A stretch of DNA of 64,000 nt from the NCBI GenBank assembly GCA_019359095.1, contig JAHHHZ010000035.1, forward strand, positions 1 through 64,000, given 5' to 3'. The translations under genes and the position numbers were made by a program. Positions 1-64,000 of the stretch are shown in pieces. The notes beneath the pieces are model-generated. The model saw only the letters and a list, made by a program, of their open reading frames with translations, was not told the DNA's origin and searched no databases. Position 1 is the stretch's first letter, and each line of letters begins with the position of its first letter. The stretch is from Pleurocapsa minor HA4230-MV1. Lineage in GTDB: Bacteria > Cyanobacteriota > Cyanobacteriia > Cyanobacteriales > Xenococcaceae.

Positions 1-113
1 GGTTGAGCATCTCTCTTTAAATGTTTGAGAATTTGTAATTCTACATCCATTGCTCTATCTGGCTTTTAGCTACTTATAGTTTTGATTCTTTTATTTTAAT
101 TCTCGGAGAGTGA

Positions 114-539
114 CATAAGAGGGATAACTGTGAATTGAACACTTTAGGCTATCCCAAAGCTACTCTGTTTGTTTTTTGTTTGGCAATAGTGGCTTTCAAC
201 ATTCTCTCCACCGTCAAGGCAGCATTAAAATCTGTTCACGGAGTCGGAAAAATCGAAGCAGGTTTATCCGACTATTACTTGGTCGAAGAAGTTCAAGGAA
301 CATTTAGAGGAATGGCGATCGCATTGCCAACTCCTTTTTGGTCTTCTTTGGTTGAGATGAATACGGTTGAATTTGCGACGCGAAGCTAGTCCTTTAGGGT
401 CCAAACTCTTAAACAATGGGCAGGCTTTGTGAATCTCAAACGCTTTTCTTCTTCTCCCAGAGGTCAGAAAAAACCCAAACCCAAACCGACTTATGATCCT
501 AAACACCCTCATGTCTCTACCTCCCGCCTTTTACGCTAG
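114..539 (+). pseudogene. IS4-type transposase C-terminal remnant
   Basis: The first reading frame (from about 114; only a TTG start at 135) encodes LNTLGYPKATLFVFCLAIVA and continues to about 374. A second frame from about 403 to the TAG at 537-539 reads TLKQWAGFVNLKRF, then a basic tail with DPKHPHVSTSRLLR. Together they match the C-terminal third of cyanobacterial IS4-family transposases as I remember them. The two halves are separated by a short repeat rich in GCGAAGC and CCTTTAGG that shifts the frame. The N-terminal catalytic part is absent, so the gene is dead. No terminal inverted repeats were located. Confidence 0.75.
373..402 (+). repeat. small dispersed repeat inserted in transposase remnant
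   Basis: About 30 bases containing GCGACGCGAAGCTAGTCC and CTTTAGGG sit exactly between two frames of the transposase remnant. Removing them restores continuous homology. The same words recur near 6775-6826, 36168-36200, 37865-37915, 45062-45083 and 49452-49612, so this is one module of a mobile small-repeat family. Confidence 0.65.
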
Positions 540-797
540 AAAAGTCAGTACAAACGTTCACCTTAACAGGGGTAGCTCTAAGCTCTAAGCTAAGGCTTGT
601 CTATCACGGATACTCTAAAGGATTAGCTTTTTTATTAGCAAGTCGGCGCAAAAAGCAATTTTTAGCTAGTGCAGCAGCTATTTAAAAATCTTGAAAGCTT
701 TAAGATTAAAAATTTTTGATGTTATACCCTTGTCCTAAAGAATACACCTTCGGATATGTACTTTTGACTTTTGACTTTTGACTTCCGCGTAGCGGTA
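540..797. other. repeat-bearing spacer
   Basis: No gene is seen. The stretch holds scraps of the dispersed repeat family: CTTGTCTATCACGGATA at about 596-612 and ACACCTTCGGATATG at about 744-758 both recur, reverse-complemented, near 49475-49510. A heptamer run (GACTTTT x3, 761-786) abuts the stop of the next gene. Confidence 0.6.
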
Positions 798-1451
798 CTA
801 GGCTTGTTGTTGCTGCCATAATCGCAACCGCACCAGAAACTCTTGCCAATAATGACTTAAATCAGCAGCATTGAGCAAGAAAATTTGGGCTGCTCGATCC
901 TCAAGAGCGATCGCAATTAAAGCGCGCTCAATCTGGACATTGTAGAGGTGATTGACAGCAGCGGTATAGGCGGTAACCTGGAGACAATAATCAGTAATCC
1001 AGTCTAGTTTTTTTGGTTTAGAAGCAGTTTTCCAGTCAAATACACATAATTCCCCTTGCCACGTTCCCAAACAGTCTAAACGCCCAGCATAACCCTGTTC
1101 GACATGATAAACCGCCGATTCTAAGAGGTGAACTTCCAAGACAGATTCTAAAACAGGTTTGATTGAATGCCAATAAAGATTATCTGGCACATCAGCGGGT
1201 AAATCTTGCCCCATCAGAAAGTAGTTGATTGCCGTATGAAGTGAAGTACCACGACGACAGGCTTGAGTACTAATTTGCTGTGCTTGTGCATATCCCACCC
1301 GTTTACGCCATCTCTGCAAAGCAAGGCGATCTGCTTCAGGTTTAGTTGCTGCCAAAATTGTGCTGACAGAAGGATAAGCTTGCCCATCAAAGACTAATTG
1401 GCGTTTGCGGTCAACAGTTTTATATTGAGCAGGAATATGAGTAAATATCAT
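798..1451 (-). CDS. PD-(D/E)XK nuclease family protein
   Basis: This 217-residue protein shows the core of RecB/phage-exonuclease-like PD-(D/E)XK nucleases. An N-terminal YPSVST segment precedes a helix, then come E111, GRLD with D126, the catalytic strand D139-W-K141 (FDWKTASK), and Q158 in LQVTAY. The order E...D...DxK...Q fits metal-dependent DNA cleavage. It is a solitary gene divergent from uvrC, with a heptamer repeat between them. The family is common in cyanobacteria and phages, and its substrate here is unknown. No partner helicase is nearby. Confidence 0.75.
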   Translation of the reverse strand: MIFTHIPAQYKTVDRKRQLVFDGQAYPSVSTILAATKPEADRLALQRWRKRVGYAQAQQISTQACRRGTSLHTAINYFLMGQDLPADVPDNLYWHSIKPVLESVLEVHLLESAVYHVEQGYAGRLDCLGTWQGELCVFDWKTASKPKKLDWITDYCLQVTAYTAAVNHLYNVQIERALIAIALEDRAAQIFLLNAADLSHYWQEFLVRLRLWQQQQA

Positions 1452-1470
1452 AAATTACCTAGACAAAAGG

Positions 1471-1500
1471 CTTATAGCTTATAGCTTATAGCTTATAGCT
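1471..1500. repeat. heptamer tandem repeat (CTTATAG)n
   Basis: CTTATAG is repeated four times head to tail in the divergent spacer between the nuclease gene and uvrC. This is one of many 7-bp-period arrays in the window. Confidence 0.85.
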
Positions 1501-1585
1501 CCCTTATCGGTAAAATTTTTTGAGCAGATATGACTCGAATGGGGCTGAGGAATCTATGATCACTAATAGGAAGTAATTTAAACCT

Positions 1586-3517
1586 ATGAGTGTAGCGATC
1601 GAAATTAAATCTTTATTAAAGCAGCCAGAACTTCTAGAAGCCCGTCTGCAAGAGATTCCCCCAGAACCAGGAGTCTACTTCATGCGCAGTAGTAATGGCG
1701 ATATTTTATATATTGGTAAATCCAAGAAATTACGTGCGCGGGTTCGTTCTTATTTTCGTCAGGCCCAAAAATTAAGCGATCGCATTGCGATGATGGTGCG
1801 TCAGGTGGCGGAAATTGAATTTATTGTCACCGATACGGAAGCTGAAGCCTTAGCCCTAGAAGCCAATTTAATTAAGCAGCATCAACCACACTATAACGTC
1901 CTGCTCAAGGATGATAAGAAATATCCTTATGTCTGCATCACTTGGTCAGAAGATTATCCCCGCATTTTTATTACCCGTAAACGTCGAGCGACTCAAAAAC
2001 GCGATCGCTATTATGGCCCTTATGTAGATACTCGCCTGCTGCGCTATACCCTGCATATCATCAAGCGAGTTTTCCCCCTGCGTCAGCGTCGTCAACCTTT
2101 GTTTAAAGATCGTCCCTGTCTCAATTATGACCTGGGTAGATGCCCAGGGGTATGCCAGTCGTTGATCACCCCTGAAGATTATAAAAAGATCGTCCAGAAA
2201 GTAGCGATGGTATTTCAGGGTAGAAGTGATGAACTAGTAGCTAGTCTGCAAGCCAAGATGGACAAGGCGGTAGAACGACTAGACTTTGAAAAAGCAGCGC
2301 AATATCGCGATCAGATCAAAGCTTTACATAGTCTTAATGCCGAGCAAAAAGTTGCCCTCCCCGATGATACCGTTTCCCGTGATGCGATCGCTCTGGCTGC
2401 GGACGATAAACACTGCTGTATTCAGCTATTTCAAATCCGTGCAGGTAAGTTGGTAGGTCGTTTGGGCTTTTTTGCCGATGCTCGTTCTGGTACGCCAGGA
2501 GCAATTTTACAACGGGTATTAGAAGAACATTACACTACCGTTGAAGCTGTCGAAATTCCCACCGAGATCTTAGTGCAGCATGAATTACCCGAACCTGAGA
2601 TTCTTACCGACTGGTTGAGTACCACCAAGGCGCGCAAGGTAAGCTTAATTAATCCTCAAAGACAGACGAAGGCAGAACTGATTGAAATGGTGGAACGCAA
2701 CGCCAACTTTGAATTGGAGCGTACCCAACGGGTGAGCGATCGCAATACTCAGGCATTACAAGATTTAGCGACTATTCTCGATCTGCCCGAACTGCCCAAG
2801 CGGATTGAAGGATACGACATTTCCCATATTCAGGGTTCTAATGCCGTGGCTTCTCAGGTAGTGTTTGTCGATGGTGTTCCTGCCAAACAACATTATCGCC
2901 ATTACAAAATTAAAAATCCTGATGTCCAAATTGGGCATTCCGATGATTTTGCCAGCATGGCAGAAGTAATTGGTCGTCGTTTTCGCAAGTATCAGCGTAG
3001 CGCAGCCGAACAGAATATTCCTTGGTTGGAGTTCAAACACCAAGTGGGCGAACAGCAAGACTTCCCCGATTTAATCATGATTGACGGTGGTAAAGGACAA
3101 CTATCTTCTGTCGTCACGATTTTACAAGATTTAGATTTACTAGATGTAGTCAAGGTGGTAAGTTTAGCTAAGAAAAGAGAAGAAATCTTTTTACCAGGAG
3201 AGTCCATACCCTTGGAAACAGAAGCAGAACAGCCAGGAGTACAACTACTAAGAAGAGTTCGTGACGAATCCCACCGCTTTGCCGTTAGCTTTCACCGTCA
3301 ACAAAGACTAACCAGCAGCAGGCGATCGCGTTTAGCCGACATTTCTGGCTTGGGCTTTCAGCGTCAAAAGCAACTCCTGGGTCATTTTCACTCTATTGAC
3401 TATATCCGCGAGGCGACGGTAGCCAAACTGACGGAAGCGCCTGGGATTGGGCCAGGTTTGGCACAGGAAATCTATAATTATTTTCATCCCAATCAAGTCA
3501 GTGATAGCTCTAGTTGA
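1586..3517 (+). CDS. uvrC: UvrABC excinuclease subunit C
   Basis: UvrC makes the dual incision in nucleotide excision repair after UvrA/UvrB damage loading. At 643 residues it has the full family length and order. The GIY-YIG nuclease domain comes first (about 25-105, [20 protein letters not shown]). It is followed by the conserved cysteine cluster [13 protein letters not shown], a UVR motif ([17 protein letters not shown]) that contacts UvrB, the RNase H-like 3' nuclease region ([22 protein letters not shown]), and a C-terminal helix-hairpin-helix pair ([24 protein letters not shown]). The ATG at 1586 fits the family N-terminus. It appears monocistronic. Confidence 0.97.
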
Positions 3518-3576
3518 ACCAAGTGAAGTTCTAAATAGAAATAGAATTAGTATATGACGTTGAGGGAGAGGAAATT

Positions 3577-4896
3577 ATGAGTCATCAGCCAAGAAATTGT
3601 GCATCACTAATTTTTAAAGGAGATGCTGATGTAACCAAACAATATTCTCTACCTCTTACGGGCATAATAGTCATTGGTCGTTCTCCAGATTGTCAGATTG
3701 TTCTAGATCCGTTTAAATTTATTACCGTATCTCGTCGCCACGCACAGATTAAGCGAGTAGGTTCTCACTGGGAAATCGAGGATCTTGGTGCTACTAACGG
3801 CACTTTAGTTAATGATTTAACAATTAAAGGTCGGCAAAAATTACAGTCAGGCGATCGCATTATCTTGGGTACTGAGGGCCCTGAATTTACGTTTAAATGT
3901 TTACCCTATAAAAGCGTAATGCCCACTCCCTCGACCATAAATGTTGAAACTGTAGACAAAAACAAAACTGCTCATTCTGCTAAGCCTCAAATAAATACGC
4001 TGACAGCCAAAACTAATCCGCCCCCAGCCTCGACCAAAATTGACTTTAAAGCAACTGTTCTCCAGAAACCGACTGCTTCTCCCGCAGTTTCCGCCAAAAT
4101 TTCCCCTAAAACCCTTTGGAATTTAGTTGCTGCTACCGAGCGATCGCAATTTCCTGGACATTCTGCACCAGTTTTAGCCTTGGCATTTAGTCCCGACGGA
4201 CAAATTCTCGCCAGCGCAGCTCAAGATAAAACTATTAAACTGTGGGACAGATCGACCCAGACAGAAATTGCTGCTTTTATCGGACACAAGCTAGCAACCA
4301 ATGCTCTAGTATTTAGTGTCGATGGCAAGATGGCTAGTAGTGGCGCAGACAAAACGATTAAACTCTGGCAAGTTGAAACTCAAGCCGAAATAGCTATTTT
4401 CCCCGCCCATAATTTAGCTATTAATGCTTTAGCATTTAGTCCCGACGGTAAAATCCTGGCTACTGGTGGCGCAGACAAATTGATTCGACTCTGGCAAGTT
4501 GAAACTCAAGCCGAAATAGCTACTTTTCCCGCCCATCAGTTAGCCATTGAATCTTTAAGTTTTAGTCCCGACGGTCAAATTCTGGCTAGCGGTAGCCAAG
4601 ATCAAACCATTAAGCTATGGCGGGTTAGGACTCAAACCGAAATAGCTACTTTAACGGGGCATAAACAGGGCATTAGGGCGATCGCTTTTAGTCCTGATGG
4701 TAATACCCTAGCCAGTGGCAGCATCGACCAAACTATTCGACTTTGGGGTGTGGCAACTAAGGTGGAAATCGCTGCTATTTCTACTCCTCATTGGCAAACA
4801 GGAGCGATCGCCTTTGCCCCTGATGGTCAAACAATCGGCGGTTGTGACGAGTCGGGAATTATTCGACTATGGCAAATTTGTTCTAATTTGAATTAA
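3577..4896 (+). CDS. FHA domain protein with C-terminal WD40 repeats
   Basis: The protein has 439 residues. An N-terminal FHA domain (about 26-110) carries the phosphothreonine-binding signature: GRSPDC, then SRRHAQI, then LGATNGTLVN. A proline/alanine/threonine-rich linker (about 112-185) leads to six WD40 repeats ending in TIKLW or TIRLW, each with FSPDG and GHK-type loops. Repeats 2-4 are nearly identical (VETQAEIA), suggesting recent internal duplication. Six blades is one short of the usual seven, so the last divergent segment or the linker may close the propeller. FHA plus WD40 suggests a phospho-dependent scaffold responding to Ser/Thr kinases. No kinase is adjacent. The start follows a GGAGAGGAAA ribosome site. 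Confidence 0.85.
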   Translation: MSHQPRNCASLIFKGDADVTKQYSLPLTGIIVIGRSPDCQIVLDPFKFITVSRRHAQIKRVGSHWEIEDLGATNGTLVNDLTIKGRQKLQSGDRIILGTEGPEFTFKCLPYKSVMPTPSTINVETVDKNKTAHSAKPQINTLTAKTNPPPASTKIDFKATVLQKPTASPAVSAKISPKTLWNLVAATERSQFPGHSAPVLALAFSPDGQILASAAQDKTIKLWDRSTQTEIAAFIGHKLATNALVFSVDGKMASSGADKTIKLWQVETQAEIAIFPAHNLAINALAFSPDGKILATGGADKLIRLWQVETQAEIATFPAHQLAIESLSFSPDGQILASGSQDQTIKLWRVRTQTEIATLTGHKQGIRAIAFSPDGNTLASGSIDQTIRLWGVATKVEIAAISTPHWQTGAIAFAPDGQTIGGCDESGIIRLWQICSNLN

Positions 4897-4999
4897 ATCG
4901 GGTAAATAGCCACAAAATACCCAAATTTCTCGCTAAAAATCGCACTAATTAAGTAGGTAGGCAAAATAATTGATCAAATCCCTGCCCTTAGAGCTATTT

Positions 5000-5027
5000 G
5001 TTACTCGTTACTCGTTACTTGTTACTC
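5000..5027. repeat. heptamer tandem repeat (GTTACTC)n
   Basis: Four copies of GTTACTC, one of them with a T variant, lie in the spacer between the FHA-WD40 gene and a small convergent ORF. The same heptamer family in reverse complement (GTAACGA) occurs at 45010-45036. Confidence 0.8.
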
Positions 5028-5063
5028 CCTAACCTCATTTTCAATTTAATTACACCCACCTAC

Positions 5064-5312
5064 TTATCTTTCCGATTTATAAAGAGATTCTTGAAATTCC
5101 CGACCAATCAAGCTACCAAATTGAGACCAACCCATATTAGGGGTTTTAGAGAGAGTAGACGTAATCCTTTGCAGTTTTTTTCTCAATCCCATTAATTCTT
5201 GAGCATTAGGCGGCAAAATTTCACTATAGGCTGATACTAATTCCTCGTTAGTTGCTGTATTAAAATTAATCGATTCGCCGACTACTAGTAGATTCCGAAC
5301 GATAGGCAACAT
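5064..5312 (-). CDS. hypothetical protein, 82 residues
   Basis: The open frame encodes a mixed charged and hydrophobic, apparently soluble protein, beginning MLPIVRNLLVVGESINFNTA and ending in QESLYKSER. I do not recognise a family. In favour of a real gene are a balanced amino-acid composition and its placement alone in a 700-base gap. Against it is the lack of a clear Shine-Dalgarno before the ATG at 5312. An overlapping plus-strand frame looks less protein-like. Confidence 0.45.
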   Translation of the reverse strand: MLPIVRNLLVVGESINFNTATNEELVSAYSEILPPNAQELMGLRKKLQRITSTLSKTPNMGWSQFGSLIGREFQESLYKSER

Positions 5313-5513
5313 ATTATTTTCGGGGATTATTTTATTAATTTTAACTCGTACAACTAAAAACTAAAGAATAATTTTAGTTTGAGCCGATCTAAAGTTACGA
5401 TTTTGAAACAAATTGCGATAAAGTTATCGATTTTATTGATTACTTGTGTTAAAAATGAGGATAAGTTGCAAACTTTCAGAAAAGCAATAAAACTTTGAGG
5501 TTCTTAGGTAAAT

Positions 5514-5543
5514 TATAACCAAAGCTTAAATTTCCCTTTACCT
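5514..5543 (+). promoter_or_regulatory. Pho box (three 8-bp direct repeats)
   Basis: Upstream of pstS lie TATAACCA, CTTAAATT and CTTTACCT with exact 3-base spacers (11-base period). They match the cyanobacterial Pho-box consensus CTTAACCT at 5, 6 and 7 of 8 positions. This is the expected architecture for SphR/PhoB binding. TATTCT about 9 bases downstream could be the -10. Not tested by a matrix. Confidence 0.6.
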
Positions 5544-5598
5544 AGATAGCATATTCTTTGATATTGAGAAAACGAACCTCAAAAAATCTCTAGATTAA

Positions 5599-6681
5599 AT
5601 GACATTTAAAATTACTCGAAGATTCTGTTTAACTACAGTTTCCGCTTTATCTTTAATATTACTTACCCAAAGTATCGATCTAACTAATAATTCACCAGCC
5701 AATGCTCAGGATGCTGGAATTGAAGCTAGTTTAACTGGTGCTGGAGCATCTTTCCCTGCTCCTCTTTATCAACGTTGGTTTTCCGAATATAACAAGCTAA
5801 ACCCTGGAATTGAAATTAGCTATCAGTCTGTCGGTAGTGGCGCTGGTGTCGAGCAATATCTCCAAGGTACAGTAGACTTTGGTGCTTCTGATGTACCTCT
5901 AACCGAAGAAGAGCGTGCCACTTTTGAATCAACTTTCGGTCAAGCGCCAATTCAAGTGCCGATGACTGCTGGGAGTGTGGTTTTTGCCTATAACTTGCCT
6001 GGGGTAGATAATTTAGAGTTGCCCCGCACTACTTATTGTGGCATTGCCAACGGCGAAATCACTCAATGGAACGATCCAGCGATCGCTCAAGCTAATCCCA
6101 ACGCAACTTTACCCGATACACCTATTTCTTGGATTCATCGCTCTGATGGTAGTGGGACAACTTTCTTATTTACCAGTCACCTACAAGCAGCTTGTCCTAA
6201 TTGGCAGGGTGGTGCAGATAAAACTGTAGAATGGCCTGGTGGTGTTGGGGCTAAGGGGAACGAAGGTATCGCGGCTCAAGTAGCTCAGACTGAAGGCGGT
6301 ATAGGTTATGTAGAGTATGCCTACGCTAACGAAAATGGCATGACCGCAGCGGCGATCGAAAACAAAGCTGGTAATATAATTGCACCTTCTCCTGAAACAG
6401 CATCATTAGTCTTTGAAGGAGAAACAGTTCCTGAAGATTTTGCTTTGACAGTTGCCGATCCTGCTAATCCCCAAGCCTATCCTATTGCTGGGATGACCTG
6501 GTTGCTGCTGTATCCAGAATACGAAGAACCAACTACTGCCCAAGCACTCCAGGGATTTGTTAACTGGGCTTTAAGCAGTGGTGACCAATATTCTACAGAG
6601 CTAGGCTATATTCCTTTACCTCAAGAACTCGAAGCGCGTGTTTTACAGACAGTTGAACAATCAGTTGTGACTAAAAAATAG
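5599..6681 (+). CDS. pstS: phosphate ABC transporter substrate-binding protein PstS
   Basis: This is the periplasmic phosphate receptor of a high-affinity Pst importer, 360 residues long. A signal peptide (residues about 1-36: basic start, LTTVSALSLILLTQ core, AQD-like cleavage) precedes the mature start LTGAGASFPAPLYQRW, the classic PstS opening. Phosphate-contact segments are visible: GAGASFPAP, SVGSGAG, DFGASDVPL and RSDGSGTTFLFT. The Pst permease and ATPase genes are not nearby, so this is a stand-alone copy, as often seen in cyanobacteria. A Pho box lies 56 bases upstream, pointing to induction in phosphate starvation. The stop codon runs straight into a heptamer repeat array. Confidence 0.95.
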   Translation: MTFKITRRFCLTTVSALSLILLTQSIDLTNNSPANAQDAGIEASLTGAGASFPAPLYQRWFSEYNKLNPGIEISYQSVGSGAGVEQYLQGTVDFGASDVPLTEEERATFESTFGQAPIQVPMTAGSVVFAYNLPGVDNLELPRTTYCGIANGEITQWNDPAIAQANPNATLPDTPISWIHRSDGSGTTFLFTSHLQAACPNWQGGADKTVEWPGGVGAKGNEGIAAQVAQTEGGIGYVEYAYANENGMTAAAIENKAGNIIAPSPETASLVFEGETVPEDFALTVADPANPQAYPIAGMTWLLLYPEYEEPTTAQALQGFVNWALSSGDQYSTELGYIPLPQELEARVLQTVEQSVVTKK

Positions 6682-6745
6682 GAAATAGGGGAGTAGGAAG
6701 TAGGAAATAGGAAATAGGAAATAGGCAATAGGAAATAGGGGAGTA
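6681..6745. repeat. heptamer tandem repeat (GGAAATA)n
   Basis: An array of GGAAATA and variants begins at the pstS stop codon. It is the first part of a 440-base gene-free spacer (6682-7123) that also holds dispersed-repeat modules. Confidence 0.85.
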
Positions 6746-6764
6746 GAAAGATGATTGTTGCTTC

Positions 6765-6830
6765 AAATCCCCGACGCGAAGCTATATGCGAAGCGGAATC
6801 CTTTAGAGCATATCCTTTAGGACGTTCTTT
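6765..6830. repeat. mosaic of small dispersed repeats
   Basis: The stretch contains GACGCGAAGC, TGCGAAGCGGAATCC, TTTAGAGCATATCC and TTTAGGACG. These are the same building blocks found in the broken transposase and at 36168, 37862 and 49452. It separates two heptamer arrays. Confidence 0.65.
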
Positions 6831-6832
6831 AC

Positions 6833-6908
6833 TACTACCTACTACCTACTACCTACTACCTACGAGTCGATCACTCTAATCGTCCTAATCTAACTGTGTA
6901 CGACTATA
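6833..6908 (-). repeat. heptamer array plus 48-bp dispersed repeat, copy A
   Basis: CTACTAC-type heptamers (6833-6863) are joined to a 48-base unit (6861-6908). The reverse complement of that unit, starting TATAGTCGTACACAGTTAGA, matches the unit at 48460-48507 at all but about three positions. A third, more diverged copy lies at 49371-49419. Confidence 0.8.
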
Positions 6909-7123
6909 AAACCTTTCGCCTCATTCCTAAATACTCTTCTAACTGCGATCGCAAATTGTCACTTCAAGGAACAATTCTCTAATTATTAGAAGAAAGAAAA
7001 TTATTATAAGACTTTCAAAGTTTATGCTATTGATGAGAAAAGATCTTTGATGAGAAGCTTGATAACTTTTAGCTTCAGTCTTTTCCTCACTTTTCTTTAA
7101 TTCACATTAGACTTATTAATCTT

Positions 7124-9442
7124 ATGAGAATTTTAGTAGTTGACGATGACAGCATCTTAATAGAAGTACTTAAACGTTCTCTCTCTAGCCAACGTCATGT
7201 AGTCGAAGTTGCAGAAGATGGACAGATGGGTTGGGAGTATGTCCAAACTGGAGAGTATGAACTGGTTTTGCTCGATGTTAATTTGCCAGGTTTGGATGGA
7301 GTTAGCCTCTGCGAAAAAATGCGATCGGCAGGTTATAAAACCCCCATTCTGTTGATGACAGCTAAGAATGCTAGTCAGGATCGGATCTTGGGCTTGGATG
7401 CGGGGGCGGATGATTATTTAATCAAACCCTTGGACTTAGGAGAATTAAACGCCAGAGTAAGAGCATTATCCCGTAGGGGAGAAGTCGCTACTACTAGTGT
7501 TTTAAATGTTAATGGACTTATTTTGGATCCTAATAGTTGCGAGGTTAGTTATCAACAACAGTCAATTAAACTTACAGCTAAAGAATATAGTTTATTAGAA
7601 ATATTTTTGCGCAACCCTGCACAGGTATTTAGTCGATCGCAAATTTTAGATAAAATCTGGACATTTGACGATCCACCATTGGAAGAAAGCGTCAAGGCAC
7701 ATATCAAAGGATTACGCAAAAAACTCAAACAAGCAGGGGTGGTTGATTGGATTGAGAATGTTTACGGTATTGGCTATCGTCTTAATCCAAAAGTTGCTGA
7801 ATCTGAGCAAGCTGATAAGAATATTTCTCCTAGTTCTGCTTCTGTCGAGCAACAGTTTAATCTGAAGATGGAACAAATGTGGCTTAAGTATCAAAATAAG
7901 ATGTCTGAGCGCCTGAAAGTACTTCAACAAGCTGTATCTAGAGTTAAACAAGCTAATTTATCCCCCCAATTGCAACAAGATGCCCAACAATCAGCCCATA
8001 AACTAGCGGGAGTTTTAGGCATGTTCTCTAGAGATGTAGGCACAAATATTGCCCGTGAGATCGAAACTTTGCTGCAAAATAATTCGGTTTTAGATACTCA
8101 ACAACGAGAACAATTTATTGCTTTAGTAACAGATTTAGATAGTTTATTAGCACTGGATGAAACCTTAACTAGCAAAACTATTACCGAGACAAATTTATTG
8201 TTAATTTCTACTGATACTCAGTTAAAGCAAAAATTACAGCAGCTAAGTATGACTCAAGGGTTAGCTTGGCATCAAGTAGATAATATTACCCAAGCCGAGA
8301 TTTGGTTAGCCAATAATTTTGCTTATGTAGTAGTAATAGATACTGAAGCAACTACTAATCGAGCAGAATATTTAGCTTTAATCAGTCAATTAAATTCTCA
8401 TACTCCTTTAATACCAACAATAGTTTTATCTTCTACTAGTAGTTTAAGCGATCGCCTTACGGCTACTCGTATGGGTGCAAGTAGCTTTTTAGCCAAACCC
8501 GTTACTCCAGGAAAAATTTGGCAAACTACTTCTAGGTTAATCGAACAGAATCAATCAGCGATCGCATCTATCTTAATCGTCGATGATGATGATGTCTTCC
8601 TAGACACCTTGCGCTCCATCCTGGAACCTTGGGGAATTAAAGTCAGCACTTTAGCAGAACCTTTACACTTTTGGGAGGTATTAGAAGCAACCCAACCCGA
8701 TCTAGTAATTCTCGATATAGAAATGCCTCAAATCGATGGGATTGAACTGTGTCAAGTACTTCGTAGCGATCCAGACTGGCAAGAACTACCTGTATTATTT
8801 CTCACTGCACGACAGGATGCCAAAACTATTCAACAAATATTTGAGATCGGGGGGGATGACTATATTTCTAAACCCACAGTTGGCGCAGCATTAATCGCCA
8901 GGATTAATAACCGATTAGATCGCAGCCGTTTGTTACATAATCTTGCTACCCAAGATCCCCTAACAAGATTAAAAAATCGTACTCAAAGCAGTCGAGAAAT
9001 CGAAAGTTTGTTACAGCAAGCTCAAAATCTTCATCAACCATTTTGTTTAGCAGTACTTAAAATAACTGAACTAGAGCAAATCAACTTCCAATATGGTCAT
9101 GGAATAGGCGATCGCATTTTGGCGCAATGGGGTAAAATCATTCGAGCCACTTGTCGTAATGATGAAATTACAGGCTATTGGGACAGTGGAGATTTTGTGA
9201 TTGGGATGCCTAATTTAGACACAACCCAGGCTAAAGAACATTTAAGCGAACTGCTCAGTGTTTTAAGAAAACAAATATTTACTGCACCAGAAAGCCTAGA
9301 GGTTGCCGAACAAGCCCAAAGTCCTCAGCCAGAACGTTTTCAAATTGCTTTTGACTGTGCCATAGCTGAATTTAGCCAAGATGGTACAACCTTACATTCT
9401 TTATATCAAAGCTGCATTAGATCCAGGGAAAACGCATCTTAA
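7124..9442 (+). CDS. multidomain response regulator (REC-wHTH-Hpt-REC-REC-GGDEF-like)
   Basis: The protein has 772 residues. Domains in order: receiver (1-118, phospho-acceptor D51, VVDDD acid pocket, K near 101); OmpR-type winged helix (about 128-223, LTAKEYSLLEIFLRNP, VYGIGYRLNP); a histidine phosphotransfer domain (about 240-345, H292 in SAHKLAGVLG); a degenerate receiver (about 355-475, D406); an intact receiver (about 483-600, D531 in LDIEMP); and a C-terminal GGDEF fold (about 608-770). The active-site motif of the last reads DSGDF (687-691) instead of GGDEF, so cyclic-di-GMP synthesis is unlikely. It could act as an internal phosphorelay ending in a DNA-binding output. No cognate kinase is adjacent. 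It is a single gene with a repeat-rich leader. Confidence 0.9.
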   Translation: MRILVVDDDSILIEVLKRSLSSQRHVVEVAEDGQMGWEYVQTGEYELVLLDVNLPGLDGVSLCEKMRSAGYKTPILLMTAKNASQDRILGLDAGADDYLIKPLDLGELNARVRALSRRGEVATTSVLNVNGLILDPNSCEVSYQQQSIKLTAKEYSLLEIFLRNPAQVFSRSQILDKIWTFDDPPLEESVKAHIKGLRKKLKQAGVVDWIENVYGIGYRLNPKVAESEQADKNISPSSASVEQQFNLKMEQMWLKYQNKMSERLKVLQQAVSRVKQANLSPQLQQDAQQSAHKLAGVLGMFSRDVGTNIAREIETLLQNNSVLDTQQREQFIALVTDLDSLLALDETLTSKTITETNLLLISTDTQLKQKLQQLSMTQGLAWHQVDNITQAEIWLANNFAYVVVIDTEATTNRAEYLALISQLNSHTPLIPTIVLSSTSSLSDRLTATRMGASSFLAKPVTPGKIWQTTSRLIEQNQSAIASILIVDDDDVFLDTLRSILEPWGIKVSTLAEPLHFWEVLEATQPDLVILDIEMPQIDGIELCQVLRSDPDWQELPVLFLTARQDAKTIQQIFEIGGDDYISKPTVGAALIARINNRLDRSRLLHNLATQDPLTRLKNRTQSSREIESLLQQAQNLHQPFCLAVLKITELEQINFQYGHGIGDRILAQWGKIIRATCRNDEITGYWDSGDFVIGMPNLDTTQAKEHLSELLSVLRKQIFTAPESLEVAEQAQSPQPERFQIAFDCAIAEFSQDGTTLHSLYQSCIRSRENAS

Positions 9443-9475
9443 ATTGAGCGAAGATGATCAAAAAGCGATAAAAAC

Positions 9476-11254
9476 TTAAAAGGCGAAAGTAGTTCGCAAA
9501 ACACCTACCGTAGTAGTATCGTTATTCTTATTACCTTCTGGATTAAACAAAACAAACAACCCAGGGGTCAGACTTAAATTATCGTTAACTTTATAATTAT
9601 AGAAAACTTCTAAGTGATAAGGTATTCCTCGCTCGACATCGGGTTCTGTTAGTTGTGCTGCACCACCAGCATTAACTCGGTTTAAGGGTTGTCCAAAAAT
9701 GAGTCCTGCGGTATTTCCTTCCTGCAATAAATCTTTAACAGAAACACCTGTCATCCAACTGAGCAATTCTGAAGAAGCCTCTGGGCCAGATACAGAATCA
9801 ACAAAAAAGTAAGATCCATATCCTGTCAAAGCCAAATCAGGCAAAATATTCCAGTTAAAAGAAGTTCCGAGGGAATGAATATGTACGGGCGTATCCAAAA
9901 TACCGCCGACATCGACAGTTCCATCTGGATTAACAGTTCGATTAGGAATTGCTAAAGGAGTTTCCGAAGAACTATTTAGTCCTGTGGCTAATATGTCTAT
10001 TTCATGATAGCTATAAGCATAGTTCAAACCTAAATCGATATTCTCTCTCGGCTTCAGGGTCAATTGAGTTGAAGCTAACATACTGCCACTAAATAGCCCT
10101 GCACCTAAAACATTGTTATCTCCTTTTTCGGGAATAGCAGCGTTAACGCTAGCGTATAAAGCTCGCCAGTCTATTTGATCGGAGATATTCCAAATAAATC
10201 CCGTTGCCGAGGCTAATCCAGTTTGGGAAGTTCCTCCCGATACCCGTAGCACTGGATTTAAAGCAGCAAATCGAGAAACGGCTCCCTGTCCTTCGTCGGC
10301 AAAAGGAATAATAGTGGGGAAAGCATCGGAAGCTTCGGCTGCCGTTCCTGCGAACAAAGTAACTTTATCTAAACCCGAAGGAAAAATGTAAAGTAGTTTG
10401 TAAAGATCGACCGAATTCTTGTCTTTCTCTTCGGAGATATCCTGCGGATTGAAGCGAGGAAACTGAGGTTCAAAACTAAGTTTGGTCGAGCCAGCACTTA
10501 GGAAAGATTCTGTAGGAAACAAGCTATTTTGAATGCTACCAGAACCATCTATGGCACCGCCAAAATTATTAGCCTGTATACCCGTAATTAATAAGTCTTT
10601 ACCAGAGAAGCTGGTATTCAAAGTCAGACGGAGGCGATCGTTAAAAACAATTTGAGGATCGTCTCCCGCTTCTGGATTTCCCCCAGTTGCACCAGCTAAG
10701 GAGAAAATAGCTTCACCAGTTAATTTGGTGGTAGTAGAAAATTGGTTGTCTTCCAGTAAAGCCGTTCTCTCACTAAGATTATCTACTCTATTGCTGAGAG
10801 ACTCTAATTCTGTGCTAAACTTCTGTTGCAAACTTTGAATGGTTGCTAAATCTTCTGGGCTAACACTTTTATTGCTAGCGATTAAACGTTCAATTTGATT
10901 TAAACAGCTGTTTAAACCAGCAGCAAATTCATAACGAGTCAAGGGTTGGCTACCTCTAAATGTGCGATCGGGAAAACCTGCAATACAGCCATAGCGATTT
11001 ACTAGGCTGGTGAGGGCTGCATAAGCCCAATCTGTAGGGGCAACATCCCGCAAACTCTCTACGTTTACTATTTGACCTAGATCATTGTCCGAGTTATTTT
11101 GTCGGTCAATTCGATCGCGATCGCTATTAGTATTATTAGCTTTATAATTCTCTATAAACTTATTGTCAGATTCAACTACTTGTGCTGTAACTTGAGGCGT
11201 ATCCAGCAGAAAAACAGAAATTCCCATGATAAATAAAGCGCCTGACTTTTTCAT
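9476..11254 (-). CDS. SLH-domain OprB-type porin (iron uptake porin family)
   Basis: This 592-residue outer-membrane protein has four visible parts: a signal peptide (about 1-25); an SLH domain (about 65-130, VAPTDWAYAALTSLVNRYGC, FPDRTFRG, LTRYEFAAGLN) that anchors to pectin-like cell-wall polymer; a short coiled coil (about 138-178, LQQKFSTELESLSNRVDNLS); and a beta-barrel of the OprB/SomA type ending in aromatic F (RTTFAF). This is the dominant cyanobacterial porin design, thought to pass small solutes and inorganic ions. A convergent response-regulator gene ends 33 bases away. An AT-rich 246-base leader lies upstream. Confidence 0.92.
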   Translation of the reverse strand: MKKSGALFIMGISVFLLDTPQVTAQVVESDNKFIENYKANNTNSDRDRIDRQNNSDNDLGQIVNVESLRDVAPTDWAYAALTSLVNRYGCIAGFPDRTFRGSQPLTRYEFAAGLNSCLNQIERLIASNKSVSPEDLATIQSLQQKFSTELESLSNRVDNLSERTALLEDNQFSTTTKLTGEAIFSLAGATGGNPEAGDDPQIVFNDRLRLTLNTSFSGKDLLITGIQANNFGGAIDGSGSIQNSLFPTESFLSAGSTKLSFEPQFPRFNPQDISEEKDKNSVDLYKLLYIFPSGLDKVTLFAGTAAEASDAFPTIIPFADEGQGAVSRFAALNPVLRVSGGTSQTGLASATGFIWNISDQIDWRALYASVNAAIPEKGDNNVLGAGLFSGSMLASTQLTLKPRENIDLGLNYAYSYHEIDILATGLNSSSETPLAIPNRTVNPDGTVDVGGILDTPVHIHSLGTSFNWNILPDLALTGYGSYFFVDSVSGPEASSELLSWMTGVSVKDLLQEGNTAGLIFGQPLNRVNAGGAAQLTEPDVERGIPYHLEVFYNYKVNDNLSLTPGLFVLFNPEGNKNNDTTTVGVLRTTFAF

Positions 11255-11500
11255 TTATAAACCTTACACCCAAAATTATTCTTATTTAATTGTCATGAAT
11301 ATTTTACTTTGAATGGTTTAAGTATTAAAGTTACAATATATTAAATACATCTAAATATATCAATGTATTTTATTTGAAAATATCAATAGTTAATAAATAA
11401 CAAAAAGTTTAATCTATTGTATTACCATAGCGATCGCCTGAATTCTTAGCAAAGAGCGATCGGCGATCGACAAAACTTATTAATCTTTTTAATGTTTTTA

Positions 11501-11875
11501 TCAATAATTACTCAAAATCTGATTTATTTGTTCTGGTAACTCTAAAGGACGAAATGGTTTGGTGATTACTCCAGCTAAATCTAATTCAGCCAGTTCAGGA
11601 GCGATCGCTGATTGGGTTTTAGCAGTCATCAGAATCACAGGAATAGCGGCTGTACTTTGATTGGCTTTGAGATGTTTAAGGGTTTCTATTCCATCCCATT
11701 CAGGCATCATTAAATCTAATAAAATTACCTCTGGTTGGCTACTGGTGGCTAAATCTAATCCTTCTTTGCCTGTACTGGCTGTAATCACCTGCCAATCTGT
11801 TACCAGTTCTAATCCCATCTGGGCGATGTCTTTGACATCTTCTTCGTCATCAATAATTAAAATGCTTTTGCTCAT
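11501..11875 (-). CDS. single-domain response regulator (CheY-like receiver)
   Basis: The 124 residues form one receiver domain. They show the IIDDEED acid pocket, phospho-acceptor D54 in LLDLMMPEWDG, MTAK with the switch Thr, and the KPF lysine loop. There is no output domain, so it probably relays phosphate to an unlinked partner or acts by protein contact. It stands alone between the porin gene and the ISL3 insertion. A histidine kinase lies 3.7 kb away on the same strand, but linkage is not implied. Confidence 0.92.
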   Translation of the reverse strand: MSKSILIIDDEEDVKDIAQMGLELVTDWQVITASTGKEGLDLATSSQPEVILLDLMMPEWDGIETLKHLKANQSTAAIPVILMTAKTQSAIAPELAELDLAGVITKPFRPLELPEQINQILSNY

Positions 11876-12199
11876 GTTGTTTGGCTGCCATAATTAAATT
11901 CAATTTAATTTAATTAATCTAAACTGCGATCGGGAATATTTAGAGAATTTACGGCGATTTTTTGTGTAATTATTTACATTTAGTTCACCTTTTGCAGATA
12001 TTAGTCAAAGGCTGCAAAAACTACTATAATCTAGCGATCGCTAAATTGTAAAAACAATGGCTTTAAATCCTTACATAGCAAGGGTTTTGAGCTAGACACA
12101 CTTTGTGACAGCTTTGCCAGATCTGCCCCTTAATGTGGGTCAAGGGATGTTATTTCGGATCAGTCTCAAAATAATCTGGGTCTATTCTCATTTAATGTG
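11876..12199. other. AT-rich spacer left of the ISL3 element
   Basis: No gene is seen. The word TTAATGTGGG appears twice (about 12131-12140 and at the IS boundary, 12192-12201). CTCAAAATAATCTGGGTCT near 12165-12183 resembles TTAATCTGGTCTCAAAA just right of the IS. The ISL3 copy may therefore have landed in an older repeat. Confidence 0.4.
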
Positions 12200-14039
12200 G
12201 GGTCTTGCACAATTTTGGTGAGCTGAGAAAAATGGCGATCGCTAAATAGGACATAAATATCGTTTCTTCAACAGTTCATGACTGGCACGCCCATACATTT
12301 GTCTCTTGAGCATTTTAAGACGGTTAACCTGTCCTTCTACTTGTCCATTACTCCATTTAAGAGTCACTCCATTCCTAACTGCATCTAAATCATCTTTCAA
12401 TTTAGTGACAAAACCAGTAATGGCTTTTATTTGACTTCCCTCTGCATTTTTCAACCATTTATCTAATCGATCTGGTTGTCTTCGACGAACTAAATCTGCA
12501 AAGTCTACAGCTAGAGAAATTGCTGTATTTAGGTCTGGGTGTTGCTTCTTTAATAATTCAATTGCTAATTTTTCAGCTTCACTGTGTTTTGTAGTTGGGC
12601 GTAAAATTAGCCATACTGCCTGGCGCACAGTCATCATTGATTTCTTTGGTTCAAACACAAGAGGCAATGCCTTGTTGGGCTTTTCTCTTGGTTTCAATCC
12701 CTGTGCTTGACGCAGACGACGAGTATATCTGGCTAAAGTAACATAACTACCTTGATAGCCTTGTTCTTTAATTTCAGCATAAAGTTTTTGAGTATCATGA
12801 CAACCAGAATTCCATCGTGACTGAAGATATTTATTGTAAGGAGTAACCTTGCCACGTCCTTTATCACTTCTGCCTTTTCTCTCAGGAAAAACTGGGCTAC
12901 GTAGATACCGAAAAACCGTGCTTTTCCCAATTTCTAAATGACGAGCAATGGCTTTTCCCTTATAACCTTTTTTGTGTAAAGCCCATACTTGGTCATATTT
13001 TTCCTTTCTTGGTTCGCGCCGTACTGCGGCAAGTTTAATAGCATCTATAGGATTAGGAGGTGGTTGTATAGGTTGAGCTATAACTTTTTCAGATTCAACA
13101 ATCGGACAATTATTAGTCTCGTCTTCCACATTTTTCAGTAATGTTCGATGTTGGTTTAACACTACTTCTAACATTTGGGCTAAATTTTGTAGTAGATGAA
13201 AGCGGTCTGCTACCTGAATGGCTTCTGGACATCCTCTTGATGCTCCTTCTTTATAAGCTTTCGCTCGATCTCTGGAAATAATTTCTACTCCAGGATGTTC
13301 TTTTAACCACTCAGCTAAAGTCGAAGCTGTACGGTCTGACAGTAAATCTATTGGTTGGCGAGTTGACAAATCTACCAAAATAGTACCGTAGGTGTGGCGT
13401 TTACGATAAGCCCAATCATCGACTCCTAGAACTTTTGGTACAGCATAGGATGGTAGTGGCATCTTCATCACTAATCTGAGTAAGGTTTGACGACTAATTT
13501 TAACGGACAAGTGCTGAGTTAAACGCGAGCCTGGTAATCCTCCTTGAGCCAGGGCTACTTTGGTCAGTTGAATATTTAATCGTTGTGTTCTTCTTGCCCA
13601 AGGTGCAGCTATTTCGGGCAATCTAATCGTAAAAATTCGACGCTCACAATTCGAGTTTGAGCAGAAGAATTTCTGAGTTGAAAGCTTTAAGCAGACTTGA
13701 TAATTACCCCAAGCTACATCTAGTAGCGATCGCTGATAATTACTATGAACACGATCGCTTGTTGAATTACAAATTGGACAAACTGCTTGTATGTTCTGTG
13801 TTTTGACTTGTATCGTTAGTCTATTGTCTGTTTCACTGATTGACCAAGAAATTATTTGAAGACAAAAAAATCAGGTAATAGATGTTGTAGTAGGCGAGAA
13901 TTATTGAGAGGGTAATTTTCTGACATAAATAACCGCTTTTTTAGCTCTCATTCTATTTACTCATAAAATCTTTCTTTATTACCATTTTTGGTTGTAGCGA
14001 TCGCCTTTTTTCTTGGATCACCAAAAGTGTGCAAGACCC
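12200..14039 (-). mobile_element. ISL3-family insertion sequence, complete
   Basis: The left end GGGTCTTGCACAATTTTGGT (12200 on) and the right end (14018-14039; reverse complement GGGTCTTGCACACTTTTGGT) form a 22-bp inverted repeat with one mismatch. The flanks TTAATGTG (12192-12199) and TTAATCTG (14040-14047) are 8 bases with one mismatch, matching the 8-bp target duplication typical of ISL3. It contains a single minus-strand transposase. The one-base TSD divergence suggests the insertion is not brand new. Confidence 0.85.
12242..13926 (-). pseudogene. ISL3 transposase with -1 frame change in a T7 run
   Basis: The catalytic part reads without stops: VLGVDDWAYRKRHTYGTILV, ISRDRAKAYKEGAS and VADRFHLLQNL are the DDE-type ISL3 core, and a HTH region (KGYKGKAIARHLEIGKSTVF) follows. 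Upstream of a TTG at 13621 the same frame continues through a zinc-binding N-terminus (CPICNSTSDRVHSNYQRS, then C-x(4)-C). The only good start, ATG at 13926 (MSENYPLNNSRLLQHLLPDF), is in another frame. The two frames meet at TTTTTTT (13864-13870 on plus, as A7). Slippage by -1 there gives LPDFFCLQII, a natural join. It is either a frameshift mutation or slippage-dependent expression. Confidence 0.8.
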
Positions 14040-14084
14040 TTAATCTGGTCTCAAAAACGCCATTATTTCAGGTCGAAGTGATTC

Positions 14085-14540
14085 TTATTTTGGGTCGCTA
14101 CAGCTAACTGTTATTAGACGTATCTTTTGAAAATCGTTAGAATATTCAAAATGTAACTTAGCGTTCTCAAATTCATATATTTCCCAGGGAAAACTTTGTC
14201 CTAATATGGGAATTCTTTCCGCTTTTCCACTTTTGTCAGGTTGACCAAAAATTTTGTGTACTTGCTCTTGTGGCATATTGAATGAGACTTTAAATATATC
14301 ATCATTTGTATATTGCTTGTATCCTTGAATCCCTTCAGCATATAAGTGAAAAGTTTTTATCTTCAGATTAGAAAACAAAATTAAAGATATGCCTTTTGTT
14401 GGTGAATCTAGATAGTATCTATCTTCTATTTGTTCAAGCTGTTTTGATTGGAATAAACTGTTAAACAAGTCATTTGAGACTACATCTTCATAGCTCATTC
14501 CTGAAAAAGTAAGTAGCTCTCCTTCCAGTTTTTTGCTCAT
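14085..14540 (-). CDS. hypothetical protein, possibly immunity-like
   Basis: This soluble 151-residue protein has no signal peptide. The C-terminal half, MPQEQVHKIFGQPDKSGKAE followed by PWEIYEF and LHFEY, has the pattern (turn, xGxP, aromatic strand, hydrophobic strand) seen in small immunity-type proteins such as those paired with pyocins. That resemblance is from memory and not decisive. It lies 125 bases from an Imm30-like gene on the same strand and next to an insertion sequence, a setting typical of orphan immunity cargo. No toxin gene is visible. Confidence 0.55.
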   Translation of the reverse strand: MSKKLEGELLTFSGMSYEDVVSNDLFNSLFQSKQLEQIEDRYYLDSPTKGISLILFSNLKIKTFHLYAEGIQGYKQYTNDDIFKVSFNMPQEQVHKIFGQPDKSGKAERIPILGQSFPWEIYEFENAKLHFEYSNDFQKIRLITVSCSDPK

Positions 14541-14664
14541 AATATTAAAAAATCAAGATATTTTGTTTTGTCCTCTAGTAAAGTCCTTTTGTATTTTAAT
14601 ATCTGAGAACTTTATTTAAAAATGATATTTCCATGAGCGATCGCTCTTAGTTGCAAAATAGATT

Positions 14665-15132
14665 TTACACTGTAGCAGCTACAGTTACAGAAACCGTTTT
14701 TGCTAAAAATTCTGGACTTTCTTTATTGATTTCTTCCATAATATTTTTTACAGATTCTTTAATAATCATAGAAGCTTCTCTTAACTGTCTAATTAACTCA
14801 ACTTTGTATTCATCGGAATTGAGAATTCTCATGAAAATCATAGAACCCCATTCAGGAGAATTTCTATAAAGATGCGGAGACGATATTAATATCTTTTCGA
14901 TATATGTTTTGATGTCGAATATTTCAATTGTATGAATAATTCCGTACATCAAATCCCATTCTCCAGACTTATCGTTTAGAAATTGTATAAGAAGAGGAAT
15001 GCAATCAGAATCTTTTAACGCTCCGATTTGACCAACAACATTTTCAAAATCTTCAAAATAATTAAAATTATTGGGATTTTGTTCGATTAATTTAAGAGAT
15101 GAAAATAAATCGTCAAGTGTTTTACTACTCAT
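14665..15132 (-). CDS. Imm30-like HEAT-type immunity protein
   Basis: The 155 residues appear all-helical. The segment IGALKDSDCIPLLIQFLNDK, then WDLMYGIIHTIEIFD, then PEWGSMIFMRILN, follows the layout of the Imm30 family (predicted immunity proteins of polymorphic toxin systems). The assignment is by recollection of the family pattern. The ATG at 15132 overlaps the end of the upstream Phd antitoxin gene by 8 bases, implying translational coupling. This is the place where a RelE/ParE toxin would normally sit. Confidence 0.6.
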   Translation of the reverse strand: MSSKTLDDLFSSLKLIEQNPNNFNYFEDFENVVGQIGALKDSDCIPLLIQFLNDKSGEWDLMYGIIHTIEIFDIKTYIEKILISSPHLYRNSPEWGSMIFMRILNSDEYKVELIRQLREASMIIKESVKNIMEEINKESPEFLAKTVSVTVAATV

Positions 15133-15439
15133 TCATCTCATCACAAATTCCGCGATCGTCAACCGCAAATTCAATATCAGCAGCGGCACTATAAAGATCT
15201 AGTAAATTTGAAGATGATGTATCTTCTGTTAATTCTTTTCGTTTACCAACAAGAGTTTCTAGGCGGTCAATTTTATCCAACAATTTTTGATAAGCTTCAG
15301 CGTCTTGCACCACTAACTCTGCCTTTCCGTTGACTGTTAATACCAAGGGACTACCCGTCGCTTTCATTTGTTTGATAATTTCATTGGTGTTGCGTTTAAA
15401 AGTAGAAAGAGATTGAATATCTCGACTAAGATTAATCAT
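15125..15439 (-). CDS. Phd/YefM family antitoxin
   Basis: The 104 residues begin INLSRDIQSLSTFKRNTNEI, the standard Phd/YefM DNA-binding fold. LVLTVNGKAELVVQDAEAYQ then forms the strand-helix, and a C-terminal toxin-binding tail follows (DIEFAVDDRGICDEMNE). Such antitoxins repress their own operon and neutralise a RelE/ParE/Doc-type toxin. No such toxin follows; the overlapping next gene is Imm30-like. It may be an orphan, or the pair may be an unrecognised module. Confidence 0.88.
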   Translation of the reverse strand: MINLSRDIQSLSTFKRNTNEIIKQMKATGSPLVLTVNGKAELVVQDAEAYQKLLDKIDRLETLVGKRKELTEDTSSSNLLDLYSAAADIEFAVDDRGICDEMNE

Positions 15440-15517
15440 CAGCTTATTAACACTAGATTTGCATTTAATTTAATGTTACCTTAAGCTCCTAACATTTTTA
15501 GAATGACTATACTTTTT

Positions 15518-15590
15518 ATTTCTTATTTCCTACTTCCTACTTCCTATTTCTTATTTCCTACTTCCTATTTCCTATTTCCTATTTCCTATT
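15518..15590. repeat. heptamer tandem repeat (TTTCCTA)n reaching into a gene end
   Basis: About ten units of TTTCCTA and TACTTCC variants run from the spacer into the last codons of the downstream hybrid kinase. The final residues IGNRK and the TAG stop of that kinase are encoded by the repeat. Confidence 0.85.
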
Positions 15591-17074
15591 AAAGGCAAAC
15601 TAATATAAAACCTACTCCCTTCACCTAATCTACTCTCGACCCAAATCTTGCCGTTATGTCCTTCAACAATATGACGACAGATCGCTAGTCCCAAGCCTGT
15701 TCCTCCTTTACTACGAGAATCTGAAGCATCTACCTGTTGGAAACGTTCAAATATCGACTCTAGTTTATCTTTAGGGATACCTCTACCTGTATCTTGAATA
15801 ATTATTTGACAGAAATCTTGTTGAACGCTAGCTTTTAAGTTAACTCTACCGCCAGGTTTGGTAAATTTAATTGCATTACTGAGTAAGTTGGTTAATGTTT
15901 GCAATATGCGGTCTGAATCTAGGTGTAGAACGACATCACAAGGTTCTTCTAGGATCAACTGAACTTGAGCTTTTTCTGCCATTGCTTGCATAGTTTCTGT
16001 AGCTTGAATCAGTAATGATTGTAGGTTGCACCGTGTTAATTCGATCGCAATTTTGCCTGATTTCATTCGTTCTAGATCGAGGATATCGTTAACCAAGCGG
16101 ATTAAACGTTCGCTATTGCGTATGGCTACCTGGAGGATTTGCTTACCGCGATCGCTTAATGTACCTAATTGACCAGAATTTAATAAATCTAACGCGCCAA
16201 TCGTCGAAGTCATGGGAGTTCGTAGTTCATGACTGACTAAGGAGATAAATTCATTTTCTAGGCGTTTGCGTTCGGTAATATCGTTCAAAATTTGGAGGGT
16301 GCATTTAGTTCCATCTAGTTCAATTAACTCCATTGAAAGTAATACTGTTTTTACTTGACCCGATTTTGTCGGAAATTCTAATTCTAGGTTGTGAATAAAC
16401 CCCTGGGAATCGGACTTTTGTAATGCTTGCTGGTATACTGCTAAAGCCGAACTGGAGTAAATCTGTTCAATTTTCTGGTTAATTAGTTCTCCTGCGTTAT
16501 AACCACTCATGTGCAAAAAACTTTGATTAATTTCTAGTATTTGTCCTGAGTCGTAAGTAGCGATCGCAATCGGATTGGGACAAGCACGAAAGGCTTTAGC
16601 AAACTTGTCTTCTGCTGCGTTTTTTTCGGCGATTTGCTGCTGTAATTGGCTATTTTGCAGTTCAAGCTTAATCTGTAGATTGTGAATAGTTAAATGAGTG
16701 TTTAATCTGGCTAAGACTTCCTCCACTTGAAACGGCTTGGTAATATAGTCTACTCCACCCACCTGAAACGCTTTGACCTTATCAAATACATCTCCTAACG
16801 CACTAATAAAAATAATGGGAATATCACGAGTGCGATCGTCTGCTTTAAGTTGTTGACATACCTCATAGCCATTCATTTCTGGCATTTTCACATCTAGCAA
16901 AATTAAGTCTGGAGGTACAGCTTTTGCCCCTCTAATCGCAGTAGAACCCTTAGTGACGCTACGAACTTTATAACCCTTTTCCGTCAACATTTGAGACAAC
17001 AAAGCCAAGTTTTCTGGAGTGTCATCGATCGCTAAGATATCAGCTTTGGGTTTATGGTTGCGTTCTTTGGGCAT
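15572..17074 (-). CDS. hybrid sensor kinase (REC-PAS-HisKA-HATPase)
   Basis: The protein has 500 residues. An N-terminal receiver (about 12-130, D61 in LLDVKMPEMNG) is followed by a coiled coil (about 132-155), a PAS domain (about 158-268, ending in the PAC-like ITERKRLENE), a HisKA dimerisation domain with H282 (LVSHELRTPM) and a HATPase domain (N box NLLSNAIKFT, G1 DTGRGIPKD, G2 GGTGLGLAI). It is cytosolic with no membrane segment. Having the receiver at the N-terminus means another kinase may control it. The gene ends inside a heptamer array and starts 26 bases after a parvulin-type gene, probably co-transcribed. Confidence 0.93.
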   Translation of the reverse strand: MPKERNHKPKADILAIDDTPENLALLSQMLTEKGYKVRSVTKGSTAIRGAKAVPPDLILLDVKMPEMNGYEVCQQLKADDRTRDIPIIFISALGDVFDKVKAFQVGGVDYITKPFQVEEVLARLNTHLTIHNLQIKLELQNSQLQQQIAEKNAAEDKFAKAFRACPNPIAIATYDSGQILEINQSFLHMSGYNAGELINQKIEQIYSSSALAVYQQALQKSDSQGFIHNLELEFPTKSGQVKTVLLSMELIELDGTKCTLQILNDITERKRLENEFISLVSHELRTPMTSTIGALDLLNSGQLGTLSDRGKQILQVAIRNSERLIRLVNDILDLERMKSGKIAIELTRCNLQSLLIQATETMQAMAEKAQVQLILEEPCDVVLHLDSDRILQTLTNLLSNAIKFTKPGGRVNLKASVQQDFCQIIIQDTGRGIPKDKLESIFERFQQVDASDSRSKGGTGLGLAICRHIVEGHNGKIWVESRLGEGSRFYISLPLIGNRK

Positions 17075-17100
17075 TAAATTGGGGAATCAGGAATAAAGAA

Positions 17101-17835
17101 CTACACTGCTTGAATTTTACTACTATCAATGGTGACTAATTGCTTTTCTAGCCAGCGATCGCATAATTCGTTTAATAGCCGTTCGCGCATTGCTCGATCT
17201 AGTCTCGCTGGAAAATATTGTTCTAGACGTACAATTACCCAATGATCTTCAATTTGTCTGGGGGGTAATAGTTGTCCTGGTTGGCTACGATGAAGCATTT
17301 GAGCCAAAACATGATGGAGATCGATCAGCTTCACCAAACCGACTAAACCATTCTTATTAGCTTCTTCCCCCAGAGAATATAATTTGGCTAGTTCAGCAAA
17401 AGAATTTTCCCCTTCTTGAATACGATGATATAGTTCTGTTGCCATTCCTGGTGATTTAACTCTAATTAAAGAAAAAATCGCTTTTTCAAAAGCCAATTTA
17501 CGCTCTAAAAAATAAGATTCTAGCTGATGTCCCCATTGCTCTTGTTTAAATTTATCAAGCTTAATATTTCTAATCATTCGAGTCTCTAACTGAGTTTTGG
17601 TCATATTCATTTTGTTGAGCCAAGCCTCTACTTTTGCTACTGAATCTAACTGATATTGTTGCGTAAACTCTTGATAGACATGATTAAATTCTGCTGCGGT
17701 ATATTCAATATTAGCAATAGCGCGATCGATAATTACTTCCCGTAAAAACTGTGGTAACAGACGATAATTATCTAATAAAGGAATAATTTCTGCTGCGGTA
17801 ATAGTGAAGTCTTTTATTTGTAAAGCAGTAGTCAT
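17101..17835 (-). CDS. parvulin-type peptidylprolyl isomerase
   Basis: The protein has 244 residues. A SurA-like helical N-terminal part (about 1-110) is followed by a parvulin rotamase domain (about 115-215): YHRIQEGENSFAELAKLYSL, GLVGLV, MLHRSQPGQLLPPRQIEDHW and IVRLEQY. It has no signal peptide, so it probably acts in the cytoplasm. In other cyanobacteria such isomerases are often encoded with type I secretion genes. Here an RTX-like protein gene lies 199 bases upstream on the same strand, which supports a role in handling secreted repeat proteins (inference). No ABC exporter is in the window. Confidence 0.85.
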   Translation of the reverse strand: MTTALQIKDFTITAAEIIPLLDNYRLLPQFLREVIIDRAIANIEYTAAEFNHVYQEFTQQYQLDSVAKVEAWLNKMNMTKTQLETRMIRNIKLDKFKQEQWGHQLESYFLERKLAFEKAIFSLIRVKSPGMATELYHRIQEGENSFAELAKLYSLGEEANKNGLVGLVKLIDLHHVLAQMLHRSQPGQLLPPRQIEDHWVIVRLEQYFPARLDRAMRERLLNELCDRWLEKQLVTIDSSKIQAV

Positions 17836-17925
17836 AGTTTTAATTGATCGGCTTTAATAGTTTTAAAATATAAAGCGATCGGGAATATCTAGAGAAGTCT
17901 CGACTGAAAAGCAATTATTTATGCA

Positions 17926-17958
17926 ACAAAAAGCCAAGGTAAAAATTACCCTGGCTTA
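17926..17958 (-). terminator. rho-independent terminator of the RTX-like gene
   Basis: Read on the minus strand, an AAGCCA-GGTAA stem (17931-17942 paired with 17946-17957) is followed by TTTTTGTTG. It lies about 75 bases past the stop of the RTX-like gene, suggesting that gene is transcribed separately from the isomerase. Confidence 0.75.
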
Positions 17959-18002
17959 TTCTTATGTAATTATTTGTTTACAGGTTTTTACAGTTTATCT
18001 CA

Positions 18003-18032
18003 AGCTAAAAGCTAACGGCTAAAAGCTAAAAG
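18003..18032. repeat. heptamer tandem repeat (AGCTAAA)n
   Basis: About four AGCTAAA/AGCTAAC units lie immediately downstream of the RTX-like gene stop, between it and its terminator. Confidence 0.75.
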
Positions 18033-18033
18033 T

Positions 18034-18810
18034 TTAAGCTGCTACATAAACAAAGCTATCTTTAGCAGCCATAATTGCGTCAGGAGTATAGCCTTCAAAA
18101 ACAGCCACCATATCATCTCCTTGAGAATAAGAACCATTTTTGTCTTGATCCCAATAGAGAGATGCTGCTTTATCACCCATAGCTTCATCTTTTTCTATAG
18201 GTGTGCTTTCTCCTACAACATAGTTATTTGAAGCACCATGTAACATGACAGCATCTTTTCCTGCTGTGTAGTCAGTAATTACTGCATAGTCTTTTTCTCC
18301 ATTGGTTGCGTAGTGAGCATATTTTTCAGTTCCAAGAGCATAAATATCTTTACCCCCACCACTAGTCAGCCAATCTACCTCCTTATACTTCTCTTGACTA
18401 TATTTTTGATCCTCAGCATTATGCTCTTTATTAATACCCCAAAGACAGTCATCACCTTTACCAGCATCAATTTTATCGCTGCCATAACCAGCTTCTATAA
18501 CATCGTTTTGTCCGTAGGTTTTGACAACGTTATCATACTCGTTAGCAATTAAATAATCTGCTTTTTTGGTACCGTAATCTTCTACAGTTTTCTCTGGCAT
18601 ATATTCTTTTTTTGGATACTTTTCGTCAGAATATTTTTCTTGTACATATTCATAGGAAGGTGTCCAATAAGAATCTACATACGCTTCTTTTTTAGCAGGA
18701 GCTTCATAATAGTAGTCTTCTACAGGCTCATATTTTTGATATTCGTATTTTTCAACTTCCGCTTTGGGAGCTTCGTATGTTTTATTGGGTTGGCTGTAAT
18801 CAGTTGACAT
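18034..18810 (-). CDS. Tyr/Lys/Glu-rich protein with RTX-like calcium-binding repeats
   Basis: The protein has 258 residues. The N-terminal about 85 residues are extremely rich in Y, K, E and P (KYEYQKYEPVEDYYYEAPAK) and look disordered. Residues about 85-140 contain NEYDNVV, then GYGSDKIDAGKGDDCLWG, two GGxGxDxLx-like nonapeptides of the RTX calcium-binding type. The C-terminal part (DVITDY-like AVITDYTAGKDAVMLHG, DQDKNGSYSQGDD) resembles the end domain of cyanobacterial RTX proteins exported by type I secretion. No signal peptide is present, as expected for that route. A clear Shine-Dalgarno (GGAGAAAA) precedes the ATG. A surface or extracellular location is inferred. Confidence 0.75.
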   Translation of the reverse strand: MSTDYSQPNKTYEAPKAEVEKYEYQKYEPVEDYYYEAPAKKEAYVDSYWTPSYEYVQEKYSDEKYPKKEYMPEKTVEDYGTKKADYLIANEYDNVVKTYGQNDVIEAGYGSDKIDAGKGDDCLWGINKEHNAEDQKYSQEKYKEVDWLTSGGGKDIYALGTEKYAHYATNGEKDYAVITDYTAGKDAVMLHGASNNYVVGESTPIEKDEAMGDKAASLYWDQDKNGSYSQGDDMVAVFEGYTPDAIMAAKDSFVYVAA

Positions 18811-18969
18811 AATTTGTTTTCTCCATGTAGTAAATATTAGTCAGATGTTTGACTGTTTATACTTTATGAAGCAATCGGGAAGAGCTAGAGATTAAACCGA
18901 GAAATAAAAGAGAAATAATTACTGATTAGAGGATATCTGAAAAGTCTAATTGCTACGTTTTCAGTGGGT

Positions 18970-19080
18970 AGATCCCCCTAAATCCCCCTTGTTAAGGGGG
19001 ACTTTGATTCCGATTCCCCCCTTGTTAAGGGGGACTTTGATTCCGATTCCCCCCTTGTTAAGGGGGGCTAGGGGGGATCT
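18970..19080. repeat. G/C-run palindromic repeat element with three hairpins
   Basis: CCCCCTTGTTAAGGGGG occurs three times (18984, 19016 and 19049 on), separated by ACTTTGATTCCGATTC. The outer ends AGATCCCCCTAAATCCCCC and GGGGGGCTAGGGGGGATCT are themselves inverted. The whole is a REP-like element that has duplicated internally. It occupies the 388-base gene-free spacer 18811-19198; the rest shows nothing else. Confidence 0.85.
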
Positions 19081-19198
19081 GATAGGGTCTAAGTATAACA
19101 GAATTGAGTTCTCAGACATCCTCTTAGGTGGACATAAAGAATGTTGAAAATACACATGTATAATTTGCTCGTTTGCCCACCCTACTGTCTGTTAATTG

Positions 19199-20614
19199 TC
19201 AATTCCATTCGGCAAAAATATCTTTAATTCTGGCGATCGCTTTTTTTGCTGCTTGTTCTGGTTTAACTTGCTCGGCAGTTACTTGAGTAAGAGCTTGACC
19301 CCAAACATTTTCAGCTAAAACCTGGCTGTAGGCAGGATATTTGACTTCATAAGAAAGGCGCGTTTGTCTCTGGGTGAGAATCTTGGTAACAGTAGCAATA
19401 TAAGGATCTTGGCTGTTTTGCCAAAAAGGATCTGACCAGACAGACTTACGGACTGGCTGACCCCTACCATTAGTGGCTTTGAGATAGTCAATTGTGACTT
19501 GAGGCTGGATAAAATAACGGATAAATTTTTTGGCTAAGGATTTATGCAGGGAGTTTTTAAAGATTACCGCTTGTCTAATGGATAGCAGGTAGCGCATAGA
19601 TTCACCACTAGGTTTATGAGGAAGTTCCGCAATACCTAGCTGATTGTAATAAGTATCTGCATCTTGACGCACAGTTGCTGGAATTGACAGTGTGGGATTG
19701 GGAGTCATTAAAACCAGGCGATTGAGTAAATTAAGATTATTATCAGTATTCGACCAGTTAACCGCATTAGGTGGAATATACCCCTGCTGATATAGTTGAG
19801 CATACCAGTTTAAGCATTTAATAATCCCCTGTCGTATTTTAGGGCGATCGATTTCTAGTTCACCTCGATCGTTGAGTAGATTGATATTATTTGCTTCGAG
19901 AATTTGTTCAAATAGGTAATGAGTATCGTCTGCTCTTTTATCTCCAGCCAGAGGAAATCCTAAACTATAAATGTCTAAGTTCTGTTGTTTGAGTTTAACT
20001 TGCGCTTGTTGCCAAAACTGCCAGAAATCATCCCAATTTTGGGGAATATCACTTGACTGCAAGCCTATTGAAGCTAATAGTTGTTGCCAGTAGAAAATAA
20101 AGATAGTAGTTTGATGAATAGGTACTCCATAATAGCTGCGTTTCCCTTGCTGGTTATTACTGTAGGTAATTGCTTGAAGAGTTTTCTGTGAATAATCAGC
20201 TTGAATTGGTTTAATCAGATCGGCAACGTCTTCTAGTCGATCTTGCCAAGCTAGACGAGGATAAAGTATTTGATTGCCTTTGGAACTCATCATCAAGTCT
20301 GGAAGCTGGTTTGCTTCAACTGCTCTTTCAGCCTTGGGAATCAACTCATCATTGGTAAAAAAAGATAACTTGGCTTTGTAACCAGTTTGCTTTTGCCAGT
20401 TGTTAACCACAGTCTGAAGTGCTCGATCTTCTTCGAGATTGTAACCCTGTTCCCACCAAATAGTGAGTTCCCTTGGTTTAGATACTGACTCGTTAGTTAT
20501 TTGAGGATCGGGTGGGAAAAGATTTGAGCAGGCTATTGAGATCAAAGTAATTGCGATCGCCAGTACAATCTTAATTGATCTAGCTCTCAGACAATTACGC
20601 CAGCTTCTATCCAT
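19199..20614 (-). CDS. ABC transporter solute-binding lipoprotein (sugar type), copy 1
   Basis: The protein has 471 residues. A signal with lipobox-like ISIACSN (Cys about 29) anchors it to the membrane. The mature part starts ELTIWWEQGYNLEEDRALQT and follows the family-1 extracellular solute-binding fold (maltose-binding type). The C-terminus ends AIARIKDIFAEWN. The neighbouring 472-residue gene is a clear paralogue (WWDKGYSPEEDAALQ; AIARIKEIFAEWK), so the pair arose by tandem duplication. No permease or ATPase lies nearby. The ligand is unknown, and carbohydrate is only the family default. Confidence 0.87.
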   Translation of the reverse strand: MDRSWRNCLRARSIKIVLAIAITLISIACSNLFPPDPQITNESVSKPRELTIWWEQGYNLEEDRALQTVVNNWQKQTGYKAKLSFFTNDELIPKAERAVEANQLPDLMMSSKGNQILYPRLAWQDRLEDVADLIKPIQADYSQKTLQAITYSNNQQGKRSYYGVPIHQTTIFIFYWQQLLASIGLQSSDIPQNWDDFWQFWQQAQVKLKQQNLDIYSLGFPLAGDKRADDTHYLFEQILEANNINLLNDRGELEIDRPKIRQGIIKCLNWYAQLYQQGYIPPNAVNWSNTDNNLNLLNRLVLMTPNPTLSIPATVRQDADTYYNQLGIAELPHKPSGESMRYLLSIRQAVIFKNSLHKSLAKKFIRYFIQPQVTIDYLKATNGRGQPVRKSVWSDPFWQNSQDPYIATVTKILTQRQTRLSYEVKYPAYSQVLAENVWGQALTQVTAEQVKPEQAAKKAIARIKDIFAEWN

Positions 20615-20718
20615 ACCAACCCTTAGTAAAACTAACTTTTAGCAAAAGTAAATTGCACCTCAGTTCAGACTAAACTTACATCGAGAAGAACTAGGGAAGA
20701 ATTTTTAGTAGTGGATCA

Positions 20719-22137
20719 TTATTTCCATTCGGCAAAAATTTCTTTAATTCTGGCGATCGCTTCATCCGCTGCTTGTTCAGCGGTAATATTATTTAAGACA
20801 ATTTTTTCCAAACTCTGACCCCATATATTTTCTTGAAGTACAATGCTGTAGGCAGGACTATTAGCAGGATAAATAGGACGAATTTTACTTTTAGTTAATG
20901 TTTTAGTGACTGTGGAAGTATGAGGATCTTCAGGGTTAGTCCAATAAGGATCATCGTAAAGTGAAATATGTGCTGGAGAGTGTCTGCCTGACTCTTTAAG
21001 AAAAGTGTTAAGTACTTGTGGTTGGATTAAATATGCTAAAAAGTCTTTGGCTAAATCGGCATGTTTTGCATCATCAAAAACAACTGCTTGCTCTACCAAA
21101 AATATATGACGCATTGGTTCGCCATTGGGTTTGTTGGGTAATTCTACAATACCCAATTGATGATGATAAGCATTACTGTCTTGACGTAAGGCAGCTGGAA
21201 TTGAAAGGGTAGCATTAGTAGTTGTGAGAATTTCGCGATTTAGCAGTTGATGGTTATTAGCAGCATTATTCCAATCTACTGCATCTTTGGGGATATATCC
21301 TTGCAAATAGAACTGTGTATACCAATCTAGGCATTGAATAATACCTTGACGCACTTGGGGATCGTCTACTAATAAATTTCCCTTTTCGTCTACTAATTTG
21401 ACATTATAAGCCTCTAAAATATACTCAAAAGCCTGATAAGTATCCCCCGCTTCTACAGACATCGGCAAACCAATCGGCAAAATATCTTGTTGATGTTGAT
21501 TTTTTAAATCTTTTGCCACATCTAGCCAAAATTGCCAAAACCCATCCCAATCTTGAGGAATATCTGCTGCGGTACGACCAGTTTTTTCGACTAAATCTTG
21601 CCAATAATAAATGTGCAGTGCTGCTCTATGAATAGGAACAGCATAGTAACCATACTTTTGTTCAACATTATTATAGTAGTAAGCCGTTGCTAAAGCTCCA
21701 GGCTCATATATTGATTTAACTGGCTCGACAATACTAGTCAAATCAACTAGTTTACCTTCCCACGCCAATCTTGGATTTAGAGTGCTTTCTGCTTTAAAGC
21801 TCATAAAGATATCGGGTGTTTCCCCACCTTGAAGATATCTTTGTGGTTTTGCTGAACGTTGATCTAAGGTATAAAAATCAATTTCTACCTTGTGACCAGT
21901 CTTTTGTGACCACTTTTTGACTAGCTTTTGTAAAGCTGCATCTTCTTCGGGACTATATCCCTTATCCCACCAGATTTGGAGAACTTTGTTTGACCTTGGC
22001 GATGAGGCAAAATCTCCGCTATGCGATCGCGACTTGTCAATCTGAGTATTATTTAATTGGGTGTCAGAATTACAGGCGATAACTAGCATAAAGATAGCGA
22101 TCGCTACAACACAATAACGTAATAGTTTTTTAATCAT
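20719..22137 (-). CDS. ABC transporter solute-binding lipoprotein (sugar type), copy 2
   Basis: The 472 residues are colinear with the preceding paralogue along their whole length. A short hydrophobic signal with lipobox VIACNS (Cys about 22) is followed by a mature domain with IWWDKGYSPEEDAALQKLVK. Tryptophan-rich QDWDGFWQFW and the NATLSIPAALRQD segment are shared with copy 1. The 104-base gap suggests either a two-gene operon or separate promoters. The upstream gene in the transcription direction is a TPR protein 158 bases away. The importer partners must be elsewhere. Confidence 0.87.
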   Translation of the reverse strand: MIKKLLRYCVVAIAIFMLVIACNSDTQLNNTQIDKSRSHSGDFASSPRSNKVLQIWWDKGYSPEEDAALQKLVKKWSQKTGHKVEIDFYTLDQRSAKPQRYLQGGETPDIFMSFKAESTLNPRLAWEGKLVDLTSIVEPVKSIYEPGALATAYYYNNVEQKYGYYAVPIHRAALHIYYWQDLVEKTGRTAADIPQDWDGFWQFWLDVAKDLKNQHQQDILPIGLPMSVEAGDTYQAFEYILEAYNVKLVDEKGNLLVDDPQVRQGIIQCLDWYTQFYLQGYIPKDAVDWNNAANNHQLLNREILTTTNATLSIPAALRQDSNAYHHQLGIVELPNKPNGEPMRHIFLVEQAVVFDDAKHADLAKDFLAYLIQPQVLNTFLKESGRHSPAHISLYDDPYWTNPEDPHTSTVTKTLTKSKIRPIYPANSPAYSIVLQENIWGQSLEKIVLNNITAEQAADEAIARIKEIFAEWK

Positions 22138-22295
22138 GATTTCTTGAACTGCATTAACGATTAATTAACGACAGTCCCTACAAAACATTAGTCGGGAGGA
22201 TGTCAGTTTTGCTATCTAATGCCTAATCTTACCGCGATAAAATACCTATAAAACTCATAAATTTCAGCTTAAAACTCATCTCAGATTAGCTAAAA

Positions 22296-23945
22296 CTAAA
22301 ACTTAGACGCAGTTAATTGCACATCAGCATATTGCCAAGCAAATTCAAATTTCTGCTGCACATCTTTGGCTTCGACATTCTTATTCTGTGCTTGCAGACT
22401 TTTACTCAAACCATATAATGACCAGCCATTATCGGGATAAATCGCCAAATCTTCACGATATACTTTTTCTGCTGCATCGTAATGTTTTGCTTTTAGTAAA
22501 GCGGCACCGAGATATTGTCTGACGGGAATAGACCAATCAGCAGGTTCATTATAATTTAAAGCATCTTCTAAGTTTACTGCCTGACGTAGATGAGCGATCG
22601 CTCTAAGATTTTTTCCTTCTTGTGCTGCTATTTCTCCTGTTAATACTTTATCAGCAATCCTAAGTATCTCTGGAGTGGTATTGAGATCCCAAATAGTAAC
22701 TTTTTCTAATTCAGGATCATCTGCTAGTAAATCCAACGCTTCTAACTCTTGCTGTGCCTTGACTATTTCACCTTGGGCATTGAAAGCCAAACCTCTGGCA
22801 TAGTGCCATACACCTGTCGGATATTTTAAGTCTGCTTCTGGCTGGGGTGTAGCTAAGATTTCGTCCCACTGACCAAAGCGAATCATCGTCAAGAAAGGAA
22901 CAACCGAAAAATGTTGTAGTGTTCCCATCCCAGGTTCACGCATCATCTGCGGATCGACCATGGCAGCAACGTTTTTAGCTGCTTCTGTCGCCAGCTTACG
23001 ATTTCCTTCCATTGTGGCAGCAAACCAAAGAAAATGATGATTGTGAGGCATATAAGCCAAGGGATAGATTCCTTGAGCGTGACATTGAGCAATGTAATTA
23101 TTGTCTACGGCGATCGCTTTTTGATTGGCAACGGCTGCATCGTGATACCTACCTACCCGAATATATATATGAGATGGCATATGAACCAAATGTCCCGAAC
23201 CTGGAACTAGCTTACCCAAGCGATCTGCTGCTGATATAGCCTGTTGTGGTTTGACGGCTTCTACTGCGTGGATGTAAAGGTGATTTGCTCCTGGATGATC
23301 GGGTGATTGTTTTAAGATTGATTCTAAAGTATCTAAAACTTTCTGGGCTTCTGGTTTTGGTTCTCCCTTTTGTGTCCAATAGTCCCAGGGCATTGTATCC
23401 ATCAGTGCTTCGGCATAGATAGTGGCTGCATCCAAATCGTTAGGAAGTTGCTGAGTTACTTGTTTCATTGCCTCTGCATAAGCTAAATCCAACTCACTAC
23501 GATCTTCTAATGGCTTGTCTGTATAGCGTTGAGCCAACGCATTGATATATGCTTGTTCCGATTCAGTACTATTACCTGCTAACTGAACAGCGCGTTTGAG
23601 CGCTGCATAAGATTCTGGCACGGCATCATCTTCCATCTTCGCGTTGATATTGGGCCCCAAAACATAAGCTAAACCCCAGTTGCACATGGCACAATTAGGA
23701 TCTAATTTAATTGCTTGACGGAAAGAGCGGGCAGCTTCTGCATGATTGAAACCATAAGCTAAGACTAATCCTTGGTCAAAATAGCGTTGAGCTAGAGGTG
23801 ATTTTGTCTTAATCGTATGATGATGAGTTCCCATGCCAGTAAGTAAAGGTGCAGTCGGCTGTATAGCTTTACTTGATACGGAACTAAACCAACCTAAGCT
23901 AACTGTAAATAAAAAACTCAAAATAAATATTTGTAGGCGTTTCAT
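22296..23945 (-). CDS. TPR repeat secreted or periplasmic protein
   Basis: The protein has 549 residues. A signal peptide (about 1-28) precedes helical repeats. The first is clearly TPR-like (SPLAQRYFDQGLVLAYGFNH, then AARSFRQAIKLDPNCAMCNW). Later ones include AHLRQAVNLEDALNY and AAEKVYREDLAIYPDNGWSL. A histidine-rich middle (HLVHMPSHIYIRVGRYHDAA, MPHNHHFLWFA) is conserved in this bacterial family and may bind metal, but no enzymatic role is established. The opening GTHHHTIKT is also His-rich. It is transcribed on its own, upstream of the solute-binding pair. Confidence 0.8.
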   Translation of the reverse strand: MKRLQIFILSFLFTVSLGWFSSVSSKAIQPTAPLLTGMGTHHHTIKTKSPLAQRYFDQGLVLAYGFNHAEAARSFRQAIKLDPNCAMCNWGLAYVLGPNINAKMEDDAVPESYAALKRAVQLAGNSTESEQAYINALAQRYTDKPLEDRSELDLAYAEAMKQVTQQLPNDLDAATIYAEALMDTMPWDYWTQKGEPKPEAQKVLDTLESILKQSPDHPGANHLYIHAVEAVKPQQAISAADRLGKLVPGSGHLVHMPSHIYIRVGRYHDAAVANQKAIAVDNNYIAQCHAQGIYPLAYMPHNHHFLWFAATMEGNRKLATEAAKNVAAMVDPQMMREPGMGTLQHFSVVPFLTMIRFGQWDEILATPQPEADLKYPTGVWHYARGLAFNAQGEIVKAQQELEALDLLADDPELEKVTIWDLNTTPEILRIADKVLTGEIAAQEGKNLRAIAHLRQAVNLEDALNYNEPADWSIPVRQYLGAALLKAKHYDAAEKVYREDLAIYPDNGWSLYGLSKSLQAQNKNVEAKDVQQKFEFAWQYADVQLTASKF

Positions 23946-24512
23946 AATATCCTCCCGTCTAAATCAATAATTAAATTGTTTGATAAAGAGCTTTAAACTT
24001 TGAACCAAAAAGTAATGAAAATGATACGGCTTTTTATTTCCTATTTCCTAATTTCTATCGTGTAAAAGGCTTTCAGGTAGTTTTAACTATTGTAATAACA
24101 ACGGTTAATTAATTCTCTTTCATTTAATACTTTGCTCGATTTCGCAAAATTGGTAAACATTAAATAAGCTGCACGACGACAAATTCTGAGGGTAATTTTT
24201 CTTCTATTTGACACGACACTTCTCCTGAAATAATTAGCTGTCGATTGACTACACGTTTTTGCTCGAATTTGCTTAAAAGTGCTTATATGCAATCAGGCGA
24301 ACAACTCTGTGATACGTACAGGTATAAAAATAAATCGAGATTAACTAGAGAAGACGGTTAATCCTCTGATAAATAAATTGCTGAGTCGTTTTTTACTACC
24401 GACTGAGAATCATCTCTATATTTTCTCGATTGGTTTTTACAATAATTTTGAATAAGTAAAGGAGTAACAAGCTTCTAGCTATTATTCAGTTTGGTAAAAG
24501 AGGATAAAGGTC
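23946..24512. other. gene-poor spacer
   Basis: The spacer holds a degenerate heptamer run (TTTCCTA types, about 24032-24056) and a 69-codon minus-strand open frame (24083-24292) that I do not accept as a gene. A good ribosome site for the small ORF at 24513 closes the spacer. Promoters for two divergent genes presumably lie here, but none is distinct. Confidence 0.5.
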
Positions 24513-24671
24513 ATGAAAATTAATTGGCAAAAATTAATTATGAAAATCTTTTTTTGGTTGGTACTAGAGTTTGTCTTTAATTTAATCAATATAGATAAAC
24601 TTGCCGACTACAGCGAATTTTTATTAATTTCAAAGGTTACAATACAATCAGAAAGTTCTCTTGTAGGATAA
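24513..24671 (+). CDS. small membrane protein, 52 residues
   Basis: An ATG with AGGATAAAGG just upstream opens a frame encoding MKINWQKLIMKIFFWLVLEF followed by VFNLINIDKLADYSEFLL. It has a basic start, one hydrophobic helix and an acidic LADYSEF motif. I recall short cyanobacterial proteins with the same FWL-E-N-L..DDLADYSEF pattern, of unknown function. It precedes the sensor kinase gene by 35 bases and may be co-transcribed with it. Confidence 0.65.
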   Translation: MKINWQKLIMKIFFWLVLEFVFNLINIDKLADYSEFLLISKVTIQSESSLVG

Positions 24672-24706
24672 TTTAATCAAGTAAAAAAAACAATTTCCTA
24701 TTTTTT

Positions 24707-27049
24707 ATGTCACTCAGGCTCTTGCATAAGCTAACTAAGTCTTATCGCAATTTATCTCTACAAAATATTATTACTTTACCTTTCTTACTTCAGATATTTG
24801 TCACAGTAAGCTTAGTAGGATACTTTTCTTGGCGCAATGGAGAGCAAGCAGTTAACAATGTAACTAGTCAACTTAGAAGTGAGGTAACAGCTAGAGTAGA
24901 AAAGCATTTAGAAAACTATTTGAAAACACCTCATTTAATAGTTAATTTAAAACAAAATAGTATTCCCACAGGGCAATTAGATCTTAACGATTTTTCGACC
25001 ATACAACAAGATTTTTGGTTGAGCATTCATTTGTTTGATACTGTCCGCGCGATTTATATTGGGGATGAGACAGGAAAGTTTAGATATATTAAGCGAGAAA
25101 AAGATAAGTTTTATAGTCAAGAAGTAAGAGAAATTACCCAGCGCAAAACCTATCTTTTGGATAATTTAGGTCAGAAACAAAAACTGATTAAAGTAGATGA
25201 ATATAATCCTCGCTTACGTCCTTGGTATATTAATACTTTAAGAACACAAAAAAATAATTGGAGTAATATTTATACTTTTACAGAGGGAGAATTAGGCATC
25301 ACTACAGCAGGTTTGTTAAAAGATAGTCAAGGAAATGTCCAGGGTATAGTTGGTGTTGACTTAATCTTAAGTGGTATCGATCGCTTTCTGGAAAATATAG
25401 AAATTAGTAAAAAAGGACAGGTTTTTATTCTCGAACGAAATGGTTATTTAGTTGCTACTTCTACTCAAGAAAAACCATTTACTTACGATGCTGTTGCTCA
25501 CCAAGAAAAACGATTGGCAGCTATTGATAGTGAAAGTTTATTAGTTAAAGAAACAACCGCACATATTACTAAGCATTTTCGTAGTTTATACAATGTCAAA
25601 CACTCAGAACAACTGGAATTTAAACTCAAAAACCACACTCAATTAGTCCAAGTTGTACCTTATCAAGACGAACTTGGTCTAGATTGGTTAATTGTGTTGG
25701 TGATGCCAAAAGCCGATTTCATGACCCAAATCCAAGCTAATACTCTTAATACTATCTGGTTATGTTTGATTGCTAGTGCGATCGCCACTGTTTTAGGAAT
25801 TTACACCTCTCGTCGCATTGCCAAACCCATTGCTAATCTTAGTGAAGTAACTAGCGCCATTGCTGAAAGTGCCAAAGCCAAAAATGCTAGTACCAGCTTG
25901 TATCCTGTAATTCAAGTTAACAGCGTTAGAGAATTACAGTCTTTAGCAAAATCTTTTAATGAAATGGTAATTCAATTAAAAGCAGCATTTAGAGAGCTGG
26001 AAATTTCTAATACCAGCTTGGAAAATCGCGTTAGACAAAGGACAAAAGCTCTAATGACAGCTAAAGAAGCTGCCGATGCTGCTAATCGCACCAAAAGCCA
26101 ATTTTTGGCAAACATGAGCCATGAACTACGCACACCCCTCCATGCCATATTGGGGTTTACCCAAGTAGCCTTACAAGATACCTCTTTACAATTTCAGCAA
26201 AAAGAAAACCTCTTAACTGTCAAACGTAGTGGTGAACATTTACTAACTTTAATTAATGACATCTTAGAAATGTCCAAAATAGAAGCAGGTTCTCTTTCAA
26301 TCACCTTTCAACCCTTCGATCTGCATCAGTTATTGGCTAACTTAGCCAAAATGTTCAAACTGAGAGCTTTAGAAAAAAATATTAGACTAACTTTTAATCT
26401 ACCTAATAATCTTCCTCAAAATATTGAAACCGATCCCGTTAAACTCAAGCAAATTCTCATTAATCTAATTGACAACGGGATTAAATTTACCGATCGCGGA
26501 GGAGTTACCCTCAACCTCAAATTACTAACAGAATCTAATCAGACAATGCTTGCCTTTGCAATTATAGATACTGGACAGGGTATTTTACCCTCACACTTGG
26601 AATCAATCTTTGTTCCCTTTATGCAAACCAAACAGTCTGAGCAACAGGGTACAGGTCTAGGACTAGCTATCTGTCAGCAGTTTGCACGCTTATTAGGGGG
26701 AGAAATTACCGTTAGCAGCACAATAGGACAAGGCTCGCTCTTTAAGTTTCAAATTCCGATTACAGTTGTAGAACCTCAAGCTACTTTGACTATTCAACAA
26801 CCAGTTAAAAACTTTAACTTCTCTCCAGAACAAGAGCGAAAATTAGCTACATTCGACTTGACCAATATGCCAACGGAATGGATTAGGCAATTACATCAAG
26901 CAGCGATCGCCATTGATAGCGATCTCATCTCCCAACTGATTAAACAAATTCCACCTACTGAACCTGATTTAGCAGCGGGATTGATTAAAATGCTCAAAAA
27001 CTTTGAATACGACGAGATGGTTGAATTGATTGAAAGAAGCTGGGTTTAA
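24707..27049 (+). CDS. membrane sensor histidine kinase (Cache-HAMP-HisKA-HATPase)
   Basis: The protein has 780 residues. Transmembrane helix 1 (about 24-44) is followed by an extracytoplasmic dCache-like region (about 45-340, RPWYINTLRTQKNNWSNIYT) typical of small-ligand sensing. Transmembrane helix 2 (about 346-368) leads to HAMP (about 370-425), a coiled coil, HisKA with H472 (MSHELRTPLHAILG) and HATPase (NLIDNGIKFT, DTGQGILPS, GTGLGLAI). An 80-residue helical tail (about 700-780, rich in NFSPEQERKLATFDL) resembles the C-terminal extension of other cyanobacterial hybrid kinases. No response regulator is adjacent. Confidence 0.93.
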   Translation: MSLRLLHKLTKSYRNLSLQNIITLPFLLQIFVTVSLVGYFSWRNGEQAVNNVTSQLRSEVTARVEKHLENYLKTPHLIVNLKQNSIPTGQLDLNDFSTIQQDFWLSIHLFDTVRAIYIGDETGKFRYIKREKDKFYSQEVREITQRKTYLLDNLGQKQKLIKVDEYNPRLRPWYINTLRTQKNNWSNIYTFTEGELGITTAGLLKDSQGNVQGIVGVDLILSGIDRFLENIEISKKGQVFILERNGYLVATSTQEKPFTYDAVAHQEKRLAAIDSESLLVKETTAHITKHFRSLYNVKHSEQLEFKLKNHTQLVQVVPYQDELGLDWLIVLVMPKADFMTQIQANTLNTIWLCLIASAIATVLGIYTSRRIAKPIANLSEVTSAIAESAKAKNASTSLYPVIQVNSVRELQSLAKSFNEMVIQLKAAFRELEISNTSLENRVRQRTKALMTAKEAADAANRTKSQFLANMSHELRTPLHAILGFTQVALQDTSLQFQQKENLLTVKRSGEHLLTLINDILEMSKIEAGSLSITFQPFDLHQLLANLAKMFKLRALEKNIRLTFNLPNNLPQNIETDPVKLKQILINLIDNGIKFTDRGGVTLNLKLLTESNQTMLAFAIIDTGQGILPSHLESIFVPFMQTKQSEQQGTGLGLAICQQFARLLGGEITVSSTIGQGSLFKFQIPITVVEPQATLTIQQPVKNFNFSPEQERKLATFDLTNMPTEWIRQLHQAAIAIDSDLISQLIKQIPPTEPDLAAGLIKMLKNFEYDEMVELIERSWV

Positions 27050-27106
27050 TGAAGGCGATCGCCTTTATTACTAACTCCTAAGAAATAAATTAATCTGCTA
27101 AGACTA

Positions 27107-27138
27107 GGTAGTAGGTAGTAAGTAGTGGGTAGTGGGTT
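27107..27138. repeat. heptamer tandem repeat (GGTAGTA)n
   Basis: About four GGTAGTA/GGTAGTG units lie 60 bases after the kinase stop and abut the end of a broken four-helix-bundle gene. Confidence 0.75.
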
Positions 27139-27276
27139 AATTTTCTTTAGCTTTTAATTTTTTGGTAATTGAAACTAATATTTTTATCTCTTCTAATAAA
27201 GAATTAAATTTTGATTTAGGTGCAAGTTCATTATCTATGATTAGTTCAATCCAGTAGTGAGTTTCGCACGTATGAC
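27137..27276 (-). pseudogene. four-helix-bundle protein, C-terminal fragment
   Basis: The frame encodes CETHYWIELIIDNELAPKSK then SLLEEIKILVSITKKLKAK and a TAA at 27137-27139. This matches the last helix pair of the four-helix-bundle (23S rRNA-intervening-sequence-like) family. A stop precedes it and there is no start, so only the tail survives. On the plus strand, about 27281-27351 also ends an open tail (SSDLIVLFDHNQVLEKAFDL) that I cannot identify. The rest of 27050-27630 shows no gene. Confidence 0.6.
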
Positions 27277-27630
27277 TCTAGCGATCTAATTGTTTTGTTC
27301 GATCATAATCAAGTGCTGGAAAAAGCTTTTGATTTAATCAACAATAGTTAGTAATTATTCAAGACTGATAAATTGTTTATTGCTCATTGTTGAATGTATT
27401 TGCCAAAAACACAGGGCTATTTCATTCTCATATATCCAGAGAATAAATTCTCTGTCTAAGTACATTAAGTCCGTTTAAACGGACTTTAATTTTCAGCCCA
27501 GAAATAAATTTCTTGGTTCACTACAGTTAGAACGAAACAGCCCTAGCCAAAAACAAAAGATGCTGCGCTCATAAAATATGAGATCCTTAAAATGTAGTAG
27601 ACTTTAGTATCTAATTCAGCAGTTCCCAAA

Positions 27631-28722
27631 ATGCCCAACATAACTGTTAATTTACCCCAAGATTCTTATGCGATCGCGATCGCGCCTGATAGTCTCAAGC
27701 AGTTGGGTAGTCAGATGAAACAAATAAATTTGGGCAATAAAGTATTAGTAATCTCTAACCCAGAGATCTTTGCTCATTATGGCGAAACCTGTCTTAACTC
27801 ACTTAAAGAAGCTGGTTTTGATACCTATACTCATTTGATACCTGCGGGAGAATCACATAAACATCTTCAGTCAATTCAAGCAGTGTATGATGTTGCTCAG
27901 GCTAACCATTTAGAACGATCTTCTACCTTTGTAGCTTTAGGTGGGGGAGTGATTGGCGATATGACGGGATTTGCCGCAGCAACTTGGTTGAGAGGAGTTA
28001 ATTTTGTTCAGGTGCCTACTTCTTTGCTGTCAATTGTCGATGCTTCTGTCGGCGGAAAGACAGGGGTTAATCATCCCCAGGGAAAAAACCTCATCGGTGC
28101 TTTTTATCAGCCAAAACTAGTGGCGATCGACCCAAATTTATTACAAACCCTACCTCTTCAAGAATTTCGTGCAGGAATGGCAGAGGTGATTAAATATGGC
28201 GTGATTTGGGACGCAGATCTATTCACTAAACTAGAGCAACACGATCGACTCGATTCACTAGAGCATGTAGGGAGTAACCTACTAGAAACCATTGTGACGC
28301 GCTCTTGTCAGGCAAAAGCTGAAGTAGTCGGTCAAGATGAAAAAGAAGCAGGATTACGGGCAATTCTCAACTATGGACATACCATTGGTCATGCGGTAGA
28401 AAGCCTAACTCACTATCAACAGTTTGTGCATGGGGAAGCCGTAGCAATTGGCATGGTTGCAGCTGGAAAAATTGCCGTAGAGATGAACTTGTGGAGACAG
28501 GCAGAAGCAGATCGTCAAAATGCTTTAATAATTAAGGCAGGATTACCGACAGAAATTCCTCAGCAGTTAGCGATCGCCGATATCTTAGAAACAATTAAAA
28601 GCGACAAAAAAGTAAGCGCAGGAAAAGTACGCTTTATCTTGCCAACGGCGATCGGCAAAGTTATTATTACAGACCAAGTTACACCAGAAATTATTGAGCA
28701 AGCTCTAAGCTCTAAGCTTTAA
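27631..28722 (+). CDS. aroB: 3-dehydroquinate synthase
   Basis: AroB converts DAHP to 3-dehydroquinate, step two of the shikimate pathway, using NAD+ and a divalent metal. The 363 residues give full family length. Visible landmarks: [20 protein letters not shown] (NAD/phosphate region), [20 protein letters not shown], the metal ligands E in [10 protein letters not shown] and the histidines of [11 protein letters not shown] and HGEAVAIGM. The last residues (ALSSKL) and TAA stop are encoded by a heptamer repeat array, so the natural C-terminus has probably been replaced. No other aro gene is near. Confidence 0.97.
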
Positions 28723-28730
28723 GCTCTAAG
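28701..28730. repeat. heptamer tandem repeat (AGCTCTA)n containing the aroB stop
   Basis: AGCTCTA/AGCTTTA units span the aroB terminus, and the TAA comes from AGCTTTAAG. A second heptamer run (TACTGTT/CACTGTT/TACTGCT) follows at 28746-28772. Confidence 0.85.
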
Positions 28731-28791
28731 TTTTTAATCAACTACCTACTGTTCACTGTTTACTGCTTACTCAAAAAATGTCTTTAGAACC

Positions 28792-29034
28792 ATGTCTTTA
28801 GAACCTTGTAATGTTTGCGGTGTTCTTAATGCCGAAGGAACAGAAATTTGTTTAAGCTGTGGCTATCCCACTAAAGGAAATAAAAGACCAGCGATTTTTC
28901 GTTGGGTGGCGATCGCTTTAATTATTTGTTTTGCTCTACCGTTCATCTCAGGGTTAATTAACTGGATTTTATGGCAATTAAAGCCAGAATCGCCCTCAAA
29001 TCAACCTCAAGTTTCGGTAATTCAAAATATCTAA
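28792..29034 (+). CDS. zinc-ribbon membrane protein, 80 residues
   Basis: An N-terminal zinc ribbon with two CxxC knuckles (CNVCG and CLSCG, 14 residues apart) is joined by a basic linker to one transmembrane helix (about 36-62, WVAIALIICFALPFISGLI) and a short polar tail. Its function is unknown. The start is uncertain: ATGTCTTTAGAACC occurs twice in tandem (28778 and 28792). The first copy runs into a stop after seven codons, so the second is the usable one. Confidence 0.7.
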   Translation: MSLEPCNVCGVLNAEGTEICLSCGYPTKGNKRPAIFRWVAIALIICFALPFISGLINWILWQLKPESPSNQPQVSVIQNI

Positions 29035-29075
29035 GGTTAAGATGTGACGAGAGTTTATATATTTGATTTCTCGCA

Positions 29076-30413
29076 GTGATTAGAGACATAGATAGTTCGG
29101 CTCGGCAGACAATTATTCAACAACACAATCTCGTCTATGAATATCTGCGCCAAGGTGCTACTAGCCAAACGCCTCCAGAGTTGATTCAAAAGTTTCAGCA
29201 GTTGTTGCAACAAGCTAAAAACGATGAGCCTCAAGTATCTAAAGCACTAGAGAAGATAATCTTTGCTCAAGAGTCACAATTTGATTCGTTTCTCAGCCAA
29301 TGTTTTTATACAATTTTAGCTGACTGGCTAAATCAGCCAGAGTCAAGAGTTTATGTTGGTCAACTGCTAAATACTTTAGATATCGTCTGCCAATCCAGCT
29401 CTTATAATCGCAGTCGAAAACAGTTAATTCAACTAATTAAAAACTATCAGCAGTCAGAATCTTATCAACAGCTAAAGTTGCTCGTTGCTCTAATTTACCC
29501 AGGATCGGCGATCGCTAAAAATTTAGATAACTCTCTAGTCACTAACGAGTCAACAGGTAACAGCAATAGTCCGTTAACCTCAATCATTAACACTTATTTA
29601 ATCCGCTATACCTATTTATATCCATATTTTTTGCCTCAAGATCTCAAAATACAGCATCTGATGGAGCAGATCGAGCAACTACAGAAGCATCGTCAACAAG
29701 ACTTTGAAATTCTCTTATCCAGACACATTATTTATCGCTTTCGACTCAAGCAGCTTGCCAAAATGAAGATGATGGCAACAAGTGCTGGAAAAATGATCAC
29801 CAAAGTTAATAATCCTAGTTTACTATCCGAAAAAGCCTTTCAAATTGCTTTACAACAGTACGTTGGTAAAATCGAGCAAAACAGTACTCTCTTAGAGCGA
29901 TCGCAACGCTTTGTCGCTGAAAACCAATATCGTCCCACTTACCAAGTCTTCAAACAAGATTTGCACCATTTCTTAGCCAATAATATCAAGCCGAGAAATA
30001 GTACCTATCAGTTTTCTCGCCTGCTAGAACAAAAATTAGTTGATATTTTCCCCCAAGCTAACGAAAAACCCCTCAATCAGACTCAGATTCTCCAAACTTG
30101 TCGGCAATTGTTTAGCTTTTTGATTCCCGATCCTAGATTAAATAATAATCGCGATCAATTTGCTGAGTTGTTAGCTAATTTAGGTACAGCACAAGCAATG
30201 ATGATCTTAATTAAAATTACGCTGATTTGCCCTGAATCAAAAGCCGACTTAGAGAAAAAAATCTGTCTGATTGCCACGTACTATCAACATCAAACTATTC
30301 AACAAAATCCTTGGTTGCTCAAAAGTTTAGAACATTTATTAATTGCTTTTAGCATCTATTTTGGCAAAATCGATGTTTCCATTGTTAAATCAGCACTTAG
30401 CAGTGAACAATGA
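29076..30413 (+). CDS. conserved cyanobacterial hypothetical protein, 445 residues
   Basis: The protein appears all-helical and soluble, with a GTG start. Q- and L-rich helices run through the whole chain (LIQKFQQLLQQAKNDEPQVS; MEQIEQLQKHRQQDFEILLS). I do not recognise a domain. It follows the zinc-ribbon membrane protein by 41 bases and may share its operon. The final residues SALSSEQ and the TGA lie in a heptamer repeat array, so the C-terminus is repeat-derived. Confidence 0.7.
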   Translation: MIRDIDSSARQTIIQQHNLVYEYLRQGATSQTPPELIQKFQQLLQQAKNDEPQVSKALEKIIFAQESQFDSFLSQCFYTILADWLNQPESRVYVGQLLNTLDIVCQSSSYNRSRKQLIQLIKNYQQSESYQQLKLLVALIYPGSAIAKNLDNSLVTNESTGNSNSPLTSIINTYLIRYTYLYPYFLPQDLKIQHLMEQIEQLQKHRQQDFEILLSRHIIYRFRLKQLAKMKMMATSAGKMITKVNNPSLLSEKAFQIALQQYVGKIEQNSTLLERSQRFVAENQYRPTYQVFKQDLHHFLANNIKPRNSTYQFSRLLEQKLVDIFPQANEKPLNQTQILQTCRQLFSFLIPDPRLNNNRDQFAELLANLGTAQAMMILIKITLICPESKADLEKKICLIATYYQHQTIQQNPWLLKSLEHLLIAFSIYFGKIDVSIVKSALSSEQ

Positions 30414-30482
30414 GCAATGAACAGTGAACAATGAGCAGCGAACAATGAGCGATCAGCAATCAGTAATTAATAATCAGTAATT
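30396..30482. repeat. long degenerate heptamer array
   Basis: About a dozen 7-base units (AACAATG, AGCAATG, AACAGTG, AGCAGCG, then AGTAATT types) run from inside the end of the 445-residue gene to the stop of the convergent MBL gene at 30486. Confidence 0.85.
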
Positions 30483-30485
30483 AGT

Positions 30486-31181
30486 TTAAATTGCTTCTGT
30501 AGAGCGTAATGCCATTAAATCTAATTGAGACAATTGTTCATAGGCGTTGTCTAGATAGCCTTGTCCGCGCAGGTAGCCTGTGTTTGCCCCAGGCATAATA
30601 TATTTAAGGGTTTTAGAGTCAAAGCGATCGCGTAAATCAGCAATACTATTTAACTGTCGCCTCCAGTGGAAAGTTTTGGCAGTTCGTAAGGGAACAATTT
30701 CCGCTGGAGATTTGGGTAGTAAATGTCTTCCTGTAAATAATATTCCGCCCTGTTGTCGATAGTAAAGGCAGCTAGAGCCAGGAGAATGTCCAGGAGTCCA
30801 AATTAATTCTAAATCTGGGCTAATAGTCAAACTCCCAGCAAAGGATGTTACCTCCACCTCTGGCAAAAGGTAAGCTTCTTGCTCTTGAACAATTACTTGG
30901 CAACCCCAAGACTGCTGCATTTGTAGAACATGCTTACCAATGCCTCCTCGATGACTAATAATTAACGCCTGAATTCCTCCCTGAGACTGGATAAATTCCT
31001 GATTGACTTCATTCCAAGCAGGACAATCGAAGAGAATATTGCCAATTTTATCTACAATTAAATAAGATGTAGCACCTAAAGTATCTCGATTAGGTGTAAA
31101 CGCAAATATTCCTGGCACAATGAGGCGGGGAATTTTAGTGTTACCAGGACTAGCGGTTATTTCTGTCAAGTTTTGGGGCAT
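30486..31181 (-). CDS. MBL-fold hydrolase-like protein with degenerate metal site
   Basis: The 231 residues have the metallo-beta-lactamase order: LGATSYLIVDKIGNILFDCP, LIISHRGGIGK, WTPGHSPGSSCLYY, GILFTGRHLL and a final MPGANTGYLRG. The family metal motif HxHxDH is reduced to SHRGGIGK (only the first His remains). The downstream His of TPGHSPGS is kept, and the FTGDxL aspartate is replaced (FTGRHL). Hydrolase activity is therefore doubtful and a structural or ligand-binding role is possible. It is a single gene between two convergent or divergent neighbours. Confidence 0.85.
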   Translation of the reverse strand: MPQNLTEITASPGNTKIPRLIVPGIFAFTPNRDTLGATSYLIVDKIGNILFDCPAWNEVNQEFIQSQGGIQALIISHRGGIGKHVLQMQQSWGCQVIVQEQEAYLLPEVEVTSFAGSLTISPDLELIWTPGHSPGSSCLYYRQQGGILFTGRHLLPKSPAEIVPLRTAKTFHWRRQLNSIADLRDRFDSKTLKYIMPGANTGYLRGQGYLDNAYEQLSQLDLMALRSTEAI

Positions 31182-31307
31182 TCTATCAACTAAAGGTAAT
31201 TTAAATAATTGTTTAATTGCACTTGTATTTTATATTCTTATACTCAATCTACAGTCCAAAATAATAATTGAGCAAGAATCCTCAAAACAGATTCGGAATG
31301 TTTGTTT

Positions 31308-32807
31308 ATGAAACTCTGGTTAGTTTTAATTCTTTTAAGCCCCATCGCCTACTTGATAGTCGATCGCAGCATCAAGCATAAAACCACTACTCCTGTTTGG
31401 TTATGTTGGTTGGTAATTATGATGCCATCCTTTATTTGGACTGCTTGGACTTATATTTTTGGTGAATCACAGCCTTTGCCTTTTCTAGTTTACCTGGTGC
31501 CTTTGATTGTCTGTCCTGTGCTATATGGTTGGTTAGTTCAGCGAGGCAAGATCGAGGATATGAGTAATAAAAATAAAACATCAGCCGATCCTCAAGAGCA
31601 AAAAACCCCGATCATGGAAGAAGTGTTGCCGACAATCCCACCCCGTCCAATTAATAGTCAGGAAGAAACAACTTTACGTAACTGTTTTCCCTGGAATATT
31701 TATTATCTCCAAAACATCGATTATCGCCCCCAAGCAATCTTTTGTCGTGGCACCCTCAAAACTATTCCCGACAAAGCCTACGACGAGATTAAAGACAATG
31801 TTGAGCAGGCTTTTGGCGATCGCTTTTTCCTGATTTTTCAAGAAAGCTTTAAAGGTAAGCCCTTTTTTGCCCTAGTTCCCAATCCTGAAGCCAAAGCGAG
31901 CGAACAAGGAATGGTGCAGAATGATGTACGCCTGGGATTTGCCCTGTTGCTATTTTTGATCACTTTGTTAACAACTACAGTTGCGGGGGTCACAATTGAT
32001 GGTTCATCCGCTGAAGATATTTGGTCGAATCCTCAATCTTTAGTTCGGGGACTGAGCTATAGTTTACCTTTGCTGTTAATTATTGCCATTCAAAAGTTTA
32101 GCCACTATTTTATGGCGCTTCACTATAAAATTCGCACAACTCTGCCCTATTTTATTCCGTTTCCCTTTTTACTAGATAGCTTTTCTTTAGGCACTTTAGG
32201 GGCAATTTTGCAAAGGCGATCGCCGATGCCTAATCGTAAAGCTCTATTTGATACGGCAATTATAAGTTGTTTATCAAGTCTAGTGGTAATTGTTCCTGTA
32301 TTGCTCTGGGGATTATCCCTCTCAGAAGTTGTTCCCCTCAAAGAATCATCGGCGTTTGATATTCAGGCTCAAGATCCGCGCCTCTCCTTTTTGCTCAGCC
32401 TGTTGGCAAAACTAGCTTTGGGTTCAGCTTTAATACCCGAAATGGGTATTCGGCTACATCCTTTAGCAATGGCGGGATGTGTCGGTTTATTTATTACCGC
32501 TATCAATTTGATGCCGATTGGACAGTTAGATGGAGGTCATATTATGCACGCGGTTTTTGGTCAAAAGATGGCGATCGCCGTTGGTCAAATTGCGCGTATC
32601 CTCGCCTTACTTTTTGCTCTAATTCATCCTTATTTTTGGGTTTGGACAATTATCATGTGGCTAATTCCCCTAGTCGATCAACCTGCCTTAAATGATGTAA
32701 CTGAACTAGACAATAAACGCGATTTACTGGGCTTATTTGCTTTAGCTTTATTGATTGTCATTATCTTGCCTCTTCCTAGTGCGATCGGCAATTGGCTTAA
32801 TATCTAG
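31308..32807 (+). CDS. site-2 protease (M50) homologue lacking HExxH
   Basis: This is an about 499-residue polytopic membrane protein. N-terminal helices (about 3-20, 28-48 and 55-75) are followed by a cytosolic segment (FPWNIYYLQNIDYRPQAIFC) typical of the cyanobacterial/plastid EGY group, and then the M50 membrane core. The late motif LMPIGQLDGGHIMHAVFG is intact, but the zinc/catalytic HELGH is replaced by QKFSHYF, losing the first His and the catalytic Glu. It is predicted proteolytically inactive, like plant EGY3. I prefer ATG 31308 to the TTG at 31302. Confidence 0.85.
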   Translation: MKLWLVLILLSPIAYLIVDRSIKHKTTTPVWLCWLVIMMPSFIWTAWTYIFGESQPLPFLVYLVPLIVCPVLYGWLVQRGKIEDMSNKNKTSADPQEQKTPIMEEVLPTIPPRPINSQEETTLRNCFPWNIYYLQNIDYRPQAIFCRGTLKTIPDKAYDEIKDNVEQAFGDRFFLIFQESFKGKPFFALVPNPEAKASEQGMVQNDVRLGFALLLFLITLLTTTVAGVTIDGSSAEDIWSNPQSLVRGLSYSLPLLLIIAIQKFSHYFMALHYKIRTTLPYFIPFPFLLDSFSLGTLGAILQRRSPMPNRKALFDTAIISCLSSLVVIVPVLLWGLSLSEVVPLKESSAFDIQAQDPRLSFLLSLLAKLALGSALIPEMGIRLHPLAMAGCVGLFITAINLMPIGQLDGGHIMHAVFGQKMAIAVGQIARILALLFALIHPYFWVWTIIMWLIPLVDQPALNDVTELDNKRDLLGLFALALLIVIILPLPSAIGNWLNI

Positions 32808-32907
32808 TTCAATTTGAGATCTAATTACAAAAAGATCGCTCTACTTGAAAATATTCAAAGCGATCGCTTTTTACTAGAGTGTAATCGCAATTTGTTATTT
32901 TAAATGT

Positions 32908-33138
32908 ATGGAATTCGAGTGGGATAATAATAAAGAAATGGACGATGAATTACGTCCCGAATACGATTTAGCTCAACTTCCAAGAGGAGTTAAAGGTAAA
33001 TATACAGAACGTTATCGTCAAGGAACAAACTCGATCTTGTTAGAACCTGATGTTGCTCAAGCATTCCCTAACGCTCAATCAGTCAACGAAGCATTGAGAC
33101 TGTTGATTAAATTAGCTAAATCTCAAATTGAAATCTAA
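32908..33138 (+). CDS. antitoxin-like protein (CopG/BrnA group), possible toxin-start fusion
   Basis: The protein has 76 residues. From residue about 11, MDDELRPEYDLAQLPRGVKG matches small cyanobacterial antitoxins with a C-terminal helix (VNEALRLLIKLAKS). The preceding MEFEWDNNK is the typical opening of BrnT toxins. So the gene may be a deletion fusion that kept a toxin start and the antitoxin body, or translation may begin at the internal ATG at 32938. No complete toxin gene is adjacent. Confidence 0.65.
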   Translation: MEFEWDNNKEMDDELRPEYDLAQLPRGVKGKYTERYRQGTNSILLEPDVAQAFPNAQSVNEALRLLIKLAKSQIEI

Positions 33139-33257
33139 TTACAAGGCGATCGCTCTATCTGAGTATCCCTTTGTTTTTGTCTAACTTCAGAGAATAATTG
33201 AAGTATAGAAAACATTGCCTGTACTAAAATGAAAAATATTTAATACCCTACAATTTA

Positions 33258-33580
33258 ATGCCTCAGTTACCCGTAATTACAGAACATATTGAAATAACTC
33301 CTGATACTTGTGGAGGAAAACCTGTATTGCGGGACATCGCATTAAGGTGCAAGATATTGTCATCTGGCATGAAAAAATGGGTATGTCACCAGATGAAATC
33401 GTTTCCAGCTACTCTACTATTAACTTGTCTGATGTGTATGCTGCCTTAGCTTATTATCACGATCATCTTGAAGAAATTAGACAACATATTAAAGAAGACG
33501 AAGAATATATTAAAAAGTTACGAGCAAACACTTCTTCTCTAGTTCAACCTAATATGTTGGGCAAAGTTGAATTTATTTAA
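33258..33580 (+). pseudogene. DUF433 antitoxin-like gene with one-base deletion
   Basis: Frame 1 (from ATG 33258) reads MPQLPVITEHIEITPDTCGG and K-P. From about 33324 homology continues in another frame as CIAGHRIKVQDIVIWHEKMG and then LSDVYAALAYYHDHLEEI. Restoring one T after CCT at 33321-33323 gives GGKPCIAGHRI, the DUF433 signature. The usual partner toxin (DUF5615) is absent downstream, consistent with decay. A shorter product from an internal ATG at 33308 would lack the N-terminal strand. Confidence 0.75.
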
Positions 33581-33642
33581 AATGCGATCGCCAGATCTGC
33601 CAAAATCTGACTTATCTAACCAGGAACATCCAAAACGTAAAA

Positions 33643-34050
33643 TTAAGCAATTTCTCTAACTAGAGCTACTTTTCCATAGCGAGGATCTATTTCTAAAGCC
33701 TGGATCTCTAAAGTGTGATGATTAAAAGGTGCTTTATAGGTTATCGTTTCATTGGGTTGTAGAGATAAACACAAGGCAAAAATCTCTAATCTATATTGCT
33801 GCGGAATAAAGTTTTCTTCTCCCATTTCCAGCACAATCTGATTCAAAAAAGCCAGCTCGCCAGTGTTGTTAATAATACTTGCGGGAACGTTAAGACTATC
33901 GCACCATCTCAATGCCAGAAACCACTTAGCGTCACTCAATCGGTTATAGATTTTCTCTGGTTTTGGGTGCGGGAAAATTTTATACCCTGAATCAACAGCA
34001 ACAATTGTGCCACCTAAGAAACCACAGATCATTCCAAGGCGATCGCTCAT
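33643..34050 (-). CDS. hypothetical protein, 135 residues
   Basis: A soluble protein opens MSDRLGMICGFLGGTIVAVD and closes YGKVALVREIA. It has a predicted mixture of strands and helices, with no signal peptide and no motif I recognise. Good codon usage and length, and no competing frame, support it being real. It is divergent from the globin gene. Confidence 0.6.
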   Translation of the reverse strand: MSDRLGMICGFLGGTIVAVDSGYKIFPHPKPEKIYNRLSDAKWFLALRWCDSLNVPASIINNTGELAFLNQIVLEMGEENFIPQQYRLEIFALCLSLQPNETITYKAPFNHHTLEIQALEIDPRYGKVALVREIA

Positions 34051-34294
34051 TCAATCTTACTCCTAGAAAACCAAGACAATTTTAGTTTAAATACAAATTA
34101 AATACAAAAAGCTATATTTTTCAGCTCAGGCAGATCGAGAATTGCGAGCGCTTAACCCAATCATGTTTACGAGTGTATACGCGATCGCTACTCTAAATCA
34201 TAACAACTCTTTACTGAGACTAAATTTTAGCCAGGAGATACGGTATTAAAATTAGTAGCTAGTATTCACCCTCACTTTCTCAAAGTAAATTCTT

Positions 34295-34738
34295 ATGACT
34301 CAGGCAATCAGTCAGCACACGATTGATATTGTTAAATCTACCGCTCCTATTATTAAAGAACATGGTAAAACTATTACCTCTCGGATGTATGAAATCATGT
34401 TTGAGAATCACCCCGAAGTTAAAGCGCAGTTTGATATGTCGGCACAGGCTAATGGTACTCAACCAGCTAAACTGGCAACCGCAGTCTATGCCTACGCAAC
34501 TCAAATCGACAATCTCGGAGCCTTAAAAACAGCAGTGGATAAAATTGCTCATCGTCATGTAGCTACCCAAGTTTTACCAGAACAATATCCCGTCGTCGGG
34601 GAGTGTTTATTACAAGCAATTCAAGATGTCTTGGGAGATGCAGCAACGCCAGAAGTTATGACTGCCTGGAGCGAAGCCTATCAAGCTTTGGCGGAAATAT
34701 TTATCAACCGAGAACAACAAATTTATCAAAATGTTTGA
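34295..34738 (+). CDS. single-domain bacterial hemoglobin
   Basis: The 147 residues match the globin domain of flavohemoglobins and Vitreoscilla-type hemoglobins: IKEHGKTITSRMYEIMFENH, then FDMS, then the proximal-His segment KIAHRHVATQVLPEQYPVVG, and helix H YQALAEIFINREQQIY. There is no reductase domain, so it needs an external reductase. Likely roles are oxygen or nitric-oxide handling. A FeoC-like regulator follows 192 bases downstream. Confidence 0.93.
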   Translation: MTQAISQHTIDIVKSTAPIIKEHGKTITSRMYEIMFENHPEVKAQFDMSAQANGTQPAKLATAVYAYATQIDNLGALKTAVDKIAHRHVATQVLPEQYPVVGECLLQAIQDVLGDAATPEVMTAWSEAYQALAEIFINREQQIYQNV

Positions 34739-34930
34739 AATTATTAATCAACTAAATAATCAGCAAAAGTTAATTGCAATTTTTGTAGCCTTGATTAAGA
34801 AACGTATCACAATGTAAAAGGATCGATAATTTCTACCTCAAATATTAAAACAAAATTTAGAATTGTAGCGATAATTTCAACCTGAAATTACTTGGTAATT
34901 TTTAAGTAAAGTTTTAATTGAGGTTTTAAC

Positions 34931-35155
34931 ATGAATTTAAAGGAACTACAAGATTTTGTTTATGATTTTCGTCGCGTATCCTTAGCAGAAATGAAGCTTT
35001 ATCTACAAGTTGATGGAGAAACTCTTAGCGCGATGCTTAACGGGTTAATTACTCAGGGTTTAGTGCAAAAATCGCCAACGACAGAAGAGTGCAAAACCTG
35101 TCAAAAGTGTGAGGCGGAGGAAATTGAATTTTATGAATGGGTTGAAAGTATTTAG
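34931..35155 (+). CDS. FeoC-like winged-helix regulator
   Basis: The 74 residues form a winged-helix fold: LKELQDFVYDFRRVSLAEMK, then QVDGETLSAMLNGLITQGLV. A wing carries three cysteines (CKTCQKC), the spot where FeoC proteins hold an iron-sulfur or redox-sensing cluster. FeoC normally accompanies FeoA/FeoB ferrous-iron transporters, but none is here. Proximity to a globin and, elsewhere in the window, an FTR1-type permease hints at iron or oxygen sensing. Confidence 0.8.
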   Translation: MNLKELQDFVYDFRRVSLAEMKLYLQVDGETLSAMLNGLITQGLVQKSPTTEECKTCQKCEAEEIEFYEWVESI

Positions 35156-35306
35156 TACTTAAAGATTTAATTGACAGTGAAGTAGCGATCGCCAAAAATG
35201 GATCTCGATCCATCGCCTAAGTTTGTTAAATTAATTAATTATTGGCAGGACAACTAGTTATGCTACTAGATGGTTCTACAGATTAATTAAGGAAATTAGA
35301 TCGACA

Positions 35307-36083
35307 ATGAAGCGAGAAGAATTATTAAAGCGTGTAGAAAATAAAGCAGAGATTTCCCGCGTAATCGATCGAGCCGAGCAAGCAATTAAAAATTGGGAGG
35401 TAGTCGTTACTGATTTTTTATCTCCCCCCGTACTGGCAGAAGTAGAGTCACTTTTGCAAAATCTCACCGAAATTGAAGCTTTACCTTGGGGTGGCTATCC
35501 TCAAGCAGAAAGACAGCGAATTGCCTTATCTCGCCCCGATCTTCCTCTAGATGAATCTCAAATTCCCCTAGCTGCTTTGGATATTGCGGGTAACTTCCTA
35601 TTCGATCCTGCTACCCATAGAGACTTTTTAGGTTCGCTGTTAGGTACAGGTATTGTCCGAGATAAGGTAGGAGATATCATTGTTTTGGGTGAAAGAGGCG
35701 CACAGGCGATAGTTGTTCCCGAAATGGTAGACTTTTTAACCTCTTCCTTAACGCAAGTAAGATCTGTAGCGGTGAAAACTCAACAGATCGACTTTAGCGA
35801 GTTAAAAATTCGCCCACCACAAAAAAAAGAAATGACTACTGTAGAAGCCTCAATGCGTTTAGATGCGATCGCTTCAGCAGGTTTTGGCATATCTCGTAGT
35901 AAAATGGCAGACGCTATCTCTCATAAAGATGTCCGTGTCAACTGGAAAGAAATTACCCAATCTAGCTACAACGTCAAAGCAGGGGATTTAATTGCCGTAC
36001 GGGGGAAAGGTAGATTAGAAATCGGCGAGGTATCTGTAACCAAGAAAGAGCGCTATCGCGTTAACCTAGTACGCTATAAGTAA
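35307..36083 (+). CDS. photosystem II S4-domain RNA-binding protein
   Basis: The 258 residues belong to the YlmH-like cyanobacterial/plastid family named photosystem II S4 protein. The N-terminal domain reads MKREELLKRVENKAEISRVI and RAEQAIKNWEVVVTDFLSPP. The C-terminal S4 RNA-binding domain (about 180-240) is MRLDAIASAGFGISRSKMAD, DVRVNWKEI, V-KAGDLIAVRGKGRL. The precise RNA target is unknown; the family is probably tied to PSII biogenesis or translation. It is followed by queF after a repeat-bearing gap. Confidence 0.93.
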   Translation: MKREELLKRVENKAEISRVIDRAEQAIKNWEVVVTDFLSPPVLAEVESLLQNLTEIEALPWGGYPQAERQRIALSRPDLPLDESQIPLAALDIAGNFLFDPATHRDFLGSLLGTGIVRDKVGDIIVLGERGAQAIVVPEMVDFLTSSLTQVRSVAVKTQQIDFSELKIRPPQKKEMTTVEASMRLDAIASAGFGISRSKMADAISHKDVRVNWKEITQSSYNVKAGDLIAVRGKGRLEIGEVSVTKKERYRVNLVRYK

Positions 36084-36167
36084 AAGCGATCGGCTATCAG
36101 CCAAAACAGTTCGAGTCGCATCACTATAATAATCCCATGGAGGAAACATGTTAACCCCTTTGCGTCT

Positions 36168-36205
36168 TTGTCCTAAAGGATTAGCTTCGCGTCCGTCTTT
36201 GCGCG
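36168..36205. repeat. small dispersed repeat
   Basis: TCCTAAAGGATTAGCTTCGC and neighbouring bases lie in the short spacer before queF. The same 20 bases occur at about 37882-37901. It has a palindromic TCCTAAAGGA core. Confidence 0.7.
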
Positions 36206-36245
36206 AGATAATTCCTTATAATCTCAACCATTACTTAAACCTAAA

Positions 36246-36662
36246 ATGACTACAACTCCTCAATCACCAACAACTGACGACGAGCTAAAATATGGCGAAA
36301 GAGCGATCGCCGAAGGGGAATTAATTACCTTTCCCAACCCCAGAATTGGTCGTAAATACGATATTAGTATTACCCTGCCTGAATTTACCTGTAAATGTCC
36401 TTTTTCGGGCTATCCTGACTTTGCGACGATCTATATTACCTATTGCCCCGATCAAACCGTAGTCGAGCTTAAAGGCTTAAAGCTGTATATTAATAGCTAC
36501 CGCGATCGCTATATTCCCCATGAAGAAGTAGTCAATCAAATTCTCGATGATTTTGTGGCAGCTTGCGATCCTTTGTCAGCGACGGTAAAAGGCGACTTTA
36601 CCCCCAGAGGCAATGTGCATACAGTAATTGAAGTACATCACCAGAAATCAGAGTCTAATTAA
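36246..36662 (+). CDS. queF: NADPH-dependent 7-cyano-7-deazaguanine reductase
   Basis: QueF reduces preQ0 to preQ1 in queuosine tRNA modification. At 138 residues it is the short unimodular type. It shows the catalytic-cysteine loop FTCKCPFSGYPDFA, substrate glutamate and NADPH residues in VELKGLKLYINSYRDRYIPH, and C-terminal DFTPRGNVHTVIEVHH. No other queuosine gene is adjacent, and I see no preQ1 riboswitch upstream, only a small repeat. Confidence 0.95.
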   Translation: MTTTPQSPTTDDELKYGERAIAEGELITFPNPRIGRKYDISITLPEFTCKCPFSGYPDFATIYITYCPDQTVVELKGLKLYINSYRDRYIPHEEVVNQILDDFVAACDPLSATVKGDFTPRGNVHTVIEVHHQKSESN

Positions 36663-36690
36663 TTTAACTCTAGTAATCGATTACAATAAA

Positions 36691-36708
36691 TCAGTAAAGA
36701 TTTGTAAA
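36691..36708 (-). promoter_or_regulatory. HLR1-like RpaB site before the hli gene
   Basis: On the minus strand TTTACAAA-TC-TTTACTGA forms two octamers with a 2-base spacer, matching the HLR1 design (G/T)TTACA(A/T)(A/T) except for two bases of the second copy. It lies just after a TACAAT (-10-like, 36682-36687), a position where RpaB would repress in low light. Speculative without a matrix scan. Confidence 0.4.
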
Positions 36709-36733
36709 TGTAATTTAACTAGAGGATTTAGTC

Positions 36734-36907
36734 ATGAAAAGCGAAATAAAACCAAGTCAAACTCCCGATCTTGAAGATCCTAAGTTCGGTTTTAACTCTT
36801 ATGCCGAACGCCTCAACTCTCGTGCAGCGATGATTGGTTTTGCAGCAATTTTGATTATTGAATACACTACAGGCAAAGGTTTACTGGCTTGGTTGGGTTT
36901 ACAGTAA
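36734..36907 (+). CDS. high-light-inducible (one-helix, LHC-like) protein
   Basis: The 57 residues run from an ATG preceded by AGAGG. After a polar start (MKSEIKPSQTPDLEDPKFGF) comes the chlorophyll-binding helix ERLNSRAAMIGFAAILIIEY, with the ExxNxRxAMIGF signature of Hli/SCP proteins, then TGKGLLAWLGLQ. It sits in thylakoid membranes and protects photosystems or assembly complexes under excess light. An AGGGC-TTT-GCCCT hairpin directly follows the stop. Confidence 0.93.
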   Translation: MKSEIKPSQTPDLEDPKFGFNSYAERLNSRAAMIGFAAILIIEYTTGKGLLAWLGLQ

Positions 36908-36958
36908 AGGGCTTTGCCCTAGCTATAAGCCATAAGCTATTTAGTTAAGTAATCTAAA

Positions 36959-36999
36959 TCCGCTAAAAGCTAAAGGCTAAAGCCCGAAGCCTAAAAGTT
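36959..36999. repeat. heptamer tandem repeat (GCTAAAA)n
   Basis: GCTAAAA, GCTAAAG and CCTAAAAG units lie between the hli gene and purN. Confidence 0.7.
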
Positions 37000-37128
37000 T
37001 TTTTTGGTAAATTTGGAGAATGCAGATCGAAAGATGAGGAATTGGAGAAGTTACTGATTAAATCATGCTAAGAGTATTAGTGACTAAAACGACAACTTTA
37101 GCCAATATAGGCTGTCAAGCTAAAACTA

Positions 37129-37797
37129 ATGAGCGAATCAGTTACACAAAATAACCAGAATAATTGCGAATCTGGTGCAGTGTTAATTTCTCCCCATCTT
37201 TCAACTTCATCTCAGGTCAAATCTCCTCTTCAGTTAGGGGTAATGGCTTCTGGGAGTGGAACTAATTTTGCAGCAGTGGCAAAAGCGATCGCTGATGGCA
37301 AACTCAACGCAGAGATCAAAGTCTTGATTTACAATAAACCCTGTGCCAAGGTAAAGGAACGAGCCGAAGAATATCATATTCCCACTGTACTGCTCGATCA
37401 TCGCGCTTATCAAAACCGAGAAGATTTAGATCGCGAAATTGTAGCTGTTTTCAAAGCCTATGGTGTAGATTGGGTAATCATGGCAGGCTGGATGAGAATT
37501 ACAACTCAGGTTTTGCTCGATGGCTATCCTAACCGCGTGATCAATATTCATCCTAGTCTATTGCCTAGTTTTAAGGGAATTAAAGCAATTGAACAAGCGT
37601 TGCAGGCAAAAGTTAAGATCACTGGCTGTACGGTGCATTTAGTCAGCCTAGAAGTAGATAGTGGTGAGATTATCATGCAGGCTGCCGTGCCAGTCTTGAG
37701 GGATGATACTCTAGATACTCTTCATGCCAGGATACAGGTGCAGGAACATCAGATTTTGCCTCAAGCGATCGCCATTGCTGCATCTCAATCAAGCTAG
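37129..37797 (+). CDS. purN: phosphoribosylglycinamide formyltransferase
   Basis: PurN transfers the formyl group of 10-formyl-THF to GAR in purine synthesis. The core starts at residue about 35 (LGVMASGSGTNFAAVAKAI), with MAGWMRI, then the catalytic N-H pair in NIHPSLLPSFKG and the Asp of VDSGEIIMQAAV. The about 33-residue N-terminal extension before the core is not universal. A later start is possible but no better ATG precedes the core. It is a single gene. Confidence 0.95.
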   Translation: MSESVTQNNQNNCESGAVLISPHLSTSSQVKSPLQLGVMASGSGTNFAAVAKAIADGKLNAEIKVLIYNKPCAKVKERAEEYHIPTVLLDHRAYQNREDLDREIVAVFKAYGVDWVIMAGWMRITTQVLLDGYPNRVINIHPSLLPSFKGIKAIEQALQAKVKITGCTVHLVSLEVDSGEIIMQAAVPVLRDDTLDTLHARIQVQEHQILPQAIAIAASQSS

Positions 37798-37861
37798 CTT
37801 ATCGTCAAAACATTAGTAATAAAATTGCAGCCAAAAGACCATAATCGCGATTAGGCTCCAA

Positions 37862-37945
37862 GCCCTTGCCCTAAAGGACTAGTCCTAAAGGATTAGCTTC
37901 GCGTCCTTCGCGTCGTACCCGAATGGGTATACGCTTTGCGATCGC
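37862..37945. repeat. mosaic of small dispersed repeats
   Basis: CCCTAAAGGACTAGTCC, TCCTAAAGGATTAGCTTCGC and GTCCTTCGCGTCGTACCC are joined end to end between purN and rpmB. Together they show how modules of the dispersed family combine. Confidence 0.7.
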
Positions 37946-38009
37946 TCATTAGTCAAGAGGCTGCTAAAACTTGCTATATTCAGTTTTTTTAACTGTAATC
38001 AAAGTTGGT

Positions 38010-38246
38010 TTAGTATTGATTAAGATTAATCCCAGCTTCTTTCGCCATTGCACCGATGCCTCTTTTTTCTAGAGTCTTAATGGCTTTAGTTGATAGACGT
38101 AATCTTACCCAGCGATTACCTTCCGCCCACCATACTCTTTTCCATTGCAGATTAACACCCTGCAATTTTTTGATCCGACGGTGCGAGTGAGACACTGCCA
38201 TCGCGTTATTGGCTTTTTTGCCCGTTATTGTACACTTACGACCCAT
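38010..38246 (-). CDS. rpmB: 50S ribosomal protein L28
   Basis: The 78 residues read [20 protein letters not shown] and contain [19 protein letters not shown], the full bacterial-type L28 without zinc knuckles. It is a single transcription unit, as common in cyanobacteria. Confidence 0.96.
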
Positions 38247-38366
38247 GATTTACCTTAAAATACGTTTCACAATCTATCATTATAGTCAAACTTAGACCTA
38301 GATTATTATTTTATTCAAAAGCTTCAAGCTATAAGCTATAGGTTCTAGGCATTTGGCATAAAGTAG

Positions 38367-38572
38367 CTAACCCCAACGATGAGCAAACAGCATTAACTCT
38401 TCAACCGAAAATTCGTCCTGCCAACTACAGTTTTGACACTTAAACCCAAATCTTTGATTAGTCAGAAATTCTCGATACTCAATTTTTTTAGATAAGCAAT
38501 GGGGGCAGCGACCTTTAAGTATGCAAGATTTTAACGATTCCTGTTTGTCTTTGATAGCTTTTTCTGAATAAT
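38367..38572 (-). pseudogene. zinc-ribbon small protein frame lacking a start codon
   Basis: On the minus strand an open frame from a stop near 38577 to TAG at 38367 encodes CILKGRCPHCLSKKIEYREF then RFGFKCQNCSWQDEFSVEEL and MLFAHRWG. The two CxxC pairs form a plausible zinc ribbon. No ATG, GTG or TTG exists upstream within the frame, so it is either a decayed gene, uses a rare start, or arose by chance. It lies between rpmB and a Crp-type regulator. Confidence 0.4.
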
Positions 38573-38638
38573 AATATTAATCTAACTTATTTAATGCATA
38601 ATAATATATTTGTTGTCAGTACGTTATTGTACTAATGT

Positions 38639-39355
38639 TTAACCTCTACGAGAACCTAACAGGCGAATAAATTCATTTTGTACCAGATGATAACATTCAC
38701 AAGCTGTTTCTTCTAACGCCTGTTGACTGAGAATCGTGATTTTACCCCTGCTATAGCGAATTATGCCCGCTTGCTGTAAAATACCTGCGGCAACGGTAAC
38801 TCCAGAACGGCGCGTACCTAACATATTGGCAATAAATTCTTGAGTTAATGGCAATTCATCTTTTAAGATGCAGTCTTGAACTGAAAGCAGCCAGCGCGCC
38901 AGTCTTTCCTCAATATTATGCTGACGATTGCAAGCAGCACTTTGAGATACCTGAGTTAACAACGCTTGAGTATAGAGCAAAAGTAGCTTTTGTAGTTTTT
39001 CTCCTCGCTGAAACTCTTCAAGCACCACTTCTGCTGGAACTTCCAGTGCTGAACCAGAAATCTGTACTATGGTTCTACTGGTGGTGGAATAGCCACCTAA
39101 AATGGCCGTTAGACCAATCATACCTTCATTGCCAATTAAACCGATCTCCGTAGTTGAACCATCCACCATAATAGACACGAGAGAGATCATGGCTCGTTGG
39201 GGAAAATAAATTTTGCGAATCGGTTCGTTGGGTTCTAAAAGAATTTCTCCACTGATGAGATTAACTTGTTTTAGATGCGAAGCGAGACGGCGATATTCAG
39301 CTGGGGGCAAAGCTGCCAATATTTGATTGATTGGGAGATCTGCATGATCGCTCAT
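38639..39355 (-). CDS. Crp/Fnr family transcriptional regulator
   Basis: The protein has 238 residues. The N-terminal cNMP-binding-like barrel (about 12-130) has KIYFPQRAMISLVSIMVDGS and EIGLIGNEGMIGL, and lacks the full cAMP-binding arginine motif. The C-terminal winged helix (about 150-235) has PLTQEFIANMLGTRRSGVTV and GKITILSQQALE. This subgroup is frequent in cyanobacteria and proteobacteria, with unknown effectors. The gene is alone, with a 323-base gap up to gyrB that contains the gyrB terminator. Confidence 0.9.
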   Translation of the reverse strand: MSDHADLPINQILAALPPAEYRRLASHLKQVNLISGEILLEPNEPIRKIYFPQRAMISLVSIMVDGSTTEIGLIGNEGMIGLTAILGGYSTTSRTIVQISGSALEVPAEVVLEEFQRGEKLQKLLLLYTQALLTQVSQSAACNRQHNIEERLARWLLSVQDCILKDELPLTQEFIANMLGTRRSGVTVAAGILQQAGIIRYSRGKITILSQQALEETACECYHLVQNEFIRLLGSRRG

Positions 39356-39586
39356 TATTTTGTCAATTTAGATTAATTAAATCGAAGCAGAGTATACTAA
39401 GGTCTATGCTTCAATCAGATAAATCTTCTAAATCTTCTGTCATGGCGCTCTAGTATAGGCTTCAGGGTCATAAAATTAGACTATTATTTAGCACAATTGC
39501 CGATAATAATCTGATTCGTCAAAAATTATACAGAACAAAAATGACGCGATCAGTCCGTTATTGTACATAAGTTTACATTTCGCAAT

Positions 39587-39620
39587 AAAAAAACACTTAA
39601 TCGCATTTGTGGGATTAAGC
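39587..39620 (-). terminator. rho-independent terminator of gyrB
   Basis: Reading away from gyrB on the minus strand: GCTTAATC, a 10-base loop, GATTAAG, then TGTTTTTTT. The seven-pair stem followed by a T-run is a textbook intrinsic terminator, about 60 bases beyond the gyrB stop. The remaining part of the 39356-39678 spacer shows no gene. Confidence 0.85.
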
Positions 39621-39678
39621 ATTTTATTAAGTAAAGCTAATTATGGCTGCACGCAGCTAATCGCCTGCGTTAGAAATG

Positions 39679-42600
39679 TTAAATATCTAGATCATCGAGA
39701 TTTAAGTTGGGTGCGTGAGTCTCAATAAATTCTCTTCTGGGAGCAACGCGATCGCCCATCAACACAGTAAAAATGCGATCGGCTTCAGCTGCATCATCGA
39801 TCTCTACCTGTTTCATCGCACGGGTTGCAGGATTCATGGTGGTATCCCAAAGCTGTTGGGGCATCATTTCACCTAAACCTTTGAATCGCTGGATCGTATA
39901 GTTGGCATTATCAGGAAATTCAGCAATGCGCTGTTGTAATTCGCGATCGCTATAGCAATATTGATGGTTGCGTCCCCGTTCTAATTTATATAGTGGGGGA
40001 CAGGCAATATAAATATAACCCTGATCGACTAAAGCCCTTTGATAACGGAAGAAGAAGGTTAAGATTAAAGTTCTAATGTGCGCTCCATCAACGTCAGCAT
40101 CCGTCATAATCACAATGCGGTGATAGCGTAATTGGGAAGGATCGAACTCATCTCCTTTGATACCTAACCCCAAGGCGGTAATCATCGACTGAATCTCATT
40201 GTTCTTATAGATTTTGCTGTCATCAGTCTTTTCAATGTTGATAATTTTACCTCTTAGGGGCAAAATTGCTTGAAAACGGCGATCGCGTCCTTGTTTAGCA
40301 CTGTTATGAACAAATACACCACTAGCTAAAGCAAAGTTATGAGTATGGGGAACTTCAATATCATAAACATCATATCTTTCTGTAACAGGCTCGATTTTGA
40401 CAACTCTGTGGTTATAGTTGGCAACTGCTTCATAAGCCTGTTCTCGATCTCCAGCAAAGTAGCGAGTAGTAAAAGTATCGAATTTCAACAAGGATTTATC
40501 CTTAGTCTGAAGACGATGTTGACGGTAAGTCTCTAAATCTAGACTACCTTGTTCTATTTCAATCTGTTTTAAGGCTTCAAGGGTTTTAAGGTAATAAGTC
40601 TTATTTAAAGCTTCACGACGTTTTTGACGAAACTCATCCGTCCACTGTTCTTTGGTTTTTGCTTGACGCCAAGCTAACAACTCTTGATTTTGCCATTGTT
40701 TTTGCGCAATTTCTGATAGTTCTTGTTTGGCTTCTGGGTGATTAGCAAAATATTTACTAGTTCTGGCAGCTTGAGCTAATTTGTTGGCTTCATCACTCCA
40801 GTACTCTTTTTGTGCTTGTTCTAAGTGTTGTCGATTTTGTTGGCGATATGCTTCATTACTTTCATAAAATTCTCGCCATTTTTGCATCATGTAAGCTTTA
40901 TAGGCTTCGTCTTGCCACTGTTTTTTAGCCTGTTGGGATAACAATTCTCTGGTTTTAGGCTGCTTCATGCGATCGCTCATTTTAGAACGAAATTCGGCAC
41001 TTTGACGAATTTGTCGACACTTTTCGATTACTTCAGGACGATGAAGAGTTTTTTCAATCTGAATTCGATGCAAGGCAAGATGTTCTGAGGCAGAAAGTCT
41101 TTGCAGATTAGTAGGATTATTGTTCAGCTTATTAAAATCAATATGATGACAATGCTCACCATCTTCTTGCTGATAAACGCCCTGCCAACGGTTATACCAA
41201 TCAGCAATAGTATGGGTAAATAGCCAAGAATCAGAACGAGTATCCCAAACCATTTCATAACCATCAATGGTGATACCTGGTTCCTGAATGTCAGAAAGTT
41301 TACGATACAGTGGCATCAGAGAGTCATTACTTGTCAAAGATGCTGCTGCTTTATAAGTACCGTTGCGTAATAAGAAACGATGGTCTGGAGTACAGATAAT
41401 TTCTGCTCCATTATCAAGAGTTACTTTGATCACCTCGGCATTTTTTTTGGTAACTCTAGCGTTGATAATTTTTTCCACCCCAACTTTGCCATCTTGACGA
41501 ATTGTGTAGCAGAAATTTTGCTTACCAGCTTCTTGCTCGGCTACTAGCTCTTTAAAACTGAGAGAGCGACCATCTATTAAAGCTACTTCTGTATCTCCTG
41601 AAAAACATCCCCCCGCTGAATCGCCTTCCACCAGGAAGATCTCTGACTCTTCAGGATCGCGAGAACTACAGTCAGCGAGCTTTCCTGGTAGAGGAGAAGA
41701 TTCTAATACAGATTTACGGCGGACTAATTCCCGTGCATGACGAGCGGCTTCGGCTGCTTTAAAAGACTGCACCGCCTTCTCAATAATCGAGTCCCCTACA
41801 TTGAGATTAAACTCTAGGTATTCATTCAAGACTTCTCCTACCAGAGAATCAACAATACCGCGAACTTCTGTATTACCTAGCTTGGTTTTTGTCTGTCCTT
41901 CAAATTCAGGATCGGGTACTTTAACCGAAACAACTCCCGTTAAACCCTCGCGGATATTTTCACCCCCTAGGTTAGAATCACTTTCCTTCAGCTTGTTGCG
42001 CTTACGGGCAAAAGAATTCATGGTTCTAGTTAGGACAGTTTTCAATCCTTCTAGATGAGTTCCACCATCAATGGTGCGGATGTTGTTAGCAAAGCCCAAC
42101 AGGTTATCACTATAGGCATCAATACACCACTGCAAAGCTACTTCTACAGTTACGCCATTTTTCTCTTTGTTGATATAAATAATATTCTCATGAAGAGCAT
42201 CTTTGTCGCGATTCATATATTCGACATACTCTTTGATCCCACCCTCGTAACAAAAAGTGTCCTGACGCTGTTCTTCTCCACGGTTGTCGCTGAAGGTAAT
42301 CTTAATCCCTGCATTGAGATAAGCTAACTCTTTTAACCGTTTTGACAAGACATCATATTCAAAAACAGTGGTTTCAGTAAAGATGGTATCATCAGGAATA
42401 AAATGAACCGATGTTCCCGTGCGTTTAGGCTGTTCTTTGTTCGGCTTCACTTCTAACTGACCTTGAGGTTTACCCTGTTGGTAGGATTGCAGATGAACCT
42501 TTTGGTCGCGCCAGACTGTAACCTCAACTAATTTAGACAGGGCATTAACAACCGATACACCGACTCCATGTAAACCACCAGAAACCTTGTAACCACTGCC

Positions 42601-42918
42601 GTCACCACCAAATTTTCCTCCAGCGTGCAGCACTGTCATTACTGTTTCCAGGGCAGACTTGCCTGTTTTAGAATGAATTCCTGTGGGAATACCCCGTCCG
42701 TCATCGGTGACCGTGATTGAGCCATCGGGATTAATGTCAACTTCGATATGGGTGCAAAAACCAGCCAATGCCTCATCAATCGAGTTGTCCACCACCTCAT
42801 ATACCAGGTGATGCAGTCCCTTGGGCCCTGTTGAACCAATATACATCCCTGGACGTTTGCGTACTGCTTCTAAACCCTCCAGTACCTGAATTTGATCGGC
42901 ATCGTAAGTGGTAGTCAT
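39679..42918 (-). CDS. gyrB: DNA gyrase subunit B with in-frame intein
   Basis: GyrB drives ATP-dependent negative supercoiling with GyrA. The precursor has 1079 residues; exteins of 437 and 207 residues give a normal 644-residue GyrB. The GHKL ATPase (EVVDNSIDEA, GGLHGVGVSVVNALS) and transducer domains precede the Toprim motif VEGDSAGG, which ends at G437, and the intein begins at C438. After the intein, SAKQGRDRRFQAILPLRGK resumes Toprim, with TDADVDGAHI and the C-terminal QRFKGLGEM. Function therefore requires splicing. The start MTTTYDADQIQVLEGLEAVR is standard. A terminator follows. Confidence 0.97.
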   Translation of the reverse strand: MTTTYDADQIQVLEGLEAVRKRPGMYIGSTGPKGLHHLVYEVVDNSIDEALAGFCTHIEVDINPDGSITVTDDGRGIPTGIHSKTGKSALETVMTVLHAGGKFGGDGSGYKVSGGLHGVGVSVVNALSKLVEVTVWRDQKVHLQSYQQGKPQGQLEVKPNKEQPKRTGTSVHFIPDDTIFTETTVFEYDVLSKRLKELAYLNAGIKITFSDNRGEEQRQDTFCYEGGIKEYVEYMNRDKDALHENIIYINKEKNGVTVEVALQWCIDAYSDNLLGFANNIRTIDGGTHLEGLKTVLTRTMNSFARKRNKLKESDSNLGGENIREGLTGVVSVKVPDPEFEGQTKTKLGNTEVRGIVDSLVGEVLNEYLEFNLNVGDSIIEKAVQSFKAAEAARHARELVRRKSVLESSPLPGKLADCSSRDPEESEIFLVEGDSAGGCFSGDTEVALIDGRSLSFKELVAEQEAGKQNFCYTIRQDGKVGVEKIINARVTKKNAEVIKVTLDNGAEIICTPDHRFLLRNGTYKAAASLTSNDSLMPLYRKLSDIQEPGITIDGYEMVWDTRSDSWLFTHTIADWYNRWQGVYQQEDGEHCHHIDFNKLNNNPTNLQRLSASEHLALHRIQIEKTLHRPEVIEKCRQIRQSAEFRSKMSDRMKQPKTRELLSQQAKKQWQDEAYKAYMMQKWREFYESNEAYRQQNRQHLEQAQKEYWSDEANKLAQAARTSKYFANHPEAKQELSEIAQKQWQNQELLAWRQAKTKEQWTDEFRQKRREALNKTYYLKTLEALKQIEIEQGSLDLETYRQHRLQTKDKSLLKFDTFTTRYFAGDREQAYEAVANYNHRVVKIEPVTERYDVYDIEVPHTHNFALASGVFVHNSAKQGRDRRFQAILPLRGKIINIEKTDDSKIYKNNEIQSMITALGLGIKGDEFDPSQLRYHRIVIMTDADVDGAHIRTLILTFFFRYQRALVDQGYIYIACPPLYKLERGRNHQYCYSDRELQQRIAEFPDNANYTIQRFKGLGEMMPQQLWDTTMNPATRAMKQVEIDDAAEADRIFTVLMGDRVAPRREFIETHAPNLNLDDLDI
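40303..41607 (-). other. intein in GyrB with HNH endonuclease domain (435 residues)
   Basis: The intein starts with nucleophile Cys438 (CFSGDTEVALIDGR, block A). Block B is ICTPDHRFLLRNG with the TxxH motif. Block F is RYDVYDIEVPHTHNFALASG, and it ends FVHN followed by Ser+1, the complete splice chemistry set. Between them lies an HNH-type homing endonuclease (HCHHIDFNKLNNNPTNLQRL) followed by a basic helical stretch with four to five W-containing repeats (KQWQDEAYK, EYWSDEANK, KQWQNQE, EQWTDEFRQ), resembling NUMOD-type DNA-contacting repeats. The insertion is inside the conserved Toprim sequence. Splicing looks intact. Confidence 0.93.
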
Positions 42919-43164
42919 GTATTTCTCCGAAAAAGCCTTAGAGCGTTAGTGATTGATGCGTGATGAAAAATTACTCAAAAATTCTAACACAAAAGGTCTA
43001 TTGACCGCCTTAAAGCTTTCTAAATTGATCTTTGGCTGTGGGATTGTACCCTTGATTTATGGCGAGATAATGATCGACATTCCAATAGAGCTATTTGTCC
43101 TTCGGGTTGCGCCTTCTTGATAAACTTAAACTTAAGCATAGTCAAGATAAAATCGATAAAATTT

Positions 43165-44901
43165 ATGCCCTCTGCTAATAAAGCCCAGGATGTCCAGGTG
43201 TTTCCCGTCGCTGCTGATACTCGCGTGTTGCGATCGCGTACTTGGTCACGACTCAAATTTGAAATTGAATACGCCCTCCAAAAAGGGACTACTGCTAATT
43301 CTTATTTAATTGAAGCAGAACGGGTAGCGTTATTCGACCCCCCAGGAGAATCTTTTACGCAAATATTTCTGGATGCGCTGCAAGCTCGGATCGATCCGCA
43401 ACAGATTGATTATGTCGTGTTAGGGCATATTAATCCTAACCGCGCTGGTACTCTCAAAGCTTTACTCGCCATTGCACCCCAAATTACCATTGTTTGTTCT
43501 AATCCTGGTGCGATATCTCTAGCCAAAATTCTGCCTGATACAGAATTAAAGCTGCAAATTATTAAGGGAGAAGATACTCTCGATCTTGGTCAAGGTCATG
43601 TTTTAGAGTTTGTGACTACTCCTAACCCGCGTTACCCCGATCATCTTTGTACTTACGATCCGCAAACGGCAGTTTTATATACCGATAAAATATTTGGTTG
43701 TCATGTGTGTGGCGATCGCGTTTTTGATGAAGGTTGGACGGTAGACAGCGAAGATCGGCGCTACTATTTTGATTGTTTGATTGCCCCCCACGCGCGACAA
43801 ATGATGATTAGTCTGGATAAACTGGCGGCTAAACCTGCTCGTGTCTACGCTACAGGCCACGGCTCTTTGGTTAAATATAGCCTAATGGAGCTAACAGCCG
43901 ATTATCGCACCTGGGCGCAACAGCAGAATACTCTTGAATCACGGGTGGCTTTAATTTATGCTTCTGCCTATGGTAACACCGCCACTATAGCTCAGGCGAT
44001 CGCCAGAGGAATCACCAAAGCAGGGGTAGCGGTAGATTCAATTAATGCTGAATCTGCCAAACCAGAAGAAATCAAAACGGCAATTGAGCAATCTGCGGGC
44101 TTTATTATGGGTTCACCTACCCTGGGAGGACATGCCCCAACTCAGATTCAGTCAGCTTTAGGGATTGTTTTGGCAAATGCAGCTAAGACTCAGCTAGCAG
44201 GGGTATTTGGCTCTTTTGGCTGGAGTGGTGAAGCAGTCGACTTGTTAGAAAATAAATTTCGTAATGCAGGTTATAAGTTTGGGTTTGAACCGATCCGCAT
44301 TAAGTTCACACCTACAGATGCGGTACTCAAAACCTGTGAGGAAGCGGGTACAGACTTTGCCCAAGCCCTCAAAAAAGCTCGACGCGATCGCCAAAAAGTA
44401 AGACAGGCTCAAGGTATTGATTCTGATGTAGATCGTACAGCTAAAGCTGTTGGTAGACTGGTAGGCTCAATGTGTATTGTCACCACTAAACAAGAGGAAG
44501 TATCGGGGGCGATGTTAGCTTCTTGGGTATCCCAAGCTACTTTTAATCCGCCTGGTTTAACTGTGGCTGTGGCGAAAGATAGAGCGATCGAATCTCTTTT
44601 ATTTAAAGGTAATAACTTTGTGCTTAATGTTTTGCCCGAAGGTAAACATATTCCTTTGATGAAGCATTTTCTCAAGCCGTTTGCTCCAGGAGAAGATCGT
44701 TTTACAGATGTAGCTACAGAGGAAGCTAGTAATGGTTGCCCGATCTTAAAGGATGCTTTGGCTTATGTTGAATGTCAGGTAGCTAACCGCTTAGAATGTG
44801 GCGATCATTGGTTGCTCTATGCTGTCGCCCAACAGGGTAATGTTCTACAACCTGATGGTATTACAGCGATTCATCATCGTAAATCAGGAACACATTATTG
44901 A
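43165..44901 (+). CDS. flavodiiron (diflavin) protein with non-canonical metal ligands
   Basis: The 578 residues from ATG 43165 comprise an MBL-like domain (about 30-235), a flavodoxin domain (about 260-400, YASAYGNTATIAQAIARGI) and a C-terminal flavin reductase domain (about 425-575), the layout of cyanobacterial Flv proteins that reduce oxygen with NAD(P)H or ferredoxin. The diiron motif HxExDH reads HINPNR, and a later ligand His is Arg (RYPDHL). This is the Flv1/Flv2 class, expected to work as a heterodimer with Flv3 or Flv4. The partner is not in the window. An in-frame upstream start (43117) exists but is less likely. Confidence 0.9.
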   Translation: MPSANKAQDVQVFPVAADTRVLRSRTWSRLKFEIEYALQKGTTANSYLIEAERVALFDPPGESFTQIFLDALQARIDPQQIDYVVLGHINPNRAGTLKALLAIAPQITIVCSNPGAISLAKILPDTELKLQIIKGEDTLDLGQGHVLEFVTTPNPRYPDHLCTYDPQTAVLYTDKIFGCHVCGDRVFDEGWTVDSEDRRYYFDCLIAPHARQMMISLDKLAAKPARVYATGHGSLVKYSLMELTADYRTWAQQQNTLESRVALIYASAYGNTATIAQAIARGITKAGVAVDSINAESAKPEEIKTAIEQSAGFIMGSPTLGGHAPTQIQSALGIVLANAAKTQLAGVFGSFGWSGEAVDLLENKFRNAGYKFGFEPIRIKFTPTDAVLKTCEEAGTDFAQALKKARRDRQKVRQAQGIDSDVDRTAKAVGRLVGSMCIVTTKQEEVSGAMLASWVSQATFNPPGLTVAVAKDRAIESLLFKGNNFVLNVLPEGKHIPLMKHFLKPFAPGEDRFTDVATEEASNGCPILKDALAYVECQVANRLECGDHWLLYAVAQQGNVLQPDGITAIHHRKSGTHY

Positions 44902-45260
44902 CGCTAACTGACGTTACCCATAGAAGAGTTAGTAATTACAATTATGTCGGGAGATAGGGAGACAATACTTCTCGTTTAACAAATGCGGATTAATCTATGA
45001 GGCTAGAAAAGTAACGAGTAACGAGTAACAAGTAACCCTACCTACTATTCACTACCTATTTGCGAAGCTTATCCTTTAGGACTACCTACTACTTAACTAA
45101 TCAATAACAAAGCTTAAACGAGAAGTATTGGATAGGGAGATAGGGAGATGGGGAGATAATTATTGCCCCAAGTCCCCACACCCCTACGTAAAAACTATAG
45201 AGTAAATTAGCAGGTGCGTAATATCAGAATTATTAAGTTTACTTGAACAAGCAAACTCTT
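44902..45260. repeat. repeat-filled spacer
   Basis: No gene is seen. It contains GTAACGA heptamers (45010-45036), a TACCTATT/TACTACC run, a dispersed TGCGAAGCTTATCCTTTAGG module (45061-45080) and an 8-base-period run GATAGGGA (45128-45155). The mlaD-type gene converges from the right. Confidence 0.75.
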
Positions 45261-46436
45261 CTACTTTTTAGGAGGATTTTTAGTAACAGAGGTAAATTTA
45301 TCTGACTGCAATGGTTTAATTACTTGGCTGGTTTGAATTTGCTGCTCTAGCTGTTCGGTGCTGGAAACTAAGCCACCTAAGCCATTAACCAGATCGCGAA
45401 CATTTTTGAGAAAGGCAGGATCTCCTGTCAGCGACTCCAGATCGGAGGTAATTTTCTGCGCATTATCAAAAGTTACTCTAGCCGAATCTAAAGTCTGCTG
45501 TAGACTAACTACACCCCGATCGCTACCAAAGCTTTCAGTAATATTTTTGAGATTATTGGAAGCAACTACCGCGTTCGTAGTCAACTCGTTGAGATTGCGC
45601 GCTAGTTTTTTGGTATCAGCAGCATCGACTGTTTTATCTATTTTAACTACTAAAGTTTGAAGGCGATCGCTAGTGGTGCTAATACTATCTAAAGTACTGG
45701 TCAAATTAGACTCATTTTGAGCAATTAGCTGTTCGACATCCTTAGTTAATTGATTAACTTGTTTAGCAGTGGTTTGAAAAGCCTCAGCGGTAGTAACCAA
45801 CTCTTGAGAAGTATTCTTGACCTCTTTCTGTAGCTCATTGACTAGTGCCGTCGTGTTTTTGGTTAAACTGGCAACTTCTGAGGCAGCAAGCCCTGTATTT
45901 TCTACGGTTGAGTTTACTTTCGCCACAAATTCTGGTGTACTGTAAGCTCTACTAAGACGATAGGTATAGGGCAAGAGATCGTCTATGGTAATGGCTTTTT
46001 CGCCCCTTAGCCGAGCATTATCACAAATTATTTGGTCAGAATCGCAATTTGAGCCAGCAGGATCCATATTAACTACATTGGCGGCTAAAGAGGATTGAGG
46101 AATAATGTCAATAAAAGTATTACCAATTAGCCCTGAGCTTCTTGCTACTAGGGTTGCATCGCGAGGAATCAACAGCTCGTTAGAATTAATCTCAATCACA
46201 ACATCCACCCCATTGGTACTGGGCTGAATATCATCGATCCTACCCACCTGTAAACCTCTATAACGTACACCATCGCCAATTTTAATGCCGTTGACATCAG
46301 GAAAATCGGCAATAATTTGATAGCTTTTGTTGCTGAATGAAAAACCTCTAATCCAGAGTGCTAATCCGCTAAACAGCAAAATTCCCAAGATAATTAGTAA
46401 CCCAACTGAACCCTCTCTTAAGGTACGCGATCGCAT
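45261..46436 (-). CDS. MlaD/MCE family lipid-transport protein
   Basis: The protein has 391 residues. One N-terminal transmembrane helix (about 10-30) is followed by the MCE domain (about 35-115: FPDVNGIKIGDGVRYRGLQV, NTFIDIIPQ). A long coiled coil and helical region runs to the end (about 170-360, many T/N/L heptads such as LVNELQKEVKNTSQELVTTA). Such proteins form the periplasmic ring of Mla/TGD-type phospholipid ABC systems. The ATPase gene lies 61 bases upstream on the same strand. The MlaE permease is not here. Confidence 0.9.
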   Translation of the reverse strand: MRSRTLREGSVGLLIILGILLFSGLALWIRGFSFSNKSYQIIADFPDVNGIKIGDGVRYRGLQVGRIDDIQPSTNGVDVVIEINSNELLIPRDATLVARSSGLIGNTFIDIIPQSSLAANVVNMDPAGSNCDSDQIICDNARLRGEKAITIDDLLPYTYRLSRAYSTPEFVAKVNSTVENTGLAASEVASLTKNTTALVNELQKEVKNTSQELVTTAEAFQTTAKQVNQLTKDVEQLIAQNESNLTSTLDSISTTSDRLQTLVVKIDKTVDAADTKKLARNLNELTTNAVVASNNLKNITESFGSDRGVVSLQQTLDSARVTFDNAQKITSDLESLTGDPAFLKNVRDLVNGLGGLVSSTEQLEQQIQTSQVIKPLQSDKFTSVTKNPPKK

Positions 46437-46497
46437 ACAACTCCTCTTAATTATTTAATTCTATTGTAGTCAGAGATCGCCCTGGTCAGACCGTCGA

Positions 46498-47319
46498 TCA
46501 AGTGACGTGAATGGGCCCATCTATGCTACCGCTAAAAAACTGTCTTACGAGGGGGTTATCGGTAGTATCAATATCTTCGACTGTACCAATCCATTGTATT
46601 TTGCCATCGTAGAGAAAAACAATCCGATCTGCCGTGCGACGAATCGTACTGTGTTGATGACTAACCATAATGTAGGTGCCACAGCCACGTACTGTACATT
46701 GTAAATCGCGCACCAAATTTTCAATTACAGTCGAGGCGATCGGGTCTAAACCTGCGGTGGGTTCATCGTACAGCACGATTTCTGGTCTACTTTGAGGATT
46801 TTCGGGGTTAAAAATAATTGAACGAGCAAAGCTAACTCGCTTGCGCATCCCCCCTGATAACTCAGCAGGAAAACGGTTATTAGTGCCTGATAAACCCACC
46901 ATTTCTAGCTTTTCATTAACTAATTCTTTGATTCTACGCCGATTCAGGTTTGAGTGTTGGTAAAGCAAAAAGCCAACGTTTTCCTCTACAGTCAGAGAAT
47001 CAAATAAAGCAGCCTGTTGAAACACCATACTAATCCCAATGGGATCGCTTTGGTCTTCAATTAAGCCTGTGCGTTTTTCACCATTGATATAAATTGCTCC
47101 CTGGTCAATTGGCATCAACCCAGCAATCATGCGGAGTATAGTCGATTTTCCTGTCCCAGACGGGCCGATAATGACTAATGCTTCTTGTCGAGCAATTTTA
47201 AGATTCACTCGATCGAGAATCACATTCTTACCAAATGCTTTGCTCACTCCCCGAAGCTCAATTAAAGGAACTTGCGGATCGATTTGAGTTACCCCTGGAT
47301 TTTCTGTGGTTACTGCCAT
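46498..47319 (-). CDS. MlaF-type ABC transporter ATP-binding protein
   Basis: The 273 residues include Walker A GPSGTGKST, the Q-loop in MVFQQAALFDSLTVEENVGF, signature LSGGMRKRVSFARS, Walker B IVLYDEPTAGLDP and the switch His in SHQH. The AALFDSLTVEENVGF and RxxGL patterns are typical of MlaF/TGD3 lipid transporters. It is transcribed with the MlaD-like gene. The chlI start is 30 bases beyond its upstream end, so all three may be one transcript. Confidence 0.92.
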   Translation of the reverse strand: MAVTTENPGVTQIDPQVPLIELRGVSKAFGKNVILDRVNLKIARQEALVIIGPSGTGKSTILRMIAGLMPIDQGAIYINGEKRTGLIEDQSDPIGISMVFQQAALFDSLTVEENVGFLLYQHSNLNRRRIKELVNEKLEMVGLSGTNNRFPAELSGGMRKRVSFARSIIFNPENPQSRPEIVLYDEPTAGLDPIASTVIENLVRDLQCTVRGCGTYIMVSHQHSTIRRTADRIVFLYDGKIQWIGTVEDIDTTDNPLVRQFFSGSIDGPIHVT

Positions 47320-47349
47320 AAGCTCAAAGTTTAATCGACTATGCTTATT

Positions 47350-48423
47350 TTACTCTTCAAGTTCTAGACCGAATACGCGAGCCACAGATTTGGACACTTT
47401 ATAACCAGAATCAATTGATTCGAGGGGATCTTTACGTAAACGATGGCGCAGACATAAAACAATCACTCGGCGAATGTCATCCACTGTAACTTCAGTCCTT
47501 CCTTCAAAAGCAGCGATCGCCTTAGCAGCACGGTTAGTTACAATATCACCCCGCAAACCATCTACATCTAATTCTGAGCAGATCTCCGAAATTTTGACCC
47601 GCAAATCATAATCCAGCTTCACTGAAGGTAAGAGTTGCTGCGCCTGGACGATTTTTGCTTGTAAAGCTGATTGTTCTGCATCATACTTTTGACTAAAAGC
47701 ATCAGGATTACCGTCAAAGTCGCTTCTTTGTTCGACAATTTGCACTCTAAGATCTGGTTCTTTTACTGTGCGGATCTCGGCGTGCATACCAAAGCGATCT
47801 AGTAGCTGGGGACGTAATTCTCCTTCCTCTGGATTTCCCGAACCAACCATGACAAATTGTGCTGGGTGACGAATTGAAATTCCTTCCCTTTCTACAGTAT
47901 TCCAGCCTCCAGCAGCGGAATCTAACAGTACATCTACTAGATGATCGTCTAAAAGATTAACCTCATCGACATACAGAATGCCACGATTGGCTTTAGCGAG
48001 CAATCCAGGTTCAAAGGCTTTAATTCCCTCAGCAAGCGCTTTTTCTATATCAATTGTGCCACATACTCGATCCTCCGTTGCACCTAGGGGTAAATCGACC
48101 ATCTGCACTTTTTTCTTAACAGTCTCGATTGCTTCTCCCTGTTCCAGCTTTTGCTTGACTTCATCACTCATGAGATCGGGATCTTGCGGATCGCTATTAA
48201 ATGGATCGCCCGCTACGACATCAATTTCAGGTAATAGATCGGCTAAAGCACGAATAGTGGTGGATTTGCCTGTACCGCGATCGCCCATAATCATTACCCC
48301 ACCAATTTTGGGATCGATTACGTTGAGCAAAAGAGCTAGTTTCATCTCTTCTTGTCCCACAATAGCCGTAAAGGGAAAAACCTGGCGACGAGTTCTCTTA
48401 GGGGAGGGGATTGTTGCAGTCAT
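47350..48423 (-). CDS. chlI: magnesium chelatase ATPase subunit I
   Basis: ChlI is the AAA+ motor that, with ChlD and ChlH, inserts Mg2+ into protoporphyrin IX for chlorophyll. The 357 residues show [20 protein letters not shown], Walker [10 protein letters not shown], Walker [21 protein letters not shown], sensor [19 protein letters not shown] and the C-terminal arginine-sensor region. Full length, with a standard start. It is upstream of mlaF in the same direction. Confidence 0.97.
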
Positions 48424-48459
48424 ATTAATCTTGGTATATCAAACAGGTGAGCTTGCCGT

Positions 48460-48585
48460 TATAGTCGTACAAAGTTAGATTAGGACAATTAGGGTGATCG
48501 ACTCGTAGGTAGTAGGTAGTAGGTAGTAGGTAGTAAGAGGCAGTATTTCAAAAATGTCCTAACGTTTTTACGTACGGCTATAATT
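48460..48585. mobile_element. MITE-like element with inverted ends around a heptamer array (copy B)
   Basis: The left end TATAGTCGTACAAAGTTAGA (48460 on) and the right end (reverse complement TATAGCCGTACGTAAAAACG, then TTAGGACATT) are imperfect inverted repeats that begin with TATAG and share GTTAGGACA. They enclose (GGTAGTA)n at 48505-48536. There is no ORF inside. A TA at each edge could be a target duplication, as for IS630/Tc1-type elements (inference). Confidence 0.55.
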
Positions 48586-48619
48586 GCTTATTTTTAAACG
48601 TATTTTATTGTGCCATGTT

Positions 48620-49369
48620 TCAGGGTTGCTCAGCTATTGAAGGATGAGGAATGACGATAAAGCCTGTATCAATATTTCCCAAGACGATATTTTTTGCTTC
48701 TCCCCAATACCACCAGTGAGCAGCGACATAGGCGCAGAGGAGGCTATCTAAGCGATCTTCGATCGCCTTTAATTCTTTGCCTGTTTGTTTGGTGGCGATC
48801 GCAGGAAGATAATTTAAAGAAGATAGACTAAGAGCAGGTTCTAGCTTGGGCAAAATATTTGTAATATAGCCTCGTAATTTAATTAACTCGTTACGGCGAT
48901 CGCTTAATTTACCCTTTTTGTATTTTAAGATTTTTTCTAACCCAAATAAATTAATTGTGGCAGGATGGGGAAATACTTCGATTTGGTATCTGCCTAACTG
49001 CTGTGGCTCAATAGTTGGTGCGTGTTGAAAGTTTTTAGCTAGTAAACTTTGACTAAAACCAGTAGTGCGCAGGGCAAATTTAAGATTTAGATTAGCGGGA
49101 TAGCAGCCTGCATGATAGCGACCAAAATATTTATGGGTTAACTTATCAGCTAATCTCATTCCTGTATGATTATTGATGATTGTCGGCGCATCAATAGCAA
49201 TTAAAGCTGGTATTTCCCCCAATGCCTGGTAATCAATCCAGTGCAAAATATCCTCAATGTTTAAAATTGTGGTGAGATCGAGAATTTCTAAAGTGTTATG
49301 TTGCCATTCTAGACAGCATAACCCGCTTGCACCAGATGACCAGCCAAAATCAACCCCAATAAATTTCAT
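48620..49369 (-). CDS. DUF429 family protein
   Basis: The 249 residues open MKFIGVDFGWSSGASGLCCL, an RNase H-like fold start with the Asp typical of DUF429. They continue with ALIAIDAPTIINN, GCYPANLNLK, YQIEVFPHPATINLFGLEKI, and near the end EDRLDSLLCAYVAAHWWYWG. These match the conserved D, E-x-P and D-A segments of the family, often predicted as a nuclease without experimental role. The start codon directly abuts a dispersed-repeat end. Confidence 0.8.
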   Translation of the reverse strand: MKFIGVDFGWSSGASGLCCLEWQHNTLEILDLTTILNIEDILHWIDYQALGEIPALIAIDAPTIINNHTGMRLADKLTHKYFGRYHAGCYPANLNLKFALRTTGFSQSLLAKNFQHAPTIEPQQLGRYQIEVFPHPATINLFGLEKILKYKKGKLSDRRNELIKLRGYITNILPKLEPALSLSSLNYLPAIATKQTGKELKAIEDRLDSLLCAYVAAHWWYWGEAKNIVLGNIDTGFIVIPHPSIAEQP

Positions 49370-49370
49370 C

Positions 49371-49664
49371 TATAGCCGTACAAAGTTAGATTAGGACATT
49401 AATAGTAATCGGCTCGAAGGTAGTAGTTAGTAGGTAGTAGGTAGTAGGTAGTCCTAAAGGACGACGCGTAGCTAGTACCATATCCGAAGGTGTATCCGTG
49501 ATAGACAAGGGTATAACATGCTTTAGCATAAGCTTCGTGACCGTAGGGCGACGCGTAGCTAGTCCTAAAGGATAAGCTTCGCAAATACTTTAGTAAATCC
49601 TTTAGGGCAAATAGACTTTAGTTAAAAAACGCCCTAAAGTTTAGTATTGCTATAGCACTTTTTT
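49371..49664. repeat. composite repeat island (copy C of MITE-like ends)
   Basis: The stretch begins TATAGCCGTACAAAGTTAGA (49371 on), then has a GTAGTAG heptamer array (49418-49452) and a chain of dispersed modules (GGACGACGCGTAGCTAGTAC, TATCCGTGATAGACAAGGG, GACGCGTAGCTAGTCCTAAA, repeated CCTTTAGG words) up to about 49615. The right end near 49640-49664, reverse-complemented, reads CTATAGCAATACTAAACTTT, a weak match to the left end. The whole gap to the iron permease gene is repeat DNA. Confidence 0.65.
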
Positions 49665-49703
49665 ATTCTGGGAAAACCGTTAGCTTATAGCTTTTTGATA
49701 ACT

Positions 49704-50627
49704 TTAAACGGAAGTAGATTGCTTGTTAGGTGATAACTTAATTCCCAGACTTTGAAAGTAAGCTATTCCAACGGCTAATAAGAAAGAAAAATAGGCAACA
49801 ATTTGCCCTAGATATAGAGTCTGTCGGTAGCCAAATAAAGCTTTAAAAATAATTCCAGGAAACTTTTGATCGGGTAGTATGTTTGAGCCATCCCATACCT
49901 GAGCGCCCAAAATGCAAGAATCATTAACACCTAAACACCAGTTATGAGCCGATAGCTGAGAGATTAACCCTAATGCAGCATCAAAGTGCTTAAGCGCACC
50001 CATGACCAAACCACCAACAATTAATAGTAAAAATACTCCCATCACCTGAAAGAATAAGCGAATATTAATTCTTACTCCCAAGGAAAATAGAGCAATTCCC
50101 ATTAACGCAGCTACGGTTAAACCAGCGATCGCACCAAGAGTGGGTAAAGTCCAATCCTGCTGAAATTTTGCCAAGATAAACAACACCGTCTCAAAGCCTT
50201 CTCGGACTACCGCAATAAAAATTAAGAGAAAAACAGCCTTACCAGAATTTTCGTTGCCTAAAGCTGAAGTAATTGCCCCTTCAACCTCTCCTTTGAGAGA
50301 TTTTGCCTGTTTAGTCATCCACAGCAGCATCCAACTTAACATGGCGATCGCCACTACCCCAAAGATCCCTTCTAACAGTTCCTTAACTGCGGGTGCATAA
50401 ATCCCTCCCGCCGTCTCGACTCCCGAAATTACCCCTGTCAAGAGCAAGCCTACGGCGATACTGGCAATAATTCCCGCAAATATTCCTAAATAAACCCAGC
50501 GATATAATTGCGTTTGATTTGCTTTCTTCAAACAAGCCATGACGATACCGACGACTAAGGCTGCCTCAAATCCTTCCCGCAGTGTAACGATAAAAGTAGG
50601 CAATACAGTAGTAAAATCCATGTTCAA
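49704..50627 (-). CDS. FTR1 family iron permease
   Basis: This is an integral membrane protein of 307 residues with seven predicted helices. The two iron-binding REGxE motifs are present: TLREGFEAALVVG near 17 and VVREGFETVLFIL near 140. This is the EfeU/FTR1 type that moves oxidised iron after an oxidase or a cupredoxin-like partner. An extracytoplasmic loop CLGVNDSCILGAQVWDG carries a Cys pair. The DUF4112 gene lies 61 bases upstream. No obvious Fur box was found in the short leader. Confidence 0.9.
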   Translation of the reverse strand: MNMDFTTVLPTFIVTLREGFEAALVVGIVMACLKKANQTQLYRWVYLGIFAGIIASIAVGLLLTGVISGVETAGGIYAPAVKELLEGIFGVVAIAMLSWMLLWMTKQAKSLKGEVEGAITSALGNENSGKAVFLLIFIAVVREGFETVLFILAKFQQDWTLPTLGAIAGLTVAALMGIALFSLGVRINIRLFFQVMGVFLLLIVGGLVMGALKHFDAALGLISQLSAHNWCLGVNDSCILGAQVWDGSNILPDQKFPGIIFKALFGYRQTLYLGQIVAYFSFLLAVGIAYFQSLGIKLSPNKQSTSV

Positions 50628-50688
50628 TAGTTTGGATATTAAAGATTTAAAGCTTTAGAGTAAATTTTCTTGCTGAACATTAATTAAA

Positions 50689-51168
50689 TTAGTTAGTTAT
50701 CAGATGCCAAAACCAAGTGACGGTGAAAAAAGTAATTACGGCGAATCCCACGACGATTAAGGCAAGCACAAGAATTAAGCCAAAAATAAATAAGCGATCG
50801 CTTTTACTCGATTTTGTCAGATCGAGATGCTTTTCTAATAATTCCAGATTTTTAACGTTAGCTTTCCAACCTAAATCGAATAAATCCCCCACCACAGGGA
50901 CAGTACCAGCAAAAGAATCAATCAAAATATTGCCGACCATTTTTCCCAAAATCTCGCGAGGAACGCCCATTCTGGCAGCTTCAACCACAATATAGGCAGC
51001 AATGCCACCTGTGATGGTATCACCACCTCCAGGAATTAAACCTAAAATGGGATCTAACCCAAAACTGATCTTAGTGCCAGGAATGGCGATCGCATTATCC
51101 AAGATTCTACTAACACGACGCAACCTTGTAAGTTTACTAATCTGTTTGGGAGAAAGTTCTGTTTTCAT
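50689..51168 (-). CDS. DUF4112 membrane protein
   Basis: The 159 residues include ISFGLDPILGLIPGGGDTIT, VVEAARMGVPREILGKMVGN and GTVPVVGDLFDLGWKANVKN, the DUF4112 signature. One transmembrane segment at the C-terminus (about 128-155) is very hydrophobic. Its role is unknown. It reads into the iron permease gene 61 bases downstream and may share its transcript. Confidence 0.88.
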   Translation of the reverse strand: MKTELSPKQISKLTRLRRVSRILDNAIAIPGTKISFGLDPILGLIPGGGDTITGGIAAYIVVEAARMGVPREILGKMVGNILIDSFAGTVPVVGDLFDLGWKANVKNLELLEKHLDLTKSSKSDRLFIFGLILVLALIVVGFAVITFFTVTWFWHLITN

Positions 51169-51229
51169 CGGCTACAAAAAAATTAGGCGTTGGTAATTGA
51201 ATGTATGATTTACAAAGTGTCTCGGTTCG

Positions 51230-51266
51230 CAGCTTTCAGCTATTAGCTATTAGCTTTTAGCTCTTT
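51230..51266. repeat. heptamer tandem repeat (AGCTATT)n
   Basis: AGCTTTC, AGCTATT x2, AGCTTTT and AGCTCTT lie in the spacer between the DUF4112 and DUF1499 genes. Confidence 0.75.
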
Positions 51267-51340
51267 TGATTTAACTAGCTTGCAGCCAAATTAAAAATCC
51301 TACCTCTATTTACCAATGCCAAAAATTAATCCCCGTAATT

Positions 51341-51375
51341 CAGTAATCAGTAATCAGTAATCAGTAATTAGTAAT
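51341..51375. repeat. heptamer tandem repeat (CAGTAAT)n
   Basis: Four to five CAGTAAT units end three bases before the stop codon of the DUF1499 gene. Confidence 0.85.
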
Positions 51376-51377
51376 CA

Positions 51378-51833
51378 TTAATTACCCAAATCTTCCATTG
51401 CCAGGCGAATTTGCTCAATCCGTCGGCGATTAACGCCCAAGTCTGATTCACCTACCCGCGCAGCAGATCTAACCTGAATGATGTTTTGATCTTCAGGAAA
51501 ATAAAATTCAGCATCATCGACAAACTTAAAAATACGACTGGTAGACTCAGCGTGAATATAGTTATCAGTATTTTCGATCACTTTGGTACGAGGAACAACA
51601 GACAGTACTTTCAAGAGAGTTTCTTTTGCCGTAGTGCGATCGCCTTGATAAGCAATAGGCTCAATTATATGGTCTAGATCGCCATCTTGACTAACAACGC
51701 AGTTAGGTGAACTAGGACAAGCAGACAAATGACCATTATCTAAACCAATCGCTGCAAAGGCAGGAGCAGAAAAGATGAGACTGCTGGATAGAGCAATAAG
51801 AATACCGACAATAATTGAAATTAAACGAGGCAC
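51378..51833 (-). CDS. DUF1499 domain protein, exported
   Basis: The protein has 151 residues. A signal peptide (about 1-28, IVGILIALSSSLIFSAPAFA) precedes the DUF1499 domain: LSACPSSPNCVVSQDGD with a conserved Cys pair, then KETLLKVLSVVPRTKVI, YIHAESTSRIFKFVDDAEFY and the C-terminal VRSAARVGESDLGVNRRRIE. It is widespread in cyanobacteria and plastid-bearing lineages, with no proven function. It is divergent from murD. Confidence 0.9.
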   Translation of the reverse strand: MPRLISIIVGILIALSSSLIFSAPAFAAIGLDNGHLSACPSSPNCVVSQDGDLDHIIEPIAYQGDRTTAKETLLKVLSVVPRTKVIENTDNYIHAESTSRIFKFVDDAEFYFPEDQNIIQVRSAARVGESDLGVNRRRIEQIRLAMEDLGN

Positions 51834-51979
51834 AATGTTTTACTTTATTTTAATTTTTGACAAAATACTCTTTTACTATAAATTGATTTTGACTTTTAGA
51901 TCGGGTAGATCGGGCTGTTTTTTTTCTAGAGTGAAAAAATAAGCTAACATTCTATGGGAATTATTACTTTACAGACTCT

Positions 51980-53392
51980 ATGCCCACTGGCGAAATTATT
52001 GGATTAGGAAGATCGGGAATTGCTGCTGCCAGATTACTCAATAAAAATGGCTGGCAGGTATCAATTGTGGATTCGGCAACACCAGCACAGGTAGCATTAA
52101 GATCTAATGCCAAACAGTTGCAGGCATCTCAGATGGAGTTGGAGCAAGAAGGAGTCACAGTAAGGCTTGACAGTAAAATTTTAGCAGAAGATACTCCTGA
52201 TTTGATTGTCGTTAGTCCAGGAGTTCCTTGGGATATTCAAGCGCTGAAGAGCGCCAGGGAACAGCAGATTGAAACTATTGGGGAGATTGAACTAGCTTGG
52301 CGTTACCTCAATCAGATTCCTTGGGTGGGTATTACAGGTACTAATGGTAAAACTACCACCACAGCTTTAATCGCTGCGATTTTTCAGAGTGCAGGTTTGA
52401 ATGCTCCCGCCTGTGGCAATATCGGTAATGCTGCCTGTGAATTAGCAATTAAAAATTTGGCTAAAAATTTTGCTGCCCCAGATCATAGTTTTGACTGGAT
52501 TATTGCTGAATTGAGCAGTTATCAGATTGAATCTTCGTTAGAGTTGGCACCGCAAATTGGTATTTTTACAACTCTTACTCCCGATCATCTCAATCGCCAC
52601 TATTCTTTAGATAATTACTATCAAATTAAAGCTTCTTTAATACGTCGCTGTCGGCACAAGATTATTAATGGAGACGATCGCTTTTTACAGACTGTTGCTG
52701 TGGAATTTGGTTCAGACGTAATCTGGACAAGCATTAAAGGCAAAAATAGTTTTAGAGATAATCGCCATGTCGCCGTATATATTGAAGACGGTTGGATTGT
52801 TGCTTTTGACGAACTTATTGCCCCTGTAGCGTTGTTTAAAATGCCAGGGGAGCATAATCTGCAAAATCTTTTGCTAGCGATCGCCGCAGCCAAATTAGCG
52901 GGAATAGACAAACAGGCGATCGCAAGTACGATAACTTCTTTTCCTGGAGTCGAACACCGTCTGGAATATATCTGCACTTATCAAGGCATTAAATTAATCA
53001 ACGACAGTAAAGCGACTAATTATGATGCTGCGGAAGTGGGTTTAAACTCCGTCGAAGCACCTGTGATTTTGATTGCGGGAGGACAGGATAAAACAGGGGA
53101 TGATCTTGCCTGGATTAATAGTATTAAGGCTAATGCTGCCTTTGTCTTATTGATTGGGGAAGCTGCGCACCTTTTTGCCGAAAAATTACGCGATCGCGAT
53201 TATCATAACTATCAAATTGTTAACACCATGGAAAATGCCGTAAATCAAAGTATTTCCTTAGCGCAGCAGTATCGGGCAAAAGTTGTCTTACTTTCTCCCG
53301 CCTGTGCCAGTTTCGATCAGTATTTGAGTTTTGAAGCGCGGGGCGAACACTTTAGGCAGCTATGTCGAGAATTGCCCTCAAATCAGCCGTAA
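51980..53392 (+). CDS. murD: UDP-N-acetylmuramoylalanine-D-glutamate ligase
   Basis: MurD adds D-glutamate to UDP-MurNAc-L-Ala in peptidoglycan synthesis, using ATP. The 470 residues have an N-terminal Rossmann-like domain (IIGLGRSGIAAARLL), the ATP loop GITGTNGKTTTTALIAA, central NHLNRH-type DHLNRHYSLDNYYQIKASL, and the C-terminal ligase domain with HRLEYI, NDSKATN and LLSPACASFDQYLSFEARGE. It is a complete single gene. Confidence 0.96.
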   Translation: MPTGEIIGLGRSGIAAARLLNKNGWQVSIVDSATPAQVALRSNAKQLQASQMELEQEGVTVRLDSKILAEDTPDLIVVSPGVPWDIQALKSAREQQIETIGEIELAWRYLNQIPWVGITGTNGKTTTTALIAAIFQSAGLNAPACGNIGNAACELAIKNLAKNFAAPDHSFDWIIAELSSYQIESSLELAPQIGIFTTLTPDHLNRHYSLDNYYQIKASLIRRCRHKIINGDDRFLQTVAVEFGSDVIWTSIKGKNSFRDNRHVAVYIEDGWIVAFDELIAPVALFKMPGEHNLQNLLLAIAAAKLAGIDKQAIASTITSFPGVEHRLEYICTYQGIKLINDSKATNYDAAEVGLNSVEAPVILIAGGQDKTGDDLAWINSIKANAAFVLLIGEAAHLFAEKLRDRDYHNYQIVNTMENAVNQSISLAQQYRAKVVLLSPACASFDQYLSFEARGEHFRQLCRELPSNQP

Positions 53393-53458
53393 CCAAATCT
53401 ATTTAGTTATATTGCAATTCTAAATGATCTACTACCTACTACCTGCTACCTAAAAACC

Positions 53459-54862
53459 ATGCTGTGTGTTCAAGAACTGCTAAAACTAGAATTATTTCAA
53501 AAGTTAGAACGCGATCGCCTAGACTGGGTTTGCGATCGCGCTACTCAGTTGGAATTGGCTAAGGGTGATACTCTCGTCAAGGAAGGTGATACCCATAAAG
53601 GCTTTTTGATTCTCACCTCTGGCAGCATCGGTATTACTCGCTTCAGTGAAGGGGTGGAAATGCCCATTGGACATCATGATGCACCCGCTTTTTTTGGGGA
53701 AGTCCCAATCATGACAGGGGATCTAGTTCCCGTAACTCTTAGAGCCTTGACTGACTGCCAAGTTCATGAAATTACGCCTGAAGATTTTTTGCAGCTCGTT
53801 CATCAATGTCGTAACTTTGAAAGAACCGTTTTTAGAACAATTCAGCAAAGAGTACAAGGTTTACAGTCATTTATCCAAAATCGCGAAAAAATGGCAGCTT
53901 TGGGAACTTTGGCAGCAGGTTTAGCGCATGAACTTAATAACCCTGCTGCTGCGGTAGTGCGATCGCTCAAGGATCTTGCCCCAGCGATCTTAGAGTTACA
54001 GCGAATGAACCTCATCTATGGACAGCGCAATGTGGACGAAAAGCATATTAGCCAATGGCTCAAGCTTAGAGATGAAGGTTACAATTTTATGGCTCACCAT
54101 GACTGTGATCCTTTGGCAATGATGGATCGCGAGGATGCATTGCAAGATTGGTTAGAAAATTATGGAGTAGCAGAAGCCTGGAAGTTGGCTACACCATTAG
54201 CAGCAGGAAATATTGAGCCACAGTTACTAGAGCCACTGGTAGAATATTGGCGCGATGATCCTACCGAATTAAAGGATATGGGTTTGCGGTGGCTGGCTTT
54301 ATCTTTTGAAGTTATGAGCATGATTCAGTCTGGCTTACGTGGAGCAGAACGAGTTTCCGCACTAGTACAGTCGATGAAATCTTATTCTTATTTAGATCGA
54401 GGTGCTAAACAGCAGGTAGATGTTCATCAGGGGATTGAAGATACACTGCAACTTTTATCCCACAAACTTAAACAGGGAGTAAATATCAAACGCAGTTACG
54501 CTCGCAGTCTACCAAAAATATTGGCTTTTGGCAGCGAATTAAATCAGGTTTGGACTAATCTCATTGATAACAGTATTCAAGCAATGACAGCAAAGGGCAA
54601 CCTAGAAATTATCACCAAGGGAAAAGGCGATCGCATCATGGTCAAAATAATTGATTCAGGAACGGGCATTCCCATTGCAATTCAGTCTCGTATCTTTGAA
54701 CCTTTCTTTACGACTAAACCTGTTGGTGAAGGCTCAGGCTTAGGCTTAGATAACGTTCGACGGATCGTGGAAAATCGTCATCGTGGCTCAATTACCCTGG
54801 AATCCGAACCAGGCAGAACTTGTTTTGCAATCTGTTTACCAGTTAATATCTGTAATTTTTAA
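53459..54862 (+). CDS. cNMP-domain sensor histidine kinase
   Basis: The protein has 467 residues and is soluble. The N-terminal cyclic-nucleotide-binding fold (about 8-125: LELAKGDTLVKEGDTHKGFL, GEVPIMTGD, VPVTLRALTDCQVHEI) has an altered phosphate-binding cassette. HisKA follows with H157 in LAAGLAHELNNPAAAVVRS, a helical spacer, and HATPase (NLIDNSIQAM, DSGTGIPIAI, FEPFFTTKPVGEGSGLGL). This Crp-sensor kinase type is well known in cyanobacteria. A Crp-type regulator starts 64 bases later on the same strand, a likely functional pair. Confidence 0.92.
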   Translation: MLCVQELLKLELFQKLERDRLDWVCDRATQLELAKGDTLVKEGDTHKGFLILTSGSIGITRFSEGVEMPIGHHDAPAFFGEVPIMTGDLVPVTLRALTDCQVHEITPEDFLQLVHQCRNFERTVFRTIQQRVQGLQSFIQNREKMAALGTLAAGLAHELNNPAAAVVRSLKDLAPAILELQRMNLIYGQRNVDEKHISQWLKLRDEGYNFMAHHDCDPLAMMDREDALQDWLENYGVAEAWKLATPLAAGNIEPQLLEPLVEYWRDDPTELKDMGLRWLALSFEVMSMIQSGLRGAERVSALVQSMKSYSYLDRGAKQQVDVHQGIEDTLQLLSHKLKQGVNIKRSYARSLPKILAFGSELNQVWTNLIDNSIQAMTAKGNLEIITKGKGDRIMVKIIDSGTGIPIAIQSRIFEPFFTTKPVGEGSGLGLDNVRRIVENRHRGSITLESEPGRTCFAICLPVNICNF

Positions 54863-54926
54863 TAGGAGCGAAAAAAAGGATAAGAACTATAAACTGAAAG
54901 ATAAGCTAAAACTGCTATTCCCATAA

Positions 54927-55631
54927 ATGTTAGTTAAAGGTTACTCGTCGCTAGCTCAATTACAACAGCTTTCAATTTTTCAAGATTTAGCGATCGCCCA
55001 ATTAAAAAATCTCGTTCGGTGCAGTTACGTTAAAGAATATCAGCAAGATGAAATAATAATGCACGAAGGCGATCGCATCCCCCAACAACTGCATGGTTTA
55101 ATTACAGGAAGACTAGAAATAAAAAAAACTGCCGCTAACGGTAAAGAAACAATCGTGCGCCTGATTCCGCCAGGTGAACTTTTTGCTGCGCCAGCCATTT
55201 TTGGTAACGGAATTTCCCCTGCAACCGTAATTTGTCAAGTAGAGTCGCAAATATTAACTATTGACCGCGAAACTTTATTACAGGTAATTTCTCAGTCGCC
55301 AGAAATTAGCTTGCGAATACTAGAAGTATTTAACCAACGTCTACAACAACTTCACAATACCGTACACGGACTAATTTCCGAACGAGCAATAGTGCGTTTA
55401 GTTAGATTGCTTCAATATTATGGCGATCGCGATGGAACTTATTCTGTAGCCCAAGGCGATCGTTTAAATATTAAACTGCCTTACTATCAAATCGCTCGCA
55501 GTATTGGCATCACCTATGAAGAATGCGTGCGGTTGTTTAAAAAACTGAAGGGAACAGTGATTTATAAAAGAGGCGGAACAATTATTATTCAAGATTGGAA
55601 ACAATTAGCAGCGGCAACTGGCATTATTTAA
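54927..55631 (+). CDS. Crp/Fnr family transcriptional regulator
   Basis: The 234 residues have an N-terminal cNMP-like barrel (about 12-125, EIIMHEGDRIPQQLHGLITG, LIPPGELFAAPAIFGN), a dimer helix, and a winged helix (about 160-225: RLNIKLPYYQIARSIGITYE, CVRLFKKLKG, VIYKRGGTIIIQDW). It follows the cNMP-domain kinase in the same orientation and may be its output or co-sensor. It differs clearly from the other Crp-type protein at 38639-39355. Confidence 0.9.
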   Translation: MLVKGYSSLAQLQQLSIFQDLAIAQLKNLVRCSYVKEYQQDEIIMHEGDRIPQQLHGLITGRLEIKKTAANGKETIVRLIPPGELFAAPAIFGNGISPATVICQVESQILTIDRETLLQVISQSPEISLRILEVFNQRLQQLHNTVHGLISERAIVRLVRLLQYYGDRDGTYSVAQGDRLNIKLPYYQIARSIGITYEECVRLFKKLKGTVIYKRGGTIIIQDWKQLAAATGII

Positions 55632-55738
55632 AGCTTAAAGCGATCGATCCAAACCCCGTCTAGGTTGAAACACATAGTTTTTCTACTTTAGGTTTGAGGT
55701 GAGTGGATGTGGTTTAAACAAAAATTAGCTTGTAATAA

Positions 55739-56188
55739 TTAACTCAAATTGCTCATATTAGGCAGAGTATTTACTGATTCATCTGGAGCTTGAGCTTCAG
55801 TTGAGGGTACTGTCTCAAGATCTCCTGTTAAGGCTTCTTTTTCGTTAATAGGAATGGGTTCAAATGATACTTTAGCTTCTAGCCAGGCAGTAAGTAAATT
55901 TGGTAGATTGCGCTTGAGCCAAAATAAAGCAGCCAGACGCGCAACAGGTTTGATATAACCTACCAGTACTTTCATAATCTTATTTAGTGGTGGGTTGTGC
56001 AACTTTTTGTTGGCATAGTTAATTGAACCCACATCAATTAGACTATCGATGATCAGTTTTAAAGCTACTTCTTCTCGTTCGACAATCTGCTGCAACAGCA
56101 AGGTAACATCACGCATCCGCTCTTGCTTTTTTAATTCTTCAGCAGCAATTGGTTTAGCGTTGAGAGATTCGTCTGAATATGTCAGCAT
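55739..56188 (-). CDS. hypothetical protein of cyanobacterial type, 149 residues
   Basis: The protein is helical in the first two thirds: VTLLLQQIVEREEVALKLII, DVGSINYANKKL, VLVGYIKPVARLAALFWLKR. A low-complexity acidic tail follows (SFEPIPINEKEALTGDLETV; APDESVNTLPNM). It has no signal peptide. It resembles conserved cyanobacterial proteins with no assigned role. It is convergent with the Crp-type gene. Confidence 0.65.
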   Translation of the reverse strand: MLTYSDESLNAKPIAAEELKKQERMRDVTLLLQQIVEREEVALKLIIDSLIDVGSINYANKKLHNPPLNKIMKVLVGYIKPVARLAALFWLKRNLPNLLTAWLEAKVSFEPIPINEKEALTGDLETVPSTEAQAPDESVNTLPNMSNLS

Positions 56189-56396
56189 ATAAAATACTAC
56201 TATTTAATTTACTAAATCTAAGATTTAAAGTTATTCTTCATTTTAGGTCTCTTTCCTCTGTCACACTGTCAGAGTAAATACAAGAACAAGAGCCAAATGT
56301 GCTAAACAAGCTAGAGCAACACATTATTTCGGCAATTAGAACCCTACGCAAAAAGGTTAGGATATTTAAACACAACTACTTAAATATTACAAAATT

Positions 56397-56432
56397 TCCT
56401 ATTTCCTACTTCCTATTTCTTACTTCCTATTG
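56397..56432. repeat. heptamer tandem repeat (TTTCCTA)n
   Basis: TTTCCTA/CTTCCTA units lie just past the end of the NRPS gene. They are preceded by CCCTACGCAAAAAGGTTAGG at about 56343-56362, which resembles the right end of the MITE-like element at 48550-48585. Confidence 0.75.
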
Positions 56433-56440
56433 CCTGTGCG

Positions 56441-59400
56441 CTAATTCTGTCTCAATTTAACTTGTCTAATTTTAGCTGACTCATCGCACTGAGGTTGCTC
56501 TGTAAAATTTGCCAGAATAGGTTTCAGTTTTTCTGCCAGTATCTGAGAGTTTTCTGACTTAAGTAACAAGCTTGTATGACTGCCAGGAACTTCATCAACA
56601 TCAATTCCTCCCAATGCGAATCCTTGCCAACCGCCATAAGGATCAAAATAACCATAAGCCTGTCTAACCCGAGCGCGGAAAAGAGTTAATTTTCCCTCGT
56701 AAACAGTTGGTGTATATCGTTGATTTGCTTGAAAGTTAATATTTTGAATCTGTGAAATCAGCTTTTGCTCTGGCGAACTGAGCAAATTGGTTAGTTTCAA
56801 ATATTTCTGTTGCCAAGACCAAGGTATTTTAGATTGTAAAATATATTCAAATCGATCTGTAAAATAGGTCAATTTTTCTTTAAATGATAATTCGCTCAAA
56901 TTATTAAGGTGAATTGATAAGCGTTGTGGAAATGTCGATTTATCGCAACCGTTAGGCCCAAAACAATCAAATAACGCCAGAACAGCTACGGTTTGTCCTT
57001 GTCGTGACAGTTGCTGTGCCATTTCAAAAGCTACAAAACCCCCAAAAGAGTATCCTGCCAGAAAATACGGGCCTTGTGGTTGAATTAGTTTAATTTCTTC
57101 CAGATAACTACTAGCCATTTCTTCAATTGAAGTTAATGGTGTTTGTTTACCGTCTAAACCTCTTGCCTGTAAACCATAAATGGGTCGTTCTGTTCCTAAC
57201 GCTGCTGCTAACGTTTGGTAACCCAAAACATTTCCCCCAACAGCATGGATACAAAATAAAGGAGACTGATTGCCGTGGGGTTGAATACTAACCAAAGAAG
57301 ACCAAGAAGCTGACCATCCTCGCTCTAGCATCAAGTGTGCTAATTGAGCAATCGTCGGTGCTTGAAAAAGAGTTGCTAACGGTAAATTTTTACCAAAAGT
57401 GCTTTGAATTTGCTCGAATAAGCGTAATGCTAATAAAGAATTACCCCCCAGCTCGAAAAAGTTATCATCTCTACCAATTGGTTTAACATTTAAAATTCGC
57501 GACCAAATCTGACTTAACTGCCATTCCAATCGATCTTGGGGTGGGAGAAAATCGTTTTCTGTTTCTGGCTGATTTATTGGTAGTTTGAGTAGCGCTTGAC
57601 GGTTTACTTTACCATTGGGAGTTAAAGGTAAGGCATCTAAAAAAACAAATGCCGTAGGAACTGCATAGTCAGGTAATCTAGTTTTAAGAAAGTCGCGTAA
57701 TTGCCTACTCGTGATTGATTTTGATTTTAAGGTGCAGTAAGCTACTATGCTTGTCTGCTCAAAATTATTAGGAGCGATCGCCACTAAGGTTTCTTTGATT
57801 TCTGGATATTGTAGTAAAGTGGCTTCGATTTCTCCCAGTTCGACTCGAACACCGCGAATTTTCACTTGATTGTCAATACGTCCCAAAAATTCAATGTTGC
57901 CATCTTCAAGATAGCGACCTAAATCTCCAGTTTTATACAGACGAGCGGTTGCTGAACTACTAAAAGGATCGCGAATGAATTTACTAGCGGTTAATTCCTG
58001 CCGATGCAAATAACCTCTGGCTACACCAACTCCACCAATATAAAGTTCTCCTATAGCTCCAATCGGCAATAATTGTAATTCTTGGTCGAGGATATAAAAA
58101 GCTTGATTATTGAGAGGACGACCATAAGGAATCGTTTTAGCGGAGTCAGTTAAGTTCTGGATCGGATAGTAGATCGACCAAATTGATGCCTCTGTTGCGC
58201 CTCCTAAACTAATGATTTGTAGTTCTGGGTTGAGGGTTTGCAGCTGAAATACTAAGTTAGGACTAATGCGATCGCCACTCAGTAAAATTAAACGTAGAGA
58301 TTGGGGTAATGTTTGCTTATTAGTCACGATATAGTCGATCAGCAGCTCCATTAAAGCGGGGGCTGAATTCCAAATAGTAACTTTTGATTGGACGATTAAT
58401 TCTAGCCAATGTTCAGGATTAGGACAGTTTTCAGGTTGAGGAATGATCACCCTACCTCCAGATCCCAAAACTCCAAAAATATCGTAAACAGATAGATCGA
58501 AGCTTAAGGAAGATACGGCTAAAATGCGGTCTTGAGAGTTGACTTTAAAGCGCTGTTCGATGTCACATAAGGTATTGACCACACTATGATGTTCGATCTC
58601 GACTCCTTTGGGATTACCCGTTGAGCCAGAAGTGTAGATCGCATAAGCTAAATTATGGCTATTAACATTGTTAACAAGATTATTATTACTCGCTGCAATA
58701 TTTTGCCAGTCTCGATCTAAACAAACTATCTTGGCTGAAGTATTTGGTATGCGGTCATCTAATTTGCCTTGAGTTAACAGGATCTCGACACCCGCATCTT
58801 CTAATAGATAGGTTAGCCTAGCGCTCGGATAATTGGGGTCTAGAGGTAAATAAGCGCCACCTGCTTTGAGAATGGCAAATAGAGCGACAATCATTTCTAA
58901 GGAGCGATCGAGACATACACCAACTAAAGTTTCGGCTCTAACTCCTAAACTTTGAAGATAACGTGCCAATTGATTGGCTTTTTGCTCTAATTCTCCATAG
59001 GTTAAATACTCGCCTTGGCAAACAAGAGCCACTGCTTGCGGATTTTCGGCTGCTTTTGCTTCAAATAGTTGATGGAGACATAGCTCCTGCGGATAATTAC
59101 TATCGGTATAGTTCCACTCGCCTAGGATTTTCTGACGCTCACCAGCAGATATTAAAGGCAGTTGAGAAACGGGACACTGGGAATTGCTTGCAATTGCTTC
59201 TAATAAGATTGTCCATTGCTCAATCATCGTCTCAATGGTTTGAGCTGAAAATACCTCGGTGTTATAAGACCAAAAGTACTCTGCTTGTTGTCGATCGATA
59301 ATTAAAGTGAGATGACTGGAGGCTAAATTTGCTTGGAGTAGAGAATTTTGCCCTATTTGAGTTACAGCAACTGAAAAATTAGTTTGTCGAGCAGCTAATT

Positions 59401-60769
59401 TGGGATATCTAGTCATAACATCGCTTACATAAGTTTGATGTTGGTGGTTGAGCCTAAGTCTCTCAGTTACTGTTTTTAAGACGCTAGTAAAATTTTGTTC
59501 GAGTTCAAGTTTTAAATTGCAGGGTACATATCGAGCGAACCAGGGATCTTGAGTAGGTCGCTCAAATCCGAAACTGATGCGCTTATTGTTACTTAAACGT
59601 GCTAGATAAATCGCGAAGGCGGCAATAGTAACTTCTAGAGAGTCTCGAAGTAAATTAGTAACTGTTGAGCTTAGAGGTAATTTAACTTGTCGATAGTTAT
59701 TGCAACTTACTGAAGCTACTGGTATTTGCTCAAAAGGTAAACTTAATTGTCGGCACTTAGATAATTGTTTAAGCCAATAAGTTTCCGATGGTGCAATTTC
59801 ACTGGCAAGTTTAACTACTTCAGCAATTGATTTGGTGTCAATTTCTGGTAGCTTTTGTCCAACCTGCAATTGATAATCAGCAACTAATTCAGCAATTGAA
59901 ATAGTTTTATTTTGTTGGCTAACAATAGTTTCTAGGGCAATATTATGACTACCTGTAGCCACAATTAATTGTTGATTGGTAATCCCAACTATTGTTCCAG
60001 GCGATTGTGAAGATAAAGCTGTTAGCACTTTAACTTTAGTCACAATTACATAGTCTAGACCTGAATTTAAGTTTAATAATAGTTTTGCTGTAGCTAAAGG
60101 ATTGGGGTAATTACCAAAATCCAAACCTCTAACTAAATTATCAATTACTATCGCTGAACCATTAAAATCAATTATGCCCAGTGCTAGAGGTTTTTGATAT
60201 CGGGCGCAATAACTACGCTGTTGTAAATCTTGAGACTTAGTAGTTGTTTTTTTAGTTGCTAATTCTTCGATCAATTCCTGAAAAGAAACAATCGCCGCCT
60301 GATAACATTTTGCATTAAGAGTTAAAGCAGTTTCTGTAGGTTCAAGCTCTATTTTTACTTGCTTAAATATTTTTCCTGTATCTACCTCTAGATTCATTTC
60401 ATGCCAGGAGATACCATGCTGCTTTTCACCATTAATAATTGCTAAGGAAGTCGCATTTACTCCAGCATAAGTTGGCAATAGTGCATCATGATAGTTGATC
60501 GCTGTATCAGCCAGTTCTAAAACTTCTTGATTTAAGATAGTGTGATTGACAATACTAAATATATAGTTGCATCGCAGAGTAAATATTTGTTTGAATTGCC
60601 GAAGATTTTTAAAATAAAGAAGATTATGGTTTTTTGCCCAAAGAGCGATCGCTTTACTAGGAGAAATGATTGCTTTAATTTGATGATGATTACGAATTAG
60701 TATTTCGGCACATTCGATTAATAAATTTCCTTCTCCAATTAGTATGCAATTAAATGAAAACTTCTTCAT
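56441..60769 (-). CDS. one-module NRPS: formyltransferase - C half - A(Cys) - PCP - TE
   Basis: The protein has 1442 residues. Residues about 5-300 form a formyltransferase with its triad intact: N92, H94 in INYHDALLPTYAG and D130 in LEVDTGKIF. Residues about 318-545 resemble the C-terminal half of a condensation domain (ETYWLKQLSKCRQLSLP), without HHxxxDG. Residues about 565-1060 form a complete adenylation domain (YTSGSTGNPKG, YKTGDLGRY, NGKVNRQ). Its specificity positions read D758 L759 Y762 N801 L829 S831 L855 I863 W864 K1054, which I recall as the cysteine code. A carrier domain follows (FFELGGNSLLALRLF, Ser1111) and then a thioesterase (GYSFGGFVA, S1241; GSHTSLL). The product may be an N-formyl-Cys-derived molecule (inference). 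No other biosynthesis gene is adjacent. Confidence 0.9.
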   Translation of the reverse strand: MKKFSFNCILIGEGNLLIECAEILIRNHHQIKAIISPSKAIALWAKNHNLLYFKNLRQFKQIFTLRCNYIFSIVNHTILNQEVLELADTAINYHDALLPTYAGVNATSLAIINGEKQHGISWHEMNLEVDTGKIFKQVKIELEPTETALTLNAKCYQAAIVSFQELIEELATKKTTTKSQDLQQRSYCARYQKPLALGIIDFNGSAIVIDNLVRGLDFGNYPNPLATAKLLLNLNSGLDYVIVTKVKVLTALSSQSPGTIVGITNQQLIVATGSHNIALETIVSQQNKTISIAELVADYQLQVGQKLPEIDTKSIAEVVKLASEIAPSETYWLKQLSKCRQLSLPFEQIPVASVSCNNYRQVKLPLSSTVTNLLRDSLEVTIAAFAIYLARLSNNKRISFGFERPTQDPWFARYVPCNLKLELEQNFTSVLKTVTERLRLNHQHQTYVSDVMTRYPKLAARQTNFSVAVTQIGQNSLLQANLASSHLTLIIDRQQAEYFWSYNTEVFSAQTIETMIEQWTILLEAIASNSQCPVSQLPLISAGERQKILGEWNYTDSNYPQELCLHQLFEAKAAENPQAVALVCQGEYLTYGELEQKANQLARYLQSLGVRAETLVGVCLDRSLEMIVALFAILKAGGAYLPLDPNYPSARLTYLLEDAGVEILLTQGKLDDRIPNTSAKIVCLDRDWQNIAASNNNLVNNVNSHNLAYAIYTSGSTGNPKGVEIEHHSVVNTLCDIEQRFKVNSQDRILAVSSLSFDLSVYDIFGVLGSGGRVIIPQPENCPNPEHWLELIVQSKVTIWNSAPALMELLIDYIVTNKQTLPQSLRLILLSGDRISPNLVFQLQTLNPELQIISLGGATEASIWSIYYPIQNLTDSAKTIPYGRPLNNQAFYILDQELQLLPIGAIGELYIGGVGVARGYLHRQELTASKFIRDPFSSSATARLYKTGDLGRYLEDGNIEFLGRIDNQVKIRGVRVELGEIEATLLQYPEIKETLVAIAPNNFEQTSIVAYCTLKSKSITSRQLRDFLKTRLPDYAVPTAFVFLDALPLTPNGKVNRQALLKLPINQPETENDFLPPQDRLEWQLSQIWSRILNVKPIGRDDNFFELGGNSLLALRLFEQIQSTFGKNLPLATLFQAPTIAQLAHLMLERGWSASWSSLVSIQPHGNQSPLFCIHAVGGNVLGYQTLAAALGTERPIYGLQARGLDGKQTPLTSIEEMASSYLEEIKLIQPQGPYFLAGYSFGGFVAFEMAQQLSRQGQTVAVLALFDCFGPNGCDKSTFPQRLSIHLNNLSELSFKEKLTYFTDRFEYILQSKIPWSWQQKYLKLTNLLSSPEQKLISQIQNINFQANQRYTPTVYEGKLTLFRARVRQAYGYFDPYGGWQGFALGGIDVDEVPGSHTSLLLKSENSQILAEKLKPILANFTEQPQCDESAKIRQVKLRQN

Positions 60770-61294
60770 ATATTTTCTTAGCTAATCTTTTAATTTTCAT
60801 AAATTGATTAATCTATTAAACGGCACGACAAACTAGCAATTAGCACGCTTAAAATAACTAATCACAAAAACGTTTTATATTTATCGAAAACTAAGTAACA
60901 ATAAGGTTAGGATACTATTTTGATTTAATTATGCTTAATTTTTATATTTTCTAAATTAATTTTCAACTCAGATATTATCACATTAATATACTAAGTATAT
61001 TTTCTCATATTATTTTTATTTTTTATTTTCTCTTCATCGTATCTTTATGTCTAGGTATTTTGTGTGATTGCTTTTTCTCGTTACTTGCAGTGTTTTAAAA
61101 GCATGAAAAGCCTGAATCAAAGTAATTTGAGCTTACATATTCAGTTAATTTTTAATAAGCTTGTACGCATTTAAATTGTGTATTATGAGCTTAAACAATA
61201 AATCATTAAACTCTCTCCCTATCTCCCTATCTCCCTATCTCCCCGTCACCCCTTCAATCTCAATCAACAAATTAAATACCTGACAGCTTATGTT
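60770..61294. other. AT-rich spacer upstream of the NRPS gene
   Basis: There is no gene. Very AT-rich leader DNA probably contains the NRPS promoter. AAGGTTAGGATAC near 60903-60915 recalls the dispersed-repeat end. An 8-base-period run (CTCCCTAT)n lies at 61213-61246 before the DUF1400 gene end. Confidence 0.5.
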
Positions 61295-61846
61295 TCAGGG
61301 CATTTTAATGTATTGACTTGTCCCTTCGACAAACTGAGCAAAATTTTCTTGCAGTCTGACGAAAATCTTACCGTTGACGTATACATCTTGGGTTGGGTAA
61401 TTTTCTAATAATTCCAGCAAAGAAACCAAATTATTATCGCTAGCCGAAGCGATCAATGCTCCCCGCAAAGCCGTTAAGTTGGCTATTTCGGTTTTAGAAC
61501 TTACTACATTCTCAGTCTGGGATAAGATATATTCTCCTGGCGCTGTATTAAGCAAATCGGAGATTAGTTTATTGTTGGCAGGAAATTCTTGTTTTAAAAT
61601 CCAGCGAATCACAAATGGGTTCTGTTTGCCATGTTTTAATAAAGTATCTAATGCGGGGGAAACTTCGCCTGTATCGGCAAAATCCTGCAATTCTGTGATC
61701 GAAATTGATTGGGTTAATCCACCATAGGTAAAAATCACTTTTTCTGAACTTGAAGCTTGCCTAGGGGTCAAAGAAATTGCTATTCCTGCACTAATAAAAG
61801 CGATCGCAGTTTGTCTAAACCACTTAAATAATGTGCTTTTGCTCAT
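61295..61846 (-). CDS. DUF1400 domain protein, exported
   Basis: The protein has 183 residues. An N-terminal signal (about 1-33, TAIAFISAGIAISLTPRQAS) precedes a DUF1400 domain: EKVIFTYGGLTQSISITELQ, DFADTGEVSPALDTLLKHGK. DUF1400 normally heads a larger alpha/beta hydrolase in cyanobacteria. Here only the cap-type domain is present, so the protein is a short stand-alone version. Its function is unknown. Confidence 0.85.
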   Translation of the reverse strand: MSKSTLFKWFRQTAIAFISAGIAISLTPRQASSSEKVIFTYGGLTQSISITELQDFADTGEVSPALDTLLKHGKQNPFVIRWILKQEFPANNKLISDLLNTAPGEYILSQTENVVSSKTEIANLTALRGALIASASDNNLVSLLELLENYPTQDVYVNGKIFVRLQENFAQFVEGTSQYIKMP

Positions 61847-62004
61847 TTGCTTGTCTCCTAAAGTTAAATATTATTTTTATTCTAAAATTTAAAATATGTT
61901 TCATTTATCTAAATGATGCTGTTATTCACTGTGATCTAACTTAAATATTGATTTTTTATTCAACTAAATGGTAATATAGTACTAGTTGAATTGCAGGTTT
62001 ACTG

Positions 62005-62271
62005 ATGAACAAGTACTACATTCTTAATTTAGATCCTCAAGCAACTCATGAGTGGGATCGTTGTGTATTAAGAAATCCGATGACAGGAGCTAGACCAGAT
62101 TTGAATGCGGAAGTAGCCAAAGCTATTGATGCTGAAGCTGGCGCGTATTTAATTAAAGTCAACCTAGAGATTGAAATTCTCGACCAGAGCATAACCCCAG
62201 GCGGTAATACAGTCGAGTTACCTGCGGTCAAAAATGCTACTATCATTGCCAAGCATAGATTAGCCAGTTAA
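62005..62271 (+). CDS. hypothetical protein, 88 residues
   Basis: The start MNKYYILNLDPQATHEWDRC is followed by PMTGARPDLNAEVAKAIDAE, the strand-rich KVNLEIEILDQSITPGG and ATIIAKHRLAS. It is small and soluble, with no recognised domain. Good composition and a GTTTACTGATG context support expression. It lies between divergent and convergent neighbours. Confidence 0.6.
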   Translation: MNKYYILNLDPQATHEWDRCVLRNPMTGARPDLNAEVAKAIDAEAGAYLIKVNLEIEILDQSITPGGNTVELPAVKNATIIAKHRLAS

Positions 62272-62301
62272 TTGCTTTGAGTTAAAAACAAAGGACGGGA
62301 A

Positions 62302-63255
62302 TTAGAGAATTGACATTTCGCCAACTGTTTCTAAGCGTGTAAAGCTGCTTAACTGAACAAAGCTATCGCAAAGCATTTCGGAGATGGCAGGAGTAATCCA
62401 ACCCATTTGCTTCAAAAGATGAATTGCGGTGGCATACTTAGCTCGCCTAGCGCCATCCTTAACTTTGATTGCCAGTCCCATTCCTTCCCCGACACGACCA
62501 ATACACTGAATTCCCTCTGCTCCAGACTTGCTAACCAGCTCGCCTTCGCTCAGACGCATCAGTTCGGTATCAAACGCTCCTTCGCCCGCAATCATACGGG
62601 GATAATAAGTCATGGCTCGAGTAATTCTTTCCAAGTCTAAATTTGTCCCTGCTGCCAACTGAGCATAAAGATGCGCCATCTGCTGTAGCTGCATTTGATA
62701 GGTGGGCATTCCGCAGTCATCCTGAGCGCCAAGCAATTCTGCTCCTGGCATTCCTAGTAACTCAGAAATTTTGCTGAGAATTAGCTGCTGTATTGGATGA
62801 GAATGCTTCGTATAATTGTGGAGGGGCAGATCCAAATTTTGGCAGACTGCTAAAGCTCCCGCATGTTTACCAGAGCAATTGTGTTCCAAGGGATTGTTGC
62901 TTCCAGCAGGAATCGGGCATTCTAGGGCTAGGGGGTCAACATCCGCACGCCATAAAATGTTGAATGCTTGTCGAGCATGTTCAATTTTTCCTTGATGAGA
63001 GCTACAGATAATCGCTAAATCGCGATCGCTCAAGCCATATTTTTGTAGTGTTCCTGTCGTGGTTACAGCCAAAGCTTGGAAAGGTTTTAATGCCGAGCGA
63101 ATAAAGGCAGATGATTCAGAGCTACCTGCAACTAACAATACTCGTCCCTTAGTGTCACAAACTGTCGCTTCTACATGATGAGAAGACTCTAAAATTCCTT
63201 CTCTGAGCAAATGTACTTCGAGCCAAGGTGTCTGGGTTCTTTTTCCCCTAGTCAT
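62302..63255 (-). CDS. L-asparaginase II-type enzyme
   Basis: The 317 residues match the bacterial asparaginase family typified by Rhizobium etli AnsA (not the E. coli type). They show EVHLLREGILESSHHVEATV, SSESSAFIRSALKPFQALAV, CSSHQGKIEH, the active-site LEHNCSGKHAGALAVCQ, and QDDCGMPTYQMQLQQMAHLY with the essential Cys-Gly. The likely reaction is hydrolysis of L-asparagine to aspartate and ammonia. It is followed on the same strand, in order of transcription, by no further gene in range. The CGLD27 and rsfS genes lie upstream. Confidence 0.9.
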   Translation of the reverse strand: MTRGKRTQTPWLEVHLLREGILESSHHVEATVCDTKGRVLLVAGSSESSAFIRSALKPFQALAVTTTGTLQKYGLSDRDLAIICSSHQGKIEHARQAFNILWRADVDPLALECPIPAGSNNPLEHNCSGKHAGALAVCQNLDLPLHNYTKHSHPIQQLILSKISELLGMPGAELLGAQDDCGMPTYQMQLQQMAHLYAQLAAGTNLDLERITRAMTYYPRMIAGEGAFDTELMRLSEGELVSKSGAEGIQCIGRVGEGMGLAIKVKDGARRAKYATAIHLLKQMGWITPAISEMLCDSFVQLSSFTRLETVGEMSIL

Positions 63256-63300
63256 GCAATCTTAAATAATGGGTAATTAGTATTCTAGTATGCTTGATGT

Positions 63301-63328
63301 AGATTAGTTAGATTAGTTAGATTAGTTG
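63301..63328. repeat. nonamer tandem repeat (GATTAGTTA)n
   Basis: Three copies of GATTAGTTA lie between the asparaginase and CGLD27-like genes. This is one of the few arrays here with a period other than seven. Confidence 0.8.
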
Positions 63329-63385
63329 CCTTCAATTTGTTTTGCTTAAGGCGAAATAACATTTTGATTGAGAGTTATCAAAATA

Positions 63386-63889
63386 TCATCCGAGGATAAA
63401 CCAACTCGCACTAGAGACAGCAATAATCCCCGCAATTAAAGCATAAGTTTTGTGCAATCTTTGGAGAATTGGCTCTATTTCATAATTAACCACCAAAAGA
63501 TCTCGGTCTAACATAGTTTTGGGCTTAAGCCAAGTTTGTCCATCGTACCAACCAGACTCTTCGTAAAAAATGCGATCGCTTTGTAGACGCTCTTTGACAT
63601 ATTGCCAGCCTAAATAAATGCGGGACAAAAAAAGCGCAGTTAATAAAGAAATTCCCATCAAACTGGATAAGAGAAATTCTAATGGTGCTTTAACTGGGCT
63701 AAAGAGCGACATCGATAAAGGAGTCACAAAAAGCAAACTCCAAAAAGCCACCCAAGCTACCTTACGACTATATTGTCCCACTGCCAAAATTCCCCAGTCA
63801 AATAACCAAGATTCCTTAAGCTGTTCGTATTCGTAGATTGGCTGCTGTTCCAGGGGAACAGGGCAAAAATTAACGGTAGATTTATTCAT
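63386..63889 (-). CDS. CGLD27/Ycf36-like (DUF1230) protein
   Basis: The 167 residues start NFCPVPLEQQPIYEYEQLKE, the hallmark of the CGLD27/Ycf36 family. They contain three membrane helices (about 42-62, 72-92 and 148-166) with SRIYLGWQYVKERLQSDRIF and YEESGWYDGQTWLKP between. The family is restricted to cyanobacteria and plastids and is linked to photosynthetic growth and iron homeostasis, by recollection. rsfS precedes it and the asparaginase follows, an arrangement I recall from other cyanobacteria. Confidence 0.9.
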   Translation of the reverse strand: MNKSTVNFCPVPLEQQPIYEYEQLKESWLFDWGILAVGQYSRKVAWVAFWSLLFVTPLSMSLFSPVKAPLEFLLSSLMGISLLTALFLSRIYLGWQYVKERLQSDRIFYEESGWYDGQTWLKPKTMLDRDLLVVNYEIEPILQRLHKTYALIAGIIAVSSASWFILG

Positions 63890-63903
63890 ACTGAAGAATA
63901 CAA

Positions 63904-64000
63904 TTAACTAGGCTGGTCAAATTCATGGCGCTCGGCGTGTCCCCAAAATGCTTCTAAATTGTAGTATTCTCTCTCTTCAGGTAAAAAGATATGTACAATC
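63904..64000 (-). CDS. rsfS: ribosomal silencing factor RsfS, partial
   Basis: Only the C-terminus lies in the window: [20 protein letters not shown], then [11 protein letters not shown] and TAA at 63904-63906. The VHIF-x-PE-R-YYNLE-WG pattern is the RsfS/Iojap C-terminal signature. RsfS binds L14 and keeps 50S subunits from joining in starvation. The 5' part continues beyond the window edge. Confidence 0.85.

Follow-up and report, generated by a model that had tools for sequence, protein, structure and literature searches.

A one-gene formylating peptide synthetase of Pleurocapsa minor, predicted to act on cysteine

A 64,000-nucleotide stretch of the genome of the cyanobacterium Pleurocapsa minor HA4230-MV1 (contig JAHHHZ010000035.1, positions 1 to 64,000 of the forward strand; here called the window) carries a gene for a one-module non-ribosomal peptide synthetase (NRPS). 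Its product joins a formyltransferase (F), half of a condensation (C) domain, an adenylation (A) domain, a carrier (T) domain and a thioesterase (TE). We somewhat favour reading it as a complete formylating NRPS, kept by selection, that stands alone, loads cysteine, N-formylates it on the carrier and releases N-formyl-cysteine or a derivative. If this is true, a single 4.3-kb gene, readily expressed and assayed, would amount to the entire pathway for a formylated cysteine, and the use of formyltransferase domains would be widened beyond the starting of long peptides. Because lone formylating enzymes have been predicted before in other bacteria, the window enzyme would be a cysteine-type variant and not a new kind.

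Domains and catalytic residues

The 1,442-residue protein is encoded by one open reading frame with an ATG start (Table 1). All five domain families expected from the first reading of the sequence were matched in Pfam searches: Formyl_trans_N at residues 77–157 (3e-16), with Formyl_trans_C at 198–297 (6e-10); Condensation at 293–549, covering only positions 152–456 of the 456-position profile (1.5e-12); AMP-binding at 569–921 (1e-90), with AMP-binding_C at 980–1054; PP-binding at 1084–1146; and Thioesterase at 1170–1296. The formyltransferase had been called apparently active on the strength of an N92-x-H94...D130 signature, and all three residues are confirmed. Across 21 aligned proteins, the window protein included, N and H are kept in every one and D in 20, the exception being L038, in which E replaces the catalytic D. 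By sequence, the closest solved relatives of this domain are GDP-sugar formyltransferase and ArnA. The predicted carrier and thioesterase are likewise borne out by both Pfam and aligned residues, with GGNSLL and S1111 in the former and S1241, D1268 and H1398 in the latter. AlphaFold2 models, with four sequences each, had a mean pLDDT of 35 over residues 1–1070 and of 46 over the 267-residue C-lobe stretch.

Table 1 Features of the window gene and its neighbours
Feature	Positions	Strand	Basis
F-(half C)-A-T-TE NRPS, whole gene, 1442 aa	56441..60769	-	ORF + Pfam
Formyltransferase catalytic subdomain, residues about 1-175 (N92, H94, D130)	60245..60769	-	Pfam Formyl_trans_N
Formyltransferase C-terminal subdomain, residues about 190-300	59870..60202	-	Pfam Formyl_trans_C
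C-lobe of condensation domain, formyltransferase-linked type, without HHxxxDG half, residues about 305-550	59120..59857	-	Pfam Condensation + tree
Adenylation domain core, cysteine-type code DLYNLSLIW, residues about 565-955	57905..59077	-	Pfam + code reading
Adenylation domain small C-terminal subdomain, residues about 956-1070	57560..57904	-	Pfam AMP-binding_C
Carrier (thiolation) domain, S1111, residues about 1075-1150	57320..57547	-	Pfam PP-binding
Thioesterase domain, S1241, D1268, H1398, residues about 1155-1430	56480..57307	-	Pfam Thioesterase
Downstream neighbour, 149 aa, border of insertion site, apparently outside the pathway	55739..56188	-	
Upstream neighbour, 183 aa, other border of insertion site	61295..61846	-	

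A cysteine-type adenylation code

Nine positions of the A-domain code were read, giving DLYNLSLIW; the tenth, K, was appended as what is presumably the usual invariant lysine and was not read from the alignment. All nine read positions equal those of BmdB A2, as read off an alignment, in keeping with the cysteine-type code first proposed. The BmdB A2 structure holds a cysteine-vinylsulfonamide adenylate and the enzyme uses cysteine in vitro (PMC8795117). The code is exactly the same in five of the six orthologous copies, L060 having M for L at one position. Among the sampled cyanobacterial proteins, DLYN[LM]SLIW is present in all six (6/6) that have a C-lobe of the heterocyclisation clade, a biased sample because these proteins were chosen for their A-domain likeness to the window. 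Judged by its code, cysteine is very probably the substrate of the window A domain.

Half a condensation domain, shared across phyla

The earlier note held that only the C-terminal half of the condensation domain is present, and this proved correct: the profile is covered from position 152 on, and a search of the 520 residues preceding the A domain gave no HHxxxDG-like motif. The gap of ~265 residues between formyltransferase and A domain leaves no room for a complete 456-position C domain, and none is hidden in residues 300–545, where there is a partial Pfam match and no motif.

The half domain is not, however, peculiar to the window gene, as had been supposed. We built a C-lobe tree from 54 of 56 segments (L014 and L040 left out), without modules with a split A domain (L041–L046, L049); its group labels were set by motif searches, and 13 of the 56 rows, or 11 of the 54 in the tree, carry no label. 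The window C-lobe groups with other formyltransferase-linked C-lobes, in a clade that extends to Legionella and Bradyrhizobium. A domains of this cysteine type occur behind heterocyclisation (Cy) domains, and for that reason we also considered a Cy-domain remnant as the origin of the C-lobe. We rejected it because the C-lobe has no GDFT at the corresponding position of the alignment and belongs to a separate clade (100/100). The window protein has no Cy domain with DxxxxD and GDFT motifs.

A broader and rather doubtful proposal is that the formyltransferase-linked C-lobe is itself an unrecognised subtype of NRPS domain with its own task, either docking the carrier to the formyltransferase or steering release. 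It would have been kept without its N-lobe in cyanobacteria, Legionella and Bradyrhizobium, and would serve in this genus in a self-contained one-gene cassette whose product, an N-formyl-cysteine metabolite, would act as a thiol or as a metal ligand. If the proposed function holds, the window gene would also be a minimal system in which to study the retention of half a condensation domain by formyltransferase-linked NRPS modules.

A proposed route and alternative products

In the route that we propose, the A domain would activate L-cysteine and attach it to S1111 of the carrier. As in the model for linear gramicidin, the formyltransferase would then formylate the amino group of the carrier-bound cysteine, with a formyl-folate as donor. 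Release by the thioesterase (S1241/D1268/H1398) might most simply be hydrolytic, and the predicted product is N-formyl-L-cysteine or a derivative. Lacking the catalytic half of the C domain, the protein would form no peptide bond in cis. The retained C-lobe might have been inherited along with the formyltransferase and might provide a structural platform between that domain and the A domain. In favour of such a product, bacterial annotation knows N-formylcysteine as a substrate: Bacillus subtilis defB is called an N-formylcysteine deformylase (PMC4703394). Counting against the route, a relative in the same genome (G000:C2) has retained the C-lobe-A-T-TE part but no longer has the catalytic subdomain of the formyltransferase, so at least one relative can do without formylation.

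Hydrolysis is not the only reaction open to a thioesterase, which can also cyclise or oligomerise its substrate or hand it to another nucleophile. Loading and formylation might proceed as proposed, with an outside alcohol, amine or sugar then accepting the N-formyl-cysteinyl group from the TE; the product would be an ester, an amide or a low-molecular-weight thiol in place of the free acid. We consider this outcome less probable. A-T-TE proteins with the code DVWHISLID, which we take to be a serine code, are present among the sampled cyanobacteria (L084, L089). Attachment of an amino acid to an outside acceptor by a C-less NRPS-like enzyme is described for shinorine synthesis (PMC3252866). However, no acceptor-making gene was seen travelling with the window gene, whose neighbours differ between sites.

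A ring product seems unlikely, whether the thiol attacks the formyl carbon to give a 2-H thiazoline or the TE makes a cyclic or oligomeric thioester. The type of A domain would suit it, and so would precedents: a formylated glycine starter is proposed to end in the oxazole ring of conglobatin, as in oxazolomycin (PMC4504003), and cyclic as well as linear products have been proposed for Legionella one-module proteins (PMC5126622). Against it, the position of the C-lobe outside the heterocyclisation clade and its lack of GDFT at the aligned place tell as they do against a Cy origin.

Stand-alone status and known formylating systems

On the window's contig, a whole-protein search turned up no further NRPS gene, and no other frames matching the window's domains were found in the stretches around L033/L063, L034/L064, L060 and L061. 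The description of one module with its own release domain and no linked modules stands for the contig and stretches searched, with the TE following T; L035, seen on one side because its contig ends, has another one-module NRPS, without formyltransferase, ~12 kb downstream. Elsewhere in the genome, many NRPS matches lie at G000:C36:520–556 kb, and the window protein might be a loading module that serves, in trans, a different NRPS or a PKS of the cell. We regard this as quite improbable: the window protein has its own TE, whereas the formyltransferase proteins of multi-gene loci (L036, L038, L039, L062) end in T without one.

That formylating NRPSs start multi-module lines, as the earlier note stated, is true of the described ones (PMC8949500) but fails as a general rule. 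In 2016, one-module formylating NRPSs with a terminal TE were predicted for Legionella (clusters G and I), with linear or cyclic N-formyl amino acids as their proposed products, also a prediction (PMC5126622). Such genes with a TE lie on two Legionella plasmids (L050, L053) and a third, its TE match partial, on a Bradyrhizobium plasmid; in L039 and L062 a full C domain precedes the formyltransferase. Clusters G and I resemble the window gene in their single F-...-A-T-TE module, predicted N-formyl amino acid and thioesterase release. L050 and L053, whose membership of these clusters is not assumed, have the domain order of the window protein and 33–40% identity to it in F and A. The C-lobe of L050 is a Pfam match (35.2 bits), and that of L053, without a Pfam match, was found only by a custom C-lobe profile (31.9 bits). 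Unlike that of the window, neither code (DAWQFGLID and DLPEMGEVT, respectively) is cysteine-type.

The initiation module of the linear gramicidin synthetase LgrA (F-A-T) also has a formyltransferase fused ahead of A-T, and its model is formylation of the carrier-bound amino acid (PMC4504003). LgrA starts a multi-module line, whereas no C-A-T modules follow the window's TE-ending module. The A-domain match starts at residue 205–207 in LgrA chains and at about 565 in the window protein, in which F is not joined directly to A-T because the formyltransferase C-terminal subdomain and the C-lobe intervene. Some cyanobacterial multi-module NRPSs have the same F plus C-lobe unit, at the start (L036, L038) or behind a full C domain (L039, L062), and their C-lobes fall in one clade with the window's, but further C-A-T modules or NRPS genes follow and their A-domain codes differ. 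Cy-A(Cys)-T modules (BmdB, dihydroaeruginoic acid synthetase, cyanobacterial L072 and L073) share the cysteine-type A domain, and L072 and L073 (Cy-A-T-TE) also end in TE; a heterocyclisation-type domain stands in place of the window's F and other-clade C-lobe.

Copies in the genus, selection and the leader

Six copies with the F-(half C)-A-T-TE architecture occur in 5/13 same-genus genomes, at four sites, and the single-gene arrangement of the window recurs in L033, L034, L035 (start cut by the contig end), L060 and L061. The neighbouring genes differ between these sites. The window site is empty in nine of the 13 genomes, in which the flanking genes lie 118–152 bp apart. The count of 12/386 should be read as at least that many, with up to four first-look candidates scored per genome.

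Compared with L033 and L034, the window gene has dN/dS of 0.17 and 0.18 at dS 0.60; the closest pair, L033 and L034, is under looser constraint (0.29 at dS 0.13). The window gene is under purifying selection and complete. The half C domain and the looser L033–L034 constraint might suggest a non-functional remnant of a larger NRPS, but this is highly improbable given the six like copies with open frames and conserved residues, the clean empty site, the low dN/dS against the window and the presence of the same half domain throughout a clade that spans phyla.

An imperfect direct repeat of 16 nt (56349–56364 and 60899–60914) brackets the window gene and was considered as a transposition footprint; we take it as chance because, on the upstream side, the one that was aligned, L033 and L034 do not keep it. 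The AT-rich leader had been said to fit a regulated gene, a view unsupported beyond composition: the 525 bp upstream contain four promoter-like matches against a shuffled mean of 4.3, which is chance level, and no Rfam match at the gathering threshold. Three genomes resemble one another over part of the leader.

A predicted stand-alone formylating NRPS with a cysteine-type code

In Pfam, the window protein reads Formyl_trans_N, Formyl_trans_C, Condensation (part), AMP-binding, AMP-binding_C, PP-binding and Thioesterase; the Condensation profile is matched only over its last two thirds (152–456 of 456). It carries the formyltransferase (F) residues N92, H94 and D130, the carrier (T) serine S1111 and the thioesterase (TE) residues S1241, D1268 and H1398. 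Domain order and catalytic residues bear out the F-(half C)-A-T-TE protein described in the earlier note. Among the aligned proteins, with the window counted, the catalytic N and H of F occur in 21/21, D in 20/21 and the carrier serine in 21/21; of those reaching the TE columns, all nine have the serine and aspartate and eight the histidine (absent from L052).

Coordinates of the genes and sequence features discussed
Feature	Location	Strand	Description
Window NRPS gene	56441–60769	minus	1442 aa
Direct repeat, 16 nt	56349–56364; 60899–60914		Imperfect; either side of the NRPS gene
Tandem repeat, 8 nt	61211–61242		Short, CTATCTCC-like; upstream of the NRPS gene
L096, own-genome relative	L096:4880–8770 (G000:C2)		C-lobe, A, T, TE; 1296 aa, stand-alone
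L097 protein	L097:4758–8318		One module, C-lobe-A-T-TE
L006 protein	G000:C26, ~37.9–41 kb		One module, C-lobe-A-T-TE
305-aa genes	L096:12083–13000; L097:214–1131		~3.5 kb from C-lobe-A-T-TE gene
L039 NRPS protein	L039:2928–8000		Full C, then F + C-lobe + A-T
L062 NRPS protein	L062:5699–10849		Full C, then F + C-lobe + A-T
Maturase-like frame	L060:4062–5843		~0.8 kb downstream of the L060 orthologue

The pocket positions of the adenylation (A) domain are DLYNLSLIW; DLYNLSLIWK is a textbook cysteine code. Among solved structures, BmdB is the best match over the A-domain stretch and its nine positions, read from the alignment, are identical. Dihydroaeruginoic acid synthetase (PchE) likewise ranks high. 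In a cyanobacterial sample chosen by likeness to the window A domain, DLYN[LM]SLIW occurs in all six proteins with a C-lobe placed in the heterocyclisation clade (L071, L072, L073, L074, L078 and L094). On sequence grounds, cysteine is a well-supported predicted substrate.

In the proposed mechanism, the A domain would load cysteine, which would be formylated while on the carrier, and the TE would release the product. On-carrier formylation is the most likely reading, given the intact residues and analogy; release by the TE may proceed by hydrolysis, transfer or ring formation. That the C-lobe (the C-terminal half of a condensation domain) might be a platform is a guess prompted by its constant place and fast change.

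The available text of PMC8949500 counts just three nonribosomal peptides with F-domain formylation, always in the initiation module. That of PMC4504003 places F domains in the loading modules of linear gramicidin, rhizopodin, oxazolomycin and conglobatin, with ring closure proposed, and parts of PMC12858407 and PMC3252866 describe more such loading modules. PMC5126622 predicts that one-module Legionella NRPSs yield an N-formyl amino acid; for clusters G and I, both ending in a TE, the expected product is linear or cyclic. The earlier claim that formylating NRPSs only start multi-module lines was too strong, given this prediction and the full C domain ahead of F in L039 and L062. Bacillus subtilis defB is named an N-formylcysteine deformylase in an extract of PMC4703394. 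Our literature search, covering few subscription journals, returned neither N-formylcysteine alongside 'nonribosomal' nor a publication on a cysteine-type stand-alone formylating NRPS. The window gene is a conserved cysteine-type variant within a previously predicted kind.

The half condensation domain accompanies the formyltransferase

With at most four candidates scored per genome, at least 12 of 386 genomes of the phylum (own counted) match the first 400 residues of the protein at E up to 1e-30. A C-lobe-like stretch follows F in all 11 others, in one frame in ten and opening the next frame in L037. The weakest scores are those of L045 and L046 (17.0 and 17.5 bits); Pfam matches only profile positions 391–456 in L037 and 194–331 in L040, where a methyltransferase domain separates C-lobe from A. 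In a tree of 54 C-lobes, which has several long branches and drew a program warning of possible false joining of L052 and L053, the 13 F-linked C-lobes and own-genome L005 form one clade (98/92) that takes in Legionella and Bradyrhizobium. It is nested among C-domain groups, separate from the heterocyclisation clade (100/100). Over 91 non-independent identity pairs of 14 proteins, correlations are 0.89 (F/C-lobe), 0.81 (F/A) and 0.85 (C-lobe/A).

From the shared presence, clade and joint identities, the half domain most likely arrived together with the formyltransferase rather than through a late loss in the window gene. The main reading of the earlier note (cysteine code, stand-alone module, half C domain) largely holds, except that the half domain is not peculiar to this gene. 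The available parts of PMC1894796, PMC10212144 and PMC8776678 make no mention of an F-linked half C domain, and we found no publication on one in the same search.

Orthologues, selection and insertion site

The whole architecture recurs in Hyellaceae cyanobacterium CSU_1_1 (L033) and Pleurocapsa sp. CCALA 161 (L034), with 79% and 77% identity over the first 400 residues; CCALA 161 has a second copy (L035, 58%) whose start is lost at a contig end. A family search matched 6/27 genomes. Five belong to the set of 13 same-genus genomes, and the remaining one, G387, holds the multi-gene NRPS locus L062. Identical 500-bp test stretches indicate that G401 is apparently the genome of L034/L035 and G402 that of L033. 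Six copies in five genomes have the F-(C-lobe)-A-T-TE order. They occupy four sites: three genomes share the window site, while L035, L060 and L061 each lie at a site of their own. Neighbours of L060 and L061 are entirely different. The regions retrieved around L033/L063, L034/L064, L060 and L061 contain no second frame matching the window domains; around L035/L065 one lies 12 kb off. Judged by the start of its sequence, a frame downstream of L060 resembles a group II intron reverse transcriptase/maturase.

By a Nei–Gojobori script, dN/dS against the window is 0.17 (L033) and 0.18 (L034) at dS 0.60, and 0.21, 0.19 and 0.17 for L035, L060 and L061 at dS >1.3. L033 against L034 gives 0.29 at dS 0.13, with 0.34–0.40 in the catalytic F part, C-lobe and TE. 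The C-lobe stands at 0.28 in both window comparisons (L033 and L034), exceeded only by the F C-terminal subdomain against L033 (0.36). The window gene is not a remnant.

The flanking genes, of 183 aa upstream and 149 aa downstream, are each matched in 13/13 same-genus genomes. They are adjacent in nine (118–152 bp between) and 4811–5109 bp apart with the NRPS gene inside in three (window, L033 and L034); G070, whose match to the 183-aa gene is only 37% and on a different contig, is left out of this count. The empty and filled spacings indicate that the whole NRPS gene was gained or lost as one unit. G400 and G408, both among the nine with an empty site, carry the gene elsewhere. The direct repeat flanking the window gene is absent from the aligned upstream stretch of two close relatives, and the tandem repeat was not found in aligned relatives.

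Related modules and the position of the formyltransferase

L096 has the code DAEDIGTVV (read on L005) and lacks the catalytic part of F; a remnant of the F C-terminal subdomain is visible in the alignment, although Pfam reports none at E 0.001. Its C-lobe is the top-scoring non-orthologous relative of the window's, and L096 speaks against formylation as essential to the wider kind. Two further one-module proteins without F, L097 and L006, have the C-lobe alone before A-T-TE; these C-lobes group as a pair of their own (100/100) next to ordinary C domains, perhaps through independent N-lobe loss. Near the C-lobe-A-T-TE genes of L096 (window genome) and L097 (CCALA 161) lies a similar gene resembling a desaturase or ketolase; its sharing may be chance.

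In the multi-gene loci L036 and L038 (the latter assigned by motif only), F is at the protein start, its motif lying at residue 93 in L036 and 103 in L038, and a full C domain occurs further on. A full Condensation match (profile 3–452 and 3–456) precedes F in L039 and L062, so the F + C-lobe unit also occurs beyond the first position of an assembly line. Their arrangement within one protein contrasts with the statement in the accessible part of PMC8949500 that F domains occur only in initiation modules. The F-linked modules of L041–L046, whose genomes share the taxonomic order of the window genome, and of L049, on a Ruegeria plasmid, have an A-domain match split by ~300–400 residues. The insert in L049 is a MupA/Atu3671-type luciferase-like monooxygenase, and genes for a PKS and a phosphopantetheinyl transferase lie nearby.
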